This document shows positions 1 through 64,000 of a stretch of 64,000 bases of DNA, piece after piece. This DNA comes from Halobacteriovorax sp. HLS. GTDB taxonomy: Bacteria > Bdellovibrionota > Bacteriovoracia > Bacteriovoracales > Bacteriovoracaceae. The notes under the pieces were generated by a model that worked only from the letters and a program-made list of their open reading frames with translations, did not search any database and had not been told where the DNA came from. The position numbers and the translations under genes were made by a program. Positions within the stretch are counted from its first letter, which is position 1; every line of letters starts with the position of its first letter. The stretch lies in the NCBI RefSeq assembly GCF_004006665.1, contig NZ_QOCL01000002.1:1-64000 (forward strand). Direction: 5' to 3'.

Positions 1-106
1 AAGATTTAGTTACGCCAAGACTTTAATTCTTGATTACACTTCTTTTCTTTGGGATCTTCTCATCTTGATAATCAGCCGAAGCTTCATATCTTTAACTATT
101 ATTCGA

Positions 107-119
107 ATTTTAAAGAGCC
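107..119 (-). promoter_or_regulatory. boxA-like antitermination element
   Basis: Read on the minus strand this is GGCTCTTTAAAAT, close to the boxA core TGCTCTTTAA found in bacterial rRNA leaders and in the spacer before 23S rRNA. It lies about 17 bases downstream of the tRNA-Ala 3' end. This suggests the transcript continues as an rRNA operon to the left of the window. No 23S sequence is visible in bases 1-106, so the link is inferred. Confidence 0.5.
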
Positions 120-135
120 GAAACAAATAAGTAAA

Positions 136-211
136 TGGTGGAGATGACAGGAGTTGAACCTGCGACCCCTTGCGTGCAAAGCAAGTGCTCTCCCAACTGA
201 GCTACACCCCC
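136..211 (-). tRNA. tRNA-Ala (anticodon UGC)
   Basis: On the minus strand the sequence folds as a complete cloverleaf. It has a 7-bp acceptor stem (GGGGGTG with CATCTCC, two G-U pairs), a D arm, anticodon stem CTTGC/GCAAG enclosing TTTGCAC (anticodon TGC, alanine), a T arm GCAGG-TTCAACT-CCTGT, and an encoded CCA at 136-138. In many bacteria this tRNA sits between 16S and 23S rRNA. Here it is the first gene behind its own promoter. Confidence 0.96.
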
Positions 212-248
212 GTGCTTCCAAAACCTACTGTGTTTCGATGTGAGACGT

Positions 249-277
249 AATTTATGGGTTATCGGTCGAGCTGTCAA
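249..277 (-). promoter_or_regulatory. sigma-70 promoter of tRNA-Ala transcript
   Basis: Minus strand: a perfect -35 TTGACA (272-277), a 17-bp spacer and TAAATT as -10 (249-254). The expected start is near 242, about 30 bases before the tRNA. The consensus -35 and optimal spacing suit a strongly expressed stable RNA. Confidence 0.75.
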
Positions 278-420
278 CATACTTTTTAAATTAATTTGTG
301 TTTTTTTACTTTTTTTTACATAATCTTAGGGAGCATATTTATTGAGTTAAGGCTCTGATAATACAACTCATTAGCCCAGACTAATTTGTGCTATAAAATA
401 TATTTAAAATTGGTAAATTT

Positions 421-996
421 ATGACTTTAAAATACATTTCTATTCTTTTTATTCTCTTCTCTTTTCTTTCTTGTGATCAAAAGTCGAAAAGTATAGCTCC
501 TAATGACTTAAGTTCTAATCAAACTATTACTTCGAAAGACCTAAAGGTCGATGAAAACGGGCTCTCTCAGGCACAAGTAATACTTCGAACAGCTAAGGGA
601 AATATTGTTTTTAAACTATATCCTAAAGAGGCTCCTAACAGTGTGACTCGATTTATAACTCTAGTTCAAAAAGGGTTCTATGATGGATTACCTTTTCATA
701 GAGTTGAGCCTAGCTTTTTAATTCAAACTGGTGACCCAACAGGCTCTGGTAAAGGGGGAAGCGGGCAAATGTTAAAAGCAGAGTTTAACAAACTTCAACA
801 TATAAAAGGAACTGTTGCATTAGCGAGAGATCCGAAAAACGAAGATAGTGCAGATTCACAGTTTTATATTACTCTAACTGCACTTCCACACTTAGATTCA
901 AATTATACTATCTTTGGTCAAGTAGTAGACGGTTTAGAGGTTTTAGAACTAATTAATTTGAATGATAAAATAATAACCATTTCTTTACAGTTATAA
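421..996 (+). CDS. Cyclophilin-type peptidyl-prolyl isomerase, lipoprotein
   Basis: The enzyme catalyses cis-trans isomerisation of prolyl bonds, probably in the periplasm or attached to a membrane. The 191-residue product opens with a short hydrophobic leader ending SFLSC, a near-consensus lipobox with Cys18 as lipidation site. A cyclophilin domain starts near residue 50. Diagnostic blocks are visible: FHRVEPSFLIQTGDPTGSG, then DSQFYIT and YTIFGQVVDGLEVL. The length fits single-domain bacterial PpiA/PpiB proteins plus a tether. It stands alone on the plus strand and is followed by a hairpin terminator. No strong ribosome site precedes the ATG. Family assignment is firm; the localisation is inferred from the leader. 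Confidence 0.9.
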   Translation: MTLKYISILFILFSFLSCDQKSKSIAPNDLSSNQTITSKDLKVDENGLSQAQVILRTAKGNIVFKLYPKEAPNSVTRFITLVQKGFYDGLPFHRVEPSFLIQTGDPTGSGKGGSGQMLKAEFNKLQHIKGTVALARDPKNEDSADSQFYITLTALPHLDSNYTIFGQVVDGLEVLELINLNDKIITISLQL

Positions 997-1007
997 TTAA
1001 TTTCCCT

Positions 1008-1047
1008 AGAGGTTTCGACTTAAAAAAATGAAACCTCTTCCATTTTT
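1008..1047 (+). terminator. Hairpin terminator after cyclophilin gene
   Basis: A 9-bp perfect stem (AGAGGTTTC, 1008-1016; GAAACCTCT, 1030-1038) with an A-rich 13-base loop is followed by TCCATTTTT, 12 bases after the stop codon. Confidence 0.6.
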
Positions 1048-1156
1048 CTATCTAAAGAATTAACGATATTTAAATTAGTGATCTGTGATTTCTATTATGA
1101 AAAGCTGTTTTCTTTTCTAATAAATAACTACTCTTAGAAAAGTATTAATAAAAAAA

Positions 1157-1185
1157 GCCATCAATTATGATGGCCTATTTTTTTT
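1157..1185. terminator. Bidirectional terminator between convergent genes
   Basis: GCCATCA-ATTA-TGATGGC forms a 7-bp stem flanked by a run of A on the left and eight T on the right, so it can stop transcription from both sides. On the minus strand the stem overlaps the last codons of the small gene at 1161-1328. Confidence 0.7.
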
Positions 1186-1328
1186 GAATTTAGAATTGAT
1201 GAAAGTAGTTTAAAAATAATAAGAGAAGAAATAATACCTAAGATAATCCATGATGAATCTATTCTAAGGTTTTTTTGAGCTAAGCCCTCTCCTGGAGAAA
1301 GGACTTTTTCTTCAATCGTATTTTCCAC
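1161..1328 (-). CDS. Small single-span membrane protein of the oxidase operon
   Basis: A 55-codon frame opens with GTG directly after the TAA stop of the subunit IV gene (stop at 1329-1331), the tight join expected of translational coupling. The product has a charged N-terminus (ENTIEEKVLSPGEG), then one hydrophobic segment at about residues 27-46 (WIILGIISSLIIFKLLSSIL) and a short basic tail. I recognise no family. Small one-helix subunits or assembly factors are common at the ends of haem-copper oxidase operons, so this may be one, but that is inference from position. The frame's 3' end runs into the terminator stem. No Shine-Dalgarno site is obvious. Confidence 0.5.
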   Translation of the reverse strand: MENTIEEKVLSPGEGLAQKNLRIDSSWIILGIISSLIIFKLLSSILNSKKIGHHN

Positions 1329-1610
1329 TTATCTAAACATTGATTCAGCAATTAAAACTGCTGCGTACAAGAAAGCAGAACAAGGAACAGCTGCAATATA
1401 TTTCAACCATTTTGTATCTTCATTTAAATGCATATAAAAATAAGCAACTAAGAAAGCCTTACCAAGAGCTAAACCAACCAGCGAAGAAGCTTTCAGAGAA
1501 TAAGCGACACTTAACTCAGGAATAATTAATTCAACTCCAGTTAAAATTGCTAATGCAAAGAAAATTATTATATATAATTTTTTGTGACTATGGTGATGAG
1601 TTTCAGACAT
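1329..1610 (-). CDS. Cytochrome c oxidase subunit IV (prokaryotic type)
   Basis: A small integral-membrane subunit of aa3/caa3-type oxidases, 93 residues with three predicted helices. After a His-rich start (SETHHHSHKK) it shows the family signature around residues 50-70, KAFLVAYFYMHLNEDTKW, typical of the COX4_pro/CtaF family. It is the penultimate gene of the minus-strand oxidase operon, 11 bases after the Sco gene. The subunit has no cofactor and probably stabilises the core. Sure of the family because of the KAFLVAYFYMHL block and the setting. Confidence 0.88.
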   Translation of the reverse strand: MSETHHHSHKKLYIIIFFALAILTGVELIIPELSVAYSLKASSLVGLALGKAFLVAYFYMHLNEDTKWLKYIAAVPCSAFLYAAVLIAESMFR

Positions 1611-1621
1611 TATATTTCCCC

Positions 1622-2305
1622 TTATCTTTTTTCACTACTGTTTACTAAAAGACCGACATCAATCATCATTTTATTAATACCGTTCTTATCTGTTGAATAA
1701 TATTCTCTAACGTATCCATTCCAATCGACTAAAACAAATTTCTCACTATGAGCTATATCCATCAAGGTAACTTCCTCTCCATTAAGGTTTCCTACCATAG
1801 GCTCACGCTCTCCCATTGGTACCTTAAAGCCATCTATTATAACACTTCGTAAATCTTCTTTACGACCTGTTAAAAACGTCCAAACGAAAGGATTTGCCTT
1901 ACGCTTACGAGCATACTTATGTAAAACTTGCGGAGTATCTACTTCTGGGTCAACAGAGAAAGTTACGATAGCAATTTTTTGACCTAACCCTCTAACTCTC
2001 TTTTGAATTAAGTCCATTTTCTCCATTAGCGCTGGACAAGTTGTCGGACAACTAGTGAACATAAACCCTGCGATATACAACCTTCCCTTTAAGTCTTTAC
2101 TTCCGAATGGCTTATTAAAGCTATTCGTTAAGCTGTACTCTGGAACTTTATACATTTTAGGCAGTGGTGGCGGAAGTGTTCTATTTACTGATTTAATTAT
2201 TGGATAACTGAACAAGAAGGCACTTAAAAGAAACCAGAAAAGCTTGCTTAGTACAAGCTTTTCAATAAGTGTGTTTTTTCTAATGAAGCCAGTTCTTGTC
2301 GTCAT
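1622..2305 (-). CDS. Sco1/SenC copper chaperone for the CuA centre
   Basis: A membrane-anchored thioredoxin-fold protein that delivers copper to, or reduces, the CuA site of oxidase subunit II. Of 227 residues, the N-terminus has one membrane segment (about 20-40). The CxxxC metal motif TSCPTTCPALMEKM follows near residue 85, and the third ligand histidine is in MDIAHSEKFVLVDWNG. All three ligands are present, so it should be active. It sits 4 bases downstream of the dihaem cytochrome gene in the oxidase operon, exactly where a CuA maturation factor is expected. Confidence 0.92.
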   Translation of the reverse strand: MTTRTGFIRKNTLIEKLVLSKLFWFLLSAFLFSYPIIKSVNRTLPPPLPKMYKVPEYSLTNSFNKPFGSKDLKGRLYIAGFMFTSCPTTCPALMEKMDLIQKRVRGLGQKIAIVTFSVDPEVDTPQVLHKYARKRKANPFVWTFLTGRKEDLRSVIIDGFKVPMGEREPMVGNLNGEEVTLMDIAHSEKFVLVDWNGYVREYYSTDKNGINKMMIDVGLLVNSSEKR

Positions 2306-2309
2306 TATA

Positions 2310-3206
2310 TTATTTACCGTATGCCTTATTAGAATTTTTAATTTCTTCCATTAAAACTTTACGTGCATCAGTATCTTTTAATTCTGTTAAACTTTTTACG
2401 TAGTAAGCAACGGCCCAGATCTGCTCGTCAGTAATAGTGTCTTTCCAAGCAGGCATAGATGTTCCACCTACTCCAGCAGCAAGACGAAGAGCAAGTTCTT
2501 CAACTGTGTTCGCACTTCTTACAAGGTCCCATGTGAAGTCAGGCGGAATATTTTGAAATCCCCACTCTGTTTCTTGAGGCTTTTGTGTATAAACCTCCAT
2601 ATCGATCTCTCTTGGGTTCTCACCAGAAAGCTGACCTAGTTCCTTAAGACCAACATACGCTCTATGACATGATTGGCAGTTCGCCTCTCCGTGATAAATT
2701 TTCTTACCTTTTTCAATCGCTGCAGTCTTGTGAGCTATACCATACGGATCTTTTACGAGCTGTACTTCAGCTCCTAAGTCCTTATCCTTTCCTTCCCAAA
2801 CTTTAGGTGCGAAAGTTTTAATATATTGTACAACCGACTCTTTTTGATCTTCAGAAAGATCCCAAGGCAACATTGCAGTCCCAGTTAGCCCTTTATCTAA
2901 AAGAGTAAATAAGTGCTTATCGTGTACTAATTCACCAGAAGGGACTAATCCAAACTTAAAGATACCTGTAGTGAAATCTCTTGGTGGTACCTTCATACCT
3001 TTAGAAGCTACACCTTTTCCATCTCCATTAACGCCATGGCAAGGCATACAGAATTCGGTATAGAGAGTTTTACCTTTATTCAAAGTTTTTGCTGTTACAA
3101 ATTTACCGCCAGCAAAAATCTTATCCTCACGAAAGTGACTTTCGCTACAAGATGTTAGAGCACCAAGTAATAAAAAAGTTAAGGTTAACTGAGTAATTTT
3201 CTTCAT
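2310..3206 (-). CDS. Dihaem cytochrome c lipoprotein
   Basis: 298 residues beginning with a lipoprotein signal (lipobox LTSC, Cys20), so probably tethered to a membrane on the periplasmic side. There are two c-type haem sites, CMPCH at 53-57 and CQSCH at 177-181, each with a downstream Met in a small cytochrome fold (AMLPWDL, TSMPAW). The gene lies between oxidase subunit III and Sco. Subunit II here lacks the C-terminal haem c domain of caa3 enzymes, so this protein probably donates electrons to CuA as a separate subunit or carrier. Class is certain; the precise partner is inferred. Confidence 0.9.
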   Translation of the reverse strand: MKKITQLTLTFLLLGALTSCSESHFREDKIFAGGKFVTAKTLNKGKTLYTEFCMPCHGVNGDGKGVASKGMKVPPRDFTTGIFKFGLVPSGELVHDKHLFTLLDKGLTGTAMLPWDLSEDQKESVVQYIKTFAPKVWEGKDKDLGAEVQLVKDPYGIAHKTAAIEKGKKIYHGEANCQSCHRAYVGLKELGQLSGENPREIDMEVYTQKPQETEWGFQNIPPDFTWDLVRSANTVEELALRLAAGVGGTSMPAWKDTITDEQIWAVAYYVKSLTELKDTDARKVLMEEIKNSNKAYGK

Positions 3207-3215
3207 GTTTTTCCT

Positions 3216-3809
3216 CTATATTAGAAACAAAGTTACATACATAATAAGCCACACAATTCCTAAGAAATGCCAAAATTTACCTACGTTAATCACGCGGTTT
3301 TCATAACTAGGAATCATCACACCTACTTTAAGAGTAGGTAATAAATAAAATAATGCCATCCACGCCACTATTACGTGTGCAGCATGAACCCAAGTAAAAG
3401 AATAAATAATTGACGGGAAAATCCCATCTTGAACATATATTCCTTTAGAGTGTAGGTCAGTCCATAACAACACCTGAGATGCCATAAATGAAAAACCTAA
3501 AAATATAGTTGCAAAGAACCATATTTTCTTTTCTTTACCCTCACTAAAGAATAAAGAATCAAACTTCCACATAGTAAAACTGCTCATCATAATAATCACA
3601 GTGCTCAATGTCGGAAGAAATAAATCAATTCTTTCAAAGCCCATCGGAGGCCATACATCAGAAGTAATTCTAAAAACTGTAAATCCTAAGAAGAAAGAAG
3701 CAAATAGCATAGAAAAAGTGACTAGAACGACTGTCATAGCAATGGAAGAAGTTAACCTTCTTCCATATCTTTCCTTCGTCATAGTATTCATGCTGATTGC
3801 TTCACTCAT
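3216..3809 (-). CDS. Cytochrome c oxidase subunit III (copy 1)
   Basis: Integral-membrane protein of 197 residues with five predicted helices. It shows the subunit III pattern: SFTWVHAAHVIVAWMAL in the middle and GKFWHFLGIVWLIMYVTLFL at the C-terminus. It lies one base after the subunit I stop, clearly in the same operon. Subunit III supports proton uptake and stability of haem-copper oxidases. A second, more canonical subunit III is encoded at 12449-13087. The two differ enough that they may not be interchangeable. Confidence 0.88.
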   Translation of the reverse strand: MSEAISMNTMTKERYGRRLTSSIAMTVVLVTFSMLFASFFLGFTVFRITSDVWPPMGFERIDLFLPTLSTVIIMMSSFTMWKFDSLFFSEGKEKKIWFFATIFLGFSFMASQVLLWTDLHSKGIYVQDGIFPSIIYSFTWVHAAHVIVAWMALFYLLPTLKVGVMIPSYENRVINVGKFWHFLGIVWLIMYVTLFLI

Positions 3810-3810
3810 A

Positions 3811-5544
3811 TTAAGACTTCGCTAATTCTTCAGTTTGAAATTGGAAATCCACATCTCCAGTAAGAGCAGGGTTTCCATATTCATGAGGTCCACACTTAAC
3901 AACAGGGATGTCCTTAAAGTTGTAGTGAGGGGCCGGAGAAGGAATAGTCCATTCCAGAGTTCCTACTTCCCAAGGGTTTGCACTAGCTTTTTCTTTCTTA
4001 AAGAAAACAGCATGAACAAAGTTAAACACAAAAATAAATTGAGCTAATCCCATTGTTATTGCTGACCAAGTGACAAAAGTATTTATATCAATCATTCTCT
4101 GTGCGAATTCATAGATAAATGGGTTATAAAGTCGCCTATGCATACCTGCATAACCAACAATCATCATCCCCATAAAGATTCCATTTAAACCAAGAATAGT
4201 TATCCAGAAGTGAACTTTTGCCCAGAACTCATTCATCATAGTTCCAAACATCTTTGGCATCCAAAAGTAAGTAGCAGCAAAACCACCCAAAAGAACCGAA
4301 GCGGCCATTGTGTAGTGAAAGTGACCAACTACAAAATAAGTATCATGTAAGTAAAGGTCTGTTGTTACAGTTGCAAGGTATAATCCAGTAAGACCTCCAA
4401 GCCCAAATACAAATACTACACCTAATGAAAATAACATTGGTGAGTGAAATCTAATCGAACCTTTCCATAGTGTCCCTAGCCAATTTGCGAAGAAAATTGC
4501 AGACGGAATAGAGATAGTCATAGTTAGTGTCATGAATGATTGAGTCAGAAGTGGAGACATCTGAGTCGTATACATGTGGTGACCATAAACAACTGTTGAA
4601 AGAATAGTAATAGTTGTCATAGAAAGCGCAGTCGCTTTTGCTCCAAATGCTGGCTTTCTTGAAAAGAAAGACAGTAGATCAGACACAATTCCCCACGCCG
4701 GAAGAATAAGGATATAAACTTCAGGGTGACCAAAAATCCAAAAAACGTGTTGGAATAAAATTGGATCACCTGTTCCAGAAGTTGCAGCTGCTCCAGCGAG
4801 GAAGAAAGCTGTTCCGAAAACTCTATCAAATACTAAAAGTAAACATCCTGCTCCAAGAACTGGTAAGAAGATAGCATTTAAAACTGCTGTCAAACCAAGG
4901 CCCCATATTGATAATGGCATATCAAAGTATCCCATACCAGGTGCTCTTAAGGTAATAATAGTAGTAATATAGTTAATTGCACCCATTGTTGAAGAAACAC
5001 CTAAAACAAAAATTGCCAGTGTCCACAACGTCTGTCCCACGCCAGGGGAACCAATCAAAGTAGAAAGAGTTGGGTACGAAGTCCAACCACCAGCTGCCGC
5101 TCCAAGAGGAGTAAATAGTCCAGCAAGTAATAAAACTCCAGACAATGCAGCTAAATGAAATGAAAGCATATTGAGTAATGGGAATGCCATATCTCTTGCG
5201 CCTATCATCAACGGTATTAGATAATTTCCAAAACAGCCAATTAGGATAGGTGTTATCGCATAGAAGATCATAATCGTTCCATGCATCGTAAATAGCATCG
5301 CATATGTATCGGCCGGAACTACTCCGCCAGTCGCTGGGAATAAGAAATTTCCTAGGATAGGAAAAGCTTGTCCAGGGAATGCCAGAGTCCAACGAATCAT
5401 TAGGGCCATTATCCCACCGATTCCTAGAAAAAGGATTCCGTACCAAAGAAATTGTTTTCCAATTACTTTATGGTCATAAGAAAAAATATACTTAGACAAA
5501 AAAGTAGTTGGCGCATCGTGAATATGTTGTTCATAAAAAGCCAT
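3811..5544 (-). CDS. ctaD: Cytochrome c oxidase subunit I (aa3 type)
   Basis: Catalytic subunit that reduces O2 at the haem a3-CuB centre. 577 residues, twelve expected helices. Visible landmarks: FGHPEVYILILPAWG (CuB His272, Glu274, cross-linked Tyr276), VYGHHMYTT (two further CuB His), and HDTYFVVGHFHYTM (haem a3 and a ligands). The D-channel residues are kept (GARDMAFPLLN: Asp118, Asn125). At the K-channel position the usual PTGIKIF reads PSAIFF, so the key Lys is Phe351. The start is supported by the strong ribosome site AAGGAGATAT upstream. It is the core gene of the operon, after subunit II. Confidence 0.97.
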   Translation of the reverse strand: MAFYEQHIHDAPTTFLSKYIFSYDHKVIGKQFLWYGILFLGIGGIMALMIRWTLAFPGQAFPILGNFLFPATGGVVPADTYAMLFTMHGTIMIFYAITPILIGCFGNYLIPLMIGARDMAFPLLNMLSFHLAALSGVLLLAGLFTPLGAAAGGWTSYPTLSTLIGSPGVGQTLWTLAIFVLGVSSTMGAINYITTIITLRAPGMGYFDMPLSIWGLGLTAVLNAIFLPVLGAGCLLLVFDRVFGTAFFLAGAAATSGTGDPILFQHVFWIFGHPEVYILILPAWGIVSDLLSFFSRKPAFGAKATALSMTTITILSTVVYGHHMYTTQMSPLLTQSFMTLTMTISIPSAIFFANWLGTLWKGSIRFHSPMLFSLGVVFVFGLGGLTGLYLATVTTDLYLHDTYFVVGHFHYTMAASVLLGGFAATYFWMPKMFGTMMNEFWAKVHFWITILGLNGIFMGMMIVGYAGMHRRLYNPFIYEFAQRMIDINTFVTWSAITMGLAQFIFVFNFVHAVFFKKEKASANPWEVGTLEWTIPSPAPHYNFKDIPVVKCGPHEYGNPALTGDVDFQFQTEELAKS

Positions 5545-5577
5545 GGCCTTATATCTCCTTAAAAATTAAATTCGTTC

Positions 5578-6372
5578 TTACCAGTTCCAAGGCCATCCCC
5601 AATATAGATCTGCATTTTCGCGATCATTTTGGGCAATAGCTTTTTCTTGAGCTTCTTTAAGCCAAATATCATAGTTCTCTTGAGTATATGAAGTTAAATA
5701 GGCTTTCATTCTATAGTGATAAGTTCCACACATTTCCGCACAAGCAATGTTGTAATAACCATCTTTAGTTAATTCAAACCAAAGTCTAGTAACTCTTCCT
5801 GGAATTGCGTCAACTTTTCTACGAGTATTTGGAAAATAGAGAGAATGGATAACATCTTTAGAAACTACTTGAAATAGCACTTTTCTTCCTACAGGAAGTC
5901 TAAGATCGTTAAGCTGAACAATGTCATCGTCAGTGTTAAAAACTCCATCTTTACCTTCATATCTAAAGTGCCAAGCCCACTGTTGAGCCATTACCTGTAT
6001 ACGAAGAGGCTTCTCATCTTCTGTCGGCCACTTAGCAAAAACATTTACATAATCATCATTCGAAATTCTTGTAATATTCATATCAATTCCAATGAAAACT
6101 GATAGTGCAATTACACATGAAATGATTACGTGGATCTTTTTATCTCCGTAAGTGTAGTAAGCCTTCTTGTTTCTTTTTGCACTATAGAAGTACGAGAAAC
6201 CAAAAAGACCTGCACACACCAATCCAAAGAAAAAGATGTTCATGTAAGTCGTGTAGTTGAATAGCCAATCAATAAGATGGCCATTTACAGAGATGTCCTC
6301 AGGAGCTTGCATTTGCTCCCAGAGTGTCCAATTTTTTGCAGTGTTAGAAACCACAGTGGATAAAACAGTCAT
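5578..6372 (-). CDS. ctaC: Cytochrome c oxidase subunit II with CuA site
   Basis: Receives electrons from cytochrome c at a binuclear copper centre. 264 residues: two N-terminal helices (about 40-60 and 80-100), then a cupredoxin domain. QVMAQQWAWHFRYEG is the aromatic electron-entry patch, DVIHSLYFP carries the first CuA His, and CAEMCGTYHYRM holds the two Cys, Glu, His and Met ligands. The protein ends shortly after, with no fused haem c domain, so the enzyme is aa3 rather than caa3. It is the first core oxidase gene, 33 bases before subunit I and about 110 bases after the fused haem A/O gene. Confidence 0.96.
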   Translation of the reverse strand: MTVLSTVVSNTAKNWTLWEQMQAPEDISVNGHLIDWLFNYTTYMNIFFFGLVCAGLFGFSYFYSAKRNKKAYYTYGDKKIHVIISCVIALSVFIGIDMNITRISNDDYVNVFAKWPTEDEKPLRIQVMAQQWAWHFRYEGKDGVFNTDDDIVQLNDLRLPVGRKVLFQVVSKDVIHSLYFPNTRRKVDAIPGRVTRLWFELTKDGYYNIACAEMCGTYHYRMKAYLTSYTQENYDIWLKEAQEKAIAQNDRENADLYWGWPWNW

Positions 6373-6485
6373 AGATAAAACCCTTCAATACGCTATGAAG
6401 TTAAAATTACTAAAAAATATATATTCTAAATCAGTATATTCTATATATAAAAGCATGATTTTTCTAGGTTCTTCTACTACAGAAT

Positions 6486-8309
6486 TCAATTAAAGAAAAT
6501 TAAAGAAATCAAAAGTAGTGGTAAATAGATAATCGATGCCCAAAAATATGTTCTCGCCCAAGAGAGAACTGCGTCATGATCCTTAATAAAAAATCCAAAT
6601 GACGATAAAATTAAAAACGAAATCCCACAAACTGAGGCTATATTTCTATAAGTAACACTCGAAAACCCAATCCAGTAAGGGCTTAGAGAAACTAGTACCA
6701 ATATAATAGTATAGAGAAAAATATCTCTCTTTGATTTAGAGAAACCAATTTTATTTGGATACACTTTTATATTCGCAGCATCATAATCCTTGGCGTGATA
6801 CATCGCAATGGCCAAAAAGTGCGGAATCTGCCAAATGAATAATATTGAAAATAGAGCTACGGACATAGCATCAATTTTGCCGGTAACAGTTGTCCAACCC
6901 ATAACCGGCGGAATTGCTCCAGGAATTGCTCCAACAAATAGTGCCGCTTCGCTTTTTAATTTCATCGGAGTGTAAGCAAAGAGATAAAGAACGGCAGCTA
7001 TTAACGAAAGTATCATCGTTGGCCAATTAACAAAAATAACAAGAAGTGGAAGAGCAATCGCCAGTAATGAATAACCTATAAAAAGTGCAACTCCAGGTTT
7101 CATTCTACCAGAAGGAAGAGCTCTATTCTTTGTTCTCTCCATATTCTTATCAACGTCACGCTCAATGTAACAATTAAGTGTCGTCGCCGCACATACAACC
7201 ATAGTCATTAAAACGAGCGATAAAATGGCCTTAAAGAAATTGATATTCCCGGGCGCCGCAAAGATACCGACAGCAATAGTTATAACAACAAGGGTTCCTA
7301 GCCTGAGTTTAGTGATCTCTAAAACATCACTAACAAAAGTGTGCCTGACTTCGCCAAAAAGATTCAATTCTAGATTCCTGACTCTATTTCTTAGGGACCA
7401 TAGGTTCCAGATAATCAAACAGGCACTGGCAAGATGAAAAGTTGTAGGAAAAACACTTATATTTGATTTCGAAACAATCGCACCAGAGATTGCTTGTAAA
7501 ATAATAAGAAAGATTAAACTAGCACTGTGAAGAAGAATACTGACTCTAAGATCTTTAGAAAGCGTATTAGTTCTCATGGCCATCAAAAATACTCTCATAC
7601 CATTCCAAACAACAACTACAAAAGCGAGTAATGCAACATACCTGTGCACTAAGTTTATTTGAACCTTAGGGTTTAATGACCAATATAAAATTTGCGTGGT
7701 CTCCCTTTCAAAACACTGAAAAATAGATGTACCTAATCCACATATATTACCGGCCCCACTATGCCTCATGACAGCACCGAGAAAAACCTGAATTGCAACA
7801 ATCGAGATAGAAAAGAAAATCCCATCTCTAATCATTGGATTATATGTTTTCTGCAAAGCAGTTTTATCATCAGAGGATAGAAAATTTCCTTCAAATATGA
7901 GCTTCCACTCATTTTTTAAACTAAGAAGACAGCAAAAGAAAATTAAACTAAAAGCAAGATGAGTTGTAGAGATTAGTGTCGGTAATTTGTATAAGAAAGT
8001 GGAAAGACCTAGGCCACCTTGAAACAAAACGAGCATAAATGTCGCTAAAGAAAATCTATATAGTCTAGGGTGACTTTTCTTATAGCTCCTGCATTTTATA
8101 AAAACCCCCATTGAAAAAAATCCAATTAACGAAGCTATAACTCTATGCATTTGCTCTAAGAAAGATCCTTGGCTAGTAGTGTTAACTAGTTCTCCATAGC
8201 ATAATGGCCAGTCGGGGCAACTAAGTGCCGAACCAGTATTATGGACCAGGCCTCCTAAAATAATAAGGAGATAAGTTAGAAATATCGTTAAACTTAGAAT
8301 TAATTTCAT
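6486..8309 (-). CDS. CtaA-CtaB fusion: haem A synthase-like domain plus haem O synthase
   Basis: 607 residues that join two haem-modifying enzymes. Residues 1 to about 310 match the CtaA/Cox15 family: GGLVHNTGSALSCPDWPLC near the N-terminus, EQMHRVIASLIGF, AVMRHSGAG and LVHRYVALLAF supply the conserved His. Residues about 325-607 are CtaB/Cox10, protoheme IX farnesyltransferase, with LEITKLRLGTLVV and the prenyl-diphosphate motif NCYIERDVDKNMERTKNR. CtaB makes haem O from haem B; CtaA oxidises haem O to haem A. It has its own ATG at 8309, 26 bases after a separate CtaA gene. Fusion is read directly from one uninterrupted frame. Confidence 0.93.
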   Translation of the reverse strand: MKLILSLTIFLTYLLIILGGLVHNTGSALSCPDWPLCYGELVNTTSQGSFLEQMHRVIASLIGFFSMGVFIKCRSYKKSHPRLYRFSLATFMLVLFQGGLGLSTFLYKLPTLISTTHLAFSLIFFCCLLSLKNEWKLIFEGNFLSSDDKTALQKTYNPMIRDGIFFSISIVAIQVFLGAVMRHSGAGNICGLGTSIFQCFERETTQILYWSLNPKVQINLVHRYVALLAFVVVVWNGMRVFLMAMRTNTLSKDLRVSILLHSASLIFLIILQAISGAIVSKSNISVFPTTFHLASACLIIWNLWSLRNRVRNLELNLFGEVRHTFVSDVLEITKLRLGTLVVITIAVGIFAAPGNINFFKAILSLVLMTMVVCAATTLNCYIERDVDKNMERTKNRALPSGRMKPGVALFIGYSLLAIALPLLVIFVNWPTMILSLIAAVLYLFAYTPMKLKSEAALFVGAIPGAIPPVMGWTTVTGKIDAMSVALFSILFIWQIPHFLAIAMYHAKDYDAANIKVYPNKIGFSKSKRDIFLYTIILVLVSLSPYWIGFSSVTYRNIASVCGISFLILSSFGFFIKDHDAVLSWARTYFWASIIYLPLLLISLIFFN

Positions 8310-8335
8310 GAAAACTTTTTATACTCTCTTAGTTA

Positions 8336-9307
8336 TCACACTTCAAGAGTTGAAGACTTAGATACGATTGATAATAAGTAATACTGAGCAGAAACAAGCA
8401 TTAATCCAAACAGAAGATGAGGAGGTTGCACCGCTGCAGGAAATCCTCCATAGGAAAGAGTTACACCCGAGACAATATTAATTCCTAAAAGAAAAAGACA
8501 AATATTAACCCAGCCCTTGATTAAGCTATGCTGAGGCTTTAATGATCGACAATTTCTAAATAGAATAAAACTAGTTACCACTAGTAAAAGAGAAAAAGAG
8601 CGGTGAACTAAAAATACAACACCTAATTTTCCAATCCAAGTTTCTCTGGCCATTGCTCCTAAGGAGTGACTTATATGATCAATCTCTTCACGAACTTGTG
8701 TACCTAGAACTATCTGAACAGCACTAAGAAAAATAATGAAGATAATTAACTTTTTCATACTCTTACCAATATTTTGATCCAAGTATGCTGATAATTGATC
8801 ATTTGCACTTTCAATTTTTGCTTGCAGTAAAATAAAGATCGTCACTACTGCCATAAGCATATGCAGGGTTATAATAAAAGGCTTTAAATGCGAAGCAACA
8901 ACCACAGCACCTAACCATCCATTAAAGCCTACGGCAAACACAGATGCCCAAGATAAAATTGTCACTTTCTTATTCTCTTGCCAGTAGCTATGGGAAAAGA
9001 AAGCAAGAATAATAACAAATATTCCTGTAGTTGCTCCAACCAGTCTATTTATATACTCTGTCCAAGTTTTTATTGGACTAAAGTCAGCTATAATCTTTCC
9101 TGCAACCTTAAATTGGTCCTTATAATCTAAAGGAAGTTGTGAAATATCCGTTGGTGGGATCAATTTACCAAAACATGTTGGCCAATCAGGACAACCTAGA
9201 CCAGAGCCAGTACTTCTTACTAAACCACCTACTAAAATAAGAAAGAAAACAGTAAAAATACAAAGATTAAGCATCTTTTTAAATAGTTTTTGCTTCTTAT
9301 TATCCAT
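8336..9307 (-). CDS. ctaA: Haem A synthase (stand-alone CtaA/Cox15)
   Basis: Eight-helix membrane enzyme converting haem O to haem A for the aa3 oxidase. 323 residues. The family motif VGGLVRSTGSGLGCPDWPTC is at about 22-41, followed by the conserved INRLVGATTG region, ASHLKPFIITLHML, and VLVHRSFSLLL for the second His pair. It is the first gene of the oxidase operon; the ribosome site AAAGAGG precedes the ATG. A second CtaA-type domain is fused to CtaB just downstream, so the two may be partly redundant or specialised. Confidence 0.93.
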   Translation of the reverse strand: MDNKKQKLFKKMLNLCIFTVFFLILVGGLVRSTGSGLGCPDWPTCFGKLIPPTDISQLPLDYKDQFKVAGKIIADFSPIKTWTEYINRLVGATTGIFVIILAFFSHSYWQENKKVTILSWASVFAVGFNGWLGAVVVASHLKPFIITLHMLMAVVTIFILLQAKIESANDQLSAYLDQNIGKSMKKLIIFIIFLSAVQIVLGTQVREEIDHISHSLGAMARETWIGKLGVVFLVHRSFSLLLVVTSFILFRNCRSLKPQHSLIKGWVNICLFLLGINIVSGVTLSYGGFPAAVQPPHLLFGLMLVSAQYYLLSIVSKSSTLEV

Positions 9308-9470
9308 CCTCTTTCCCCTTCATTTAGAAGAGAACAAATATCAAAAATAAGACTAATGAGCAATTTTACTACACTAGTAATTATAAAGAGTTAGTTAATA
9401 ATTAGATGGACTCAAATATTTTTCATAATCAGTATTTTTATATACTATTTACATCTAACAAGGTGAGAAA

Positions 9471-10562
9471 ATGAAAACACACGAACCAGTATATTATGGC
9501 GAATACTTAAATCTAAACAAGCTTCTCGATTGCCAACATCCAAAGTCTAAAGATCATGGAAATGAAGCTCATGATGAGACTCTATTCATTCTAGTTCACC
9601 AAGTTTATGAATTATGGTTTAAGCAAATACTTCATGAACTAAAGTCAATAGTGACTTTATTTTCTGGTAAGACAGTTGATGAGAAGGATCTTTCTAAAGT
9701 TGTTGCAAGGCTTGAGAGAATTACAAAAATACAAGCTCTTCTTGTCGATCAACTCGGTGTTATGGAGACAATGACACCAATGGACTTTTTAGAGTTTAGA
9801 GATTTGCTTGTACCTGCTTCAGGTTTTCAAAGTGTTCAGTTTAGAGAGGTAGAAGTTTTAATGGGTCTAAAGACCAATAACAGAAAAGCTGTAGATAGAG
9901 AGTATTTTCTCGGAAGGCTTAATGACGAGGACAAAGCAAGAATAATTGAAATAGAAAAGTCTCCTTCTCTACTAGAGCTAACACAAGCTTGGCTAGAAAG
10001 AATTCCATTTACTAAGATCGAAGGATTTAACTTTTGGGATGAGTACGAAAAAGAAATTGATAAAATGCTAGATTATGATGAGAAAATTATTCATCAAAAT
10101 CAGGCCAGTTTAGATTCTCGAGCAATGGCCATGCAGATAGAAAATTTAAATGCGACAAGAGAAACATTCTCATCTCTACTTAATGAACAAAAACATAATG
10201 ACCTTATAAAGTTAGGTAGAAGATCTTTATCAAGAACGGCGACAATGAATGCTCTTTTTATTTTATTATACAGAGAAGAGCCTATATTACATCTACCATA
10301 TAAATTCTTAACAGCACTAATGGACATAGACGAACTATTCACGACCTGGAGATATAGACATGCTCTTATGGCGCAAAGAATGCTTGGTACAAAAATTGGA
10401 ACTGGTGGATCTTCTGGACATCACTATTTAAAAATGGCTGCAGAAAATAATCGTGTTTATAACGATCTTTTTAATTTATCAACCTTCTTACTTCCTTCTT
10501 CGAAATTACCTAAACTTCCTAATGAAGTTAAAATTAAGCTAGGTTATCACTTCAATGAGTAA
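9471..10562 (+). CDS. kynA: Tryptophan 2,3-dioxygenase
   Basis: Haem enzyme that opens the indole ring of L-tryptophan to N-formylkynurenine. 363 residues. Signatures: HDETLFILVHQVYELWFKQI (near residue 40, includes the distal-site His and substrate contacts), ETMTPMDFLEFRDLL, WRYRHALMAQRMLG with the proximal haem-ligand His, and IGTGGSSGHHYL. Ribosome site AAGGTGAG lies just before the ATG. It overlaps the kynureninase-like gene by 8 bases, so the two are translationally coupled. No formamidase gene is seen nearby. The longer 360-residue form resembles the eukaryote-like version of the family. Confidence 0.95.
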   Translation: MKTHEPVYYGEYLNLNKLLDCQHPKSKDHGNEAHDETLFILVHQVYELWFKQILHELKSIVTLFSGKTVDEKDLSKVVARLERITKIQALLVDQLGVMETMTPMDFLEFRDLLVPASGFQSVQFREVEVLMGLKTNNRKAVDREYFLGRLNDEDKARIIEIEKSPSLLELTQAWLERIPFTKIEGFNFWDEYEKEIDKMLDYDEKIIHQNQASLDSRAMAMQIENLNATRETFSSLLNEQKHNDLIKLGRRSLSRTATMNALFILLYREEPILHLPYKFLTALMDIDELFTTWRYRHALMAQRMLGTKIGTGGSSGHHYLKMAAENNRVYNDLFNLSTFLLPSSKLPKLPNEVKIKLGYHFNE

Positions 10563-11709
10563 TTATAGAAAGTACTTTTCAAATTTTCTAAAAAAGAATG
10601 AAGGCATAGGGCACTTTGCTTGCCACAGTCATCACTACTGGCCTGATTGCACCAAAGACGCACAGTTAGATTACTGGGAAGACTCCTGTGATCTTGTAGA
10701 TAATAAGTGGGAAAAAATATTTTCTAAAAAAGTTCCCAATGTCCAAAAGCTTTTATCGGAAGTACTAGACTTTGATAGGCCAAGCGATATTGCTTTTGCT
10801 CCAAATACTCACGAACTTGTATATAGAATACTCAGCTCATATCAGAAGAAGATATCCTTACTTACAACTGATTCAGAATTTTATAGCTTTTCAAGACAAC
10901 TAAAGAGATTAGTCGAACTCGATATGATTGAAGTTAAAATAGTACCGACTTTTCCTTTCCATAATTTTGAAGAAAGATTTCTAGATGAATCAAAAAATAA
11001 CTACGATATTATTTTCCTTTCACAAGTATTCTTTAATTCAGGCCTATGTCTAGAGAATTTCGAACAATATATTTTAACGTTACTCACAACGAACTCACAA
11101 ATTATAGTTGATGGTTATCATGGATTCATGGCCGTACCAACGAATCTATCTAAAATTGGTGATAAAATATTCTACCTTGCTGGATCATATAAATATGCAG
11201 GAGCAGGTGAAGGTTGCTGCTTCACGACCATTCCTAAAGACTGCTCTTTTACGCCAAGAAATACAGGATGGTTTGCTGATCTCGAAAACCTTGATAACTT
11301 AGAATTAGAAAAAGTAAGTTATCCTGACAATGGTCTGCGTTTTGCCGGCTCAACCATGGACTTTAGCGCACTCTATAGATTAGAAAGTGTTTTAGAATTA
11401 TATAAGAAGGAATCAGTAACAGTATCGAATATTCATGATCACGTTATTGAATGTCAAAATAGATTTATAGAATCTATGAAAAAAGAAGATCACTCTTTAT
11501 TAAATTCTAAAAATTTAATACTTCGAAATATAAATTGTCATGGTCACTTTTTAACATTTGATCTTCCAGACAGTGAGACAGTTATCGCTCTCAAGAAAAA
11601 GCTAGAGTCAAAGGGAGTGGAAACTGATTCAAGAAAGAATAGGCTTAGATTTGGGTTTAGTATTTATACAGATTTAAACTATGAGTTTTCGAAAATATTT
11701 AAAGATTAA
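10555..11709 (+). CDS. Kynureninase-like PLP enzyme (aminotransferase class V fold)
   Basis: 384 residues, PLP-dependent, class V fold. The N-terminal block GHFACHSHHYWPD followed by AQLDYWEDS, then APNTHELVYRIL and LTTDSEFYSFSRQ, belongs to a class V branch often found beside tryptophan dioxygenase. YLAGSYKYAGAGEGCCF contains the probable Schiff-base lysine. It overlaps the dioxygenase gene by 8 bases, which supports a role in cleaving kynurenine to anthranilate and alanine. The sequence is not the standard KynU type, so the exact reaction is inferred. Its 3' end overlaps the convergent DUF420 gene by 11 bases. Confidence 0.78.
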   Translation: MSNYRKYFSNFLKKNEGIGHFACHSHHYWPDCTKDAQLDYWEDSCDLVDNKWEKIFSKKVPNVQKLLSEVLDFDRPSDIAFAPNTHELVYRILSSYQKKISLLTTDSEFYSFSRQLKRLVELDMIEVKIVPTFPFHNFEERFLDESKNNYDIIFLSQVFFNSGLCLENFEQYILTLLTTNSQIIVDGYHGFMAVPTNLSKIGDKIFYLAGSYKYAGAGEGCCFTTIPKDCSFTPRNTGWFADLENLDNLELEKVSYPDNGLRFAGSTMDFSALYRLESVLELYKKESVTVSNIHDHVIECQNRFIESMKKEDHSLLNSKNLILRNINCHGHFLTFDLPDSETVIALKKKLESKGVETDSRKNRLRFGFSIYTDLNYEFSKIFKD

Positions 11710-12238
11710 AATTATTAAGTATCAAGAAAATTAAAACTCCCGTAATAGAAACATATATCCATATCGGAAATGTTATCCTTGCAAATTTCTTATGCGCACT
11801 ATAATTCTTTTTAAAAGCATTCCATAGCGTAGAAAGAACTAAAGGAACCAAAGGTATTGATAAAACAATATGACTAATTAAAATGCTAAAATAGACATAT
11901 CGAATTGTGCCTGTTGCTAAGAACTTAGTGTCACCATGAAAATGATGATAAAGAATATAACTTACAACAAATAAAAATGAACTAATCGTTGCAAGTAACA
12001 TGCACATAATATGCGCTGCTTTTTTATTCATTTTAATTAGAAAATAACCTGAAACCAAGAAAACAAAACATACAGAGTTCAAAAGAGCATTTAATGCAGG
12101 AAGAGAGGCGACCCACTCCCCACTAGCTGCCGCGGGTGTTTTAAAATAGATTAACCACACTAGAAAGCCAATTACGATTGAACTGAGTGTTGCAATAACA
12201 ATATAAGGTTTTTGAGAAGAATTAGTTTCTTGTAGCAT
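11699..12238 (-). CDS. DUF420 membrane protein (CtaM-like oxidase maturation factor)
   Basis: About 179 residues with five predicted helices; the region ALLNSVCFVFLVSGYFLI and the His pairs in YILYHHFHGDTKF and ILISHIVLSIPLVPLV are typical of DUF420. Family members such as CtaM of Firmicutes are needed to mature aa3-type oxidases, possibly through the copper centre. I prefer the ATG at 12238 over a TTG two codons earlier. The start lies inside the 3' end of the preceding CxxC gene, a coupled arrangement. It is the last gene of the bc-complex operon and overlaps the kynureninase-like gene tail to tail. Confidence 0.82.
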   Translation of the reverse strand: MLQETNSSQKPYIVIATLSSIVIGFLVWLIYFKTPAAASGEWVASLPALNALLNSVCFVFLVSGYFLIKMNKKAAHIMCMLLATISSFLFVVSYILYHHFHGDTKFLATGTIRYVYFSILISHIVLSIPLVPLVLSTLWNAFKKNYSAHKKFARITFPIWIYVSITGVLIFLILNNFNL

Positions 12239-12449
12239 CTTCAAGTTGTTCGTTGAAGTTTCTGTGCTTAATAATCAAACGATAAATAAAGTAGAATGGA
12301 ATATAACAAAGAGCTATAAATCCCATCAAAATGTAAACTAAGTACTTATCCTTAGGGTTATTCATAGAACCTGCACAACCTGGACAGGCCATTGCAGATT
12401 CAAGAATAAAAAGAAATGCTATAAATAGCTTTGCGTAAAAGTATTTCAT
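12222..12449 (-). CDS. Small CxxC membrane protein of the respiratory operon
   Basis: 75 residues if started at the ATG that overlaps the stop of the upstream subunit III gene by one base (TAATG), the most natural choice; a longer frame would overlap that gene by 37 bases. The product has an N-terminal hydrophobic segment resembling a signal peptide (FIAFLFILESAMA), then CPGCAGS, a second membrane helix (YILMGFIALCYIPFYFIY) and a charged tail. The CPGC motif just outside the membrane would suit metal or thiol chemistry. I do not recognise a named family. Position between subunit III and a DUF420 maturation factor suggests a role in oxidase or cytochrome assembly. Confidence 0.72.
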   Translation of the reverse strand: MKYFYAKLFIAFLFILESAMACPGCAGSMNNPKDKYLVYILMGFIALCYIPFYFIYRLIIKHRNFNEQLEDATRN

Positions 12450-13087
12450 TAAAGCAGGTAGATAAAAGTAAAAACTAGAATCCAAACGAGGTCAACAAAG
12501 TGCCAAAACAGTCCCGCTAATTCAAGTAGAGTGTAATCACCCTTATCAAATCTTCCATCATATGCAAGCTTCCACATATAACAAAGATAAGTTACCCCAG
12601 TAAAAACGTGTAGACCGTGAAAACCTGTAATAGAGAAGAACGTTGAAGCAAAGAGGTTATTACCTTTAGTGTATGTACTAAAAGTCATCCCCATTTCATG
12701 CATTAAGTGATAGTACTCGTATACTTGAATACCAAGGAATAATGCTCCACCTATAATAGTTATCCCAAGCCAATTCAATATTCCCTGACGATCTCTTTGT
12801 TTACATGCATCGATACAAAGTACCATCGACACTGAAGAACAAATTAGAATAAAAGTCATAATCCCAGAAAGAGTAACTCCACCAAGGGCCTCAACAGGAT
12901 TTGGCCAATCAACCGCAGTCCATCTTAAAACAGCATAAGCAATTAAAAGACCAGAAAATGACATTCCATCTGTACCAAGAAATAGCCACATCCCAATTTT
13001 ATTTGGACTAGCTTTTCCGAATTCCGGATCATTTGGATAATCAATAATTCCATCGTGTGCCACAACTTCGTTACTGTGTCCTGCCAT
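12449..13087 (-). CDS. Cytochrome c oxidase subunit III (copy 2)
   Basis: 212 residues, five predicted helices, closer to the textbook subunit III than the copy at 3216-3809. It begins KIGMWLFLGTDGMSFSGLLI and has the strong motifs FFSITGFHGLHVFTG and LFWHFVDLVWILVFTFIYLL. The gene follows the octahaem cytochrome gene and is coupled to the CxxC protein through a TAATG overlap. A subunit III in a bc operon and another beside subunits I/II suggests either that this enzyme has two III-type subunits or that this copy belongs to a different assembly. Confidence 0.9.
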   Translation of the reverse strand: MAGHSNEVVAHDGIIDYPNDPEFGKASPNKIGMWLFLGTDGMSFSGLLIAYAVLRWTAVDWPNPVEALGGVTLSGIMTFILICSSVSMVLCIDACKQRDRQGILNWLGITIIGGALFLGIQVYEYYHLMHEMGMTFSTYTKGNNLFASTFFSITGFHGLHVFTGVTYLCYMWKLAYDGRFDKGDYTLLELAGLFWHFVDLVWILVFTFIYLL

Positions 13088-13151
13088 ATATTACTCCTAA
13101 GTTCACTCAAATTGTGAATTAAAGAACTAGGCCTACTAAAGGCCTAGAAAT

Positions 13152-15992
13152 TTATTTATCTAACGGTGAAAGTTTATCTTCACCAATTTCTAATAAGTAT
13201 TTAACTAAAGCATTCTTTTGTTTCTCAGCATCTCCACCAAGAATTTCAGTGTCCATACTTTCTCCGTCTTCCCAGAAAGATGGCATTAAAGTTCCTGGCA
13301 TAATTGCTTGAGGATCTGATAACCATTTCTTAATCCAAGAAGCTCTTAACCTTCTCTTCGCAAACTTTAAGTTTGGAGCAGTTGGTTCAGATGGACTTCC
13401 CTGAAGACCAGCGTGACATGAATTACAGGCCAATGACTCAACCAATTTAACAGCAGCTTGTCTCTCACCTCTTTCCCAAACAACTGGCTTAGAGTTGTCT
13501 TCAAAAGTTTTTTGCTTTTCTTTATGCTGGAACATCGCAACTAGCTTGTTTTTTTCTTCATTACTTAAGTTAAATGAAGGCATTCTAATTGGATTAGAAG
13601 CGAAGTCCTTATCCCAGTATCTTATTGGATACACATTTCCTAAGAAGTTCTGTAACCAATCAGACTGTACTCTATGACCTTGCCCAACTAGACGTGGAGG
13701 TCCTTGATTAATATCTTCATCGTATATTTTTAAGATATCACCGAAGTCTCCATCAATTTGGTGACAACCGATACAGTTGTACTTAGTAACAACTTTCATC
13801 CCTTCAGCTACAACGGCTTCATCTTTATCAAGTTGTTTAACACCTGTTGCAGGAACTTTATCTGAAACTTGTCCCATTAGAGCAACAGTAATATCATCAG
13901 CTTGTTTTTCGGTCATGTAAAACTGAGGCATTCTTAAAAGATCTTTAAATGGTTTATCTGCACCATTGTCCCAACGTCTAGGATTTATTAAATGAGCTTT
14001 AACCCAAGCATCTCTTGAATGAGCAACCTTCTCATGTCCAAAACCAAATTGAGTTAGTGGCTTAGAACCTAGTTTAGTTAATTCAGGACCAATAGGAGCT
14101 CTTCCCTCAAACCCTTCTATATTATGACATGAGTAACAACCATACTTTCCAATAGATCTATAACCTAGCTCCATTGTTCTATCGTGATCGCTCATCTTTT
14201 CAAGCCTTGCTTTTGCTACTTCTACAGGCTCGAAAGCTGCGAAATACTCAACAAGTAGATCGTCTCTAACTTTAGTATCAAGAGGCTCGAACCTAAGTTC
14301 TTCAAACTTCTTATTCTTCTTAGACATTAAATAAGCTGCAATATCATTAGCTTCTCTATTTGATAGTCTAAATGAAGGCATAATCGTGTCTTCTTGATAA
14401 TGAGATGGTTTTAATAACCAAGACACCATCCAATCATGACTCTTAACTTTAGAACCAATTCCATCTAAGTAAGGACCTACAAAAGCATCTACTTTCTTAG
14501 ATTCTGGTGCAAAGTCTTCAACTCCGTGACATCCCATACAACCGACTTCACGAACAAGCTTCTTACCTCTGGCAGTATTACCACCAGCATATTTAGCAAA
14601 AGGCTTATAGTCTTTTGACTTTTCGTAAACATAATCGGCCATTGCATTTACTTCAGTAATATTCTTTTTAACAAATTCCGGCTTATCGTTATTTGTCTGA
14701 TTAAAGAACTGAGGCATTTTCGCATGCTTATTAAATGACTTTGGTGACCATACCCAATTCTTAAAGAATTCTTTATCCAATTTAGAAGCAACTTTTTCTA
14801 AACTTGGCCCTGGCTTTCTATTATGTTCCCAACCTTCGATTTTATGACATGCATAACAACCGAACTTTCTAATATTTCTCTTACCATCATTAACAACAGT
14901 TGCCTGTGGAATGTATTCAACATTGTCGTGACATTTTACACAACCAGCTTCGTACTGACCTCTTCTAAACTGAACGATAGGTACTTTATGTGGCTCATGC
15001 CAGTTATACTTTTCTTCCCATTCTTTTTGTTGTTCCTCATCTTTTGGCATGTGAGCAGCAGAATTAAAGTCATTAACTCTATGTCCTTCTCCACCATGAC
15101 AAGTAGTACAACCAAATTGTTTCATTGGGTGAATCCCTTTAGCTCCAACCATAAGGTCTAAGTTAGGGTGAGTTTTATAAGGGTTCTCTTGATCTTCATA
15201 ACCTTCATCGGCGATGAAAACGTGACAAGTCATACAACGATCAACCTTAGGAACATGTCTAAAGTATCTATCGTCTGTAATATTTTCTAAAACAACTTGT
15301 TGTATCTTTAGAGTTGGATCTAAGAAGTCAACAAAAGGCATATTTCTAATTGCGAAGATCGGATCCATTTTAAGCTTATCTTTTGCTTTTAAAAGTAAGT
15401 CTCTCGTTCCAACTATCTTGTCGATACTTCTTTCTGTATCAGTAACTTCTTTATTATAAGTAGCAATCTGTCTTGTTATAGACTTCTCTTCTTTTTGAAG
15501 TTGCTTCATTCTTTCAGAAGATTCTGCAAATTCTACCTTAAGGCCTTGCAGTTTTTTATAAAGCTCTTTCGCGTTCGGAGCATGTTCTGCATGTGCTACA
15601 CCATATTGGAAACCAACAGCAGATACTTGCGAGTTAGCAATACCCTTAACGATCGTTTCGTTTTGAATATCTTTTTTAATAAGATCAAGTGTAGCCTGTG
15701 CTTTGGCAATTTTATCTTTTCTATCTTGCACAGTCTTTCTAGAAGCTTCGAGTTGCATCTCAAACTTTTCAAGCTTCTCTTTATTGATCTCACCTTCAGC
15801 TGCTTCGATTTTCTTAGCAATCTTTTCTTGCTTAATTTTCATTCCTTTTAACTGCACGGCTTTCCATGGACGAATATAATCATCTAGAAAAACCCAAACA
15901 ACAGTCACCAAAAATGCAACAGAAAGAAATGCAAAGATCTTGTTAAGTGTTTGCATGTTAAAAGCCATACCTGGCTCTTGCTTTTTGCTCAT
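13152..15992 (-). CDS. Octahaem c-type cytochrome with membrane anchor and coiled coil
   Basis: 946 residues. One N-terminal membrane helix (about 19-37) is followed by a long charged coiled coil (about 45-205, KIKQEKIAKKIEAAEGEINK and on). The C-terminal three quarters carry eight CxxCH haem sites starting at residues 253, 295, 351, 379, 485, 619, 740 and 856, several followed by the MPxF methionine pattern of mono-haem cytochrome folds. The gene directly follows the split cytochrome b genes, where cytochrome c1 would normally be. I infer that it is the electron exit of this bc complex, wiring it to the oxidase. Domain repeats suggest it grew by duplication. Confidence 0.88.
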   Translation of the reverse strand: MSKKQEPGMAFNMQTLNKIFAFLSVAFLVTVVWVFLDDYIRPWKAVQLKGMKIKQEKIAKKIEAAEGEINKEKLEKFEMQLEASRKTVQDRKDKIAKAQATLDLIKKDIQNETIVKGIANSQVSAVGFQYGVAHAEHAPNAKELYKKLQGLKVEFAESSERMKQLQKEEKSITRQIATYNKEVTDTERSIDKIVGTRDLLLKAKDKLKMDPIFAIRNMPFVDFLDPTLKIQQVVLENITDDRYFRHVPKVDRCMTCHVFIADEGYEDQENPYKTHPNLDLMVGAKGIHPMKQFGCTTCHGGEGHRVNDFNSAAHMPKDEEQQKEWEEKYNWHEPHKVPIVQFRRGQYEAGCVKCHDNVEYIPQATVVNDGKRNIRKFGCYACHKIEGWEHNRKPGPSLEKVASKLDKEFFKNWVWSPKSFNKHAKMPQFFNQTNNDKPEFVKKNITEVNAMADYVYEKSKDYKPFAKYAGGNTARGKKLVREVGCMGCHGVEDFAPESKKVDAFVGPYLDGIGSKVKSHDWMVSWLLKPSHYQEDTIMPSFRLSNREANDIAAYLMSKKNKKFEELRFEPLDTKVRDDLLVEYFAAFEPVEVAKARLEKMSDHDRTMELGYRSIGKYGCYSCHNIEGFEGRAPIGPELTKLGSKPLTQFGFGHEKVAHSRDAWVKAHLINPRRWDNGADKPFKDLLRMPQFYMTEKQADDITVALMGQVSDKVPATGVKQLDKDEAVVAEGMKVVTKYNCIGCHQIDGDFGDILKIYDEDINQGPPRLVGQGHRVQSDWLQNFLGNVYPIRYWDKDFASNPIRMPSFNLSNEEKNKLVAMFQHKEKQKTFEDNSKPVVWERGERQAAVKLVESLACNSCHAGLQGSPSEPTAPNLKFAKRRLRASWIKKWLSDPQAIMPGTLMPSFWEDGESMDTEILGGDAEKQKNALVKYLLEIGEDKLSPLDK

Positions 15993-16026
15993 CGCTTATT
16001 TCCTTTTTTCACTATCAGTGTTTTTA

Positions 16027-17103
16027 CTACAGGTTAAGTTCCCACTCTGGTAGTGCAACAATATACTTTAAATTAATTAACCATCTTAAAACCATCTTTA
16101 TTGGTAAACTCATCATAATTATGAATAAGAAAATAAAGATGTAATATCTAATCGCTCCAGACTTTTCCATTAAGTCCTTTCCAAGCTTTGTCTTAAGAGA
16201 AAGCAGAGGCAGAGCAACCATGTAGAGTACTGTTAAGATAATCCCGAAAATCTCTCTAATTACAAGATTTTTAGGCATCGGTACATTTAGAATTTTAATC
16301 CAAATATATTCAGATAGATTCACGTTATATTCTGCAACAACTTTATGGAAATCCCAGTACTCAAAAGGTCCGTAGAAAGTCCAGTTTGGTCCACGCAGAA
16401 ACGTTCCAACAATAATAAGGTAGATCCATAAAACTAACCATCCATATAAGAACGAAGTAATTGCGAGTTTTCTTTCACTAAATGTATAGTAACCATTTCC
16501 TTTAGGATTCGTATCAATATATGGAATTGCAATCAAACCAACAACAATGATTCCAGGAAGAACAACACCGGCCATCCAAGGATCAAAGTAAACAAGCATT
16601 TCTTGTAGACCAAGAAAGTACCATGGAGCTTTGGCTGGGTTTGGTGCCCAAGTTACGTTAGCTGGCTCTTCTAGTGGAGCCTTAAAGATAATCGCCCAAA
16701 CGACTAGAAAAATAGTCGTAGCAATCATTACAAATAATTCGTTATATACTAGGTTTGGCCAACTCCATACTTTTTCCTTATTCTCAGGTAAAGCTTCAAT
16801 TGGGCAAAGTCCTTGCTCAATTCTCTTATCGTTTTCAGCACACTTATAAAGAGTGAGCCACGTAAGAAAACAAATTAAAATTATAATAATATTGATAGGA
16901 ATATTATCCGGCCAAAGAACAATTGCCAAAAAGTTTGGATCAGCCAAAAACCATCCAACAACTGGTATTGAAACAATAACAGACCAAACACCAAATTTCT
17001 TAGTTCCAATAACTTTGTAATACCTAATCATCAGGAAGAACAAAATCGTAAAGATCGGGAATGATCTAATAGGATCCGCTAACCAGTTAATTAATTCTTT
17101 CAT
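16027..17103 (-). CDS. Cytochrome b C-terminal (subunit IV-like) subunit
   Basis: 358-residue membrane protein with about eight helices. The quinol-site loop reads NPAKAPWYFLGLQEMLVY, the counterpart of the PEWY region of cytochrome b, followed by FDPWMAGVVLPGIIVVGLIAIPYID. Helices before this block exceed what petD-type subunits have, as does the long C-terminus, so it is an extended form. It lies between the b6-like gene and the octahaem gene and must pair with the former to build the two quinone sites. Family identification is firm from the APWYF block and context. Confidence 0.9.
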   Translation of the reverse strand: MKELINWLADPIRSFPIFTILFFLMIRYYKVIGTKKFGVWSVIVSIPVVGWFLADPNFLAIVLWPDNIPINIIIILICFLTWLTLYKCAENDKRIEQGLCPIEALPENKEKVWSWPNLVYNELFVMIATTIFLVVWAIIFKAPLEEPANVTWAPNPAKAPWYFLGLQEMLVYFDPWMAGVVLPGIIVVGLIAIPYIDTNPKGNGYYTFSERKLAITSFLYGWLVLWIYLIIVGTFLRGPNWTFYGPFEYWDFHKVVAEYNVNLSEYIWIKILNVPMPKNLVIREIFGIILTVLYMVALPLLSLKTKLGKDLMEKSGAIRYYIFIFLFIIMMSLPIKMVLRWLINLKYIVALPEWELNL

Positions 17104-17131
17104 TTCTTATCCTTAAAAAATTATTCTCTAA

Positions 17132-17914
17132 CTAAAGTGGAGCCGAGATTCCACCGTCTTTTCTAACACGCCAAAAGTGAACAGCTATCAACACACCAAC
17201 AACAAGTGGGATAAATACACAATGAAGAATGTAGAATCTTAATAACGCTGGCTCTCCAACGAAACGACCCGCTAGTAACTGAAAGCGAACGTCGTTCTTG
17301 TCAGACACCATAACGAAATCACCAATTTGCGCTAAAGCCGCACCTGGACCACCATGCCCCATAAACGGAGTCGCTTTCGCCATGTTCGAACCAACGGTAA
17401 TGGCCCAAATTGCAAGCTGATCCCATGGAAGAAGGTAACCTGTAAATGAAAGTAAAAGAGTTAGTACAAGAAGAATAACACCAATCCCCCAGTTAAACTC
17501 ACGTGGTGGTTTATACGAACCTGTCATAAAGACTCGGAACATATGAAGCCACACGGTGATAACCATGGCATGGGCACCCCATCTATGTATCTCCCTCATT
17601 ATCCCTAAAGGAACGTGCTCCTTAAGAGCAATAATATCGTTGTATGCATATTCAGCAGTTGGCCTGTAATAGAACATTAATAAAAGTCCTGTTACTGTTA
17701 ACGCTAAGAAAATGAAGAAAGTTAATCCACCCATACACCAAGTATAACCAAGTTGAACCCCTGATTTTTTTAACTTAATTGGATGCAAGTGTAAGAATAC
17801 ATTTCCTGCCACAACGCTAGCTCTGTTACGAGCATTGTCTGGTGGTCCATGTCTGAAAATTGATTTCCAAACTTGTGTTTCTCTAACTTTCTGTGCCAAA
17901 CCTTTTTCTGACAT
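17132..17914 (-). CDS. Cytochrome b N-terminal (b6-like) subunit
   Basis: 260 residues, four core helices that bind the two b haems. Diagnostic motifs: [38 protein letters not shown] (first His of each pair), [22 protein letters not shown] (the quinol oxidation site), and [23 protein letters not shown] (second His set). Length and the separate C-terminal gene make it b6/petB-like rather than a fused cytochrome b. It follows the Rieske gene by 37 bases in the same operon. Confidence 0.95.
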
Positions 17915-17951
17915 CTTTATCTACCTTTGAACTAGTAATTATTACTATCGA

Positions 17952-18455
17952 TTAAACGCTTATAAATGAATCTGGGTGATCCCACTGACCTTTTTCTGAA
18001 CGATAAACCTTAGTCTTATCAACCTTAATCGTTCCTTCTGCAGTTAGTGATATCTTGTATCTTTCCAATGGTCTTGGAGCTGGTCCCTCAAAGTTTACTC
18101 CAGTCATATAATAACCAGAACCGTGACAAGGACACTTGAACTTTAATTCAGCCGGTAGCCAGTTCGGAACACAACCAAGATGAGTACAGATATTTGAAAG
18201 AGCAACAAGTTTACCTTCTTGCTTTACCATCCATACACCAAATCCGTTCTTCCATCTCTCATCAACACCTTCCTCATAATCAGCCGGAAAGCCTGCAATG
18301 AAATCCATTTCTGGCTCAAAGTTAACGTTAGGATACGAGAAACGAAAAGCTAAGCTCGCTAGACCAGCACATGCTGCTGTAAAAGAAATCCATGCAACAG
18401 ACAGGTAGCTAAAAAACTCTCTTCGATTCAAACTCTTTTTTAAGTCTTCACTCAT
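17952..18455 (-). CDS. Rieske [2Fe-2S] protein of the bc complex
   Basis: 167 residues from the ATG at 18455, chosen because AAAGG lies 7 bases upstream; a frame starting at 18497 is less likely. The N-terminus NRREFFSYL has a twin-arginine pair before a hydrophobic segment, fitting Tat export and a membrane anchor. Cluster ligands are in CTHLGC (box 1, Cys and His) and CPCHGSGY (box 2), with the disulfide cysteines present. It accepts electrons from quinol at the bc complex. A good sigma-70 promoter precedes it, so it heads the respiratory operon down to 11699. Confidence 0.95.
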   Translation of the reverse strand: MSEDLKKSLNRREFFSYLSVAWISFTAACAGLASLAFRFSYPNVNFEPEMDFIAGFPADYEEGVDERWKNGFGVWMVKQEGKLVALSNICTHLGCVPNWLPAELKFKCPCHGSGYYMTGVNFEGPAPRPLERYKISLTAEGTIKVDKTKVYRSEKGQWDHPDSFISV

Positions 18456-18562
18456 TCTTAAACCTTTTAGAACAAACTTTTTAACCCCGAAAACCAAGCT
18501 TATTAAGACTTCGATTTCGAGGTTTATTAATTATTAAAATTTTAAAAAAATTACGTAGTTAG

Positions 18563-18591
18563 ATTATGCAAATAATGTCTTAATTTTTCAA
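18563..18591 (-). promoter_or_regulatory. sigma-70 promoter of the bc-complex operon
   Basis: Minus strand: TTGAAA (18586-18591), a 17-bp spacer, CATAAT (18563-18568). The start would be near 18556, giving a leader of about 100 bases before the Rieske ATG. The -35 overlaps the end of the HEAT-repeat gene. Confidence 0.65.
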
Positions 18592-19452
18592 TGAATTTAA
18601 GACTTGTTGTGCTTTAGTTGTAACTTTTGGGTTATTATCCCTCGTAACAACGTCTTGCACAACACTATTTAATCTTGACCACTTAACTTTCTCTATAGCA
18701 CTCAATACATTTAGTTTTAAGTTTCCAACCTGATTTACGTCAAACCCCTTTCTATCAGAGTTAAAGAGTAAATCCTGAAGCACTGTAAGAGCTGCTTCAT
18801 TTTTATAATAAATTAATGCTGTTGCTGCAGAGTATCGAACAGCAACACTTTCATCTTTTAGGCTTGCAACGACAAGTGACTCTAAAGATTCAACCTTATG
18901 AGTTCCAGCAGTCAGAACTACGGCCTGTCTTAAAGCGTGATCATCAGAGCTAAAAAATGGCTTCAACTTCTCCCAATCCACTGTAGAAGAGTCTGCGAGA
19001 TTGCCCAATGCTACAAGTGCGTGAAACTTAACATCAGGACTCTCATCTTCAAGCGCCATTGTTAAAGAGGGTACGACCTTCTCATGCTTAAGAGCTCCAA
19101 GAGCAACAACAACAAAGTCGCGAGTTCTTGGATCAGGACTATTTTTATAAACGTCAGTTAGGCTTTCCACTAACCAAGGAATGTCTTCCTCAGGAATCTG
19201 CGAAGAGGCAATCTTTTTACTTAGTTCAAAAGCAGCTATCCACTTATTACCAAATGCCTTTGATTGAAGTTCGTGAACATGGTCTTTATAAGATGTTTCG
19301 GTAGACAACATCTTAGTTACACCAAAAATGATCAATGCGCCCACCAATACGATGGCTATTGGAACAACAAGACTTCCTAGAAAAGGGTTTTCAAGTAATT
19401 TTTTATCACCCTTTAAAACTAGCTTCTTTGGTTCATCATTATTTTCATTCAT
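18580..19452 (-). CDS. Membrane-anchored HEAT-repeat protein
   Basis: About 290 residues from ATG 19452 (a TTG six codons earlier also has a ribosome site). One membrane helix near the N-terminus (FLGSLVVPIAIVLVGALIIF) anchors a domain of alpha-helical HEAT/PBS-lyase-type repeats. The repeated pattern is visible: TRDFVVVALGALKHEKVVPSL, DVKFHALVALGNL and AVRYSAATALIYYKNEAALT. Such repeats bind proteins, so a scaffold or chaperone role for the adjacent bc complex is possible. The gene lies just upstream of the Rieske gene, but a promoter separates them. Function is unknown. Confidence 0.8.
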   Translation of the reverse strand: MNENNDEPKKLVLKGDKKLLENPFLGSLVVPIAIVLVGALIIFGVTKMLSTETSYKDHVHELQSKAFGNKWIAAFELSKKIASSQIPEEDIPWLVESLTDVYKNSPDPRTRDFVVVALGALKHEKVVPSLTMALEDESPDVKFHALVALGNLADSSTVDWEKLKPFFSSDDHALRQAVVLTAGTHKVESLESLVVASLKDESVAVRYSAATALIYYKNEAALTVLQDLLFNSDRKGFDVNQVGNLKLNVLSAIEKVKWSRLNSVVQDVVTRDNNPKVTTKAQQVLNSLKN

Positions 19453-19570
19453 GGAATTGAGCCTTTTCAATTGCCTACTATTAGATTATGTTCAGTTTCG
19501 ATTATTTAATGTTTTTACTAACAAATCTACACAGCTATGACAATTGAATTAAAGCTAATCGAGATCAGAA

Positions 19571-20116
19571 ATGGCAAACCTTCTTAGAACATTAATACTT
19601 ATTATGCTTTTATCAGTGCTACTCACTGCAGCAAAGGCCCTTGGCTATGACCTTGTGAATCTTTCACATATTCATTTGGCAATTATGGTTTTTATCTACA
19701 CTATTTTTGCGCAGGCTTTTGTAATGTTCTATTTCATTGGAGTATCTAGGCTAGTAAATAATATTCATATGATTCTTCACTCTGAAAATAACTTGGCAGA
19801 ACTTTTTGAAGAAGCACCAGAAGACCTTGCTCCTTATAAAAAGAAGGTTGAAAGATTTGTTCACGATGCAGATCTTTGCAAAAGACAAACTATTCCATGG
19901 ACTATGCTTATGTTAATTCTCGGAATGATTGGTTTTCTTCTTGGCGGAGCTCACGACACAGGACTTGTTGCTAAAACGACTCACTCTGGAGTTATTTATG
20001 GCTTTCTTGCCTCTATGGTTATTGGCTTTTTCAGACAGTGGTACTACCTTGGAAAAAGCCATACTTTACTACGTAAAGTAAAAGGCCTATTTGAAATTCC
20101 AGACGGACAAATGTAA
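19571..20116 (+). CDS. Four-helix membrane protein of unknown function
   Basis: 181 residues with predicted helices at about 5-23, 33-58, 108-125 and 140-155. Between the second and third lies a charged segment (ELFEEAPEDLAPYKKKVERF). Several His are near helix ends (LSHIHLAIM, GGAHDTGLVAKTTHSG), which could bind metal or haem, but I recognise no family. It is divergent from the bc operon and convergent with a small lipoprotein gene, with no spacing between the stop codons. Its neighbour and His content hint at a link to respiration, no more. Confidence 0.75.
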   Translation: MANLLRTLILIMLLSVLLTAAKALGYDLVNLSHIHLAIMVFIYTIFAQAFVMFYFIGVSRLVNNIHMILHSENNLAELFEEAPEDLAPYKKKVERFVHDADLCKRQTIPWTMLMLILGMIGFLLGGAHDTGLVAKTTHSGVIYGFLASMVIGFFRQWYYLGKSHTLLRKVKGLFEIPDGQM

Positions 20117-20314
20117 CTATTTCTTTTTATCACAACCGCCAGTTGCTTTATCTAACGGAGAACAATAACCTTCCTTCTTTTTCACTTTATTGTAAATTTC
20201 TTGGCTATTCTTGTTAATATTCTCAGAGGCTTTTTTCTGATTAGCAGTTGAGCAAGAGCTCACTGTAGTTGCAAAAGTCATCAATATTAAAATTCTTACA
20301 ATCTTTTTACCCAT
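20117..20314 (-). CDS. Small lipoprotein of unknown function
   Basis: 65 residues with a clear lipoprotein signal: positive start (MGKKIVRI), hydrophobic core, lipobox VSSC near residue 21. The mature part is about 45 residues, Lys-rich, with three more Cys including GYCSPLDKATGGCDKKK at the C-terminus. The start overlaps the end of the 433-residue gene by 19 bases, and AAGG lies a suitable distance upstream, so the two are probably co-expressed. No known family recognised. Confidence 0.72.
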   Translation of the reverse strand: MGKKIVRILILMTFATTVSSCSTANQKKASENINKNSQEIYNKVKKKEGYCSPLDKATGGCDKKK

Positions 20315-21597
20315 ATAAATACCTTATTTTTTCCTGGCGGATTTCGTACTGTTCTAGTTCTACTTTCAAAAATTACTGTCTCATCGACTTCACTAACTTG
20401 TGCCATAAACTCTTGCAAATTAACTCTAGGAACATAGAGATTATAATAATAACCTCCAGGAACTGACAAGCCCGGCTTAACATTATCAACCTGAGTTATC
20501 TTATACTTTGAAAGGAGTTTATCAAGATTACTTCTAACTTTGCCAGTATCTACTGATTTCATCATCACTCTGTAAACTTTCGTATTACCATAGCGTGAAT
20601 CTCTATAACCTCTATTTCTTAATTCTTCATAATTGGACTGTTCTAAATCAACGACTTCAAAGTTCTTAGGCAAAGAATCCATAGAAGTTAACACAACTTC
20701 AGACTCCACATCATACCTATTTTCATCAACTAAAACTTCCCCTAGCTGGCTTGCCGTATCATCAACTTTTTCAAGATCACTAATATTTAAGTCAAAGTTT
20801 TCTTCGACTTCTTTATCATTTGATTTAAATGTTAAACTCTTATCAAGCCAAGTAAACTGTGGTTCATAAATACTAATTTTTTCGGTTAGATATTTTTCGA
20901 AATTTTCATTTCCATATTTTAAAACGAAGAAAATTGCGCTACCAACAACGAGTAAAGCAAATACTTCTAGAATAAAGATGGCCTGCTTCTTTAAAGTTGC
21001 TTCCTTGCGAATCTTCTTTAAGTTAAATTCAGGATAAAATAAATCTTTTTTCATTTTACTTAAAAAAATCGACCACTCATCATAGAGAGTAACTTCCAAT
21101 GAAGGCATAATTTCTTCGTCATGACTTCCGCGAACAATTTCGTCTAAATGATACTTAGAGTTTAAATCTTTATAAGATAAGTAAATATTCTTTGACGCTT
21201 TATTACCAACCTGAAAACTTTCAGAAAACTGATCCTCTAAGTGTGGAAAAACTTCGATAAAGAAAAGTCTTAGAATAGAAGCTGTCTCAGAAACACTTAT
21301 AGAAAATTCTTTAGAAAGACGTAAAACAGAAATATCCTTTGATATGAAAACAAAGCTGATAAACTTCTCTCTCATCCATTGAAACCAAGAAATTATCGGA
21401 CCGACTTTAGTATTGGTAGTAGCATATTCAAAACGCTGAGAGATTTGCTCTAATGAAAGACCATCCAAGAAGAACAGATTCCAAAACTCTTCAAATTCGT
21501 TATGAAATCGTCCTTGCCAAGTGATAGACTCAAGATTCAAACCGAGCCAATTTCTAAAGGCCTCGTAATCATCTTTATATATAAAAATATTATCCAT
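20296..21597 (-). CDS. Single-span membrane protein with HTH-like N-terminus
   Basis: 433 residues of unknown family. Residues 1 to about 200 are soluble and contain two short stretches that look like helix-turn-helix units (LSLEQISQRFEYATTNTKVG; VLRLSKEFSISVSETASILR). A hydrophobic helix follows at about 208-227 (FILEVFALLVVGSAIFFVL). The C-terminal half is acidic, then forms a beta-rich domain (YRDSRYGNTKVYRVMMKSVD, GGYYYNLYVPRVNL). The layout resembles a membrane-bound regulator with a sensor outside, but this is only architecture. Its stop lies inside the following lipoprotein gene, and it begins 4 bases after the thiolase gene. Confidence 0.72.
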   Translation of the reverse strand: MDNIFIYKDDYEAFRNWLGLNLESITWQGRFHNEFEEFWNLFFLDGLSLEQISQRFEYATTNTKVGPIISWFQWMREKFISFVFISKDISVLRLSKEFSISVSETASILRLFFIEVFPHLEDQFSESFQVGNKASKNIYLSYKDLNSKYHLDEIVRGSHDEEIMPSLEVTLYDEWSIFLSKMKKDLFYPEFNLKKIRKEATLKKQAIFILEVFALLVVGSAIFFVLKYGNENFEKYLTEKISIYEPQFTWLDKSLTFKSNDKEVEENFDLNISDLEKVDDTASQLGEVLVDENRYDVESEVVLTSMDSLPKNFEVVDLEQSNYEELRNRGYRDSRYGNTKVYRVMMKSVDTGKVRSNLDKLLSKYKITQVDNVKPGLSVPGGYYYNLYVPRVNLQEFMAQVSEVDETVIFESRTRTVRNPPGKNKVFIWVKRL

Positions 21598-21601
21598 TAA
21601 C

Positions 21602-22786
21602 CTAACTATGCCTCTTTAAAAGAACAGCAATCCCTTGACCACCACCGATACAAGCTGACGCTATTCCAAATTCTCCCCCAGTGGAATGTAATTGTCTAGC
21701 AAGAGTGAGAGAAATCCTCGTTCCAGAGGCACCAAGAGGATGACCTAGTGCAACTGCTCCCCCCCAAATATTAAGCTTATCCTCATCAAGACCTAGATCT
21801 TTAACACAAGAAAGCGTTTGGCCAGCAAAGGCTTCATTTATTTCAACAAGATCTATCTGCTCTAAAGTCATCTTATTTCTAGATAAAATATTTTTTATAG
21901 CAGGAGAAGGACCAATTCCCATAATTGTTGGGTCAACGCCAACAACTTCTCCATCAACAATTTCTGCCAGCGGAGTTAATTTATTATCAATACAAAATTG
22001 TCCCGACGCTACTATCACCGCAGCAGCACCATCTACAATTCCTGAAGCTGAAGCTGCTGTTACAACTCCACCATCCTTAAATGCTGCTCTTAGATTATTC
22101 ATATCTTCTATAGAAGCTGACTCTCTTAAGTGTTCATCTTTTTCACATGAACCTCTCTTTAACTCAACAGGAGAAATTTCACCCTGTAAGTGTCCATCAG
22201 CATAGGCCTTCGCTGCTTTTATGTGTGAGTTTAATGCGAAAACATCACATTCAGACCTAGTAACTTTAAATTGCTCAGACAATTTTTCGGCAGTTATTCC
22301 CATTGGAGAATTAGTATATTTATCAGTTAAAGAATCAAGTAACATATCTACATTCTTTAAAGCTCCGTATTTGGTACCAAATCTTGCTCCATAAGTTAGA
22401 TGAGGAACTAAAGACATATTTTCAGAACCAGCAGCAAGTACACACTGGGCCTCTTTCATTTTAATTAATCTAGAAGCATCGAGGATTGACTGAATACCTG
22501 AGCCGCAGAGTCGGTTAACAACATAGCCTGGTGTTTCAACTGGACACCCTAATTTTAGAGCTAAGTGTCGTCCACCATAGATAGTATCTGTAGTAGAAGG
22601 AACGACATTACCTAAGATAACATGTTGAATTTTCGAAGGATCAAGGCCGATCTCATCAATTGCTGCCTTTGCCGCAGTAACAGCAAGGTCCACAGGGGAA
22701 ATATCTTTTAAAGAGCCTCCAAATTTTCCAAAAGGAGTTCTCTTTCCATTTACCAGGTAAATTTTATCACTTTCAATAGATGCCAT
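21602..22786 (-). CDS. Acetyl-CoA C-acyltransferase (thiolase)
   Basis: 394 residues, normal length for the family. The active cysteine is in VVNRLCGSGIQSI (near residue 90). The C-terminal catalytic motifs are NEAFAGQTL, GGAVALGHPLGASGTR and ASACIGGGQG. The enzyme condenses or cleaves acyl-CoA, either two acetyl-CoA to acetoacetyl-CoA or the last step of beta-oxidation; sequence alone does not separate these. It is the first gene of a minus-strand group with the 433-residue membrane protein and the lipoprotein. Divergent from a coiled-coil gene across a 90-base gap. Confidence 0.94.
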   Translation of the reverse strand: MASIESDKIYLVNGKRTPFGKFGGSLKDISPVDLAVTAAKAAIDEIGLDPSKIQHVILGNVVPSTTDTIYGGRHLALKLGCPVETPGYVVNRLCGSGIQSILDASRLIKMKEAQCVLAAGSENMSLVPHLTYGARFGTKYGALKNVDMLLDSLTDKYTNSPMGITAEKLSEQFKVTRSECDVFALNSHIKAAKAYADGHLQGEISPVELKRGSCEKDEHLRESASIEDMNNLRAAFKDGGVVTAASASGIVDGAAAVIVASGQFCIDNKLTPLAEIVDGEVVGVDPTIMGIGPSPAIKNILSRNKMTLEQIDLVEINEAFAGQTLSCVKDLGLDEDKLNIWGGAVALGHPLGASGTRISLTLARQLHSTGGEFGIASACIGGGQGIAVLLKRHS

Positions 22787-22876
22787 ATTTTCCGCCTTGT
22801 TTAGAATGCATAGAATTCTGTAAAATTATAGTGTCGCAGGTAATGATTCTGCAAAACTTTTCTCAATGGGTCAAAA

Positions 22877-23302
22877 ATGACAAATATAAACCAAGTTAAA
22901 GCTTCTCGCTTCCAGGAATCTGAGGAGAAACGGTTTAATTTAGCAGTAAAGAAACTCAGATCTGAACACAATAGAAAGTACACTTCTGAAGTAAAGAAGA
23001 ACGAAGAGACTTTAAATAGACTTAACCAAGACTATGAGAAAAAAATAAATACTCTAGAACTAGAGTTAGAACAAAAGCTAACAGATGTTCGTAGTAAACA
23101 AAAAACTAACCTCTCACTAGAAAACGAAAGACTTAAAGAGGAACTAATGAACCTTAAAAAGGCCCATGGGGATCAAGTTAGTGAGATAAAAGAAACTCAA
23201 GAAAATGAGATTGAAAACCTCGTTCAAAATCATAAGAAAACAATTGAAAATGCGCGCCAAAAATACATCAAAGAAAAGATGAAATGGGACGCTGACGCAT
23301 AA
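22877..23302 (+). CDS. Coiled-coil protein of unknown function
   Basis: 141 residues, nearly all predicted alpha-helix with heptad spacing from about residue 15 to 130 (VKKLRSEHNRKY, ETLNRLNQDYEKKINTLELE). Rich in Lys, Glu, Asn and Gln; no membrane segment and no signal. It is 21 bases before the FliG-like gene and probably in one operon with it. A long soluble coiled coil beside a FliG-type domain would fit a motor or export-apparatus accessory protein, but no family is recognised. Confidence 0.7.
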   Translation: MTNINQVKASRFQESEEKRFNLAVKKLRSEHNRKYTSEVKKNEETLNRLNQDYEKKINTLELELEQKLTDVRSKQKTNLSLENERLKEELMNLKKAHGDQVSEIKETQENEIENLVQNHKKTIENARQKYIKEKMKWDADA

Positions 23303-23323
23303 TCCTTCTCCTGGAGATAAGTA

Positions 23324-23758
23324 ATGGATTCAAATTCAAAAAAAGAAAGTGGTGTATTCATTAATGGTAAAGCACAGATTATTGAAATGCTTCAGATCAT
23401 GCCAGAAGAAGAAAAAGCGACTCTCTTTAAAAATATTCAAATGAGAAACCCTCAACTCGCTGCAGAGCTAATTGAAAAAAGTATTTCATTTAATGATCTT
23501 TATAAGCTCAACGACTTTGACCTTAAAACTCTTACTCGTAGCGTTCACTCCGGTGTTTTTGGTGTAGCTATTCGTGCAAGCTCAGTAGAATTTCAAAAAA
23601 GAGTTTTATCACTTCTGCCACGAGAGTATGCCGAAAAAGCATATCACGCGATGAAAGCAAATTTAAGTAACGAGAATGATTCTATAAAGAAAGCCCGCGA
23701 GAAAGTTGTTCAAACAATAGGAACCCTTAACAGAAGACAGCAAATAAAGCTTAACTAG
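23324..23758 (+). CDS. Stand-alone FliG-like domain protein
   Basis: 144 residues. Residues about 55-140 resemble a FliG armadillo-type domain. The run of LNDFDLKTLTRSVHSGVFGV, AIRASSVEFQKRVLSLLP, REYAEKAYHAMKANL and KAREKVVQTIGTLNR follows the FliG order (L..lDd..i...l..vd...la.ALkga, then LP.R.A..l, then A...I). Full FliG has about 330 residues and a torque helix with charged residues, absent here. It has a good ribosome site (GGAG). Likely role in flagellar or gliding motility, inferred from similarity only. The 3' end overlaps the convergent response regulator by 8 bases. Confidence 0.68.
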   Translation: MDSNSKKESGVFINGKAQIIEMLQIMPEEEKATLFKNIQMRNPQLAAELIEKSISFNDLYKLNDFDLKTLTRSVHSGVFGVAIRASSVEFQKRVLSLLPREYAEKAYHAMKANLSNENDSIKKAREKVVQTIGTLNRRQQIKLN

Positions 23759-24146
23759 CTTCTTTAACTAGCTTCTTTCCTAAAGCAATTCTTACAATAT
23801 TAGTCAGCCTTTCAATCTTGAAAGGCTTTTTCATAATATAAATTAAATTATCTTGGTCAAAGCCTATATCTGGGTAACTAGATAGAACTATTACTGGTGT
23901 CTCTCTATTTATAGTCTGATCCGACAACACCCTTTGAATAAATTCTTTTCCATCCATATTAGGCATATTAATATCAGTTATAATTAAATCGTATTTGCAC
24001 GTTTTTGTCTTCTCAAGTGCATCAAGCCCATCACTAGAAGAAAAGTACTCCACTCTATTGCCCAAGAAGTCTTCAAGACAAAATCCAACAAAGTCTCTGA
24101 TCTCTTCTTCATCTTCAACAACAAGAACTTTTAATCTATCTAACAC
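23751..24146 (-). CDS. Single-domain response regulator
   Basis: 131 residues comprising only a receiver domain. VLVVEDEEEIRDF holds the acidic pocket, LIITDINMPNMDG the phosphorylated Asp (near residue 55), VIVLSSYP the conserved Thr/Ser position and KKPFKIERL the invariant Lys. It starts with GTG 6 bases after a perfect AAGGAG. Receiver-only proteins relay phosphate or bind targets directly, as CheY does. No kinase is encoded nearby. Confidence 0.92.
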   Translation of the reverse strand: MLDRLKVLVVEDEEEIRDFVGFCLEDFLGNRVEYFSSSDGLDALEKTKTCKYDLIITDINMPNMDGKEFIQRVLSDQTINRETPVIVLSSYPDIGFDQDNLIYIMKKPFKIERLTNIVRIALGKKLVKEAS

Positions 24147-24260
24147 AAGATACTCCTTAATTTATAAACTAATAATCTTTGCGGTATTTATTAAAAAAAG
24201 TTTAGTTAAAACGGGCTTTATATATAATCTTAAGAATATTTTAAAGTTAAAGATCTTGGA

Positions 24261-24740
24261 CTATAATCCTCTTCTTTTTTTATACTCATCAATTGACTTC
24301 AAAATAACCTTTTGTTCTGAAGAATTGACCTCAAATTTCTCTATTAATTCATTATCGAAAACTCTATGTTCTCTCATTAATTCATCCACATCTCTTAATC
24401 TATCCGTAAGTGTAACCATAATATTACTTACCCACTCAGGACAATTCTTAAGAACTTTCTTGATGTCAGACTTCTTAATCATAAAAACCTCAGAGTCTTC
24501 TAAAGCAACTGCAGTCGCACTTCTCTTTTCATCGTTAAAAAGAGACATCTCACCAATAAAACTCTTTTCTCCAACAATTGCCAAAGGCATAACTTTTCCG
24601 TCATTCTCTTTAAGAATACCGATCCTACCTTTAGCAATAATATACATAAACGAAGAGGCTTCCCCTTCAATAAAAAGAACTGCATCTTTTTTAAAGTTAA
24701 TTACATCTTTGAAATTATCTTGCTTGAGTGAATCGTTCAT
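24261..24740 (-). CDS. Cyclic nucleotide-binding domain protein
   Basis: About 159 residues from ATG 24740, with GAGGG 8 bases before; a TTG one codon earlier is possible. Residues about 10-125 form a CRP-type beta-roll: AVLFIEGEASSFMYIIAKGR, then the phosphate-binding-cassette region GEKSFIGEMSLFNDEKRSATAVA. No DNA-binding domain follows; the last 30 residues are helical. So it senses a cyclic nucleotide or acts as a regulator of a partner. It overlaps the Ppx/GppA gene by 26 bases, so coupled translation is likely. Confidence 0.88.
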   Translation of the reverse strand: MNDSLKQDNFKDVINFKKDAVLFIEGEASSFMYIIAKGRIGILKENDGKVMPLAIVGEKSFIGEMSLFNDEKRSATAVALEDSEVFMIKKSDIKKVLKNCPEWVSNIMVTLTDRLRDVDELMREHRVFDNELIEKFEVNSSEQKVILKSIDEYKKRRGL

Positions 24741-25629
24741 CAATTTTTCCCTCTAAAACAACACCATATCTTAAACCAAGTGTTGAGATTTCAATCTCGT
24801 TAATAGATAGGTAACTTAAAATCTTCAAAGCGACCAAACTTCCGCCATAAAGACTAAACGCCCTTTTACCACTTTGTGGAAACTTCTCCAAAACCTGACT
24901 AGCATCCAAAGATGAAAGCTCTTGTGAAAGAGATAGTAGTTTAGCAAGATCGAATTTATGCCCCTGAATTTGCTGTTCATTAAAAGTTTTTTGCCCCAAT
25001 AAAATGGAACTCAACGTAGTCATTGTTCCAGCAACACAAATGATACTATTCATCTTAAAACTTAAAATATCAGAAGATAATATCTTATCCATTTTCTCAT
25101 CAAATGAGTCATCAAGTATCCAATCACTTGCCCTAACAGAACCGACAGGAAGGCTGATGGAATTCACTATTTCGCCACTGTCCAAGCTTACTCTAATTAA
25201 CTCTGTTGATGCTCCTCCAATATCCATAATTACGATATCGGAACTACAGTTATGTACTCCAGAACAAACTCCAAGAGCTGTATAATGGGCCTCTCCCTCT
25301 CCACTTATTTTAGTAACAATTAGCCCGAGTTCTCTACGGACCTTGGAGAAGAATTCATCGGCATTAGTTGCGACGCGGGAAGCTTCTGTTGCAGTAATTA
25401 AAACTTCTTCTAATTTTACATTATAGCCTTTTATCAATTGAGCGTACTCTTTCAACGCCTCAAAAGTTGCGTCCATACTTTCTTGAAGAAATGTCTTATT
25501 AAGATCAAGTTTTTTTCCAAGTGAAGTAACTCTCGATTGGCTCTCCAAAGTTTCAATCTTTCCATCACGAACTTCAGCTATAAGCAGAAGACAACTATTT
25601 GAACCAATATCTATTGAAACCCTAATCAC
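24715..25629 (-). CDS. Ppx/GppA-family phosphatase
   Basis: 304 residues, the short form with only the two actin-fold subdomains. Motifs: VSIDIGSNSCLLLIAEV (phosphate loop 1), ATEASRVATNADEF, and VIMDIGGASTELI (loop 2). Members hydrolyse polyphosphate or pppGpp. Without the C-terminal HD-like domain of long Ppx proteins, the substrate cannot be told. It overlaps the mtnA gene start/stop (1 base) and the cyclic-nucleotide-binding gene, in a run of coupled minus-strand genes. Confidence 0.92.
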   Translation of the reverse strand: MIRVSIDIGSNSCLLLIAEVRDGKIETLESQSRVTSLGKKLDLNKTFLQESMDATFEALKEYAQLIKGYNVKLEEVLITATEASRVATNADEFFSKVRRELGLIVTKISGEGEAHYTALGVCSGVHNCSSDIVIMDIGGASTELIRVSLDSGEIVNSISLPVGSVRASDWILDDSFDEKMDKILSSDILSFKMNSIICVAGTMTTLSSILLGQKTFNEQQIQGHKFDLAKLLSLSQELSSLDASQVLEKFPQSGKRAFSLYGGSLVALKILSYLSINEIEISTLGLRYGVVLEGKIDERFTQAR

Positions 25630-26684
25630 TAAGATCTACCCGTTACTCTTAAAAGCTCGTTTGTTGATACAGGAGAAATTAGCCCTTTTTCACAAATTAT
25701 TCCTTCTATAAAGGCAGCATCCGTTACATCAAAGCTCGGATTAAGAGCACTCGCTCCCTCAGGAGCTATCCTCATTCCCTTACAAAATAAAATCTCATCC
25801 TGATCTCTCATTTCAATTGGGATCGAGCTTCCTGTATCTGCATCAAAATCAAAAGAGCTCGTCGGTGCCACAACATAAAAAGGAACTCCATAATGTTTTG
25901 CCACAATACTAAGTGTTGAAGAGCCGATTTTATTAGCAGTATCTCCATTCTTCACAATTCTATCTGCGCCGATAAAAATAGCGTCTATCAATTTATTCTT
26001 CATTAAATATGAAAAAGAACCCTCAACGACAACATCATGAGGAATATTTTGTTTCTTTAATTCGTATGAAGTTAGTCTTATCCCTTGCATATAGGGCCTA
26101 GTTTCTGAAGCGTAAACATGCTCAATTTGATCATTACTTGCCAAGTGAGAAATAACTCCCAGGGCCGTCCCCATTGGACCACAAGCAAGATAGCCAGTAT
26201 TACATAAAGTCATGATCCTATATTTTCGCTTTCCAAACTTAGACTCTAAGTCAGCTTTAGCAATTTTAGCCATCTCCAAATTATCTTTATGAATTTGTTC
26301 AAGCTGAGCGAAACCAAATGATACTAGCTTCTCTTCCAGACTAGAAAAGCTTCCCGTTTCTTCGTAACACTCTTTAGCCATTTCAACACAACGACCTAAC
26401 TCATAACCAAGATTAACAGCTGTTGGTCTTGCTGAATTTAGATAATCAGCAGCTTTAGAAATCTCTTCAATAGATAGGTTTTCACTCTTTGCATAAAGTG
26501 CCATGCCGAAAATTCCAGTATATCCGATTAGAGGAGCTCCTCTAACGACCATATCTTTAATGCTATTAAAAGCATCTTCCAGATTATGACATTCTACAAT
26601 CACTTCTTCTAATGGTAGTTTTCTTTGATCAAGTAACTCTAGTACTCCATTTCTCCACTCGAGTGGTTTTATTAAATTTTTCAC
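25629..26684 (-). CDS. mtnA: S-methyl-5-thioribose-1-phosphate isomerase
   Basis: Methionine-salvage enzyme that isomerises methylthioribose-1-phosphate to methylthioribulose-1-phosphate. 351 residues, standard length. Key blocks: VVRGAPLIGYTGIFGMAL, TLCNTGYLACGPMGTALG with the catalytic Cys, ETRPYMQGIRLTSYEL, and FIGADRIVKNGDTANKIGSS with the catalytic Asp. Resembles eIF2B-type proteins, but the RGAP and Cys motifs identify MtnA. Start overlaps the AsmA gene end by 4 bases. No other salvage genes are in the window. Confidence 0.95.
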   Translation of the reverse strand: MKNLIKPLEWRNGVLELLDQRKLPLEEVIVECHNLEDAFNSIKDMVVRGAPLIGYTGIFGMALYAKSENLSIEEISKAADYLNSARPTAVNLGYELGRCVEMAKECYEETGSFSSLEEKLVSFGFAQLEQIHKDNLEMAKIAKADLESKFGKRKYRIMTLCNTGYLACGPMGTALGVISHLASNDQIEHVYASETRPYMQGIRLTSYELKKQNIPHDVVVEGSFSYLMKNKLIDAIFIGADRIVKNGDTANKIGSSTLSIVAKHYGVPFYVVAPTSSFDFDADTGSSIPIEMRDQDEILFCKGMRIAPEGASALNPSFDVTDAAFIEGIICEKGLISPVSTNELLRVTGRS

Positions 26685-28972
26685 TTAAAAAGCCCTTTAA
26701 ATAATTTATTGATTTTCTTTTTAGTACTGTCCTTTTGTAAGAACTTATCTATTTCTTTTTTACCTTGTGTCTTAATTGCAGTTTTAGATATCTTATTTAA
26801 CGTATAGTTAATATCCGGCTTAAGCGAAAATCCGGTTCCTGCTAGCCTTAATGGAAGATAATCTATTCCTATTTCTTTTTTTAACTCTGAGCTTATTTTA
26901 CCTGTTGGATCAGTATAGTTCATTAATATCTGGCTTGCTCTTTTAGGGCTTGGACTAACATTTCCACTACCAGACAATTCTATCTTCTTACTTATTCCAA
27001 TGAATTTAAAATTCTTAAGCTCATAGTTGTTTTGTCTGAATCGACCATCAACATTCAGAAGTTGAAACTTGCCATCTATATTTTTAATTTTATCCGCATA
27101 CTTTGGTCCAACCTTTGGAACCTTTAGTACAATCGGTGTTAAATATTCAGAAATATTAACACCTTGAACTTCTCCGTTTGTAGCATTTAATTTAGCTAAG
27201 ACATCGTATTCAACGGCTCCTGGTTTAATACTAAATGAACCACTTGTTTTGCCAGTAAATTCTCCTGACAATGCTTTTAAGATATCTTTTGGTAGAAAAG
27301 GTTTCAAAGCAATTAAGTCAAAGTTCTTTAAGTCGAAGTTAAAAATTCCTTTTGGAGCCGATGCTTTATTAAAATCAATTGTTGCGGAGACTTCTCCTTT
27401 TCCCTTTGAGAATGAAAATAAACTCTTATCTAGAGCAATCTTATTTTTACTTAGATACAATTTAGAGTTTAAATTAAAATTCTTTGAGTCAATTTTTATA
27501 TTGTTTAATTTAACCGTAACTTCACCAGGAGGAATAATAGGAACAGCGCTCACAGACTGTTCTTGATCTTTTGATACTTCTTTATCAGCACCATTACTTG
27601 TAAACTCTTGTGATGAAGTGCTAGTTGTATCTACCGAATAGAGTAAATCTTGTATCAGACCTTCTTTAATTGTTAGGTTGTTAACTGAAAGCAGCGTAAT
27701 AACCTTAGGTAGTGAATTCATAGTTGGAGGATTATTTAAATCAAGCTTTGCAGTATTTTGAAGAGTTACAACTCCATCGAGCAGTTTAAACTCCGCCATA
27801 CTCTTGAACTCATTACCTCTTAAAGATCCAGAAAACGCTGTTTCCGCACTAAAATTCTTTTTGACAAACTTTAAGTTTGGTCCGATTGAAAAATCTAATT
27901 TCGGATTTATATGACCTTTTTTCGATATATTTATTTTTCCTGAAAGCTCAACCTGGCCATTTCCAACTGTTAATCCGTCTACCTTCAGTGCAAAGATTGA
28001 AAATAAATCTTTTAGCGCTAACTTAGATGAGATAGAACTTAGCTCTACTCTACCACTGTCTAATTCTGCCTTAAGCGCTATATGATTACTTTGCAAAAAA
28101 GAGCTTTTCCAATCAATTGAGATTTTCCCTAACTTTCCGATATTGGTAGCGATGTGCGTTTTTATCTCAGGAATGGTTCCTTTAATTCCTGGAATAGAAA
28201 TATTCTTAAGGTTTAACTCCGAAACTGTTTCAAGTGTTCCAGATTTTAAAAAATGAGAAAAATCAAACTGACCTATCAATAAAGCGTCTAATTTTAACTT
28301 CTCATTATTTTTCATTGTATATTCTATTAGTGACTGAATTTCATAACCACTAGAATTCCTAAGACCAATTTTTTTTAATATGACTTTCTCAACTTTTATA
28401 TTTCCACTTGATTTATCCTTTAAGAGATAATTAACTTTAATATCCCTTATATCTAAACTAAGTGTGCTGTTTAAAAGAAATGCCGGTAGAGCAAGTGTCT
28501 TTTGGGCCGATAAGGCTTCATTTTTTTGAGACTCCCCGTTCTTTTTAACAGACTTTTTTTCACGCTTAGTAGATGTTTCTTTTAACAAAGCATCTGACCA
28601 GTTATTTGATTTTTTCGATTCTCTATAATTTAGTGAAGGGCTCTTTAGATTAATTTTTAAATCTCCTCCACCAGTTAGTATTGATAAAAGAGGTATGACT
28701 AAATCTAAATTTTTTAAAGAGACTAGTTCTTGACCAGCATCTTCAATCTGTAAAGTTTCAAAGTTAACTTTTATAGAAAGGCCAAAAGTTAACTCCGCCT
28801 TACCTAGATTTACCTTGGCCCTTGGAAAAGTTTTATTTAATAAATTGAGAGTGTGTCGATGTACTTTTTCTGGAGAAACTTGTGATTTCGCATAGAAATA
28901 CACTCCTCCAAAAATTATAGTAATAACACTAAATAGTACGATAAAAATTATTTTCGTCTTATTTGACTTCAT
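26681..28972 (-). CDS. AsmA-family protein
   Basis: 763 residues with one N-terminal membrane helix (about 7-27) and a large beta-rich periplasmic region. The beginning (RHTLNLLNKTFPRAKVNLGK, LTFGLSIKVNFETLQIED) and the C-terminal GEFTGKTSGSFSIKPG, then NYELKNFKFIGISKKIELSG and SPSPKRASQIL fit the AsmA/bridge-like family that helps lipid transport to, or assembly of, the outer membrane. Low-complexity Lys/Ser stretches occur at about 135-155. Coupled to mtnA by a 4-base overlap. Family is likely; the substrate is unknown. Confidence 0.8.
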   Translation of the reverse strand: MKSNKTKIIFIVLFSVITIIFGGVYFYAKSQVSPEKVHRHTLNLLNKTFPRAKVNLGKAELTFGLSIKVNFETLQIEDAGQELVSLKNLDLVIPLLSILTGGGDLKINLKSPSLNYRESKKSNNWSDALLKETSTKREKKSVKKNGESQKNEALSAQKTLALPAFLLNSTLSLDIRDIKVNYLLKDKSSGNIKVEKVILKKIGLRNSSGYEIQSLIEYTMKNNEKLKLDALLIGQFDFSHFLKSGTLETVSELNLKNISIPGIKGTIPEIKTHIATNIGKLGKISIDWKSSFLQSNHIALKAELDSGRVELSSISSKLALKDLFSIFALKVDGLTVGNGQVELSGKINISKKGHINPKLDFSIGPNLKFVKKNFSAETAFSGSLRGNEFKSMAEFKLLDGVVTLQNTAKLDLNNPPTMNSLPKVITLLSVNNLTIKEGLIQDLLYSVDTTSTSSQEFTSNGADKEVSKDQEQSVSAVPIIPPGEVTVKLNNIKIDSKNFNLNSKLYLSKNKIALDKSLFSFSKGKGEVSATIDFNKASAPKGIFNFDLKNFDLIALKPFLPKDILKALSGEFTGKTSGSFSIKPGAVEYDVLAKLNATNGEVQGVNISEYLTPIVLKVPKVGPKYADKIKNIDGKFQLLNVDGRFRQNNYELKNFKFIGISKKIELSGSGNVSPSPKRASQILMNYTDPTGKISSELKKEIGIDYLPLRLAGTGFSLKPDINYTLNKISKTAIKTQGKKEIDKFLQKDSTKKKINKLFKGLFK

Positions 28973-29042
28973 GTATCAATTCCTTTTGATATTGGTCTAA
29001 ATATTATCGCCATTTCGAAGGTAAGGGTCAAATTTTAATCTT

Positions 29043-31295
29043 CTAAGCTAGGACTAGAGGAGCAAACTTTACAAGAAACTTCTTTCTCGCACCATCAGAA
29101 AACTTAATCGAAACTTTCTCTTCTTTACCAAAGCCATCAGAGTCTAAAACGGTACCAGCTCCGTATAAAGAATGAATGACCTTAACACCCTTTGGAAACT
29201 TAGGCTTAGGAGCATCTATAACCTTATCAATTGAAGCCGTTTGATAAACAGGCTCATCGTCATAGCTACTGTCTTGATTAAAGTCATCATCCCAAGAAGA
29301 ACTGCCGGAATCCCAAGAATCACCAGTCTTTCTAGTTCCGCCATTAGGCTTTTTCCATTGATAGAACTTCTCCGGAATTTCATTAATAAAACGGCTCGGT
29401 CCATTAAACCTTAATTGCCCAAATAGCATTCTTCCTTGAGCAAAAGTTATATGAAGCTTTTCCATTGCTCTTGTCATAGCGACATAGAAAAGTCGTCTTT
29501 CTTCTTCAATTGCAGTATCACCATTTTCTAAACTTTTATAACTAGGAAAAACATTTTCCTCAGCACCACAAAGAAATACATTATGAAACTCTAGTCCCTT
29601 GGCTCCATGAATAGTCATCAGAGATACTTCACCAGTATTTTCAGGGTTATCAGACTCTTGTGTAGTATCTAACGTTATTGTTTCTAAAAAGTTGAGTAAC
29701 GTAGCTCCTTCATTAGACTGCTCAAATTGAACAATCGCATTTCCGAGTTCTTCTAAGTTCTCCATTCTTGCAATAGATTCATAGTCCTTACTAGATTTTA
29801 AAAAGTCATAATAACCTGATTCATGAAGTATTCTTTCATATAAAGAGCTTGGGGCCACAGAGTCACTTGAGGTTCTCACATCATTGATTAAAGTTACGAG
29901 GTGATTTAATGCAGATTTAACCTTTGCAGAAAGTCTAATATGTTTAAAGTCAGATGGATTAGTAACAACTTCATCTAAGATGTCCCACAAAGAGCAGTTC
30001 TTATCTACTGCTTCTGTTTCTAGCTTTCTTAAGGATGTCGCCCCTATTCCTCGTGCAGGAACATTAATGATCCTAGAAAGTGCTAATGAGTCTTTGTCAT
30101 TAACTACAATTCGAATATAGGCAAGAAGGTCCTTTATTTCTTTTCTTTCGTAAAACTTTACTCCGCCAACAACTCTATAAGGTATATTAGACTTTCTTAA
30201 ATAATCTTCAATCAATCTCGACTGAGTATTTGTTCTGTAAAAGACCGCCATCTCTTTAAAGGGTGATCCATTCTTAGATAATTTTAAAATCTCTTTAGCT
30301 ATATAATCTGCTTCATCTTTATCGTTGAAACACTCGATAACTTCTATATCTTCTCCATGTGGATTATTAGTCCACATTTCCTTACCTTTACGCTGAGAGT
30401 TTCTCGCGATTACACAAGTCGCTGCTTCAATTATATTTTTACTCGATCTATAGTTTTGTTCTAATTTTAAAATCTTTGCGTCAGAGAAAACTTCTTCAAA
30501 GTCTAAAATATTTCTTATATCTGCGCCACGCCAAGAATAAATTGATTGATCTTCATCTCCAACTACACAGATATTTCTATTGTTTTCACTTAACATTTTA
30601 ACGAGATCAAACTGTGCTCGGTTTGTATCTTGATACTCATCAACAAGAAGATACTTAAATCTATCTTGATATCGCTTTAGAACTTCTGGAAATTTTTCAA
30701 AAAGTTGAATAACCCCCGTGATCAAGCTTCCAAAATCGACTGCATTTGCTTTATGCAGCTCGGCCTCATATTGTTGGTAATAGGTATAGAAAGAATGACT
30801 TTCATCAATTTCGTAGTCAGCTTCAGATAAATCTCTTCCGTTATAGTGACCGTGGTTTTTAAGATCATCCATATAATATAAGATTTCAAATGGAGATAAT
30901 TCCTTTGTACTTATCCCATGTCGACCTAAGATTGCCTTAACAACCGCTTTTTGCTCTGAGGTATCATAGATAGTGAAATTTTTAGAAAGGCCAAGATAAT
31001 TTGCTTCGGTCCTCAAAATTCTTGCACAAAATGAGTGAAAGGTTGTTATCTGTAAGGCCCCAATATCGGCCTGAACCATGCTAGAGATTCTCTCTCTCAT
31101 CTCCCTTGCAGCTTTATTAGAGAAAGTTAAGGCCAAAACTTGAAACGGACTAACGTGAATTTCTTCTAACAGGTAAGCAATCCTAGTTACAAGCGTCTTA
31201 GTCTTTCCTGATCCCGCTCCAGCTAGAATCATCACAGGACCTTCAGTTTTTAAAACTGCTTCTCTTTGTGCTTCATTTAATCCATCTAAGTTCAT
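29043..31295 (-). CDS. UvrD/PcrA-type DNA helicase
   Basis: Superfamily 1A helicase, 750 residues. Motifs in order: LNEAQREAV (Q), ILAGAGSGKTKTLVTRI (I), LALTFSNKAAREMRER (Ia), TFHSFCARILR, YLLVDEYQDTNRAQF (II), VVGDEDQSIYSWRGADI (III), LEQNYRSSKNI (IV), LMTIHGAKGLEF (V) and EEERRLFYVAMTRA (VI). The C-terminus ends with a Tudor-like module (VIHSLYGAGTVLDSDGFG), characteristic of PcrA/UvrD that touches RNA polymerase. It acts in nucleotide-excision and replication-fork repair. It starts one base after glmS ends, in the same direction. Confidence 0.95.
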   Translation of the reverse strand: MNLDGLNEAQREAVLKTEGPVMILAGAGSGKTKTLVTRIAYLLEEIHVSPFQVLALTFSNKAAREMRERISSMVQADIGALQITTFHSFCARILRTEANYLGLSKNFTIYDTSEQKAVVKAILGRHGISTKELSPFEILYYMDDLKNHGHYNGRDLSEADYEIDESHSFYTYYQQYEAELHKANAVDFGSLITGVIQLFEKFPEVLKRYQDRFKYLLVDEYQDTNRAQFDLVKMLSENNRNICVVGDEDQSIYSWRGADIRNILDFEEVFSDAKILKLEQNYRSSKNIIEAATCVIARNSQRKGKEMWTNNPHGEDIEVIECFNDKDEADYIAKEILKLSKNGSPFKEMAVFYRTNTQSRLIEDYLRKSNIPYRVVGGVKFYERKEIKDLLAYIRIVVNDKDSLALSRIINVPARGIGATSLRKLETEAVDKNCSLWDILDEVVTNPSDFKHIRLSAKVKSALNHLVTLINDVRTSSDSVAPSSLYERILHESGYYDFLKSSKDYESIARMENLEELGNAIVQFEQSNEGATLLNFLETITLDTTQESDNPENTGEVSLMTIHGAKGLEFHNVFLCGAEENVFPSYKSLENGDTAIEEERRLFYVAMTRAMEKLHITFAQGRMLFGQLRFNGPSRFINEIPEKFYQWKKPNGGTRKTGDSWDSGSSSWDDDFNQDSSYDDEPVYQTASIDKVIDAPKPKFPKGVKVIHSLYGAGTVLDSDGFGKEEKVSIKFSDGARKKFLVKFAPLVLA

Positions 31296-31296
31296 A

Positions 31297-33120
31297 CTAC
31301 TCTACGGTTACAGATTTCGCTAAATTTCTTGGTTTATCAATATCAGTCCCTTTGAACTTAGCCACATAGTAAGCAAGTAACTGGTTTACAATATTTACAT
31401 AAAGAGGGGAAAGCTCATCAAGACCGTCAAAGTCTAGTCCAAAATAGTAATCCGACAATTCTTCTAATTCCGGATTATTCTTAGGTCCTATCGTTAGAAT
31501 TACACCCTTTCTCGCTTTTATTTCTTGAATATTAGAAACAGTCTTTTCAAATAATTCAGGACCAACTAATGCGACATTAACCATTTCTTCATCAATCATT
31601 GCAATTGGACCATGCTTTAGTTCACCTGCCGCATAACCTTCTGCATGAACATACGCTATTTCCTTTAACTTAAGGGCTCCCTCAAGCGCCACAGGAAAAT
31701 ACCTTCCTCTTCCTGTATAAAAGAAGCCTTTTAAATTATATATTGATTCAGCAATAGACTTGATTTCTTCTATTCTTCCAAATAATAAATCAATTCTTTC
31801 CGCTAATAATGAAAATCGTGCCGATAAGCTAACTCTTTCACTTTCATTACCTAATTTCTGTGAAAGAGCGAATGAGAGCAATCTTCCAGTCAATGCCTGC
31901 TGAGTAAATGCTTTAGTACTTGCAACTCCAATTTCCATTCCAGCTCTAATCAATAAATTATTGTCGCAGTTTCTAAATAGTGTTGAACCATCGACGTTTA
32001 CAATCGATAGAGTATTAACACCATTTTCTGTACAAAGCTCTTGTGCTGCTAGCGTGTCAGCGGTCTCACCTGACTGACTAATAAATAGACCCGCTTCACC
32101 TTTTAGTAAAAGAGGTTGTCTATATCTAAACTCACTTGCTAGTTCAGGAGAGCAAGGAATCTTATTAATAGATTCTAAAAAGTCTCTAATTAAAAGTCCT
32201 GCATAATAAGCAGTTCCACATGCTGTCATATGAAACTTTGTAGGAGTAAAAGAACCTGCCTTTTTTAAACTCTCAAGGCCTTCACCTTGGAAATAGAACT
32301 GAGTAAGAGATCTAATTAACTCAGGCTGTTCATGAATCTCCTTGAGCATAAAGTGCTCATAACCACCTTTATCTGTTGGACCAACTGTCATATCTTGAAG
32401 CTTAGATACATAGTTCTCAGTTGGTTTACCATCTAATCCATAGAAGTTAAGAAGGTTTTTATTACTTGCACTCAAGTGACAAAGAACATTATCTGCCGGA
32501 AAGTATAACTTAGAAGCCATTCCAGCTAAAGCATATGGATCAGAAGAGACAAAAACTTCTGAGTTCTGTTCATTAATTCCACATACTAGTGGTGCACCTT
32601 TTTTAATCGACATAATTTCTTTTACATCTTTATTTAAAACAACAAAGGCCGAATTACCTTCAACTCTAGCAAAACTTTTCAACATGGCAGCTTTAAAGTC
32701 CGAACCTTTAGCAAGCTCAGTTACTAGAAGAGATAGAAAAACCTCAGAGTCTGTTTGAGACTGAAACTCATAGCCTCCAGCACTCAACTCTTTTCTTAGT
32801 TCGCTCGCATTTTCAATTATTCCATTATGAACAATAGAAATATGATCTTTCATATGAGGATGAGAGTTTGTATCGTTGACTTCACCATGAGTGGCCCATC
32901 TCGTGTGACCAATACACATTCTTGCTTGGAAATCTTTTCCCTCAAGAACACCTTTTAAATTATCTAGCTTTCCACTCTTTTTATAAATTTGAAGCTCATC
33001 ACTCTCATCTATAAAACTAACTCCTGCAGAATCATATCCTCTGTACTCGAGTCTTTTCAAACCTTCTAAAACTATATCAACTGAATTTTTTGGTCCTAAG
33101 TGACCTACGATTCCACACAT
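31297..33120 (-). CDS. glmS: Glutamine-fructose-6-phosphate aminotransferase (isomerising)
   Basis: First step of UDP-N-acetylglucosamine synthesis, using glutamine and fructose-6-phosphate. 607 residues, usual length. N-terminal nucleophile MCGIVGHLG is the glutaminase cysteine; GHTRWATHG and the loop EFRYRQPLL follow. Two SIS sugar-isomerase domains have FISQSGETADTLAA, MEIGVASTKAFTQQ, and the C-terminal DKPRNLAKSVTVE. It follows glmU with 130 bases between. No glmS ribozyme is evident in that gap. Confidence 0.97.
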   Translation of the reverse strand: MCGIVGHLGPKNSVDIVLEGLKRLEYRGYDSAGVSFIDESDELQIYKKSGKLDNLKGVLEGKDFQARMCIGHTRWATHGEVNDTNSHPHMKDHISIVHNGIIENASELRKELSAGGYEFQSQTDSEVFLSLLVTELAKGSDFKAAMLKSFARVEGNSAFVVLNKDVKEIMSIKKGAPLVCGINEQNSEVFVSSDPYALAGMASKLYFPADNVLCHLSASNKNLLNFYGLDGKPTENYVSKLQDMTVGPTDKGGYEHFMLKEIHEQPELIRSLTQFYFQGEGLESLKKAGSFTPTKFHMTACGTAYYAGLLIRDFLESINKIPCSPELASEFRYRQPLLLKGEAGLFISQSGETADTLAAQELCTENGVNTLSIVNVDGSTLFRNCDNNLLIRAGMEIGVASTKAFTQQALTGRLLSFALSQKLGNESERVSLSARFSLLAERIDLLFGRIEEIKSIAESIYNLKGFFYTGRGRYFPVALEGALKLKEIAYVHAEGYAAGELKHGPIAMIDEEMVNVALVGPELFEKTVSNIQEIKARKGVILTIGPKNNPELEELSDYYFGLDFDGLDELSPLYVNIVNQLLAYYVAKFKGTDIDKPRNLAKSVTVE

Positions 33121-33217
33121 ATATTTCGCCTTATTACTCTATGCAACAATGTATATTTATATTCGCTAAAAGATACCATTAGCACTGGCCTATTGCCAAT
33201 ATTGAACTATGAGATAG

Positions 33218-33243
33218 GTGCCATAATATCAATATTATGGCAC
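33218..33243. other. Perfect hairpin between glmU and glmS
   Basis: GTGCCATAATAT (33218-33229) and its complement (33232-33243) make a 12-bp perfect inverted repeat closed by two bases. It lies 8 bases after the glmU stop. No T-run follows on the minus strand, so it is not a standard terminator of glmU. It could protect the glmU end or set the ratio of glmU to glmS transcript. Confidence 0.55.
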
Positions 33244-33250
33244 TTTTGAA

Positions 33251-34648
33251 TTATTTTGACTTTAAAAAGCGTTTTGCCATGCCTTCTTTAGTGCTTTGCT
33301 TAGTTCGAGAGATTGCAAAGCTTCCATCTGGCATATTATTGGTAATCGTTGAGCTACTTGCAACAAAGCAATTATCACCTATTTTAACAGGTGCCACAGT
33401 TTGCGAATCTGACCCAATAAAACAATTTTCACCAATTTCTGTTTTGTGCTTATTGGCCCCATCATAATTACAAGTAATAAATCCACATCCAATATTTGTT
33501 TGATCACCTATTTCAGCATCCCCAACATAACTTAAGTGGGAAACTTTCACACCACGAGAAAGTACAGACTTTTTAATCTCTACAAAGTTCCCAATCTTAG
33601 ACTCACTACCAATATCCGCACCTGGCCTCATCCTAGCATAAGGTCCAACCACAGAACTCTTTCTTAAGATTGCCCCCTCTAAGTGACTATATGCTTTTAG
33701 AATTACTTCATCCTCGATTGTTGAATCAATAATGATAGAGCCCGCTTCAAGTGTTACTCCTTCACCAATGCAACTTTTATGATCAATATGAACATTAGGA
33801 TAAATTACGCTTCCTGCTCCAATATTTTCTGTATCAATATACGTATGTCTTGAGTCAATAAACCGAACACCCTTTTCTCTTAAATTAAAAACAATTCTTC
33901 TTCTCATTGCCTGCTCTGATCTTTCGAGCTGATGAAGATCATTTACACCAGCAAATGGCATTTTATCTTCGAAGAGAACAGGCTTTACTTTATAATCATC
34001 TTTAAAAAGATCCGTTAGATAAAATTCTCCGGCCTTATTAGTCGAGCCGATTGAATACAAGTGATCTAAAATGAACTTTGTTTTTAAAACATACATTCCA
34101 GAATTGACTTCATTAACTTTTCTTTGAATATCATCAGCATCTTTCTCCTCGACTATATGAAAGCCTCCTTCTTTGGAGCGAATAATTCTTCCGTACCCCT
34201 TAGGTGTTTCCTCCAAGAAGGTTGCTGCGACTCCATCTAAATCATTAGTTATTAGCTCTTTATAAAGAGTTTCTAATGAAGCCATATTAATAAGTGGAGT
34301 GTCTGCACAGAGAACCAGTGTATACTCACAGTCTTTTGCAAAGCTAACCTGATCGAAGTAGCACTTCAAAGCATGTGCTGTGCCTAACTGTTCTTCTTGA
34401 TAAGCGAAACCAAACTCTTCTTCCGGGTAACTAGAAGTTACGTAATCTTTTACAAGATCGCTGCCATGTCCAGTTACTAAGCTAACCTTATAAGATTCAC
34501 CAATTGCTTTATTAAGCTTGAGTCCTTCTTCAATAGGGAAATCGACTAAACATCTACCCATAAAAGGAGCGAGAGGCTTTGGAAGTTTCATCTTCATTCT
34601 AGTTCCAGCTCCTGCGGAAAGAATTACCGTGCCTAATTTTGTCTTCAT
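33251..34648 (-). CDS. glmU: Bifunctional GlcNAc-1-P uridyltransferase / glucosamine-1-P acetyltransferase
   Basis: Makes UDP-GlcNAc for peptidoglycan and lipopolysaccharide. 465 residues, normal. N-terminal nucleotidyltransferase: VILSAGAGTRMKMKLPKPL, VLCADTPLI, and GYGRIIRSKEGGFHIVEEKD. C-terminal left-handed beta-helix with hexapeptide repeats from about residue 250: IGAGSVIYPNVHI, SHLSYVGDAEIGDQTNIGCG and ITCNYDGANKHKTEIGE, the acetyl-CoA site. The start matches the consensus N-terminus. Adjacent to glmS, so two steps of one pathway sit together. Confidence 0.97.
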   Translation of the reverse strand: MKTKLGTVILSAGAGTRMKMKLPKPLAPFMGRCLVDFPIEEGLKLNKAIGESYKVSLVTGHGSDLVKDYVTSSYPEEEFGFAYQEEQLGTAHALKCYFDQVSFAKDCEYTLVLCADTPLINMASLETLYKELITNDLDGVAATFLEETPKGYGRIIRSKEGGFHIVEEKDADDIQRKVNEVNSGMYVLKTKFILDHLYSIGSTNKAGEFYLTDLFKDDYKVKPVLFEDKMPFAGVNDLHQLERSEQAMRRRIVFNLREKGVRFIDSRHTYIDTENIGAGSVIYPNVHIDHKSCIGEGVTLEAGSIIIDSTIEDEVILKAYSHLEGAILRKSSVVGPYARMRPGADIGSESKIGNFVEIKKSVLSRGVKVSHLSYVGDAEIGDQTNIGCGFITCNYDGANKHKTEIGENCFIGSDSQTVAPVKIGDNCFVASSSTITNNMPDGSFAISRTKQSTKEGMAKRFLKSK

Positions 34649-34668
34649 AAAATATCCCTTATTTATTT

Positions 34669-34696
34669 CTTAAAGTTGATAGAAATAATCCCATAT
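34669..34696 (+). promoter_or_regulatory. Heat-shock (sigma-32-type) promoter of lon
   Basis: CTTAAAG (34669-34675), a 13-bp spacer and TCCCATAT (34689-34696) match the sigma-32 pattern CTTGAAA-N13-CCCCATNT in all but three informative positions. It points at lon, a classical heat-shock gene. The predicted start is near 34703, with a leader of about 185 bases. Confidence 0.6.
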
Positions 34697-34889
34697 TTCA
34701 AACAACCGATCAATCCACATTATTAAGTAGGCTAAGTTGCCATTAATGTATGAATACCCGACTAACTTACTTAAATTAATAGAAAAAAATATAACAAAAT
34801 TCATAAAAAGTTTAAAGACTTATCTCTTTTTCCCCGATGCTTTAGGTGAAATAAGTAAGGTTAAGACAAGACCATCTGAAGGAGATATT

Positions 34890-37310
34890 ATGGTTACTAA
34901 CTACGAGGGTGATAACATTGAGTTCAAAAATGAACTTCCCCTCTTACCGATCAGAGATATTGTTGTATATCCATTCATGATCCTTCCTCTATTTGTAGGC
35001 AGAGAGTCCTCAATACAAGCTGTCGAGCATGCTCTTAATAATACAGATCGATTAATTCTACTAGCAAGTCAAAAGGATATTACTGCAGAAGCTCCAGAGC
35101 CTTCAGAGATATATGAGCTTGGTACTGTTGCAATGATCATGAGGATGAGAAAACTACCTGATGGTAGAATAAAGATATTAGTGCAAGGCCTATCCAAAGC
35201 AAGAATTATGAGCTTTGATCAAACTGAGCCTTTCTTTATTTCTAAAGTTTCCAAGGTTGAGGACGTTGCTGTTGACGCTGGAAATGTTGCAGTAAATGCA
35301 TTAATGAGAAATATCAGAGAACAATTAGAAAAAGTTATTACTCTAGGAAAAGTTCTCTCTCCAGATATTCTAATGGTACTTGAGGATATTCAAGACCCTG
35401 GAAGACTAGCTGATCTTGTTGCTTCTAACCTAAATCTCCATGTAGGTGAAGCTCAAATGATTCTTGAAGTACTTGATCCAATCGAAAGACTTCATAAAAT
35501 AAATGATATTTTATCTAGGGAATTAGAAATCCTAGCGATGCAACAAAAGATTAAGCATGTTGCGAAAGATGAAATTAATAAATCACAAAAAGAGTACTTT
35601 CTTAGAGAGCAAATTAAAGCTATTAAGAATGAGCTTGGTGATGAATCAGGAGCTGCTCCCGTTGAGGATGAGTTCCAAGAGTTTAGAAATAAAATAAACA
35701 ATAGCGAGATGCCTGAAGAGTCAGAAAAAGAAGCACTAAAGCAACTTGGAAGACTTGAGAAAATGCATCCAGATTCTTCAGAATCTAGCATTCTTAGATC
35801 ATATCTAGAGTGGCTTACTGATCTTCCATGGTCTGAGAGTTCTGAAGAAATTTATGATCTTGATAAAGCCAAAGCAATTCTAGATGAAGACCATATGGAT
35901 TTAGAGAAAGTAAAAGAAAGAATTCTAGAGTACTTAGCTGTTAGAAAACTTAAAGGTGGAAAGCTAAAAGGTCCAATCCTTTGTTTCTCAGGGCCACCAG
36001 GTGTTGGTAAAACATCGCTAGGTAAGTCTATTGCCAAGGCCACAGGAAGAGAGTTCGTAAGAATAAGTCTTGGTGGTGTAAAAGATGAAGCTGAAATTAG
36101 AGGACACAGAAGAACATATGTTGGTTCAATGCCAGGTAGGTTCATTCAGGCCCTTAAGCAAGCCAAAACAAATAATCCAGTTATACTTCTTGATGAAGTT
36201 GATAAACTTGGTGGCGATTTCAAGGGTGATCCTTCAAGTGCGTTACTAGAAGTATTAGATCCTGAACAAAATGGTGCGTTTAGAGATCACTACTTAAATA
36301 TTCCATTTGATTTATCAAATGTAATGTTTATAGCAACATCAAATGTTCTTGATCAAATTCCAGGACCTCTTAGAGATAGAATGGAAGTGTTAAATTTATC
36401 AGGGTACACACAAGAAGAAAAAGTTGCAATTAGTAAGAAGTATCTTATTCCAAAACAAATGAATGAGAATGGTATTACTGACGATCATATCGAATTTACT
36501 GATGAGGGTGTCCAGTCAGTAATTAGAAACTTTACTTCAGAAGCAGGTCTAAGAAACCTCGAAAGAAGAATTGGTGCTCTCTGTAGAAAGGTAGCGACAA
36601 AAATCGCAAGAGGAGAAGGGTCAAAAACCCAAATTATTCCAAAAGAAGTTGAGAAGCTTCTAGGTCCTCCTCTTTATACAAAAGAAGATGAAAAAGAGTG
36701 TGATGAAGTTGGTGTTGCAACAGGTTTGGCCTGGACAGCACATGGTGGAGAAATCCTATACATTGAATCAACTAAGATGAAAGGAAAAGGTCTAACTCTT
36801 ACCGGTCAACTTGGTGATGTTATGAAAGAATCTGCCCAGACAGCTATTGGTTACATTAGAAGTAAGGCCGATCAATTTCATGTAAGTGAAGATGCATTTG
36901 ATGAAAATGAAATTCATATTCATCTACCTGCAGGCGCAACTCCTAAAGATGGACCAAGCGCAGGAATCACTTTAGCGACAACAATTGTATCTCTACTTAC
37001 AGATACACCAATAGATAAGAGTGTCGCCATGACAGGTGAAATAACTCTTACCGGAAAAGTTCTTCCAATTGGAGGATTAAAAGAGAAGGCCCTTGCAGCA
37101 ATGAGAATGAATATAAAAACTGTTATCATTCCATGGAAAAACAAGAAGGACCTGATCGATATTCCAGAAGAGTATCGCAAGAAACTTAACTTCGTTCCGG
37201 TTAAAACCTTTGATGAAGTTGTCGAAATAGCTTTAGTTGGCTGGAAAAAGAAAGAAGCTAAGCCAAAGCTAAAAAAGAGCAAGAATTCACATCCGCCAAT
37301 AGCGGCATAA
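34890..37310 (+). CDS. lon: ATP-dependent protease Lon
   Basis: Degrades damaged and regulatory proteins in the cytoplasm. The true start is taken as ATG 34890 with AAGGAG 5 bases upstream (34879-34884), giving 806 residues; an upstream in-frame extension to 34737 has no ribosome site and lies in the leader. The LON substrate domain begins ELPLLPIRDIVVYPFMILPL. The AAA+ module has FSGPPGVGKTSLGKSIAKA (Walker A) and VILLDEVDKLG (Walker B). The Ser-Lys dyad is in PKDGPSAGITLATT with Lys downstream near GLKEKALAA. A short strong terminator follows. Confidence 0.97.
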   Translation: MVTNYEGDNIEFKNELPLLPIRDIVVYPFMILPLFVGRESSIQAVEHALNNTDRLILLASQKDITAEAPEPSEIYELGTVAMIMRMRKLPDGRIKILVQGLSKARIMSFDQTEPFFISKVSKVEDVAVDAGNVAVNALMRNIREQLEKVITLGKVLSPDILMVLEDIQDPGRLADLVASNLNLHVGEAQMILEVLDPIERLHKINDILSRELEILAMQQKIKHVAKDEINKSQKEYFLREQIKAIKNELGDESGAAPVEDEFQEFRNKINNSEMPEESEKEALKQLGRLEKMHPDSSESSILRSYLEWLTDLPWSESSEEIYDLDKAKAILDEDHMDLEKVKERILEYLAVRKLKGGKLKGPILCFSGPPGVGKTSLGKSIAKATGREFVRISLGGVKDEAEIRGHRRTYVGSMPGRFIQALKQAKTNNPVILLDEVDKLGGDFKGDPSSALLEVLDPEQNGAFRDHYLNIPFDLSNVMFIATSNVLDQIPGPLRDRMEVLNLSGYTQEEKVAISKKYLIPKQMNENGITDDHIEFTDEGVQSVIRNFTSEAGLRNLERRIGALCRKVATKIARGEGSKTQIIPKEVEKLLGPPLYTKEDEKECDEVGVATGLAWTAHGGEILYIESTKMKGKGLTLTGQLGDVMKESAQTAIGYIRSKADQFHVSEDAFDENEIHIHLPAGATPKDGPSAGITLATTIVSLLTDTPIDKSVAMTGEITLTGKVLPIGGLKEKALAAMRMNIKTVIIPWKNKKDLIDIPEEYRKKLNFVPVKTFDEVVEIALVGWKKKEAKPKLKKSKNSHPPIAA

Positions 37311-37315
37311 ATATA

Positions 37316-37342
37316 AAAGGGAGCTTATCAGCTCCCTTTTTT
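37316..37342 (+). terminator. Rho-independent terminator of lon
   Basis: AAAGGGAGC-TTATCA-GCTCCCTTT forms a 9-bp stem and is followed by a run of T, 5 bases after the lon stop codon. A textbook intrinsic terminator. Confidence 0.9.
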
Positions 37343-37369
37343 GTGCTATAATTTTAGAAAAATGTAAAC

Positions 37370-37780
37370 ATGGATGAGTTACAAATGAGCAATATAAGAA
37401 ATGAAGATTTAAAAATCGTCGTTGTCGATGATTCTGACTTTTCAAGAAACTCCTTAATCACAATACTTGAGAAAAATGGTTTCAACGTTGTTGGACAAGC
37501 AAGCAGTGCTAACGACGCTGTTCCTCTACTTGTAACAGGAGCGAATGTCTTTTTAGTAGATATTGTAATGCCTGAAGTTAGTGGACTCGAGCTGGCAAAG
37601 ATGCTGACAGAGAATGGTAAAGATATAAAGATTATTATGATGTCATCATTAAATATGGAAAGTATCATAATTGAATCAATATCCAATGGTGCAATCGATT
37701 TCTTAACTAAACCATTTGGCGAACAAGACCTCATTAGATCACTAGAAAAGATTGAAATAGAAATGGAAAAGGATAATTAG
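37370..37780 (+). CDS. CheY-like response regulator
   Basis: 136 residues, one receiver domain. KIVVVDDSDFSRNSLI provides the acidic pocket, VFLVDIVMPEVSG the phospho-acceptor Asp, IIMMSSLNME the conserved Ser, and LTKPFGEQDLI the Lys. It is closer to CheY than the regulator at 23751. An alternative start (MSNIRNED, 37385) has GGATGAG upstream and may be the true one. The next gene starts one base after its stop. Its flagellar role is inferred from CheY similarity only. Confidence 0.92.
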   Translation: MDELQMSNIRNEDLKIVVVDDSDFSRNSLITILEKNGFNVVGQASSANDAVPLLVTGANVFLVDIVMPEVSGLELAKMLTENGKDIKIIMMSSLNMESIIIESISNGAIDFLTKPFGEQDLIRSLEKIEIEMEKDN

Positions 37781-37781
37781 T

Positions 37782-38126
37782 ATGTTCTTTATGTTTAAAT
37801 TTGCCCTGTATTTTGCAATAAGCTTTGTAATTTTGTCGTTTCCAATCGCTGATAAAACGGTTTTTGAGCATGTTAATAAAATTGCACACCCTTACACAGA
37901 CAATATTTATAAATCTGTTAAGAGTAATGTTTCTCAAGGTATTAAAGAAAGTTCAAAGCTTTTTTCAAACTCATCGCCTAATACTGATGAAATTAAGACT
38001 AAATACTCTTCAATGAAAAAGAAAGTTAAGAAAATTGAGCAGGCAATTGAGTCTAATCATGAATCCTTCACAATCGAAGAAAAAGAAATGTTAAAAAAGG
38101 TCCTAAATACAGAAGGCCAACTCTAA
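37782..38126 (+). CDS. Small membrane-anchored or secreted helical protein
   Basis: 114 residues: N-terminal hydrophobic helix (about 3-20), then a mainly helical charged region (KIAHPYTDNIYKSVKSNVSQ, SSMKKKVKKIEQAIESNHES). No recognised family. It is one base after the CheY-like gene and shares its transcript, ending at a strong hairpin whose loop contains the stop codon. The charged C-terminal region could form a short coiled coil. Confidence 0.65.
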   Translation: MFFMFKFALYFAISFVILSFPIADKTVFEHVNKIAHPYTDNIYKSVKSNVSQGIKESSKLFSNSSPNTDEIKTKYSSMKKKVKKIEQAIESNHESFTIEEKEMLKKVLNTEGQL

Positions 38127-38140
38127 GAGCTGGCCTTCTT
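38111..38140 (+). terminator. Hairpin terminator after 37782-38126
   Basis: AGAAGGCCA (38111-38119) pairs with TGGCCTTCT (38131-38139), a 9-bp stem, with an inner CTCT/AGAG extension. The stop codon is in the loop. Only a short T tail follows. Confidence 0.65.
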
Positions 38141-38165
38141 ACACATATTAAGGGGTAAAAGTAAT

Positions 38166-38354
38166 TTAAGATTCTTTTTGTTTTTTAACTTTCACTTCTT
38201 CAGATCTTACTTCAGACTCTTGAACTTTTTTAGCTCCACGTGCCTGAGTTGATTGATTCTTAATACAATCAGTTGAAGACTCACCTACAGTTCCTGCAAA
38301 TGATTGTGATGATAGTGCTGCAAACATTCCTAATACAATAAATAATTTTTTCAT
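38166..38354 (-). CDS. Small secreted protein, VGESSTDC family, member A
   Basis: 62 residues: signal peptide with cleavage after SQSFA (about residue 20), then a mature peptide of about 42 residues. It begins GTVGESSTDCIKNQSTQARG, has one cysteine, and ends in a Lys/Glu-rich tail (VKVKKQKES). The first half of the mature peptide is almost identical to the protein at 39911-40096. Ribosome site GGGAG is good. A sigma-54-type promoter lies 40 bases upstream. I know no such family; function is unknown. It is expected in the periplasm or outside the cell. Confidence 0.78.
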   Translation of the reverse strand: MKKLFIVLGMFAALSSQSFAGTVGESSTDCIKNQSTQARGAKKVQESEVRSEEVKVKKQKES

Positions 38355-38393
38355 AAAGCTCTCCCAAGGTTTATTTTTAGTTACCTTCTATTA

Positions 38394-38410
38394 AGCAAGA
38401 CAGATGCCAA
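38394..38410 (-). promoter_or_regulatory. sigma-54-type promoter of small secreted protein A
   Basis: Minus strand TTGGCATCTGTCTTGCT fits the sigma-54 consensus TGGCAC-N5-TTGCW, with GG (38407-38408) and GC (38395-38396) exactly 10 bases apart. The start would be near 38383, about 30 bases before the ATG. Confidence 0.6.
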
Positions 38411-38448
38411 ACAAGAGAATGTAAAAACAACACCTTAGAATAATAACT

Positions 38449-38469
38449 AGTGTATAAAGATTATACACT
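38449..38469 (-). terminator. Hairpin downstream of aldehyde dehydrogenase gene
   Basis: AGTGTATAA (38449-38457) and TTATACACT (38461-38469) form a 9-bp stem with a 3-base loop, 10 bases after the dehydrogenase stop. The following minus-strand bases are T-rich but not a clean U-run, so termination is only likely. Confidence 0.4.
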
Positions 38470-38478
38470 GAGTAATTT

Positions 38479-39861
38479 CTAGCCAAAAAACTTCAACAGC
38501 CACCTAAGAAGCCTCATCTTTCCAAAGTATGGTGGATACTTAAAAGGTGGGTCAAAACTGCTAGAAGAAGCAAATACACTCTTCTTATGAGAGAAGAGAT
38601 CAAACGAGCTCTTTCCGTGATAAGCACCCATTCCACTTTCTCCAACTCCCCCAAAGGGTAGATTTTCATTAGCAATATGCATAAGTGTATCATTGATCGT
38701 GACTCCACCCGAGCTAACTCTATCTAAAATGACTTCAACTATTTTCTTATCTTCTGAAAAGATATAATTGGCCAGAGGCTTCTCTCCTTCACTCACAAAA
38801 TCAATGGCCTCTTTTAAGTTTTGCATTTTTATTATAGGCAGTAGAGGACCAAAGATTTCATCTTTCATAATATGTGAATCTTTCTTTGCGCTTATAATAG
38901 ATGGAGATATATAGAGGTCATCTTTATCACTTTCACCACCATACAAAAGCTCTTCTGACTCAATCAGTTCAACGATTCTGTCAAAATGCCTCTCATTAAT
39001 GATTCTTCCATAGCTAGAACTTTTTTGAGCGTTCTTGCCAAAGAACTTTAGAATATATTTTTCTAATTTATTAACAAGTTCTTCATAATGCTTATCTTCA
39101 ACGAGAATATAATCTGGAGCAATACAAGTTTGACCAGCATTAAAGAATTTTCCAGAGACAATGCGTTTAGCGACAAGATCAATTTTCTGAGCTCCAAAAA
39201 TAAAACAAGGACTTTTCCCTCCAAGCTCTAAAGTTAACGGTGTGAGGTTCTTAGAAGCTTTTTCCATAATGATTCGTGCAACATGACCATTACCTGTATA
39301 GAATATGTAATCAAATCTATTATCTAGAAGTCTAGTCGTCTCCTCAACTCCACCCTCAACGCAATAGACAGTACTTTCATCGAAAGTTTCAGAAATTATT
39401 TTTGAAATAACTTTGGAAGTAGACGCTGATACCTCACTAGGTTTTACAACAACTCTATTTCCAGCAGCTAGCGCTCCTATAAGCGGAGATATAAGTAACT
39501 GAAAGGGATAATTCCAAGGACTAATAATCAATACACTTCCGTAGGGCTCTGAGAGAATATAGCTCTTGGCAGGAAAGTAAATTAGCGGAGTTTTGACGGA
39601 CTTTCTTTTCATCCATTTTTTTAAATGTTTTTTAGCAGATCTCAATTCATTTAACACAAAAAGAAACTCTGAAATCTGCGCTTCAAAGTGACACTTTCTT
39701 AGGTCTTCATAGAGAGCTTCATTTATTTCTTTCTCATACTTTAATAAAGATTTTTCTAGTTTATCTAATAAACTGAGTCTTTCTTTTAATGAAAAATTAG
39801 ATTTACTTTGATTCAGCGAGCGCTGATTTTTAACTACTTCATCGATTCTTTCTAAATTCAT
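38479..39861 (-). CDS. Aldehyde dehydrogenase (class 3-like)
   Basis: NAD(P)-dependent oxidation of aldehydes to acids. 460 residues, the short class 3 form. LTLELGGKSPCFIFGA holds the general-base Glu region and NAGQTCIAPDYILV the catalytic Cys. NYPFQLLISPLIGALAAGN begins the cofactor fold, and IFGPLLPI follows. The C-terminus is basic and hydrophobic (FGKMRLLRWLLKFFG), similar to membrane-associated fatty-aldehyde dehydrogenases. It sits between two paralogous small-protein genes. A near-perfect inverted repeat covers its transcription start and may be an operator. Confidence 0.94.
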   Translation of the reverse strand: MNLERIDEVVKNQRSLNQSKSNFSLKERLSLLDKLEKSLLKYEKEINEALYEDLRKCHFEAQISEFLFVLNELRSAKKHLKKWMKRKSVKTPLIYFPAKSYILSEPYGSVLIISPWNYPFQLLISPLIGALAAGNRVVVKPSEVSASTSKVISKIISETFDESTVYCVEGGVEETTRLLDNRFDYIFYTGNGHVARIIMEKASKNLTPLTLELGGKSPCFIFGAQKIDLVAKRIVSGKFFNAGQTCIAPDYILVEDKHYEELVNKLEKYILKFFGKNAQKSSSYGRIINERHFDRIVELIESEELLYGGESDKDDLYISPSIISAKKDSHIMKDEIFGPLLPIIKMQNLKEAIDFVSEGEKPLANYIFSEDKKIVEVILDRVSSGGVTINDTLMHIANENLPFGGVGESGMGAYHGKSSFDLFSHKKSVFASSSSFDPPFKYPPYFGKMRLLRWLLKFFG

Positions 39862-39892
39862 ATGTCCTCATCTAAATAATGAGGACATTATA
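39862..39892 (-). promoter_or_regulatory. Inverted repeat at aldehyde dehydrogenase promoter (possible operator)
   Basis: A perfect 10-bp repeat, ATGTCCTCAT (39862-39871) and ATGAGGACAT (39879-39888), with a 7-base centre. On the minus strand its outer arm abuts a -10-like TATAAT (39887-39892), and its inner arm carries the GAGGA ribosome site. It could be a repressor operator or an RNA stem that hides the ribosome site. The -35 is poor. Confidence 0.45.
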
Positions 39893-39910
39893 TCACTGAT
39901 ATATAGAGAA

Positions 39911-40096
39911 TTATTGCTCTTTTTGCTTCTTAGATGAAGTTTCAACCGAAGCACTAGTATCAGTATTAATAATCTGTTTAGAACCTCTAGACTGAGTAGA
40001 TTGGTTCTTTAAACAGTCAGTAGATGACTCACCAACTGATCCAGCAAAAGATAGTGTAGAAAGTGATAGTAGCGATAGTGTAATAAGTGTTTTCAT
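39911..40096 (-). CDS. Small secreted protein, VGESSTDC family, member B
   Basis: 61 residues with a signal peptide cleaved after LSFA (about residue 18). The mature peptide opens GSVGESSTDCLKNQSTQSRG and ends SSKKQKEQ. Over the first 20 mature residues it differs from member A at only four positions, all conservative (T/S, I/L, A/S), while the middle diverges, a sign of selection on the N-terminal block and the Lys-rich end. Strong ribosome site AAGGAG. Upstream is a second sigma-54-type promoter. No family recognised. It lies just after the dehydrogenase gene's promoter region. Confidence 0.78.
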   Translation of the reverse strand: MKTLITLSLLSLSTLSFAGSVGESSTDCLKNQSTQSRGSKQIINTDTSASVETSSKKQKEQ

Positions 40097-40127
40097 AAGT
40101 TACTCCTTTTATGTGTAACTTCTTATA

Positions 40128-40144
40128 AGCATAATTGGTGCCAA
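40128..40144 (-). promoter_or_regulatory. sigma-54-type promoter of small secreted protein B
   Basis: Minus strand TTGGCACCAATTATGCT: a perfect -24 TGGCAC and -12 ATGCT, with GG (40141-40142) and GC (40129-40130) 10 bases apart. The start would be near 40117, about 20 bases before the ATG. Confidence 0.6.
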
Positions 40145-40217
40145 TGTATTAGCGAAAATTCAAGAACTTAAGTCATTAGTGAGTGAATAATATCTATACA
40201 GTGAAAAAAAAATAAGC

Positions 40218-40247
40218 AAAAAAAAAGGCCTGTACAAAGACAGGCCT
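40218..40247 (-). terminator. Terminator of small secreted protein C gene
   Basis: AGGCCTGT (40226-40233) and ACAGGCCT (40240-40247) form an 8-bp stem. On the minus strand it is followed by nine T. Good intrinsic terminator, 22 bases past the stop codon. Confidence 0.85.
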
Positions 40248-40269
40248 CTCATTAACTATAGTGTATTAT

Positions 40270-40458
40270 TTAACCTTGATAATCTTTCTTCTTCTTAGTT
40301 TCTTCACCAGAACCCTCAGGAGCCGGTTGTCCTGTTCCTTCAAAAATCTTTGTGCAATCTACTTCAGAATCAGACTGCTCACCTGTTCCATCAGCAGCAA
40401 ATGTTAAGGCCGGACTTAGAAAACCTAAAAGTAAAACCATTGTAATAAACTTTTTCAT
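40270..40458 (-). CDS. Small secreted protein C, possibly related to the VGESSTDC family
   Basis: 62 residues, signal peptide cleaved after LTFA (about residue 21). The mature peptide, ADGTGEQSDSEVDCTKIFEG onward, has a single Cys and a Lys-rich C-terminus (ETKKKKDYQG). The order Gly-Glu, Ser, Asp-Cys, Lys and the basic end echoes members A and B, though identity is low, so common descent is only possible. Strong ribosome site (GTAGGAG). A TATAAT -10 lies about 30 bases upstream; I see no sigma-54 site. It has its own terminator, so it is a single-gene unit. Confidence 0.68.
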   Translation of the reverse strand: MKKFITMVLLLGFLSPALTFAADGTGEQSDSEVDCTKIFEGTGQPAPEGSGEETKKKKDYQG

Positions 40459-40538
40459 AATATTTCTCCTACCATTTATCTATTTCTATTATATCAAAAT
40501 CACTAACTAATTGCCTCTTTCTGACTAACTCATTGAAA

Positions 40539-40556
40539 GCACATAAGTTTATGTGC
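40539..40556 (-). terminator. Hairpin downstream of RHS gene
   Basis: GCACATAA-GT-TTATGTGC gives an 8-bp perfect stem 19 bases past the RHS stop, followed on the minus strand by CTTTC. Probable weak terminator. Confidence 0.45.
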
Positions 40557-40575
40557 CTTCAATTATAGGCAAATT

Positions 40576-42204
40576 CTAAAGGTTCAAGTTAACTCCCGCT
40601 GGCTTAACAATGGCCAACAGTGATTGAAATGCCTGAGTTACTTGCAGTGCCATTTTATGACCTGCTTTAGACTCTACTTTCTTAATCTCGCCATAGTTGT
40701 CATATTGAACATTAATCTTTCCAATTTTATCCATTGAGATTTCTACTGGCTTACCTTGAGCATTGTAGATAAACGATAGTGATCTCTTCTTACCTGTTTC
40801 CTTATTTAAGTCGTGCATTTTCTTGATACGACCTTTTCTATCATAAAGAAGTAGTACAGACTTTCCACTTGAGTTTTCAGCTTTAGATAGGTTTCCAGAC
40901 TTTTCGTCATACTGAAAGTTAGTCCACCCTTTCTTATTAACTACACGAGTAATTTTATTAAACTTCTTATGATAAGCTAACTCAATATAGTCACCCTTAG
41001 TTGAAGTTTTCTTAGTCAATAACCCTTTGTCATTATAATCAAAAGACGTTACATGACTTCCACGTGTAATTTTCAGAGGAAGAGAACAACACTCAGAGTA
41101 AATAGTCTCAGTTTTTAAACCATTTATTTCAGTTAAAATTCTGTAAGTATACTGCGAACCATCTGGTCTGGCCTTAACCTCGTACTCATATCTATTAGAA
41201 ACCTCTTTCCCTGTAGGAGACTTCTTAGAAACAATTGTCCAATAATGAAGATCAGAGTTCTTAGGGTTTGAATCGTACTTGTACTTAGTAAGATCACCAC
41301 TTCTACTCTTTACTGATGCTACGAACTGAGTTTTAGGAGTATAGTTAATCTCCATTTTAGAACCGTCTTTATATGAAATTGACTTCATATTGTGATTAGC
41401 ATCGTAATCGTACTTAAAAACATTTCCAGCAACATCTACTGACTCTACAAGGTCGTCACCTTCAAACTTGTAGCTTGTTTTCTTCTTCGCTGTTGATGAG
41501 ATACTTTTAACTCTTCCGTTTTGAAACCACTGAAAGAATAATTGTTTTGCATCAGAATCTTTAATCTTTAATAGATTTCCATTCTTATATTCAAAACTAA
41601 TAGTGTATCCATGCTTGTCTTTAATCTTACTTAAACGTCCTTCAGCATTGAAATACTGAATCTTTCCGTCATTATAAACTCTTTTAAACCCATCTCTAAT
41701 TTTGTGAATCTCTTGCAATCCTCTAGTATTAGAGTAAAGAACTGTCCCGTTGGCCAGTTGAGCTTTAACATTAAATTTTCTTGCATAAGCTTGTCTAAGT
41801 TCTGCATCATTAACAAGTTTAACTTTAAGAGTTTTTGCAACTTGTTCAGTTACACTTGTTCTCTTTCTCATTGCTTCAATAATTTTATTGGCAGCAGAAA
41901 CAGGATCAACCGCTTCTTTAGGAGTAAATCTCGTTTGAGCACCACTTCCATTTTCATGAACTACTACAGAACCATCTGCAGAGATATTTAAAAATGTTTC
42001 GTAGTCAGAACCCCAACCAAAACCAAACCAACCTTTTTCGGTAGACTTCGAATTATATGTTCTTGAGATCTCAAGATCATGACCTCCACCAGGTACAATT
42101 ATATCTGTATAAGAAATATAGAAATTTCCATTTTTAAGATTAACCCCAGCAAATGTTGTAGCTGGAATTAAAAGTAATAATAGGAGTAGTTTACCAAGCT
42201 TCAT
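40576..42204 (-). CDS. RHS/YD-repeat secreted protein
   Basis: 542 residues with a signal peptide (LLLLLLIPATTFA). The N-terminal module VNLKNGNFYISYTDIIVPGG, then HDLEISRTYNSKSTEKGWFG and FGWGSDYETFL match the start domain of RHS proteins. Many YD-type repeats follow: KYDYDANHNMKSISYKDGSK, SFEYKNGNLLKIKDSD, NFQYDEKSGNLSKAENSSG and LLYDRKGRIKKMHD. There is no hyperconserved RHS core or variable toxin tip, so it looks like a cell-surface or shell-forming repeat protein and not a toxin. It lies right after the Tad genes behind a sigma-28-like promoter, suggesting a surface or motility role. Confidence 0.85.
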   Translation of the reverse strand: MKLGKLLLLLLLIPATTFAGVNLKNGNFYISYTDIIVPGGGHDLEISRTYNSKSTEKGWFGFGWGSDYETFLNISADGSVVVHENGSGAQTRFTPKEAVDPVSAANKIIEAMRKRTSVTEQVAKTLKVKLVNDAELRQAYARKFNVKAQLANGTVLYSNTRGLQEIHKIRDGFKRVYNDGKIQYFNAEGRLSKIKDKHGYTISFEYKNGNLLKIKDSDAKQLFFQWFQNGRVKSISSTAKKKTSYKFEGDDLVESVDVAGNVFKYDYDANHNMKSISYKDGSKMEINYTPKTQFVASVKSRSGDLTKYKYDSNPKNSDLHYWTIVSKKSPTGKEVSNRYEYEVKARPDGSQYTYRILTEINGLKTETIYSECCSLPLKITRGSHVTSFDYNDKGLLTKKTSTKGDYIELAYHKKFNKITRVVNKKGWTNFQYDEKSGNLSKAENSSGKSVLLLYDRKGRIKKMHDLNKETGKKRSLSFIYNAQGKPVEISMDKIGKINVQYDNYGEIKKVESKAGHKMALQVTQAFQSLLAIVKPAGVNLNL

Positions 42205-42245
42205 GTATTAATCCTTTTTTTGAACACAATAATTCTCTCGTAAAT

Positions 42246-42273
42246 TTATCGGAGATCCTTTTTTAAAACTTTA
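42246..42273 (-). promoter_or_regulatory. Possible sigma-28 (FliA) promoter of the RHS gene
   Basis: Minus strand TAAAGTTT (TAAA at 42270-42273), 16 bases from TAAA to TCCGATAA (42246-42253). The elements match the FliA consensus TAAA-N15-GCCGATAA in 11 of 12 positions, but the spacer is one base long. Confidence 0.4.
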
Positions 42274-42293
42274 AACTAAATTTTAATATTTAC

Positions 42294-43184
42294 CTAAACC
42301 TTTATTTTCACTATCTTCATAATGACAAAACCACCTGCAAAGTCGAACATCATAGCAACAACAGTCATAATGATTCCAAGGGGATGGGTAAACATGGGTT
42401 TTACAGACTCAGGATCTGAGAGAAAATAGATAAAGCCAATTCCATAAGGCATCATAAAAATTGTCATCCCCTGAAACATTCCAGAGGCCGTATAGGTATC
42501 GATCTTTTGCTTTAATCGAACGCGCTCTCTAATAACATCAACAATTGTGTCAAAGACTTCAGCCAGATTACCACCAGTCTCTCTAAGAATATTAATTGAT
42601 GATACAAACATATCATTATCTTCGGTTGGTACACGTTTAGCTAAATTATCAAAACACTCCTCAAGAGGTACCCCAATTCTGTTTTGTTGAAGTATCATAT
42701 TAAATTCTTGAGAAACAGGTGCAGGCATTTCATCGACGACCATCCCTATCGCCTGAGGTACAGATAGGCCTGCTCTAATCCCGTTTGAAAGCAATGTTAG
42801 AGCATCTACCATCTGTCCAGAGTACTCATCAATACGCTTTTCAACGAGATGATTTATAAATGGCTTAGGTATTTTAAATCCAAGAAAACCAAAGAACATT
42901 CCAAAAATAAAACCAACTAGCCACTGCCCTAGGAGACCACAAAGTAAAAAGATAAAACAACCAAGGCCGACAGAACATCCCAATAGAAGATAAGTTATTT
43001 TTTGTTCAGGAATTTCAATAAAGAGAAGCTCAAGCTTCTCCATGATATACGTTCGTGTTCCAAAGGTTTGATTCTCAATCCAGTTAAAAATACCTTGAGA
43101 ATATTTATAACAAAATAAAAAGAGAATACAGCCAATGAGACCAATGATTCCGCTCTTGCCAAGAAGCGCTATAAAAAAACTCAT
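42294..43184 (-). CDS. Tad pilus inner-membrane protein (TadB/TadC type, T2SSF domain)
   Basis: 296 residues with helices near both ends. The T2SSF core is at about 115-240: EKRIDEYSGQMVDALTLLSN, GIRAGLSVPQAIGMVVDEMP, QEFNMILQQNRIGVPLEECF and RETGGNLAEVFDTIVDVIRE. It forms the membrane platform for pilin assembly. The start overlaps the ATPase stop by 4 bases. Most Tad loci encode two such proteins, TadB and TadC; only one is seen here. Confidence 0.9.
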   Translation of the reverse strand: MSFFIALLGKSGIIGLIGCILFLFCYKYSQGIFNWIENQTFGTRTYIMEKLELLFIEIPEQKITYLLLGCSVGLGCFIFLLCGLLGQWLVGFIFGMFFGFLGFKIPKPFINHLVEKRIDEYSGQMVDALTLLSNGIRAGLSVPQAIGMVVDEMPAPVSQEFNMILQQNRIGVPLEECFDNLAKRVPTEDNDMFVSSINILRETGGNLAEVFDTIVDVIRERVRLKQKIDTYTASGMFQGMTIFMMPYGIGFIYFLSDPESVKPMFTHPLGIIMTVVAMMFDFAGGFVIMKIVKIKV

Positions 43185-45436
43185 CCTGGTGGCCTCTTCT
43201 TAACAGGTCTATTTCCTGGTGGCCGCTGTTTAGGTCGATTAGGGTCTGATGAAGATGGCTTCTTCCCAGAAGAACTACCTCCAGAAGGACTAGGTGGTGC
43301 TGAACCGCCAGAACTACTTCCCCCTCCGCCAGATGGACTAGAGTTACTGAAAAGGCCTCTAGGAACGTTATATCCTTTTCTCTCAAGAATCTCTATGAAT
43401 TTAGGTATAAAACCAGACGCTTGAAATTCACCAATAATTTTTCCATTCTTATCAATATCTCTTTGCTGAAAGAGAAAAATATCTTGCAATGTAATAACAT
43501 CACCTTGAATTCCACCAATTTCAGATATATGGGTCATCTTTCTAGACCCATCATCGAGTCTTTTTTGTTGAATAATCATATGCACAGAATTAGCGATCAT
43601 CTCTCGAATAGCTTTGGGACTAATTCCTGCTCCTGCATATTGAACAAGAGTTTCTAGTCTACCGATACATTCACGAGGATTATTCGAGTGAACAGTTGTC
43701 ATAGATCCGTCATGCCCGGTTCCCATTGCTTGTAACATATCCAGAGTTTCACCTCCTCTACATTCCCCAACAACAATTCTTTCAGGTCTCATTCTTAGTG
43801 TTTGTTTCACAAGACATCGAATATCAATTTCACCATCCCCTTCAAGAGATGGAGGCCTTGTTTCAAGGCGTACCACGTGATCTTGAGGAAAGTTTAGTTC
43901 CGCTGAATCTTCACAAGTGATAATTCTTTCATTCGAAGGGATAAAGCCACCTAAGATATTAATTAAAGTGGTCTTACCAGAACCAGTACCACCACTTACA
44001 ACAATATTTCTATGTCCTTCGACAGCAATCCTCAGAAAGTCAGCCATATTTTGAGTGAGAGAGCCCCACTTAATATAGTCTTTATAAGTTACAACCTCTT
44101 CAGGAAACTTTCTAATCGTTATACAACAACCATCAAGTGCAGACGGAGGAATAATCGCGTGAACTCTTGATCCGTCATGAAGACGAGCATCTACGTAAGG
44201 AGTTTTTTCATCAATTCTTCTACCGATAGGCGCTACTATTCTTTCAATTACATTTAGAACTTGTCTGTCATTAGTAAAGGTAATATCAGATTTTTTAACC
44301 TTACCATTCATTTCGTAGAAAATTTTGTCTGGTCCAACTACCATGATTTCTGTACAATCTTTATTTGCAAGTAAATCTTCTAATGGTCCAAGCCCAAGCG
44401 CTTCATCAAGAATTTCTTTAACAATTCTATTCATATCATCGCGGGTAGGTATTATCGTCTTTGTGTCTTCTTTCCCCAAAAGCTCTACGACCATTTTCTT
44501 CGTTTGTTCTCGCATGATAATTGCTGCTTTTGGATCACCATCATCACTATTTTTTAAATCCATTTCATCAATAAGAGCTTTATGAATTCTAGATTTAAGC
44601 TCTGTCCATGCACTCTTGGTCTTTTTTTCATCAGCTGGAGAGCTATCACTTTTAGCACTTTTATCAATTGTGACATTTAGTTTTGCTAGAGACTTAAGTA
44701 TATTCTTTTGTATTATCTTTCTGGAAAACTCAACTACACCTTTAGCAAAATTACTATTTTTGGCAACGACCATAACTGGTTTCTTCTGGTTTAGGGCCAG
44801 AACACAAGTTTGATCATCTTTAGGAATTGCTGCAAAGATCGGTTTTCCAAAAGACTTACCAACTACTTCAGGAGTAACAGGGTGTCCCTTTTGGCTTTGA
44901 TTTAAAACAACTTGCAACATATCTTTTGGAAACATCATTGTTACAAGATCACTATATAATCGCTTCGTTTGATTTAAAGCAAGAATATCCGGCGTAACGA
45001 CTAAGAAAATTACTGTTGAAAACTCTAGGGCCTTTAGGGCCATATCATTAAGCTCGCAGCCAGCATCAATAATTGTTACAGGAAATATATTTGTGATTGC
45101 TTTAAGTGTCTTTCCAAGACCTTCTGCATTGATTCCCTCTGATGCAGTTGGATCTGTAGGCATTCCTATATAGTGAACTCCCGAAGGATGTGGCGCCATG
45201 AACTGCATTAATGTTTTAGGGTCAATTGCACCAGAAAATTCAGACAAGTCTTTAACTGTTTTACGAGACTTCATACCTGTAATGAAGTTCTGGTCTCCAC
45301 TGGCCTTCTTGTCAAAATCGAGAAGGAGGACTTTACTTCGAGATTCACCCGCATATGCAAAGGCAAGGTTTGCAGCAACTTGCGACTTACCTTGTCCACC
45401 TTTTCCACCAATAATAGTAATAATATATCCGGCCAC
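43181..45436 (-). CDS. TadZ-TadA fusion: ParA-like domain plus Flp secretion ATPase
   Basis: 751 residues in one frame. Residues 1 to about 250 are a TadZ/CpaE-like ParA domain with deviant Walker A (GGKGGQGKSQVAANLA) and KVLLLDFDKKASGDQN. A linker (about 255-300) leads to a CpaF/TadA hexameric ATPase: VVSGGTGSGKTTLINILGG (Walker A), IITCEDSAELN, RPERIVVGECRGGETLDML (Walker B) and GHDGSMTTVHSNNPRE. The last 55 residues are a Gly/Ser/Pro/Arg-rich tail. TadZ localises the machine and TadA powers pilin extrusion; normally they are separate proteins. Confidence 0.93.
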   Translation of the reverse strand: MAGYIITIIGGKGGQGKSQVAANLAFAYAGESRSKVLLLDFDKKASGDQNFITGMKSRKTVKDLSEFSGAIDPKTLMQFMAPHPSGVHYIGMPTDPTASEGINAEGLGKTLKAITNIFPVTIIDAGCELNDMALKALEFSTVIFLVVTPDILALNQTKRLYSDLVTMMFPKDMLQVVLNQSQKGHPVTPEVVGKSFGKPIFAAIPKDDQTCVLALNQKKPVMVVAKNSNFAKGVVEFSRKIIQKNILKSLAKLNVTIDKSAKSDSSPADEKKTKSAWTELKSRIHKALIDEMDLKNSDDGDPKAAIIMREQTKKMVVELLGKEDTKTIIPTRDDMNRIVKEILDEALGLGPLEDLLANKDCTEIMVVGPDKIFYEMNGKVKKSDITFTNDRQVLNVIERIVAPIGRRIDEKTPYVDARLHDGSRVHAIIPPSALDGCCITIRKFPEEVVTYKDYIKWGSLTQNMADFLRIAVEGHRNIVVSGGTGSGKTTLINILGGFIPSNERIITCEDSAELNFPQDHVVRLETRPPSLEGDGEIDIRCLVKQTLRMRPERIVVGECRGGETLDMLQAMGTGHDGSMTTVHSNNPRECIGRLETLVQYAGAGISPKAIREMIANSVHMIIQQKRLDDGSRKMTHISEIGGIQGDVITLQDIFLFQQRDIDKNGKIIGEFQASGFIPKFIEILERKGYNVPRGLFSNSSPSGGGGSSSGGSAPPSPSGGSSSGKKPSSSDPNRPKQRPPGNRPVKKRPPG

Positions 45437-46917
45437 TATCTTCTTCTACTTCTAAACTTTCGTTTAATTTCCTCTGTTCCAGTTGATGATGACTCGATAA
45501 TTTCAGGAGTCACAAAAACAACGAACTGAGACTTGTTTGTTAAGTATGCTTTTGATTTCAAAAAAGAAAACAACTGTTGTCCATCAGAAACTTCATCTAC
45601 TCCTCCAGGAGGATTTCGATCAAAGTCTGTTGATGATTTATTAATAACAACCCCACCGACGACAGCACTTTCTTTACTTTTTACAACCAGTGCCGTTTGA
45701 ATTGTATTTGATATCGTCTCAGGAGGGTCCCCAATTGTAGCACTAACATTGATTGCCATATTTAGATCTATCTTTTCCTGAGGAAGAATTGTAGGAGTAA
45801 TAGATAAGTCAAATCCAGCGGTTGCTTTTTCAGAACGCGTAAACTCACCAGTACCAATAGCAAACGGCTTCTCACTCTTCTTTACAATTTTACTCGTAAC
45901 CTTATCTTTTGTTATAACAACACCAGACTGAATAACCCTCGCATACCCTGCTCCTTTTGCAGAAGCTAATCTTGGGAAGAGGTTAGAAATTGTTCCAGAT
46001 AGAGTTCCACTTGAACTGGAGGTCACTCCTCCATCAGCCCCTTTACCAAATGAGATACTTCCTCCGCCACCACCTAATGTCGGTTCCCACTTAAAACCAA
46101 AAATTTTATTATAATCTTTTGTAAGCTCAACAAACTGAGCTGAAATTTTAACCATCTTTGGTACAGGCTGAGGCTTTTTCTTTGCATTTACACTTATGAA
46201 ATTTTGTATAATATTTTTCTTTGCTGTTTGAACGGCCTCAGTTCTTCTTGCTAGGTTTTGGATCATATCAGGAACATAAATAGCAGCTAGCTGCTCAGCT
46301 CTTGTTCTATCTGCATCTGAGCTTACGACTCCTTCAATCATAAATAGTCCATTTGCAACTCGAACTGTTACATCTGGCATATTACTTTTTTGAATTTCTT
46401 TTTGCATATTGGCTGCAATAACTCTTTGAGTTTGCGGAGAGAGTTCAACTAACTGAACAACATCTGGATAATCGGCAAGAACAACTACGACTCGCCCTAT
46501 GTCAGATGGCACAACAATTTCACCACCAACATAGACCTTGCTTCCTTTTATTCCAATCTCCAAACCTTCTACATCACCCAAGTAATCTTTAAGGTTCTGA
46601 ACAACCTTAGACTGATCGGTAGCAGTTATATTCACAAGGTACTTAACCTTTCTTTCTCCAACTGTATTTCTAATAATCACAGAAGTATTACCAGGTTTTA
46701 AACCTTTGAAAGTAATTTCTCTTTTTTGCGGAATTATTGTATGGGCCAAGATTGAATCATTACCAACCTGAACTTTTGTTGAAGGTGCAAAATCAAGCTT
46801 TTCGATCTTGTCTATACCAAGAACTATCTCAACCTTTTTCTCAGGCACTTTTGCGTCTTGCTGCGAATATGCCAACATTGAAAAAAGATTTAAAAATAGA
46901 ACTAAAGTAAACTTCAT
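45436..46917 (-). CDS. Tad secretin (RcpA/CpaC)
   Basis: Outer-membrane channel for the pilus, 493 residues with a signal peptide (LFSMLAYSQ). The N-terminal BON-like and N domains include NTSVIIRNTVGERKVKYLVN. Secretin core: KMVKISAQFVELTKDYNKIF, then VGGVVINKSSTDFDRNPP and FVVFVTPEII near the C-terminus. A Gly/Ser-rich loop lies at about 285-310. Its ATG overlaps the cpaB stop by 1 base and its stop joins the ATPase gene, so it is within the operon. Confidence 0.92.
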   Translation of the reverse strand: MKFTLVLFLNLFSMLAYSQQDAKVPEKKVEIVLGIDKIEKLDFAPSTKVQVGNDSILAHTIIPQKREITFKGLKPGNTSVIIRNTVGERKVKYLVNITATDQSKVVQNLKDYLGDVEGLEIGIKGSKVYVGGEIVVPSDIGRVVVVLADYPDVVQLVELSPQTQRVIAANMQKEIQKSNMPDVTVRVANGLFMIEGVVSSDADRTRAEQLAAIYVPDMIQNLARRTEAVQTAKKNIIQNFISVNAKKKPQPVPKMVKISAQFVELTKDYNKIFGFKWEPTLGGGGGSISFGKGADGGVTSSSSGTLSGTISNLFPRLASAKGAGYARVIQSGVVITKDKVTSKIVKKSEKPFAIGTGEFTRSEKATAGFDLSITPTILPQEKIDLNMAINVSATIGDPPETISNTIQTALVVKSKESAVVGGVVINKSSTDFDRNPPGGVDEVSDGQQLFSFLKSKAYLTNKSQFVVFVTPEIIESSSTGTEEIKRKFRSRRR

Positions 46918-47729
46918 TAATTACCTTGTTTTTTAAATTTCTCAGAAAAGAAAAGCTTCGCTTCGGATGCATCCTCTCCTAATATATCGTAAAGCTTCGT
47001 AGACTTAATTCTGACAGGCTTTTTATCAGAGTTATTTCTAAGTGCAAGATATGGTCTTTGACTATTGTAGTTCACTAAGAATACAAGCTTCTGAACTTCA
47101 TAAGGATCAAGTTCTAGTGTTACAGATTGATAGTCACTATATGTATTTAATTTCATTTTCTTAATAACTCTTGGTGTTTTAACACCAATGATTGGTAAGT
47201 TTCCTGAAATACTTCTACCTGTAGAAAGGATTAATACATCTTGAAGCACCGTCTTCATCTTTTGTAAGTCTTTACGTCCACCGGCATAATCAATACCTGC
47301 TAAAATATCAACCCTATCTCCCGGCTTAATAAGACGACCAACAGAAGCACCTTCGGTAACTTCTAACGATATAGCTCTCTTTCCAACACTTACCTGTCTC
47401 GAGAGACCACTTCTTTCATCAGGCCAACTAACTCGCGGCTTAGTCAACTGCTCCCCTTTTAATATAGGAACTGTTGCAACTGTATTTTGAATTTCAGAAA
47501 TCATTTTAAATGCTTTTTCGTGAACAAAATTTGAAGGCATAGATGTTACAGTCACTTTTGAATCATCAATAAGTTCAAGTTCCTGAATATCGACTTTGGC
47601 AATAACAACAGATTTCTCTTTACCATATTTTTTTATAATTTTAGTTTTTTCATCTTCGATATATGTATAAACCATAAACATCGCAAAGGATGCGATAATT
47701 AATGCTAATGTCAGTGCCCTAGTGTTCAT
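46917..47729 (-). CDS. Flp pilus assembly protein CpaB/RcpC
   Basis: 270 residues. One N-terminal helix (LTLALIIASFAMFMVYTYI) is followed by an SAF/AFP-like domain: VVIAKVDIQELELIDDSKVT, GEQLTKPRVSWPDERSG, and SLEVTEGASVGRLIKPGDRV DILAG in order, the signature of CpaB. It is a periplasmic partner of the secretin. It overlaps the secretin gene by one base. A 94-base gap separates it from the TadE-like gene upstream. Confidence 0.9.
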   Translation of the reverse strand: MNTRALTLALIIASFAMFMVYTYIEDEKTKIIKKYGKEKSVVIAKVDIQELELIDDSKVTVTSMPSNFVHEKAFKMISEIQNTVATVPILKGEQLTKPRVSWPDERSGLSRQVSVGKRAISLEVTEGASVGRLIKPGDRVDILAGIDYAGGRKDLQKMKTVLQDVLILSTGRSISGNLPIIGVKTPRVIKKMKLNTYSDYQSVTLELDPYEVQKLVFLVNYNSQRPYLALRNNSDKKPVRIKSTKLYDILGEDASEAKLFFSEKFKKQGN

Positions 47730-47823
47730 GCTCTTACCTTATTTAATGACTACGATTAATTTTACTAGTAATTTCGAATGCTTGAAAACGGGGGAAAGAA
47801 GTGTCACTAAGGACTTTTATAAT

Positions 47824-48360
47824 TTATTGCTGAACGCACTGATCGCTGTCTAAAAGAGGTGCATAGTTTCCAATCCTGAGGAAATTTGTTTCTTCAAAGT
47901 ATCCATTCGTAGAACGCATATATGTATTTCCACACACACCATAGAAGGTGAATACCTTTATAAAGTTTGAGTCATTTTCTCCACTTCTACTTTCATCACA
48001 CTCTTCGTCGCTTCCATTTCCAAAAAAACCTAAAAACTTATAACAAGCTCCATAGGACTTGGTATCTCCTTCAGACTTAACCCTCCAGCCGAGTGAGACT
48101 GGACCTAAAACGTTTCTTCCAGCGCTTGCTAATGTTTCCATAGTATGGCGATTAGGCGCCTTAGAATCGTGCAGTAATACTCTGTAAAAGTAACCTCGTG
48201 TAGCTTTTTGCTGATTAATTGATCCATTAATAGCGCTAGAGATATTTATAAATGCGGTATAGATAAAAATAAGAAACGGTAGAAATATTACAAACTCAAA
48301 GATAGCTTGACCTTTTTCATCACCTAATAGGAATATATTTTTTTTCTTTTTAACAGCCAT
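47824..48360 (-). CDS. TadE-like pseudopilin (1)
   Basis: 178 residues. A class III prepilin signal, LLGDEKGQAIFEF, is cut after Gly with Glu at +5, then one helix (VIFLPFLIFIYTAFINIS) precedes a periplasmic domain with several Cys. TadE/TadF-type minor pilins start this way. The gene starts inside the preceding pseudopilin gene by 11 bases. Substrate of the TadV-like peptidase. The C-terminal domain is not recognised, so whether it is TadE, F or G cannot be told. Confidence 0.82.
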   Translation of the reverse strand: MAVKKKKNIFLLGDEKGQAIFEFVIFLPFLIFIYTAFINISSAINGSINQQKATRGYFYRVLLHDSKAPNRHTMETLASAGRNVLGPVSLGWRVKSEGDTKSYGACYKFLGFFGNGSDEECDESRSGENDSNFIKVFTFYGVCGNTYMRSTNGYFEETNFLRIGNYAPLLDSDQCVQQ

Positions 48361-48862
48361 TATCGTAAAATGTTATATTAGTCTGACACTGGGCCCCCAG
48401 GTCTTCCATTGATTTGCAAACTCTTAATGAACACTCTGATCTTGTAGGCTCTCTACCAAGAAAAGATTCTGAAAAATATTTCACAGGCTCCTTACCTCCG
48501 ATCATCGCAGTAAATGAAAACGGAATAGTATACTCAACAAAGGTTCCAACATAGAGTTGGTTTCCAACACTCTCAGGATCATTGGCAGAAAGTGTTCCAT
48601 TGAAGTCTTTGATCATTACAGTAGGTTTATAACTATCAAATACTCTACGAGCTTCAACTAAAGCAGGGTTATCACTACTTCCTGGCGTATTAGTATTATT
48701 CTCATACGTTAGATAAGTTCTCGAAGCCATATAGTTAGCATAGTGAATATAGAAACCACTTGTCGCATCAATAGCAATCTTATAAAAGAGAAAAATAAAT
48801 CCGAAAGAAAAAACGAAAGTCATTAGAAATTCTATAGTAGACTGACCTTCATCTCTTTTAAT
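48350..48862 (-). CDS. TadE-like pseudopilin (2), apparent AUU start
   Basis: The conserved class III prepilin motif RDEGQSTIEFLMTFVFSFGF is in frame but lies upstream of the first ATG (48821-48823), and no ATG, GTG or TTG precedes it before the previous gene's stop. An ATT codon at 48860-48862 overlaps that TAA by one base (TAATT), just as ATG does in TAATG couplings. From ATT the product has 170 residues: a four-residue leader, cleavage Gly, Gln+1 and Glu+5, one helix, and a Cys-containing periplasmic domain. Translation from ATG alone would lose the cleavage site. A sequencing error cannot be excluded. Confidence 0.7.
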   Translation of the reverse strand: MKRDEGQSTIEFLMTFVFSFGFIFLFYKIAIDATSGFYIHYANYMASRTYLTYENNTNTPGSSDNPALVEARRVFDSYKPTVMIKDFNGTLSANDPESVGNQLYVGTFVEYTIPFSFTAMIGGKEPVKYFSESFLGREPTRSECSLRVCKSMEDLGAQCQTNITFYDNGC

Positions 48863-49179
48863 TATTGTGGATATCCGTCGGCTCCTGTGAAAAAACGAGT
48901 AGTACTTAATTCACTATTATAATACGTTTCATGAATTCTTGTATAATTATTATTCGTTTTATCATTTCCGATCACATTATCGTATCCATGCCTATAGGTG
49001 AACTCGATTCTAGCTCTTATTGCTGCAAAGAATGAAGAGTCTGGGCCCATGAAGTCTTTAAAACGCTTTGAATTAACGATAGAGAAAGTAAGTACACTTA
49101 TTACTGATAATAACAAGATATACTCAACAGCACTTTGACCACTATTATTTAAAAATAAATTTTTTCTTTTATTGTCCAT
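48862..49179 (-). CDS. Flp/TadE-type pilin-like protein
   Basis: About 105 residues from ATG 49179 (first frame ATG at 49194 lacks support). Its class III signal NNSGQSAVEYILLLSVISVL puts Gly-Gln at the cut site and Glu at +5. After the helix comes a 70-residue domain rich in Asn, Tyr and Arg (YRHGYDNVIGNDKTNNNY). It is longer than the major Flp pilin, so probably a minor pilin. The start lies inside the peptidase gene by 31 bases. Its TAA overlaps the next gene's ATT start. Confidence 0.82.
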   Translation of the reverse strand: MDNKRKNLFLNNSGQSAVEYILLLSVISVLTFSIVNSKRFKDFMGPDSSFFAAIRARIEFTYRHGYDNVIGNDKTNNNYTRIHETYYNSELSTTRFFTGADGYPQ

Positions 49180-49655
49180 CCAAACCACAGCCATGAAACG
49201 AGTATTACAGGAGCATAAGAAAACCTCTGCCCAAAGACACCTTTAATAAGAATGAGATTCTTAGTTTTAAGTGCCACTATTATTGTATCTAAATTTTTAA
49301 AAATATTTGTAAAGAGTAGAGATAGACCAACCACAACAGTCGAGTATGCTAAGAAGATAAATGCCTGTTCATGCATCTCAAGAGGAATGAGCAAATAAAA
49401 AGACAAAAGAAACTTCGAATCACCTGCTCCCATTATCTTCATCATAAATAAAATAATTCCGACAAAGAAAAAGGCCAAAGGAAAAATAAAAGTTTCAAAA
49501 TTAATTTTATACTGAGTAGGAAAGAAAAAAACGACAGCAAAGTATAGAGCAATATTTATAATCGGCCATACATTAGAAATTTTTTTATTCTTGAAATCAT
49601 TATAAGCAACAAAGAACAATTGGATCATTAAGAAGAAGTAGACCGAAACTGGCAT
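49149..49655 (-). CDS. Prepilin peptidase TadV/CpaA (A24 family)
   Basis: 168 residues from ATG 49655, one base after the previous pilin's stop, with AGGA 10 bases upstream; the longer frame would overlap that gene by 56 bases. Aspartic protease of six helices: FVAYNDFKNKKISN carries the first catalytic Asp, and MKIMGAGDSKFLLSFYLLIP has the GxGD motif with the second. It cleaves the leader of Flp pilins and pseudopilins. The gene sits among its substrates. Confidence 0.9.
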   Translation of the reverse strand: MPVSVYFFLMIQLFFVAYNDFKNKKISNVWPIINIALYFAVVFFFPTQYKINFETFIFPLAFFFVGIILFMMKIMGAGDSKFLLSFYLLIPLEMHEQAFIFLAYSTVVVGLSLLFTNIFKNLDTIIVALKTKNLILIKGVFGQRFSYAPVILVSWLWFGWTIKEKIYF

Positions 49656-49656
49656 A

Positions 49657-49866
49657 TTAGTAGGTCCTGTTCTCATAAGCAGAATACCAACACTCTCTTT
49701 CACAAACACCAATCGTCAATTGTTGTGTCAGCTGATAACCGATCGTTCTAATTGAAGTCGTCATCATTCCACCCATGCCTTTAACCATATTAATTGCTAT
49801 GAGGGCCATAAATGAAAATAAAATAAGGTATTCGATCAGGGCCTGACCGGAGTTCTTGTGTAACAT
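49657..49866 (-). CDS. Flp-type pilin (2)
   Basis: 69 residues: HKNSGQALIEYLILFSFMAL is the class III leader and helix, with Gly-Gln cleavage and Glu at +5, then a 40-residue C-terminus containing two Cys (GVCERECWY) that could form a disulfide. No ribosome site is seen before the ATG. The stop codon is one base before the peptidase ATG. A minor pilin is more likely than a major one because of the unusual Cys-containing tail. Confidence 0.78.
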   Translation of the reverse strand: MLHKNSGQALIEYLILFSFMALIAINMVKGMGGMMTTSIRTIGYQLTQQLTIGVCERECWYSAYENRTY

Positions 49867-49983
49867 ACATTTAAGTGTACAGAAGAATAGATATTACAAC
49901 GCTCTTAGGAATTATATTCCTAGTTTTGAGTTTAAAAAGAATAGCTTAGATATATTGAAGCACGCCTCAATAATATCTAAGAC

Positions 49984-50169
49984 TTAATCCATTTCGTTTA
50001 CGAAACCTTCGGCTTTACCAAACACTTGCTCAGTGATTCCGTTCAGTCTTGTTGTAGCGACATCTTTAAACTTGAAAACAATCAAAGCAACAACAGCTAC
50101 CAATAAGATATATTCAGTTGATGTTTGTCCGCTTTCATCCTTTAAGTAGGCTAACAAAGTTTTTTTCAT
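49984..50169 (-). CDS. flp: Flp-type major pilin (1)
   Basis: 61 residues, the normal length of a major Flp pilin. KDESGQTSTEYILLVAVVAL gives the class III signal: cut after Gly, Glu at +5, then Tyr. After the helix comes a short amphipathic tail (VATTRLNGITEQVFGKAEGF). It is the first gene of the locus and has the best ribosome site (AAAGGAG). Two promoter candidates lie upstream, one of sigma-28 type. A 117-base gap separates it from the second pilin. Confidence 0.88.
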   Translation of the reverse strand: MKKTLLAYLKDESGQTSTEYILLVAVVALIVFKFKDVATTRLNGITEQVFGKAEGFVNEMD

Positions 50170-50190
50170 AACTTTCTCCTTTGGATAAAC

Positions 50191-50217
50191 TTATCGGTCG
50201 GTCATTCCAAAACTTAA
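50191..50217 (-). promoter_or_regulatory. sigma-28 (FliA)-type promoter of flp
   Basis: Minus strand TTAAGTTT (50210-50217), 11 bases, ACCGATAA (50191-50198) against the FliA consensus TAAAGTTT-N11-GCCGATAA: 14 of 16 positions with the exact spacing. The start would be near 50183, a very short leader that just keeps the ribosome site. Confidence 0.55.
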
Positions 50218-50284
50218 GATTTTTCTCAAAGTATTAGAATTAATAAATAACCGACCGGATAACTCCGGTATCTACCTATATTAT
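50195..50284 (-). other. flp upstream region with two exclusive hairpins and a -10 box
   Basis: CGGTCGGT (50195-50202) can pair with ACCGACCG (50249-50256), and ACCGGA-TAAC-TCCGGT (50253-50268) can form a 6-bp hairpin. They share 50253-50256, so only one forms at a time. A TATAAT -10 (50279-50284, minus strand) would start a transcript near 50272 containing both. The -35 is unclear. This resembles a leader switch, but it is unproven. Confidence 0.4.
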
Positions 50285-50398
50285 ACAGTGATTTTCCGTA
50301 ACGCGGCTCAAAAAACAACATTTCCTACTTGAAAAACTCTAACCTATAGTAATTACAGGAGCATCACTTTTCTTGTATATGTATAGGTCAAAGAGCAG

Positions 50399-50404
50399 TA
50401 TAAT
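50399..50404 (+). promoter_or_regulatory. -10 box of 6S RNA gene
   Basis: A perfect TATAAT ends 6 bases before the first paired G of the 6S RNA closing stem. The best -35 (TTGTAT, 50373-50378) would give a long 20-bp spacer. Confidence 0.6.
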
Positions 50405-50410
50405 GGATGT

Positions 50411-50607
50411 GGGTCTTGTAGTTGGCAAAATAGTTTTTTCGCCCTACATTCTCTTTAACGGAGGCGGTCCCTGATTATGGTGAGCAAGCTTACACTTTTA
50501 CTAAATGGTTAAAGTTAGTGAGAAGCCTAAAGTAATTAAATACTGCACCCACCTGTCATATGACGGGCGGAAAACTCCAAATTGTCTGACTCAAGACCCA
50601 TCTTTTT
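50411..50607 (+). ncRNA. ssrS: 6S RNA
   Basis: A noncoding stretch with the 6S architecture, about 190 bases. The ends pair perfectly (GGGTCTTG at 50411-50418; CAAGACCC at 50592-50599) and TCTTTTT follows as terminator tail. Interior blocks match the conserved 6S order: TGGTGAGCAAGCT, then GAGAAGCCTAAAGT, an AATACTGCA-like stretch, and a small stem CACCTGTCATATGACGGG, each with clear counterparts in the E. coli RNA. 6S RNA mimics an open promoter and sequesters the housekeeping polymerase in stationary phase. Confidence 0.85.
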
Positions 50608-50629
50608 AACTTAAACTTTATTCTTAAAG

Positions 50630-50658
50630 TTGACAGTAGACCTCTAATTGCTGATTAT
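50630..50658 (+). promoter_or_regulatory. sigma-70 promoter of 50665 gene
   Basis: TTGACA (50630-50635), 17 bases, GATTAT (50653-50658). The predicted start falls at about 50664-50666, on the ATG itself, so the mRNA would be leaderless. No ribosome site is present before the ATG. Confidence 0.6.
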
Positions 50659-50664
50659 TATTAT

Positions 50665-51198
50665 ATGAATCAAGTAAATCAACAAAATGAAACACCTACA
50701 AAATGGATTGAAAATCTGGCCCTTGAAGAAATAAATATGGAGGAGTCAGGTGTCGTCAATATGAATGACCACCTAAATCCTGTTCATATGCTTGAAGAGT
50801 CTTCAATTGAATTCATGGAAGACCTTAGAGAAAAATTTGAAATTTATGTTTCTAAATTCAACGAATACAGAAGCTCTAATCAGTCTGGTTCATCAATTAA
50901 GATCTTTAAGATTTCAAATACAATAAACGACTTCATGCTTTTTAGAAATAGCCTAAGATTAATTATTGCAAGAAAAGCTGCTGATTTAATTACTATTGGT
51001 TTTCTCGCAAATGGAAAAGAAGTCTTTACAGCGAGATTAAGATCTACTGATAGTGCTGGTTCACAAGGTGTTCATGAAGTAAGGGCCCACCTTGGTCCAT
51101 TCAACAATATAACTTGGCGATTTGGTGGTGAAACAGTTGAAACCGATGCTTTAGTTAGACACTACTTATCGGAATTCATTAGAAACTCTGCAAGATAA
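50665..51198 (+). CDS. Protein of unknown function (177 aa)
   Basis: A soluble protein without signal or membrane segment. The first 50 residues are acidic and probably flexible (EEINMEESGVVNMNDHLNPV). Residues 55-175 look like a folded alpha/beta domain: FMEDLREKFEIYVSKFNEYR, NTINDFMLFRNSLRLIIARK, LITIGFLANGKEVFTARL, then GVHEVRAHLGPFNNITWRFG. I recognise no family. It is alone on the plus strand, behind a consensus promoter with no leader and followed by a convergent hairpin. The frame and codon use are like its neighbours, so it is a real gene. Confidence 0.75.
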   Translation: MNQVNQQNETPTKWIENLALEEINMEESGVVNMNDHLNPVHMLEESSIEFMEDLREKFEIYVSKFNEYRSSNQSGSSIKIFKISNTINDFMLFRNSLRLIIARKAADLITIGFLANGKEVFTARLRSTDSAGSQGVHEVRAHLGPFNNITWRFGGETVETDALVRHYLSEFIRNSAR

Positions 51199-51202
51199 AC
51201 TT

Positions 51203-51229
51203 TCTAGAGCAATTTCTTATTGCTCTAGA
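51203..51229. terminator. Hairpin between convergent genes
   Basis: TCTAGAGCAAT-TTCTT-ATTGCTCTAGA is an 11-bp perfect stem in the 26-base gap between convergent genes; its right arm covers the minus-strand stop codon. T tails are weak on both sides, but a terminator serving both directions is the natural reading. Confidence 0.6.
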
Positions 51230-52226
51230 TAAAAGTAACACCATCTCCGCTACCTGCGCTTCTTCCACCTGAAGCTTTTGAAACTCCATGTAACTTTTTA
51301 AAAGTAAACTCTAAAGACTCTTTAACACTAGGGAGTTTAATATTTAAAAAACCTTCAATATTAGAAATATCTAATTTGAAATTAATTTTCTCACCTGTAG
51401 GTATAGTCGCAGCGGTAGCAAGAATAGGATATCCCCATCTTCCTTTTTGAATTAAAGATTCACTTTCTGAAAAAGTTTCACAGTAATATTTAGAAAACTC
51501 ATAGAACGTAGCCGTATCATTGGAGCTAATTTGGAAGAGCCTATTCTTCACATTTTTTTCAAATGTTATTTTAAGAACCATCGCTAAGTAGTAAATATCT
51601 AAATAGCCTGTTTTTACTTTATCATCGCAGTTAACATTCTTACGATTCATAAAGCTATTTTGCAACTTCTCAAATTGAGTAGTACGACTTTCTAAGAAGC
51701 CACGTCCATATAGCTTACATGTTCTAAACACTAAATAATTTAGGGAAGATTTTTGAATATAAAACTCTGCAGAAGCCTGAGTTTTACCATAAGTCGTATT
51801 TGGGTCTGGAATATCCATTTCAATATAATTTTTATCTTCTCCACCAAAAACAAAGCCAGAAGAAATATAACAGACTTGAGATTTATATCTTTGGCAATAT
51901 TCTACAACATTGAATAAACCACTCGCATTTAAAGCATCGGCTAAGTCTTCATTACGAGAACAGTCCATAAGAGAGGAAAGCCCTATTGCATATATCGTAA
52001 TATCAGGCTTCAAGGCGTAGAGGCATAGCTGAACTTCTTCTTTATTTAAAACATCACAAGGTAGAGATAAAACACCAGGAATAAAAACAGGGTTCTTATT
52101 ATAGGTTCCTACGACTCGATAATCTTTTTTGAAAAACTCTGCTAGGTTCGATCCTACAAATGAAGATATACCAAAAATTAAAATAGTTTTTTCTCTCTTA
52201 GGTACGAGAGTTGTTACATTATTCAT
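51225..52226 (-). CDS. RmlD-like NAD-dependent sugar-nucleotide reductase/epimerase
   Basis: 333 residues, extended short-chain dehydrogenase fold. TILIFGISSFVGSNLAEFF is the nucleotide-binding start (a GxSSFxGxxL variant), CYISSGFVFGG has the catalytic Ser region and TTYGKTQASAEFYI the YxxxK pair. The pattern is closest to dTDP-4-dehydrorhamnose reductase. It is 91 bases downstream of the flagellin gene at 52317, with a terminator between. Flagellin or envelope sugar modification is a reasonable guess, not shown by sequence. The last 20 residues are Gly/Ser-rich. Confidence 0.8.
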   Translation of the reverse strand: MNNVTTLVPKREKTILIFGISSFVGSNLAEFFKKDYRVVGTYNKNPVFIPGVLSLPCDVLNKEEVQLCLYALKPDITIYAIGLSSLMDCSRNEDLADALNASGLFNVVEYCQRYKSQVCYISSGFVFGGEDKNYIEMDIPDPNTTYGKTQASAEFYIQKSSLNYLVFRTCKLYGRGFLESRTTQFEKLQNSFMNRKNVNCDDKVKTGYLDIYYLAMVLKITFEKNVKNRLFQISSNDTATFYEFSKYYCETFSESESLIQKGRWGYPILATAATIPTGEKINFKLDISNIEGFLNIKLPSVKESLEFTFKKLHGVSKASGGRSAGSGDGVTFI

Positions 52227-52269
52227 GAATTAATAATAACAAAAATATAAAGAAGTTGTAAGAATACGC

Positions 52270-52303
52270 AAAAATGCCCTTGCTTCATACGAAGCCAAGG
52301 GCA
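52270..52303 (-). terminator. Terminator of flagellin gene 1
   Basis: TGCCCTTG and CAAGGGCA arms with inner GCTTC/GAAGC extension form an almost perfect stem. On the minus strand it is followed by TTTTT, 14 bases past the flagellin stop. Confidence 0.85.
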
Positions 52304-52316
52304 ATAAAGAACAATT

Positions 52317-53150
52317 TTAACCAAGCAATTTAGTGGCTATGCTCGGGAACTGGTTCGCTTGTGATAAAACCGAAGTACCCGATTGAATTAGGATGTTATG
52401 CTTGGCCAATTCGGCTGTCTCTGAAGCAATATCTACATCTCTAATTCGCGACTTAGCCGCACTTAAATTCTCTTCACTGATCCCCAAGTTGTTGACCGTA
52501 GAAGAAAGTCTGTTTTGTAAGGCACCCATATTGGCCCTAACACCGTTGATCTGCACAAGTGCATCATCAAGTTTCTTAAGCGAAATCTGTGCACCCTCTT
52601 TAGAAGAAACACTTTCAGCTGAAAGCCCCAGAGTTGCAATTGTTGCATCTGAGCCAGTTCCGTCATAGACAAGTCTGTCATTGATCGGATCATTGTGAAC
52701 CCCAACTTGGAATTCCAATCTACCGCCTGACCCATCGAGAAGTTTAATCCCATTGAACTCATTAGATCTTGAGATTCTATCAATCTCTTCTTTAAGATTC
52801 TGAAATTCAATGTCAGAAAACTTTCGCTCTTCTGATCCAAGCGTGTCGTTGGCAGCTTGTACAGAGAGTTCTCTAAGTCTAATAACGATATTTGAAATCT
52901 CATTTAGTCCACCTTCAGCCGTTTGTATTAAGGATATAGCATCGTTTGCGTTCCGCTTTGCTTGTCCCATTCCTCTAATTTGGGCCCGCAAGTTTTCACT
53001 TATAGCGAGTCCTGCCGCATCATCAGCAGCTCTTGTTATTCTCTCACCTGAAGATAATTTTCTCAGGTTGTCGTTTAGTTTTCTATTTGTCGTACTTAGC
53101 GTTCTTTGTGCCGCTAATGAAGACACGTTTGTATTTATTCTCATTCCCAT
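52317..53150 (-). CDS. Flagellin (1)
   Basis: 277 residues, a short flagellin with only D0/D1 domains. MGMRINTNVSSLAAQRTLS and LRKLSSGERITRAADDAAGL are the canonical N-terminus; the C-terminus has NNLGISEENLSAAKSRIRD and SGTSVLSQANQFPSIATKLL. The central variable domain is small (about 120-190), as in many predatory bacteria. The ribosome site AAGGAG is perfect. It shares about two thirds of its N-terminus with the flagellin at 53423. It forms filament subunits exported by the flagellar type III system. Confidence 0.96.
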   Translation of the reverse strand: MGMRINTNVSSLAAQRTLSTTNRKLNDNLRKLSSGERITRAADDAAGLAISENLRAQIRGMGQAKRNANDAISLIQTAEGGLNEISNIVIRLRELSVQAANDTLGSEERKFSDIEFQNLKEEIDRISRSNEFNGIKLLDGSGGRLEFQVGVHNDPINDRLVYDGTGSDATIATLGLSAESVSSKEGAQISLKKLDDALVQINGVRANMGALQNRLSSTVNNLGISEENLSAAKSRIRDVDIASETAELAKHNILIQSGTSVLSQANQFPSIATKLLG

Positions 53151-53397
53151 GATTAATCTCCTTCAAACACTGCAACCTCCTGTGGCATACTTCGAACATC
53201 TTGTTCAAAAAAATTAAGTTAATATTTGTTTCTCATTCTGCAATTACTAAGTTTTTAAATTGTTCTTTTTATAACTTATGTTTTTACTAGCGATTGAATC
53301 TTGCAGGAAATCAATCACTATAGTTACAACTATCCATTTGGTCCAAACATAGACCCTCCTAGTACTTTAAAAGCTAATAAACTTAAATCTAATCCTA

Positions 53398-53419
53398 TCT
53401 AAGGTCTTACGACCCTAGA
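53398..53419 (-). other. Hairpin after flagellin gene 2
   Basis: TCTAGGGTC-GTAA-GACCTTAGA on the minus strand is a 9-bp stem with a stable GNRA loop, a few bases after the flagellin stop. No T-run follows, so it may protect the 3' end or be a weak terminator. Confidence 0.45.
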
Positions 53420-53422
53420 CCA

Positions 53423-54271
53423 TTACCCTTGAGAGGCTGATTGGATTAAGTTCAGTGCGTTCTTAGTACTTGAGTTAGCCTGAGCTAGAACCGATGTACC
53501 CGCTGTCATAAGTATATTCTGCTTCGTTAACTCAGCAGTCTCGGCAGCAATATCAGTGTCTCTAACACGAGAATTTGCAGCAGATAAGTTTTCTATACTT
53601 ACAGCAATATTATTAATTGTTGATTGAAGTCTGTTTTGAAGAGCACCAAAGTCCGCTCTAATACCAGAAACAGAAACAATCGCCTGATCAATTGAAGATA
53701 ATGAGTTCTGTGCAGAAATCTTATCAGCAACTGAAGCAAGGTTAAGACCTAACGCCGCAACGTTAACGTCAGCACTTGATGCATCAAACGTTAATCTATC
53801 ACTAATAGGGTCATTTCTCGTTCCGATTTGGATATCAAATACAGCTCCTGTTCCATTTAGAAGTGGAACACGGTTGAATTCTGTTGAGTTTGCAATACGA
53901 TCAACTTCTGAAGTTAATTGCTCAAATTCAACATTTAGAAACTTTCTTTCAGTTGCCCCGATTGTATCAGAAGCTGCTTGAACAGACAGTTCTCTAAGTC
54001 TAATTAAAATGTTTGAAACTTCACCTAAGGCACCTTCAGCAATTTGAACTAGTGAAATACCATCTTCAGCATTTCTTTCTGCTTGTCCTAAACCTCTGAT
54101 TTGAGCTTTTAAGTTTTCTGAAATTGCGAGTCCGGCAGCATCGTCACCAGCTCTGTTGATTCTCTGACCAGATGATAGTTTTTCTAACGACCTGTTCATG
54201 TTAAGACGCGTACCACTCAAATTTCTCTGAGCATTTAATGACGCCACATTTGTGTTAATTCGAAGTCCCAT
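53423..54271 (-). CDS. Flagellin (2)
   Basis: 282 residues. N-terminus MGLRINTNVASLNAQRNLSG with LEKLSSGQRINRAGDDAAGL, and C-terminus NNIAVSIENLSAANSRVRDT and TAGTSVLAQANSSTKNALNL. It is the same compact D0/D1 type as flagellin 1, 272 bases downstream of it in orientation. Perfect ribosome site (AAGGAGG) and a sigma-28 promoter 85 bases before the ATG, so it is a late flagellar gene. Several flagellins in one filament are usual in this group. Confidence 0.97.
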   Translation of the reverse strand: MGLRINTNVASLNAQRNLSGTRLNMNRSLEKLSSGQRINRAGDDAAGLAISENLKAQIRGLGQAERNAEDGISLVQIAEGALGEVSNILIRLRELSVQAASDTIGATERKFLNVEFEQLTSEVDRIANSTEFNRVPLLNGTGAVFDIQIGTRNDPISDRLTFDASSADVNVAALGLNLASVADKISAQNSLSSIDQAIVSVSGIRADFGALQNRLQSTINNIAVSIENLSAANSRVRDTDIAAETAELTKQNILMTAGTSVLAQANSSTKNALNLIQSASQG

Positions 54272-54354
54272 TTCATCCTCCTTGATGGGGTTTCAGCAAA
54301 ATCCTTTTCGCCGATTAATTAGGTCTTACATATAAAACCTATCCTTCAAACAAC

Positions 54355-54381
54355 CTATCGACCGTTAAACTTTCTCCTTTA
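54355..54381 (-). promoter_or_regulatory. sigma-28 (FliA) promoter of flagellin 2
   Basis: Minus strand TAAA (54378-54381), exactly 15 bases, GTCGATAG (54355-54362); FliA consensus is TAAA-N15-GCCGATAA. Ten of twelve positions match, with the right spacing, upstream of a flagellin. Confidence 0.75.
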
Positions 54382-54539
54382 GAAAAAAGTGATTATATTT
54401 TAGACACTCTAATTATATGGAACTTATTGCCTACCTCGTCATAATTTCAAAGACTTAAGGCCTGGTAAAAGAGCTTTTATATTCTAGAGACAACAAAAAA
54501 ATATATATTTTAGATAAAGAACTGTTAAAATATTTTACA

Positions 54540-55562
54540 ATGTCGCGATATATACAATCTACATTGGCCAAAAACCCAAGCTTCTTTGAAGAGACTATAT
54601 CTTTATTAGAAAGATCTTTTAATTATCCAAAGCACCATAGCTTTCTTACTGACTTTTATCCTTTAATAAGTCCGTCGAATCATGATGATTGCCATATCAT
54701 TATAGATGAAGAAAAAGTTATAGCTCATGTAGCAATTAAGAAACGAAAAATTTCTTTTAAAGGACAATCCCTAGATGTTGGATTTATTGGAGGTATTGCT
54801 GTAGATAGCAAGTATAGAGGACAAGGAGTCTTTTCTACTTTTTTTAAAGATATCCTTTCCAAGTATAATGAAGAGCTCGCCTTAATGTTTCTATGGTCTG
54901 ACCAAAGCTCTTTATATGAGAAATTTTTCTTTTATGAATGTGGAGGAATGATTCAGACAGGAAAGAAAGTACTACTAGAAGAATCCCTTCCTCCTCAATG
55001 GAAGAAATCTAATCTAAAAGATATTCCCTTGCCACTGTTTAAATCTCTTAGTGTCCTTTATGAAAAAGAACAGGGCTTTAAAGTTACAAGGACAAAGAAT
55101 GATTGGTCTTTAATTAGAGAAATTAGTTCAACTAAAATATTTTACAAAAATGATGGTAACAATATCTTAGAGTATTTTCTTTTAGGGAAAGGACATGATC
55201 TTGAAGGAATTATTCATGAACATTACTTTAGCAATACTGAAAAATCGCTAAATCAATTAGATATATATAAACTGTGGCTCAGTGAAGATTTTAATAAAAT
55301 ATACAGAAAAAAAGAGATTCTCTACGGATACTTTATTAAGATAGCTAATGTTAAGAAATTAGACATTTTCTTAACTAAAATTTCTAATTCAAGAATTAAT
55401 TTAATTTCTAAAGACGAAAAGAGTATTCAATTTAAATTTGATGAAAAAGAATATTCACTTTCTTTGAAAGAATTTACGAACTCACTATTTGGGCCTAATC
55501 AAATAAAAGAATTTTCAGAAATCTTACCATCTCTTTTTATTAATGGTGTAGATTCAATTTAG
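54540..55562 (+). CDS. GNAT-family acetyltransferase
   Basis: 340 residues. The GNAT acetyl-CoA motif is in the first third: DVGFIGGIAVDSKYRGQGVF, then STFFKDILSKYNEELALMFLW. The remaining 200 residues are not recognised and could be a second, degenerate GNAT-like or substrate domain, as in Eis-type proteins. No ribosome site is seen; an AT-rich tract precedes the ATG. Its substrate is unknown. The stop overlaps the convergent UbiB-like gene by 4 bases. Confidence 0.8.
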   Translation: MSRYIQSTLAKNPSFFEETISLLERSFNYPKHHSFLTDFYPLISPSNHDDCHIIIDEEKVIAHVAIKKRKISFKGQSLDVGFIGGIAVDSKYRGQGVFSTFFKDILSKYNEELALMFLWSDQSSLYEKFFFYECGGMIQTGKKVLLEESLPPQWKKSNLKDIPLPLFKSLSVLYEKEQGFKVTRTKNDWSLIREISSTKIFYKNDGNNILEYFLLGKGHDLEGIIHEHYFSNTEKSLNQLDIYKLWLSEDFNKIYRKKEILYGYFIKIANVKKLDIFLTKISNSRINLISKDEKSIQFKFDEKEYSLSLKEFTNSLFGPNQIKEFSEILPSLFINGVDSI

Positions 55563-57277
55563 GCTTTTCTAGATATTGCGAATCCTCTAACAAAGAGAAC
55601 AAAACTTAAAAACCAAAGAACATAAGTAATCATTGGGATATCTGTAAAATGCTCAATATCTCCTGATCCTACAAGATATACACCTGCGGCGAAGAAGACT
55701 GATACAAGAAGTGAGTTACTTAAAAAGAGAATAGCATGAGTAACTTGGTCAAACTGCTTTTCATGGCCCTTATGAACAACCTCAAAAGCATAACCTTTCT
55801 TCGCCCAATCCTTTAAAAACCATTTCATATGCCGCGGAAGTACTTTTGAGCTAGAAAGCAAATCTCTTCCTAGCCATATTGCTTCTTCGGCCAAATCTTC
55901 TTTTTTAAAACTATTCTTAACTATTTCATAGATATCATTTTCCATTAAAGAAAATAAATCTATATCCATCTTTAAGTTTTTCCCAACACCATCTAATGTT
56001 ATTAGTGCACGAAATACAATAAACCACTCTCGTGGTAAAAATATCTCATGCTTTCTCAGGGTTGTTATGACTGAGCGTAGAACTATAGTAAAATTTGTCT
56101 GTTGAACAGTTAGCCCTACAAAAGGAGATAGACTATCTCTAACATCAGAAATCAAAATATCTACATCTGGAACTTTCTCGTACTCAGCAACATCCAAGAA
56201 CTCAAAAACAAGGTTTTCATAGTTAAAACTAAGTAAAGAATATATAATTGCTATAAAATTCTCGCGTCCTTTTTTACTTAGATGACCCATCAATCCGAAA
56301 TCAATCAGACCAATCATTCCATTTTCGAGATAGAAGAAATTTCCTCCATGTAAGTCAGCATGAAAAAAACCATCATTTAGAAATGTTTTTATAAATACAT
56401 TCAGACCTTCTTGAAGCTTTGGTTGAATAAGGGAGGTATGGTCATCAAGTTTCTCTGCCTCACTAAATGGAGTTCCTATAAGTTGCTCCATTACAAGCAT
56501 TTTCTCACTACTTAACTCTTTGTAGACTTTAGGAATATAGAAAAGTTCACTTGCACCATGAGAGTCTAAATTCTTTTTCAACTTCTCACTATTAAGTGCC
56601 TCAATATTAAAGTTCAATTCATTTTGTAAAGAAATTGAAAAATCATGAACTATTCTCGAAATACCTAGGAACCTAATTTCTTCACTAACTTTTTCTATCT
56701 GAGATGAAACATATTTCATAATAGAGAAATCAGTTAACATCTCTTTTTCAATATTTGGACGTCTGACTTTGATAACAACCTTAGTACCATCAAGAAGCTT
56801 CCCTTTAAAAACTACTCCAATTGAAGCTGTTCCAATAGGATGAGGGTCTATCTCTAGAAATACATTCTTCCAAGGCTCACCTAGACTTTCATTAATAGTT
56901 TTTACAGCTTCATCAAATGGAACAGGCTTGACTTGATCCCTTAAAATTTTCATTTGATCTATAAAAGACTCATCAAAAATATCTTCTCTAGATGATAATA
57001 ATTGACCAAATTTAACAAAAGCAGGACCTAGTTCTTCAAAACACTTACGAAGACGAAAGCCAATGACATCTCCCCAATCCTTTGTTTTGTCTTCCTCTAA
57101 TTCTTCTTTAATACTTCTTTTACTCTTTGGAAGAACAAAGTCTGGTATTAGCTGAGTAACGGAACCAGAAATAAACTCGTCAAAACCATGCTTGGCAAAG
57201 ATGACAACGATCTCCCTCAATCGAGAAACATTTCTAATAGTTTTAGTTATTCCAATACCTGTTTTAATTAAATCCAT
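55559..57277 (-). CDS. UbiB/ABC1/AarF-family atypical kinase
   Basis: 572 residues. The family KxGQ motif is in PAFVKFGQLLSSREDIF, an Ala/Gly-rich loop in IGTASIGVVFKGKLLDG, the conserved Lys in VIKVRRP, and FFHADLHGGNFFYLENGMIG then LIDFGLMGHL give the catalytic and metal sites. Two C-terminal helices (about 525-570) anchor it. Family members support quinone biosynthesis or lipid handling. Fits with the respiratory genes, although far from them. Convergent with the GNAT gene. Confidence 0.92.
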   Translation of the reverse strand: MDLIKTGIGITKTIRNVSRLREIVVIFAKHGFDEFISGSVTQLIPDFVLPKSKRSIKEELEEDKTKDWGDVIGFRLRKCFEELGPAFVKFGQLLSSREDIFDESFIDQMKILRDQVKPVPFDEAVKTINESLGEPWKNVFLEIDPHPIGTASIGVVFKGKLLDGTKVVIKVRRPNIEKEMLTDFSIMKYVSSQIEKVSEEIRFLGISRIVHDFSISLQNELNFNIEALNSEKLKKNLDSHGASELFYIPKVYKELSSEKMLVMEQLIGTPFSEAEKLDDHTSLIQPKLQEGLNVFIKTFLNDGFFHADLHGGNFFYLENGMIGLIDFGLMGHLSKKGRENFIAIIYSLLSFNYENLVFEFLDVAEYEKVPDVDILISDVRDSLSPFVGLTVQQTNFTIVLRSVITTLRKHEIFLPREWFIVFRALITLDGVGKNLKMDIDLFSLMENDIYEIVKNSFKKEDLAEEAIWLGRDLLSSSKVLPRHMKWFLKDWAKKGYAFEVVHKGHEKQFDQVTHAILFLSNSLLVSVFFAAGVYLVGSGDIEHFTDIPMITYVLWFLSFVLFVRGFAISRKA

Positions 57278-57389
57278 AAGTTAATGATAATATATTACAC
57301 ACAACACAAATATACGGTAAAACCGGCCACCATCATGTATTTATAAAATGTATATAATAAGCTAGTATCTAGAAGAAATTGGAGTTTAA

Positions 57390-57899
57390 TTGATAAATTT
57401 AATCAAACTAATATTGTTAACTATACTACTATCTGGGAATTGTATTGCTCAGGAAACCTGCTCTAGAACCGCTATTATTAATCAGCAAGAGGTTCTAGTT
57501 GATGCAAACTCAACACAAAAAGGGGAAGGACTGAGGTTCTACTTAGAAAAAGACAAGATTGCTTCTGAGTATTTAGAAAAGTACCAGAAGGGTACTAGTG
57601 TCAAGTGGTACTCAGCGGCGCTTGGTACCGCAGGAACAAGTATGATTATAGGAAGCTTCTTCGTTAATGGTAATAGTAAAAACAAGCAATCACTTATGAT
57701 TGGCGGGGCGACAGCGATTATTATAAATTTTTTGATGTCTAGAACTATCGAAGCTAGTAATGAAAAGAATTTAAATAGAGCTGTTCAAGAGTATAACAAG
57801 AGAAACTTACCTAGAATTGATTTTAACCAGTCAAGCTATAGAAAAGATAAATCACCTAGTGCTAAAACTGTTTACTTTCAAAAACAATGGAGCTTTTAA
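57390..57899 (+). CDS. Secreted or membrane protein of unknown function
   Basis: 169 residues, starting with TTG (57390) preceded by GGAG 5 bases upstream. N-terminal signal peptide (LIKLILLTILLSGNCIA) with cleavage before QETCSRT. A second hydrophobic stretch is at about 70-112 (AALGTAGTSMIIGSFFVNG, then LMIGGATAIIINFLM), so it may be a two-helix membrane hairpin. The C-terminus is basic (NQSSYRKDKSPSAK). No family recognised. It is one base before the next gene and probably co-transcribed with it and greA. Confidence 0.68.
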   Translation: MINLIKLILLTILLSGNCIAQETCSRTAIINQQEVLVDANSTQKGEGLRFYLEKDKIASEYLEKYQKGTSVKWYSAALGTAGTSMIIGSFFVNGNSKNKQSLMIGGATAIIINFLMSRTIEASNEKNLNRAVQEYNKRNLPRIDFNQSSYRKDKSPSAKTVYFQKQWSF

Positions 57900-57900
57900 T

Positions 57901-58203
57901 ATGTCAGAATTTGAAAAAGGCTTAATCTGTCATGCGTGTGAAAAAGTCTTAAATCTTGAACAAAATGCTAAAATAATGAGAAGTGATGAGTGCCCACATT
58001 GCTATGCGAATATTCACTGCTGTAAGATGTGTGACTTCTATGACAAAACAGCTTACAATGAATGTCGAGAGTCTAATGCTGATCGATTAGTAGATAAGGA
58101 AATGGCCAATTTTTGTGATTACTTTATTTTAACAAATTCACAAGATAGCAGCACAAAAGCTGAAGACTTAAAAAATGCAGCAGATGCACTATTTAAAAAT
58201 TAA
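57901..58203 (+). CDS. Small zinc-ribbon-like protein
   Basis: 100 residues from ATG 57901, chosen because GGAG lies 8 bases upstream. Cysteine pairs CHACEK, CPHCYAN and CCKMCDF, with further Cys and His (YNECRE, ANFCDYF), indicate one or two metal sites. No membrane segment. Function unknown; such small ribbons bind nucleic acids or proteins. One base after the preceding gene's stop and 9 bases before greA, so likely in one transcript with it. Confidence 0.8.
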   Translation: MSEFEKGLICHACEKVLNLEQNAKIMRSDECPHCYANIHCCKMCDFYDKTAYNECRESNADRLVDKEMANFCDYFILTNSQDSSTKAEDLKNAADALFKN

Positions 58204-58212
58204 GGAAAAGAT

Positions 58213-58689
58213 ATGAATAATGAAATGCCAATTACTAAAGAAGGGTTCGAAAAAGTTCAAACAGAACTTGAACACTTAATTAAGGTTGAAAGAGAAGAGC
58301 TGAAAGTTGTTATTGCTGAAGCTAGAGAATTAGGTGATTTAAAAGAAAATGCAGAATATCATGCAGCCAAAGAGAAGCAGTCAACTGTCGAAGGCAGAAT
58401 TATGCAACTTCAAGGTGTAGTAGCAAATGCATTAGTTATCAACCCTTCGGAAGTAAAGTCAGATAAGATCGTATTCGGTGCGACAGTAACTTTACTAGAC
58501 GTAGATAAAGATGAAACCGTCGTCTATAAAATTGTTGGAGAAACTGAATCAGATATGAAAGTTGGAAAGATTTCTTTCAAGAGTCCATTAGGCAAGGCCA
58601 TAATTGGAAAGGAAGAGGGAGATACTGTTATTGTAAAGGCTCCAAAGGGCGACATTGAATATGAAGTCGAGTCGTTCGAATATATCTAA
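58213..58689 (+). CDS. greA: Transcription elongation factor GreA
   Basis: 158 residues, the typical GreA length. N-terminal coiled coil with the acidic tip needed for cleavage stimulation: EARELGDLKENAEYHAAKEK. C-terminal FKBP-like domain with GKISFKSPLGKAIIGKEEGD. GreA rescues backtracked RNA polymerase by inducing transcript cleavage. Ribosome site AAGGA 5 bases upstream. Its 3' end overlaps the start of recG, indicating a coupled pair. Confidence 0.97.
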   Translation: MNNEMPITKEGFEKVQTELEHLIKVEREELKVVIAEARELGDLKENAEYHAAKEKQSTVEGRIMQLQGVVANALVINPSEVKSDKIVFGATVTLLDVDKDETVVYKIVGETESDMKVGKISFKSPLGKAIIGKEEGDTVIVKAPKGDIEYEVESFEYI

Positions 58690-60802
58690 CTTAAACTGGA
58701 GCTCTCAAATTGGAGAGCTCTACCCAAAAGAGCCTAGCAAAAGTGCCCTCGCACTTATAAGCGCAGGTTATTCAGACTTAAGTTCCCTACTCTGGCTCGT
58801 TCCATTACGAGTAATCAAAATGCCTGTTCTTAAAAACTTTAGCCATGCAAAAGAAGACAGCATTTTTACAGGCATCGGAAAAGTTATTTCAGTAAGGTCA
58901 CTTCCAAGCTTTAACGGACGAGGCAAAGGAATGGCACAACTTCTAAATATCACAGTTGTCGTTCAAGATATTTTTTCTAAAAGTTCATTAGAGTTAAAAT
59001 GGTTTAACTCGTATAGTTCAGTATCTCACAAGATTCAATCATCAAAATATTTAGAGTTTACTGGTCAGGTGCAGTCTTACCAAGGCGCTTTACAAGTCGT
59101 TAACCCTGATTTTAAGCCCTATACTCAAAATGAGCTTCCCAGTACTGAAGAAAAGGAAAGTCAGCTCCCACAGTTAAAGGTTCAATACCCCACTACTAAT
59201 GGTGTAAATAGTTCAAACATTAAAAAAGTCATCGAAAAAATTCCTTTGGCATTGTGGGATAATATAGAAGATACCCTTCCTCAAGAATATATTAACAAGA
59301 GAAATCTTCTAGACTTAAAAACATCATTCGCAATTATTCATGCTAAAAGAGAAATCCTAGACTCTTGGAGTGAACTACAATATCAACAAGCAAGAGACAG
59401 ACTTGTCTATCAAGAATTATTTGAAGAACAATTAAAGTTCACGTTAAGAAAGAAAACAATTAAATCTCTGCCTGGCATAAATATCAAAAGAGACCCCGCT
59501 TCGATTGAAAAAATACTGTCTCTTTTCCCTTACTCTTTAACAAATGATCAAGAGTGTACTTATAATGATGTTTTAAATGATCTTGAATCTGGTCATCCAA
59601 TGATGAGACTTGTTCAAGGAGATGTTGGATGTGGAAAAACAACTATTGCCATCATCGCTGGCTTAATTGTTTGCATGCAAGAACTCCAAAGTGCTCTAAT
59701 GTGCCCAACAGAGTCTTTGGCCATACAGCATTTTAAAGAAATAAAAGAATACTGTGACCAACTTGATATTTCGTGCTCATTATTAATAGGCTCAACACCT
59801 CAAAAAGAAAGAAAAAAGATACTCGAGGAACTTTCTAATGGTAAAATCAAATTTATCATAGGAACACATTCATTATTCCAAGATACAGTGGTATTTAAAA
59901 ACTTGAGCATCGCTATTATAGATGAACAACACAAATTTGGAGTTGAACAAAGACTAAAATTAGTTGCAAAAGGTTCAGGATGTCATTGCTTAATTATGAC
60001 GGCAACACCTATTCCACGAAGTCTTTGTTTAACACAGTTTGGAGATCTTGATATATCAACTATTACGACAATGCCTTCAGGCAGGAAGGGGTCTCAAACA
60101 AGAATTGTTACACAAGAAAACTTTGGAAAATTTCTAAATTTTATTAGCACCAGAGTATCAATGAATGAACAAATCTACGTTGTGGTTCCAGCAATTACAG
60201 AGTCTCCAACTCAAGACACATTGAATCTCGAAGATGTATTAAAAAGGTTTCAACTTTTTTATCCTAAGTATTCTATTGCTGGGATTCATGGACAGATGGC
60301 ATCAGAAGAAAAACGATCTGTTTTAGAAAAGTTTAATGCCAATGAGATAAATATTCTGATAGCGACGAGTGTTATTGAAGTTGGAATCAATGTAATCAAT
60401 GCCACTGTTATGGCCATACTAAGTCCAGAAAGGTTTGGACTGAGTTCACTACATCAATTGAGAGGAAGAGTTGGACGTGGTAGCAAGCCAGGGTTTTGCT
60501 TCCTAGTTAATGAGAAAAATATTTCTTCAGAAAGTATGCAAAGACTTAGAGTTATAGAGAAATATAGTGATGGATTTCATATTGCAGAAGAAGACTTAAA
60601 ACTACGTGGAGCAGGTGATATTTTTGGCAAAGAGCAGTCAGGAAGTAGCAATAATAAGAAAATTGCTAATATTATTCTTAATTCTAGAGAGCTAGAGTAC
60701 GCGAAAGAAGATTCAACTAAAATTCTAAAAGAAAATCCTGAAACTCTTAGCAAACTTTTAAAAAGAATGGAAAAAGATGCTAAGATTTTTTCCACTGTCT
60801 AG
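58661..60802 (+). CDS. recG: ATP-dependent DNA helicase RecG
   Basis: About 713 residues from ATG 58661 (a TTG two codons earlier is possible). N-terminal wedge domain (GIGKVISVRSLPSFNGRGKG) binds branched DNA. Helicase motifs: RLVQGDVGCGKTTIAIIAGL (Walker A), AIIDEQHKFGVEQR (DEQH box), MTATPIPRSL, TSVIEVGINV and LRGRVGRGSKPGFCFL. Promotes branch migration and fork regression in repair. Start is 29 bases inside greA, with which it is probably coupled. Confidence 0.96.
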   Translation: MKSSRSNISNLNWSSQIGELYPKEPSKSALALISAGYSDLSSLLWLVPLRVIKMPVLKNFSHAKEDSIFTGIGKVISVRSLPSFNGRGKGMAQLLNITVVVQDIFSKSSLELKWFNSYSSVSHKIQSSKYLEFTGQVQSYQGALQVVNPDFKPYTQNELPSTEEKESQLPQLKVQYPTTNGVNSSNIKKVIEKIPLALWDNIEDTLPQEYINKRNLLDLKTSFAIIHAKREILDSWSELQYQQARDRLVYQELFEEQLKFTLRKKTIKSLPGINIKRDPASIEKILSLFPYSLTNDQECTYNDVLNDLESGHPMMRLVQGDVGCGKTTIAIIAGLIVCMQELQSALMCPTESLAIQHFKEIKEYCDQLDISCSLLIGSTPQKERKKILEELSNGKIKFIIGTHSLFQDTVVFKNLSIAIIDEQHKFGVEQRLKLVAKGSGCHCLIMTATPIPRSLCLTQFGDLDISTITTMPSGRKGSQTRIVTQENFGKFLNFISTRVSMNEQIYVVVPAITESPTQDTLNLEDVLKRFQLFYPKYSIAGIHGQMASEEKRSVLEKFNANEINILIATSVIEVGINVINATVMAILSPERFGLSSLHQLRGRVGRGSKPGFCFLVNEKNISSESMQRLRVIEKYSDGFHIAEEDLKLRGAGDIFGKEQSGSSNNKKIANIILNSRELEYAKEDSTKILKENPETLSKLLKRMEKDAKIFSTV

Positions 60803-60830
60803 TGCTACAATATTCTGTTAGCATTAGACT

Positions 60831-61256
60831 ATGATTCGTATTGAAATTACCAAGGCTTCAACACCATTTATTATCGGAACTCATTATAACAATGGGAACA
60901 TCTTTACTATTGGTAAGAAATCAAGCTCCAGTCTAATCGATCCAGAATGCACGGGTATAATACTAACAGTTTCGAACGATAAGCTGTACGTTGAAAACAA
61001 AAAGGCAGGCATTTTCTATAAGGTAAATGGTAAGAAAATATCTGGAAAGAAAAATATTGATGCTGGAAGTAAGATTGAGTTTTCTTCGATAAGCTTCGAA
61101 ATTCTCGAGTTTAGATATGACCATATTGATCATCTGACAGATATAGACAACTTATATAAAAAAAGAATACAAGAAACTCCAATGTTAGAGGAAATATTCT
61201 CTCTTATTGAGCAAGATTTCATTCATCTCGAGAAGTTAAAATATGATGAAAAGTGA
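60831..61256 (+). CDS. FHA-like domain protein
   Basis: 141 residues. Residues about 10-95 have the beta-rich pattern of an FHA domain (FTIGKKSSSSLIDPECTGII, LTVSNDKLYVENKKAGIFYK, VNGKKI), including a possible GKKSSS phosphothreonine-binding loop and an NG turn. The last 45 residues are helical and acidic. No other domain is present. FHA domains bind phospho-proteins, so it may act in kinase signalling, but the match is by pattern only. It overlaps the hydrolase gene by 14 bases. Confidence 0.68.
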   Translation: MIRIEITKASTPFIIGTHYNNGNIFTIGKKSSSSLIDPECTGIILTVSNDKLYVENKKAGIFYKVNGKKISGKKNIDAGSKIEFSSISFEILEFRYDHIDHLTDIDNLYKKRIQETPMLEEIFSLIEQDFIHLEKLKYDEK

Positions 61257-62127
61257 ATTCCCTTCCTACTACTACTCACAAGATGGGACGCGAATATTTT
61301 ATATTACGAACTTTGACCATAAGCTCGAAGACAAAAGCAATGTTATCGTTTTCAACTATGGGCTAGTCTGCAACCATTCTCACTTTAAACCACAAATACA
61401 ATTCTTCGATGATCTTGGATATAAAATTCTCATTCATGACTACAGGGCCCATTACAGCTCTTCAGGTCAAGAAAATCTAGAAGCGTGCACCTTTGAAAAT
61501 ATGGCAAAAGATATTAATGGAATATTAAAATCACTTAATATTATTAATCCTATTATTATTGGTCATAGTATGGGAGTGAATGTCTCGTTAGAATATGCAA
61601 AACTCTTTCCCAATGAGATTAGATCTCTAGTTCTAATTTCCGGAACGGTTCTTCCTCCACAAGACATAATGTTTGACTCAAATATTGTTGATATTGCAGC
61701 TCCATTGATTGAGAAGTTTTCAAATCATAATCCAAATATATTTAACTATCTTTGGAAAAACTCATTCAAAAATCCTCTTGCTCGTTGGATCGTTCTTGAC
61801 GGTGGATTTAATACTAAAAAAGTTGAGGATAGTTTTGTTCAGATATATATGAAAAAAATTAGTGAATTATCTAAAGAGCTTTTCTTTCATCTGCTAGAAA
61901 AAATGAAACAACATAGCATTATCTCTCATTTGGAAAATATTAATACACCTACTTTAATTATTGGAGGAGACTCTGATAAAATTATTCCAAACTATCTTCA
62001 AAAAATACTACATAAGTATTTAAAAAACTCTGATTTATATATAGTTAAAGATGGAAGTCATGTTCCACAGATAGACTTTCCAGAACTACTTAATGAAAGA
62101 ATTCTCTCTTTTATCAAAAGATATTAA
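61243..62127 (+). CDS. Alpha/beta hydrolase
   Basis: 294 residues, single alpha/beta-hydrolase domain. The nucleophile elbow is IIGHSMGVNVSLEYAKL (Gly-His-Ser-Met-Gly), preceded by VFNYGLVCNHSHFKPQIQFF. Catalytic Asp is probably in LIIGGDSDKIIPN and His in KDGSHVPQIDFPE, all in the expected order. No signal peptide, so cytoplasmic. The substrate is unknown. Coupled to the FHA-like gene; the stop overlaps the convergent 409-residue gene by 4 bases. Confidence 0.88.
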   Translation: MMKSEFPSYYYSQDGTRIFYITNFDHKLEDKSNVIVFNYGLVCNHSHFKPQIQFFDDLGYKILIHDYRAHYSSSGQENLEACTFENMAKDINGILKSLNIINPIIIGHSMGVNVSLEYAKLFPNEIRSLVLISGTVLPPQDIMFDSNIVDIAAPLIEKFSNHNPNIFNYLWKNSFKNPLARWIVLDGGFNTKKVEDSFVQIYMKKISELSKELFFHLLEKMKQHSIISHLENINTPTLIIGGDSDKIIPNYLQKILHKYLKNSDLYIVKDGSHVPQIDFPELLNERILSFIKRY

Positions 62128-63353
62128 ATTTCTAAATTTTTATACTTTATAAGCTCGCCAAATACTCTAAGCATTGCAGATCTTGCTTGCGCCTTTTTAT
62201 ATTCAGCATGAGAGGCTTCACCTTCAGTATTTTCTTTATGAGACTTCTCATCAACAACTTGAACCTCAAAAGGATAGAAGAATCTAATATCTCTTGCAAT
62301 TAGCGAAACATCTAAATTTAGAATCTTCTTTGCAAGATCATTCTCTCCACTGGCCTTAGCTTCCTTTCTCAATCTATGAAATTCTTGTAAGAATGGATTT
62401 TTATATTTAATAAGTTGTCTACAAGTAAACTGAATTGCCTGATAGCTTTTAGCAGAGTGACTATTGCGTTCATTTTCTTCTATGACAGAGCACTCTGAAA
62501 TCTCTCTTTCAACCGCGTTTACAAAACGATCTTCAGCGAGGTCATTTCTTAGGCTCATTTTTACAACATTTTGATACTTGTCTCTCAATGTATTTAAATT
62601 AACTAAAGTGTTTACGGAACGACTAGGCTTAACATTATGTGGAATAACAATATTCTGCTTAACAAGAAAATTAACGACTCTTAATGCATCAAATTTCGTC
62701 TCAGTAATAAACCTCACTCCTATTCGATCAAAGAGTTCTTCTGCGACATTTTCAGCTTTATGAAGAAGCTTTATAATTACACTTTCTCTCGTTTTCTTAG
62801 ACTTAGTTTCAAAGTCAACCAGCTTTATCTTTTCATCATCAGAACAAAGATAGAGATTATCGTCAGCATCTCTTGTAATAAACTTATAAAACTTATCAAA
62901 AATTTGAGTTTGAATAGCAGAAAAATAATTAGAACGAAGATCTTTGTCAGTATGTAAAATTGTGTGCATGATTTTTAAAATAATCTCTGCCCAAAGTTCA
63001 TCTTCCTTAAGAGTCCCTTCTTTCTGACCAGTCGCCATTAGAAAGAGTTCACCAATATCTGTTATCATATATAGTGAGTTAGGTATTTTTAAATCTAGAC
63101 CTTCTTCATTACCCTCTTTTAGAAAGTATCTTCGAATAAACTGCAGTGCCTCTTGAAAATTTCCAAATAACTCGGCCCTACTCACAGGATCATTAGGATC
63201 AAGACCATAACCTCGCAAGAATTTATTCACCTGAGTACTATCGCCAATAGCCCCAACAAAGAACTTTGAATCTAAAGCAGATTTTCCGCTTACAATAACA
63301 TCCAAAATTTCCCAGTCGAACATATATTGTGATAAATAATTTGGTCTAACCAT
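62124..63353 (-). CDS. RelA/SpoT-like domain protein, TIGR04552-like
   Basis: 409 residues, no signal peptide. It looks like a family of unknown function found in Bdellovibrio and myxobacteria (TIGR04552, from memory). Residues about 185-390 keep the order of RelA/SpoT synthetase-domain landmarks: FDRIGVRFITE (Asp209, Gly212, Arg214, like DxxGxR), SYQAIQFTCR (Tyr304, like GYrSiH), FEVQVVD (Glu363, Gln365, like ExQ), and ASHAEYKKA (His382, Lys386). The N-terminal 180 residues are helical and unrecognised, without a clear HD motif. So it may be a nucleotidyltransferase-fold enzyme, possibly a (p)ppGpp or RNA-modifying synthetase. The activity is unproven. Confidence 0.7.
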   Translation of the reverse strand: MVRPNYLSQYMFDWEILDVIVSGKSALDSKFFVGAIGDSTQVNKFLRGYGLDPNDPVSRAELFGNFQEALQFIRRYFLKEGNEEGLDLKIPNSLYMITDIGELFLMATGQKEGTLKEDELWAEIILKIMHTILHTDKDLRSNYFSAIQTQIFDKFYKFITRDADDNLYLCSDDEKIKLVDFETKSKKTRESVIIKLLHKAENVAEELFDRIGVRFITETKFDALRVVNFLVKQNIVIPHNVKPSRSVNTLVNLNTLRDKYQNVVKMSLRNDLAEDRFVNAVEREISECSVIEENERNSHSAKSYQAIQFTCRQLIKYKNPFLQEFHRLRKEAKASGENDLAKKILNLDVSLIARDIRFFYPFEVQVVDEKSHKENTEGEASHAEYKKAQARSAMLRVFGELIKYKNLEI

Positions 63354-63398
63354 TGATAACCTATTTCCTTAATAATCCATTTAAACTACCATAAGTGT

Positions 63399-63887
63399 AT
63401 GCCAGATAAAAATAAACTTAGTGTCAAAAATCTCGATATTTTCTTTCTTTCAGTAGGAGGAGCAGGCTTCTTTCCCTGGGCCCCCGGAACCTTTGGAACC
63501 TTAGTCACAATGCCCTTCTTGTATGCACTAGGTACCACAGGCGCCCCATACTTTCTTTTTCTACCATTCCTAATCATCTCAACGGCTGGAGCTTGTTTAG
63601 TAGCGGACATTACACAAAGAAAACTAGAACTTCATGATCCATCGTGGATAGTTATAGACGAATCATTAGGTATTGCAACGACTTGGCTCTTTATCCAGAA
63701 TCAGTCGATTCTTCATTATACAGTGATTTTTGCTCTATTTCGATTTTTTGATATCATAAAAATTTGGCCTGCCAGCTACTTTGATAAGAAAGTACATCAT
63801 GGTGCTGGTACTATCTTAGACGACATAATCAGCGGAATCTTCGCAGGGATCGTCTACTTGGGACTTTGCTACCTGCGCGTCATATAA
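63399..63887 (+). CDS. pgpA: Phosphatidylglycerophosphatase A
   Basis: Removes the phosphate from phosphatidylglycerophosphate in phospholipid synthesis. 162 residues, integral membrane. The family signatures are FFPWAPGTFGTLVTMPFLYA near the start, ELHDPSWIVIDESLGI with the acidic metal-binding residues, and IWPASYFDKKVHHGAGTILDD with the second set. Divergent from the RelA/SpoT-like gene with a 45-base gap and no clear ribosome site. In many bacteria cinA and recA follow pgpA; here the window ends first. Direct repeats begin right after its stop. Confidence 0.94.
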   Translation: MPDKNKLSVKNLDIFFLSVGGAGFFPWAPGTFGTLVTMPFLYALGTTGAPYFLFLPFLIISTAGACLVADITQRKLELHDPSWIVIDESLGIATTWLFIQNQSILHYTVIFALFRFFDIIKIWPASYFDKKVHHGAGTILDDIISGIFAGIVYLGLCYLRVI

Positions 63888-63936
63888 ACTTACGCAACTT
63901 ACGCATTTTATGCTTGACTTACGCATGACTTACGCA
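63888..63936 (+). repeat. Four direct 9-bp repeats ACTTACGCA
   Basis: Exact copies of ACTTACGCA begin at 63888, 63897, 63917 and 63928, four in 49 bases, starting at the pgpA stop codon. Between the second and third copies lies a short palindrome GCAT-TTT-ATGC. Copies two and three, and four, share flanking bases (TGACTTACGCA). The spacing (9, 20 and 11 bases) is close to helical turns. Likely a multi-site regulator or iteron-like binding region, or simple repeat growth. The next gene lies beyond the window. Confidence 0.85.
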
Positions 63937-64000
63937 AATAATTAGATATAAGAAATTTTGGCCAATATAGGCAATTTCGAGAATATGGACTGTTTTTTAA

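Follow-up and report, generated by a model that had tools for sequence, protein, structure and literature searches.

The small exported proteins A and B, encoded in a 64,000-nucleotide window of Halobacteriovorax sp. HLS (the whole stretch of DNA analysed here), very probably belong to the hit (host-interaction) locus as its sigma-54 peptides. The predator's decision either to hunt or to grow alone has been tied to this locus since 1992. A first-pass annotation of the window had drawn attention to the peptides as a new family with their own promoters; that observation is confirmed and its interpretation is partly supported. The finding is nevertheless broader than the segment 38166-40458 that encodes the peptides, as the RHS gene and the Tad operon adjoin it.

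The peptide genes and their setting

All three of the tiny open reading frames that had been proposed are present on the minus strand, each with a signal peptide, a good ribosome site and one cysteine: A (38166-38354, 62 aa), B (39911-40096, 61 aa) and C (40270-40458, 62 aa). Peptide A consists of a signal peptide, a VGESSTDCIKNQSTQAR core and a charged tail, and has orthologues in all five of the genus genomes. Its claimed kinship with B is borne out (57% identity, E 8e-14), making B a paralogue. The near-identical mature N-terminus attributed to the pair does correspond to a conserved block, although this block reads VGE-x-x-T-x-C-x-x-NQSTQ-x-R, and the KKQKE end described as a shared feature is common to A and B in this genome only and not in the other four species. 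Peptide C, which had been presented as a more distant member, has only a loose likeness to A and B (GE...C).

Neither A nor B has a relative in Pfam, NCBIfam, a PDB sequence search or Rfam. A sequence-pattern scan of the genome contigs for the A/B family yielded just two close relatives, as divergence within the family is too rapid for such patterns to follow, and the weak single-protein matches in distant genomes are mostly signal-peptide similarity; relatives in such genomes were traced by synteny instead. The AlphaFold model of A, built from 10 sequences, has no confident fold (mean pLDDT 56, pTM 0.15), which is consistent with disorder without proving it, and the A/B-type products are probably disordered exported peptides. 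A signal peptide is the sole sign of secretion, so the periplasm is no less likely a site for them than the medium; what stands of the original description as "secreted" is an exported family.

Minus-strand transcription runs from the Tad pilus genes (47729-42294) through the RHS gene, C, a terminator, B and an aldehyde dehydrogenase to A. The gene order C-B-ALDH-A, along with the RHS and Tad genes, is kept in all five Halobacteriovorax genomes (that of the window and four further ones). From their position and our reading of the sequences, the Tad genes would encode an RcpC/CpaB-type pilus assembly protein (46917-47729), an RcpA/CpaC-type secretin (45436-46917) and a TadB-like inner-membrane protein of the Tad (Flp) pilus (42294-43184, weak pilus-protein match only); between the last two lies a CpaE-TadA fusion of a MinD-like domain and a Tad ATPase (43181-45436; TIGR03819 at 9.7e-90, under the curated cut-off, and MinD families). 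Next comes the gene for an exported RHS/YD-repeat protein (40576-42204, minus strand; RHS_repeat, DUF6531), whose sequence and model, the latter of moderate quality (mean pLDDT 75), match Rhs cores in the PDB. An intrinsic terminator between C and B (40223-40250, minus strand) marks the border between the Tad/RHS/C unit and the sigma-54 unit. The aldehyde dehydrogenase between B and A (38479-39861, minus strand; PF00171, 2.8e-84) could be transcribed by read-through from the B promoter, and its ribosome site is overlapped by a hairpin, GTCCTCA-TTATTTAGA-TGAGGAC (window 39863-39885). Convergent to A are a receiver-only response regulator (37370-37780) and a small membrane-anchored protein (37782-38126), in conserved synteny beside lon; the response regulator, which we considered as a regulator of the peptides, is without an AAA+ domain. 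Elsewhere in the window there is a 6S RNA (Rfam RF00013) at 50409-50602.

With its RHS/YD repeats, its signal peptide and its position at the end of the Tad cluster, the RHS protein is the counterpart of Bd0109, and a counterpart of it is found in 229 of 241 Bdellovibrionota genomes. Directly after it, in all five genus genomes, comes C, which sits in the Bd0108 position, with A and B further on. In Bdellovibrio bacteriovorus, Bd0109 and the small exported Bd0108 are likewise encoded where the Tad cluster ends. The two proteins interact, localise to the periplasm when expressed in E. coli and affect pilus extrusion, and bd0108 mutations allow prey-independent growth (Capeness 2013, PMC3818213). 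Direct binding is known for the HD100 pair only (PMC3818213, PMC4267844), and Bd0108 belongs to the intrinsically disordered proteins (Prehna 2014, PMC4267844). The suspected link of the peptides to predation is thus made good by the identity of the locus, and the suspected tie to envelope stress is left without specific support.

The resemblance to the hit locus lies in the Tad genes and an RHS protein followed by small exported proteins that contain cysteine. Unlike Bd0108, A and B have sigma-54 promoters and a single cysteine; the CxxC pair of Bd0108 is absent from A, B and C, none of which matches the curated Bd0108 model (hit_Bd0108, NF053838), on which HD100 Bd0108 scores 1.9e-29. In its available text, Prehna 2014 (PMC4267844) notes that the RHS gene of Bacteriovorax (Halobacteriovorax) marinus SJ has two small neighbours with signal peptides, BMS_0183 and BMS_0184, for which no homology to Bd0108 was found; judged by their described position, they ought to correspond to C and B in that strain. 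Because these neighbours had already been noted, the peptides can be called undescribed only in part: the promoters, the third gene A and the wider conservation are not mentioned in the available text of that paper, and we found no paper that treats such sigma-54 peptides as part of the hit locus.

Sigma-54 promoters and a candidate activator site

The GG-N10-GC promoters that had been assigned to A and B are both conserved in all five species. That of A, TTGGCATCTGTCTTGC (38395-38410, minus strand), is 40 nt before the ATG, and that of B, TTGGCACCAATTATGC (40129-40144, minus strand), is 32 nt before it. In the five species TTGGCAY-N6-TGC, or a one-base variant of it, stands 31-42 nt before the start codon of all ten A/B genes, and the bases flanking these sites have diverged. 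A sigma-54 site is absent upstream of C in each of the five. In the whole genome TTGGCAYN6TGC occurs at 30 sites, versus 2 for a reversed-pattern control, and it is enriched in nearly all of the relatives. Being kept in ten of ten A/B copies, absent before C and in genome-wide excess over the control, the A/B sites are not a chance occurrence, and their status as real sigma-54 promoters is, at the level of sequence comparison, well supported. The genome has a single copy of rpoN (one PF04552 gene), and there are 15-20 matches to PF00158 (activator-type AAA+) per genome, the weaker ones being probably other AAA+ proteins.

The genes that follow the 30 genomic sites (L047-L076) mostly encode exported proteins, as named by sequence reading, and include a subtilisin-like peptidase, lipoproteins, a solute-binding-like protein and a FlgF-like gene. 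One of them is a Flp-type pilin gene outside this Tad locus (L048, G000:C1:322031), with a perfect site 36 nt before its start; in Bdellovibrio, the regulator of flp4 has been reported as non-FliA (PMC5430801). After five sites (L066, L068, L070, L072 and L076) no downstream open reading frame was found, and these could possibly drive small RNAs or very short genes; L068 has a terminator-like hairpin about 100 nt downstream.

To place the peptides in a wider frame, the DNA downstream of the RHS gene was surveyed at 94 Bdellovibrionota loci. Small open reading frames were picked if they had a ribosome site and began with a signal-peptide-like segment; promoters and cysteines played no part in the choice. 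The two main families are the Bacteriovoracaceae (f1), which contain the window, and the Bdellovibrionaceae (f6), which contain HD100. Beyond the Bd0108 position, 91 of the 103 small exported open reading frames have a sigma-54 element at 20-130 nt (shuffled mean, 0.6). When GG-to-GC spacings of 6-15 were tested only GG-N10-GC was enriched, the others giving at most 5. Genes in the Bd0108 position have such a site in 0/43 cases in f1 and 0/14 in f6, and in 7/78 over all families, the exceptions lying outside these two. At least one sigma-54 peptide is present in 41 of 49 f1 loci and 16 of 17 f6 loci, both counts being lower bounds because contig ends and the strict filter lose some. The arrangement recurs across the Bacteriovoracaceae and the Bdellovibrionaceae; families f8, f4, f15 and f25 depart from the usual locus layout. 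The single cysteine that had been called conserved is general as well: 89 of the 91 sigma-54 peptides have exactly one beyond residue 20, with the first cysteine at median position 29. A lipoprotein reading was rejected, a strict lipobox being found in 1 of the 91.

Profiles of the mature regions give no match between the f1 and f6 sigma-54 peptides (score 7.4, equalled by 7 of 60 shuffles). Within f6 the sigma-54 peptides do match Bd0108, whose CxxC region they resemble (19.9, versus a shuffled maximum of 9.5); within f1 the signal between A/B-type and C-type peptides is weaker (12.2 versus 9.1). Full-length profiles had also suggested a likeness between the classes, but its apparent significance was due to the signal peptide and was gone with the mature regions. 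As the f1 and f6 mature sequences are not detectably related, the equivalence rests on position, promoter and anatomy: in these respects, and not by sequence homology, A and B are the counterparts of the Bdellovibrio sigma-54 peptide.

It had further been proposed that a signal switches the peptides on through an activator, and an activator-like site does lie upstream. This putative activator (UAS) palindrome of A, TGTATAATCTTTATACA (38451-38467, minus strand), is 40 bp upstream of the -24 element and has 2 mismatches to the family palindrome; B of the window genome has no clear palindrome upstream. The f1 palindrome, TGTCTAAANTTTAGACA, is found at 35 of 62 promoters (with up to 2 mismatches; 4.7 in shuffles) and at 1 of 43 before first peptides. 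The f6 palindrome, TGTCTCATNNTGAGACA, is found at 15 of 21 promoters (0.7 in shuffles) and at 0 of 14 before first peptides. The distances from f1 palindrome to promoter cluster at about 40, 49, 58, 68 and 79 bp, with a period of 9.7 bp, a regularity equalled by none of 2000 random sets, the related genomes not being independent. Such helical phasing suggests a shared, putative AAA+ activator. The same box also recurs 56-59 bp ahead of several further sigma-54 promoters in the window genome, and HD100 has 50 copies of the palindrome versus 4 of a control pattern; together these point to one activator with a wider regulon. In two species a copy is found some 600 bp past the matched portion of rpoN (G000:C1:449335 and G001:C1:2673570). 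Some f6 palindromes are just 6 bp from the promoter, an unusual distance for an activator site, and the f6 palindrome could therefore be a repressor site.

The HD100 transcript

A 261-nt small non-coding RNA has been reported at HD100 96455-96716, with higher levels in bd0108 mutants (Capeness 2013, PMC3818213). This interval, whose placement with respect to the RHS and Bd0108 genes is the same, harbours a 66-aa open reading frame (96683-96483, minus strand) with a signal peptide, a ribosome site and a single cysteine. Just upstream of it is a sigma-54 element (96759-96744), whose predicted start at about 96732 fits the RNA. The two published RT-PCR primers are exact matches in HD100 at their published coordinates, and both lie inside the open reading frame. 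Comparison with two relatives gives dN of 0.02 and 0.006 and dS of 0.47 and 0.35 (dN/dS about 0.04 and 0.02), with 2/1/15 and 1/0/12 substitutions at the three codon positions, so that 27 of 31 fall at the third. Its coding status is well supported by this codon-level comparison, and the "sRNA" of the hit locus, published as non-coding, is very probably the mRNA of a 66-aa exported protein; a dual-function RNA is possible. We found no later work on this sRNA in the literature searched. Its recognition as a protein-coding gene would change the reading of the bd0108-mutant transcriptome.

Possible roles of the peptides

Taken as a whole, these results seem to us best explained, with somewhat more weight for than against, if A and B are a sigma-54-controlled arm of the hit locus that tunes the pilus-and-growth switch. 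The Tad pilus genes, the RHS protein and C would form one unit ending at the terminator, with B and then A each expressed from its own sigma-54 promoter under the putative shared AAA+ activator. Once exported to the periplasm, the peptides may bind the RHS protein as additional ligands; alternatively, they may be redox/disulfide partners of the RHS or a Bd0108-like protein. Either way, they would tune pilus extrusion as well as the choice between hunting and growing. The fact that the Bdellovibrio counterpart is induced when bd0108 is mutated points to an activator that senses the state of the pilus-linked switch, on which the peptides would in turn feed back. This transcript rise, the sole functional datum, fits feedback without proving it, and we put forward the binding and feedback mechanism tentatively.

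With similar reserve, one may envisage an overlooked second arm of the switch across the phylum, in which disordered single-cysteine peptides compete or cooperate with Bd0108 for the RHS shell, the state of the switch feeds back on transcription and the known "sRNA" is the mRNA of this arm. Such a widespread arm, and the sRNA being a gene, would surprise specialists. In any case, a conserved set of separately regulated peptides next to Bd0108 and the RHS protein offers direct genetic handles through a defined sigma factor and a candidate site for the activator.

The peptides might instead belong to the Tad (Flp) pilus itself, as structural, tip or minor components that are exported through Sec and then either incorporated or secreted through the Tad secretin. 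Their genes are directly downstream of the Tad genes, a sigma-54 site also precedes the Flp-type pilin gene outside this locus, and like Flp/TadE pilins they are small exported proteins near a Tad locus. Nevertheless, a prepilin motif followed by a hydrophobic stretch occurs in 0 of the 91 peptides, for which reason a Flp-type pilin reading was rejected; the signal peptide is of type I, its hydrophobic stretch preceding the cleavage site, and the polar tail has no confident fold. A place in the pilus thus appears unlikely. We also think it improbable that the peptides function as released signals or effectors, whether pheromone-like or aimed at prey, and are at the hit locus by chance. Their signal peptides, small size and fast tail divergence beside a well conserved RHS protein would suit such a function, but no adjacent immunity or receptor gene was recognised, a toxin-like domain is absent and the positions beside the RHS gene are fixed over much of the phylum.

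That the transcripts are mainly regulatory RNAs, with the small open reading frame incidental or secondary, would agree with the naming in Capeness 2013 (PMC3818213) of a non-coding sRNA responsive to the bd0108 genotype; it is made very unlikely by the strong purifying selection on the amino acids, with substitutions at third positions, the conserved signal peptide and ribosome site, and the near-universal single cysteine (89/91). Finally, RpoN dependence in these genomes is predicted from sequence, so the sigma-54-like sites might owe their conservation to a different factor that recognises this box, the peptides being an unremarkable envelope-protein family, an idea to which we give hardly any credence in view of the exact -24/-12 consensus, the enrichment of no other spacing, the presence of rpoN and the phased upstream palindrome.
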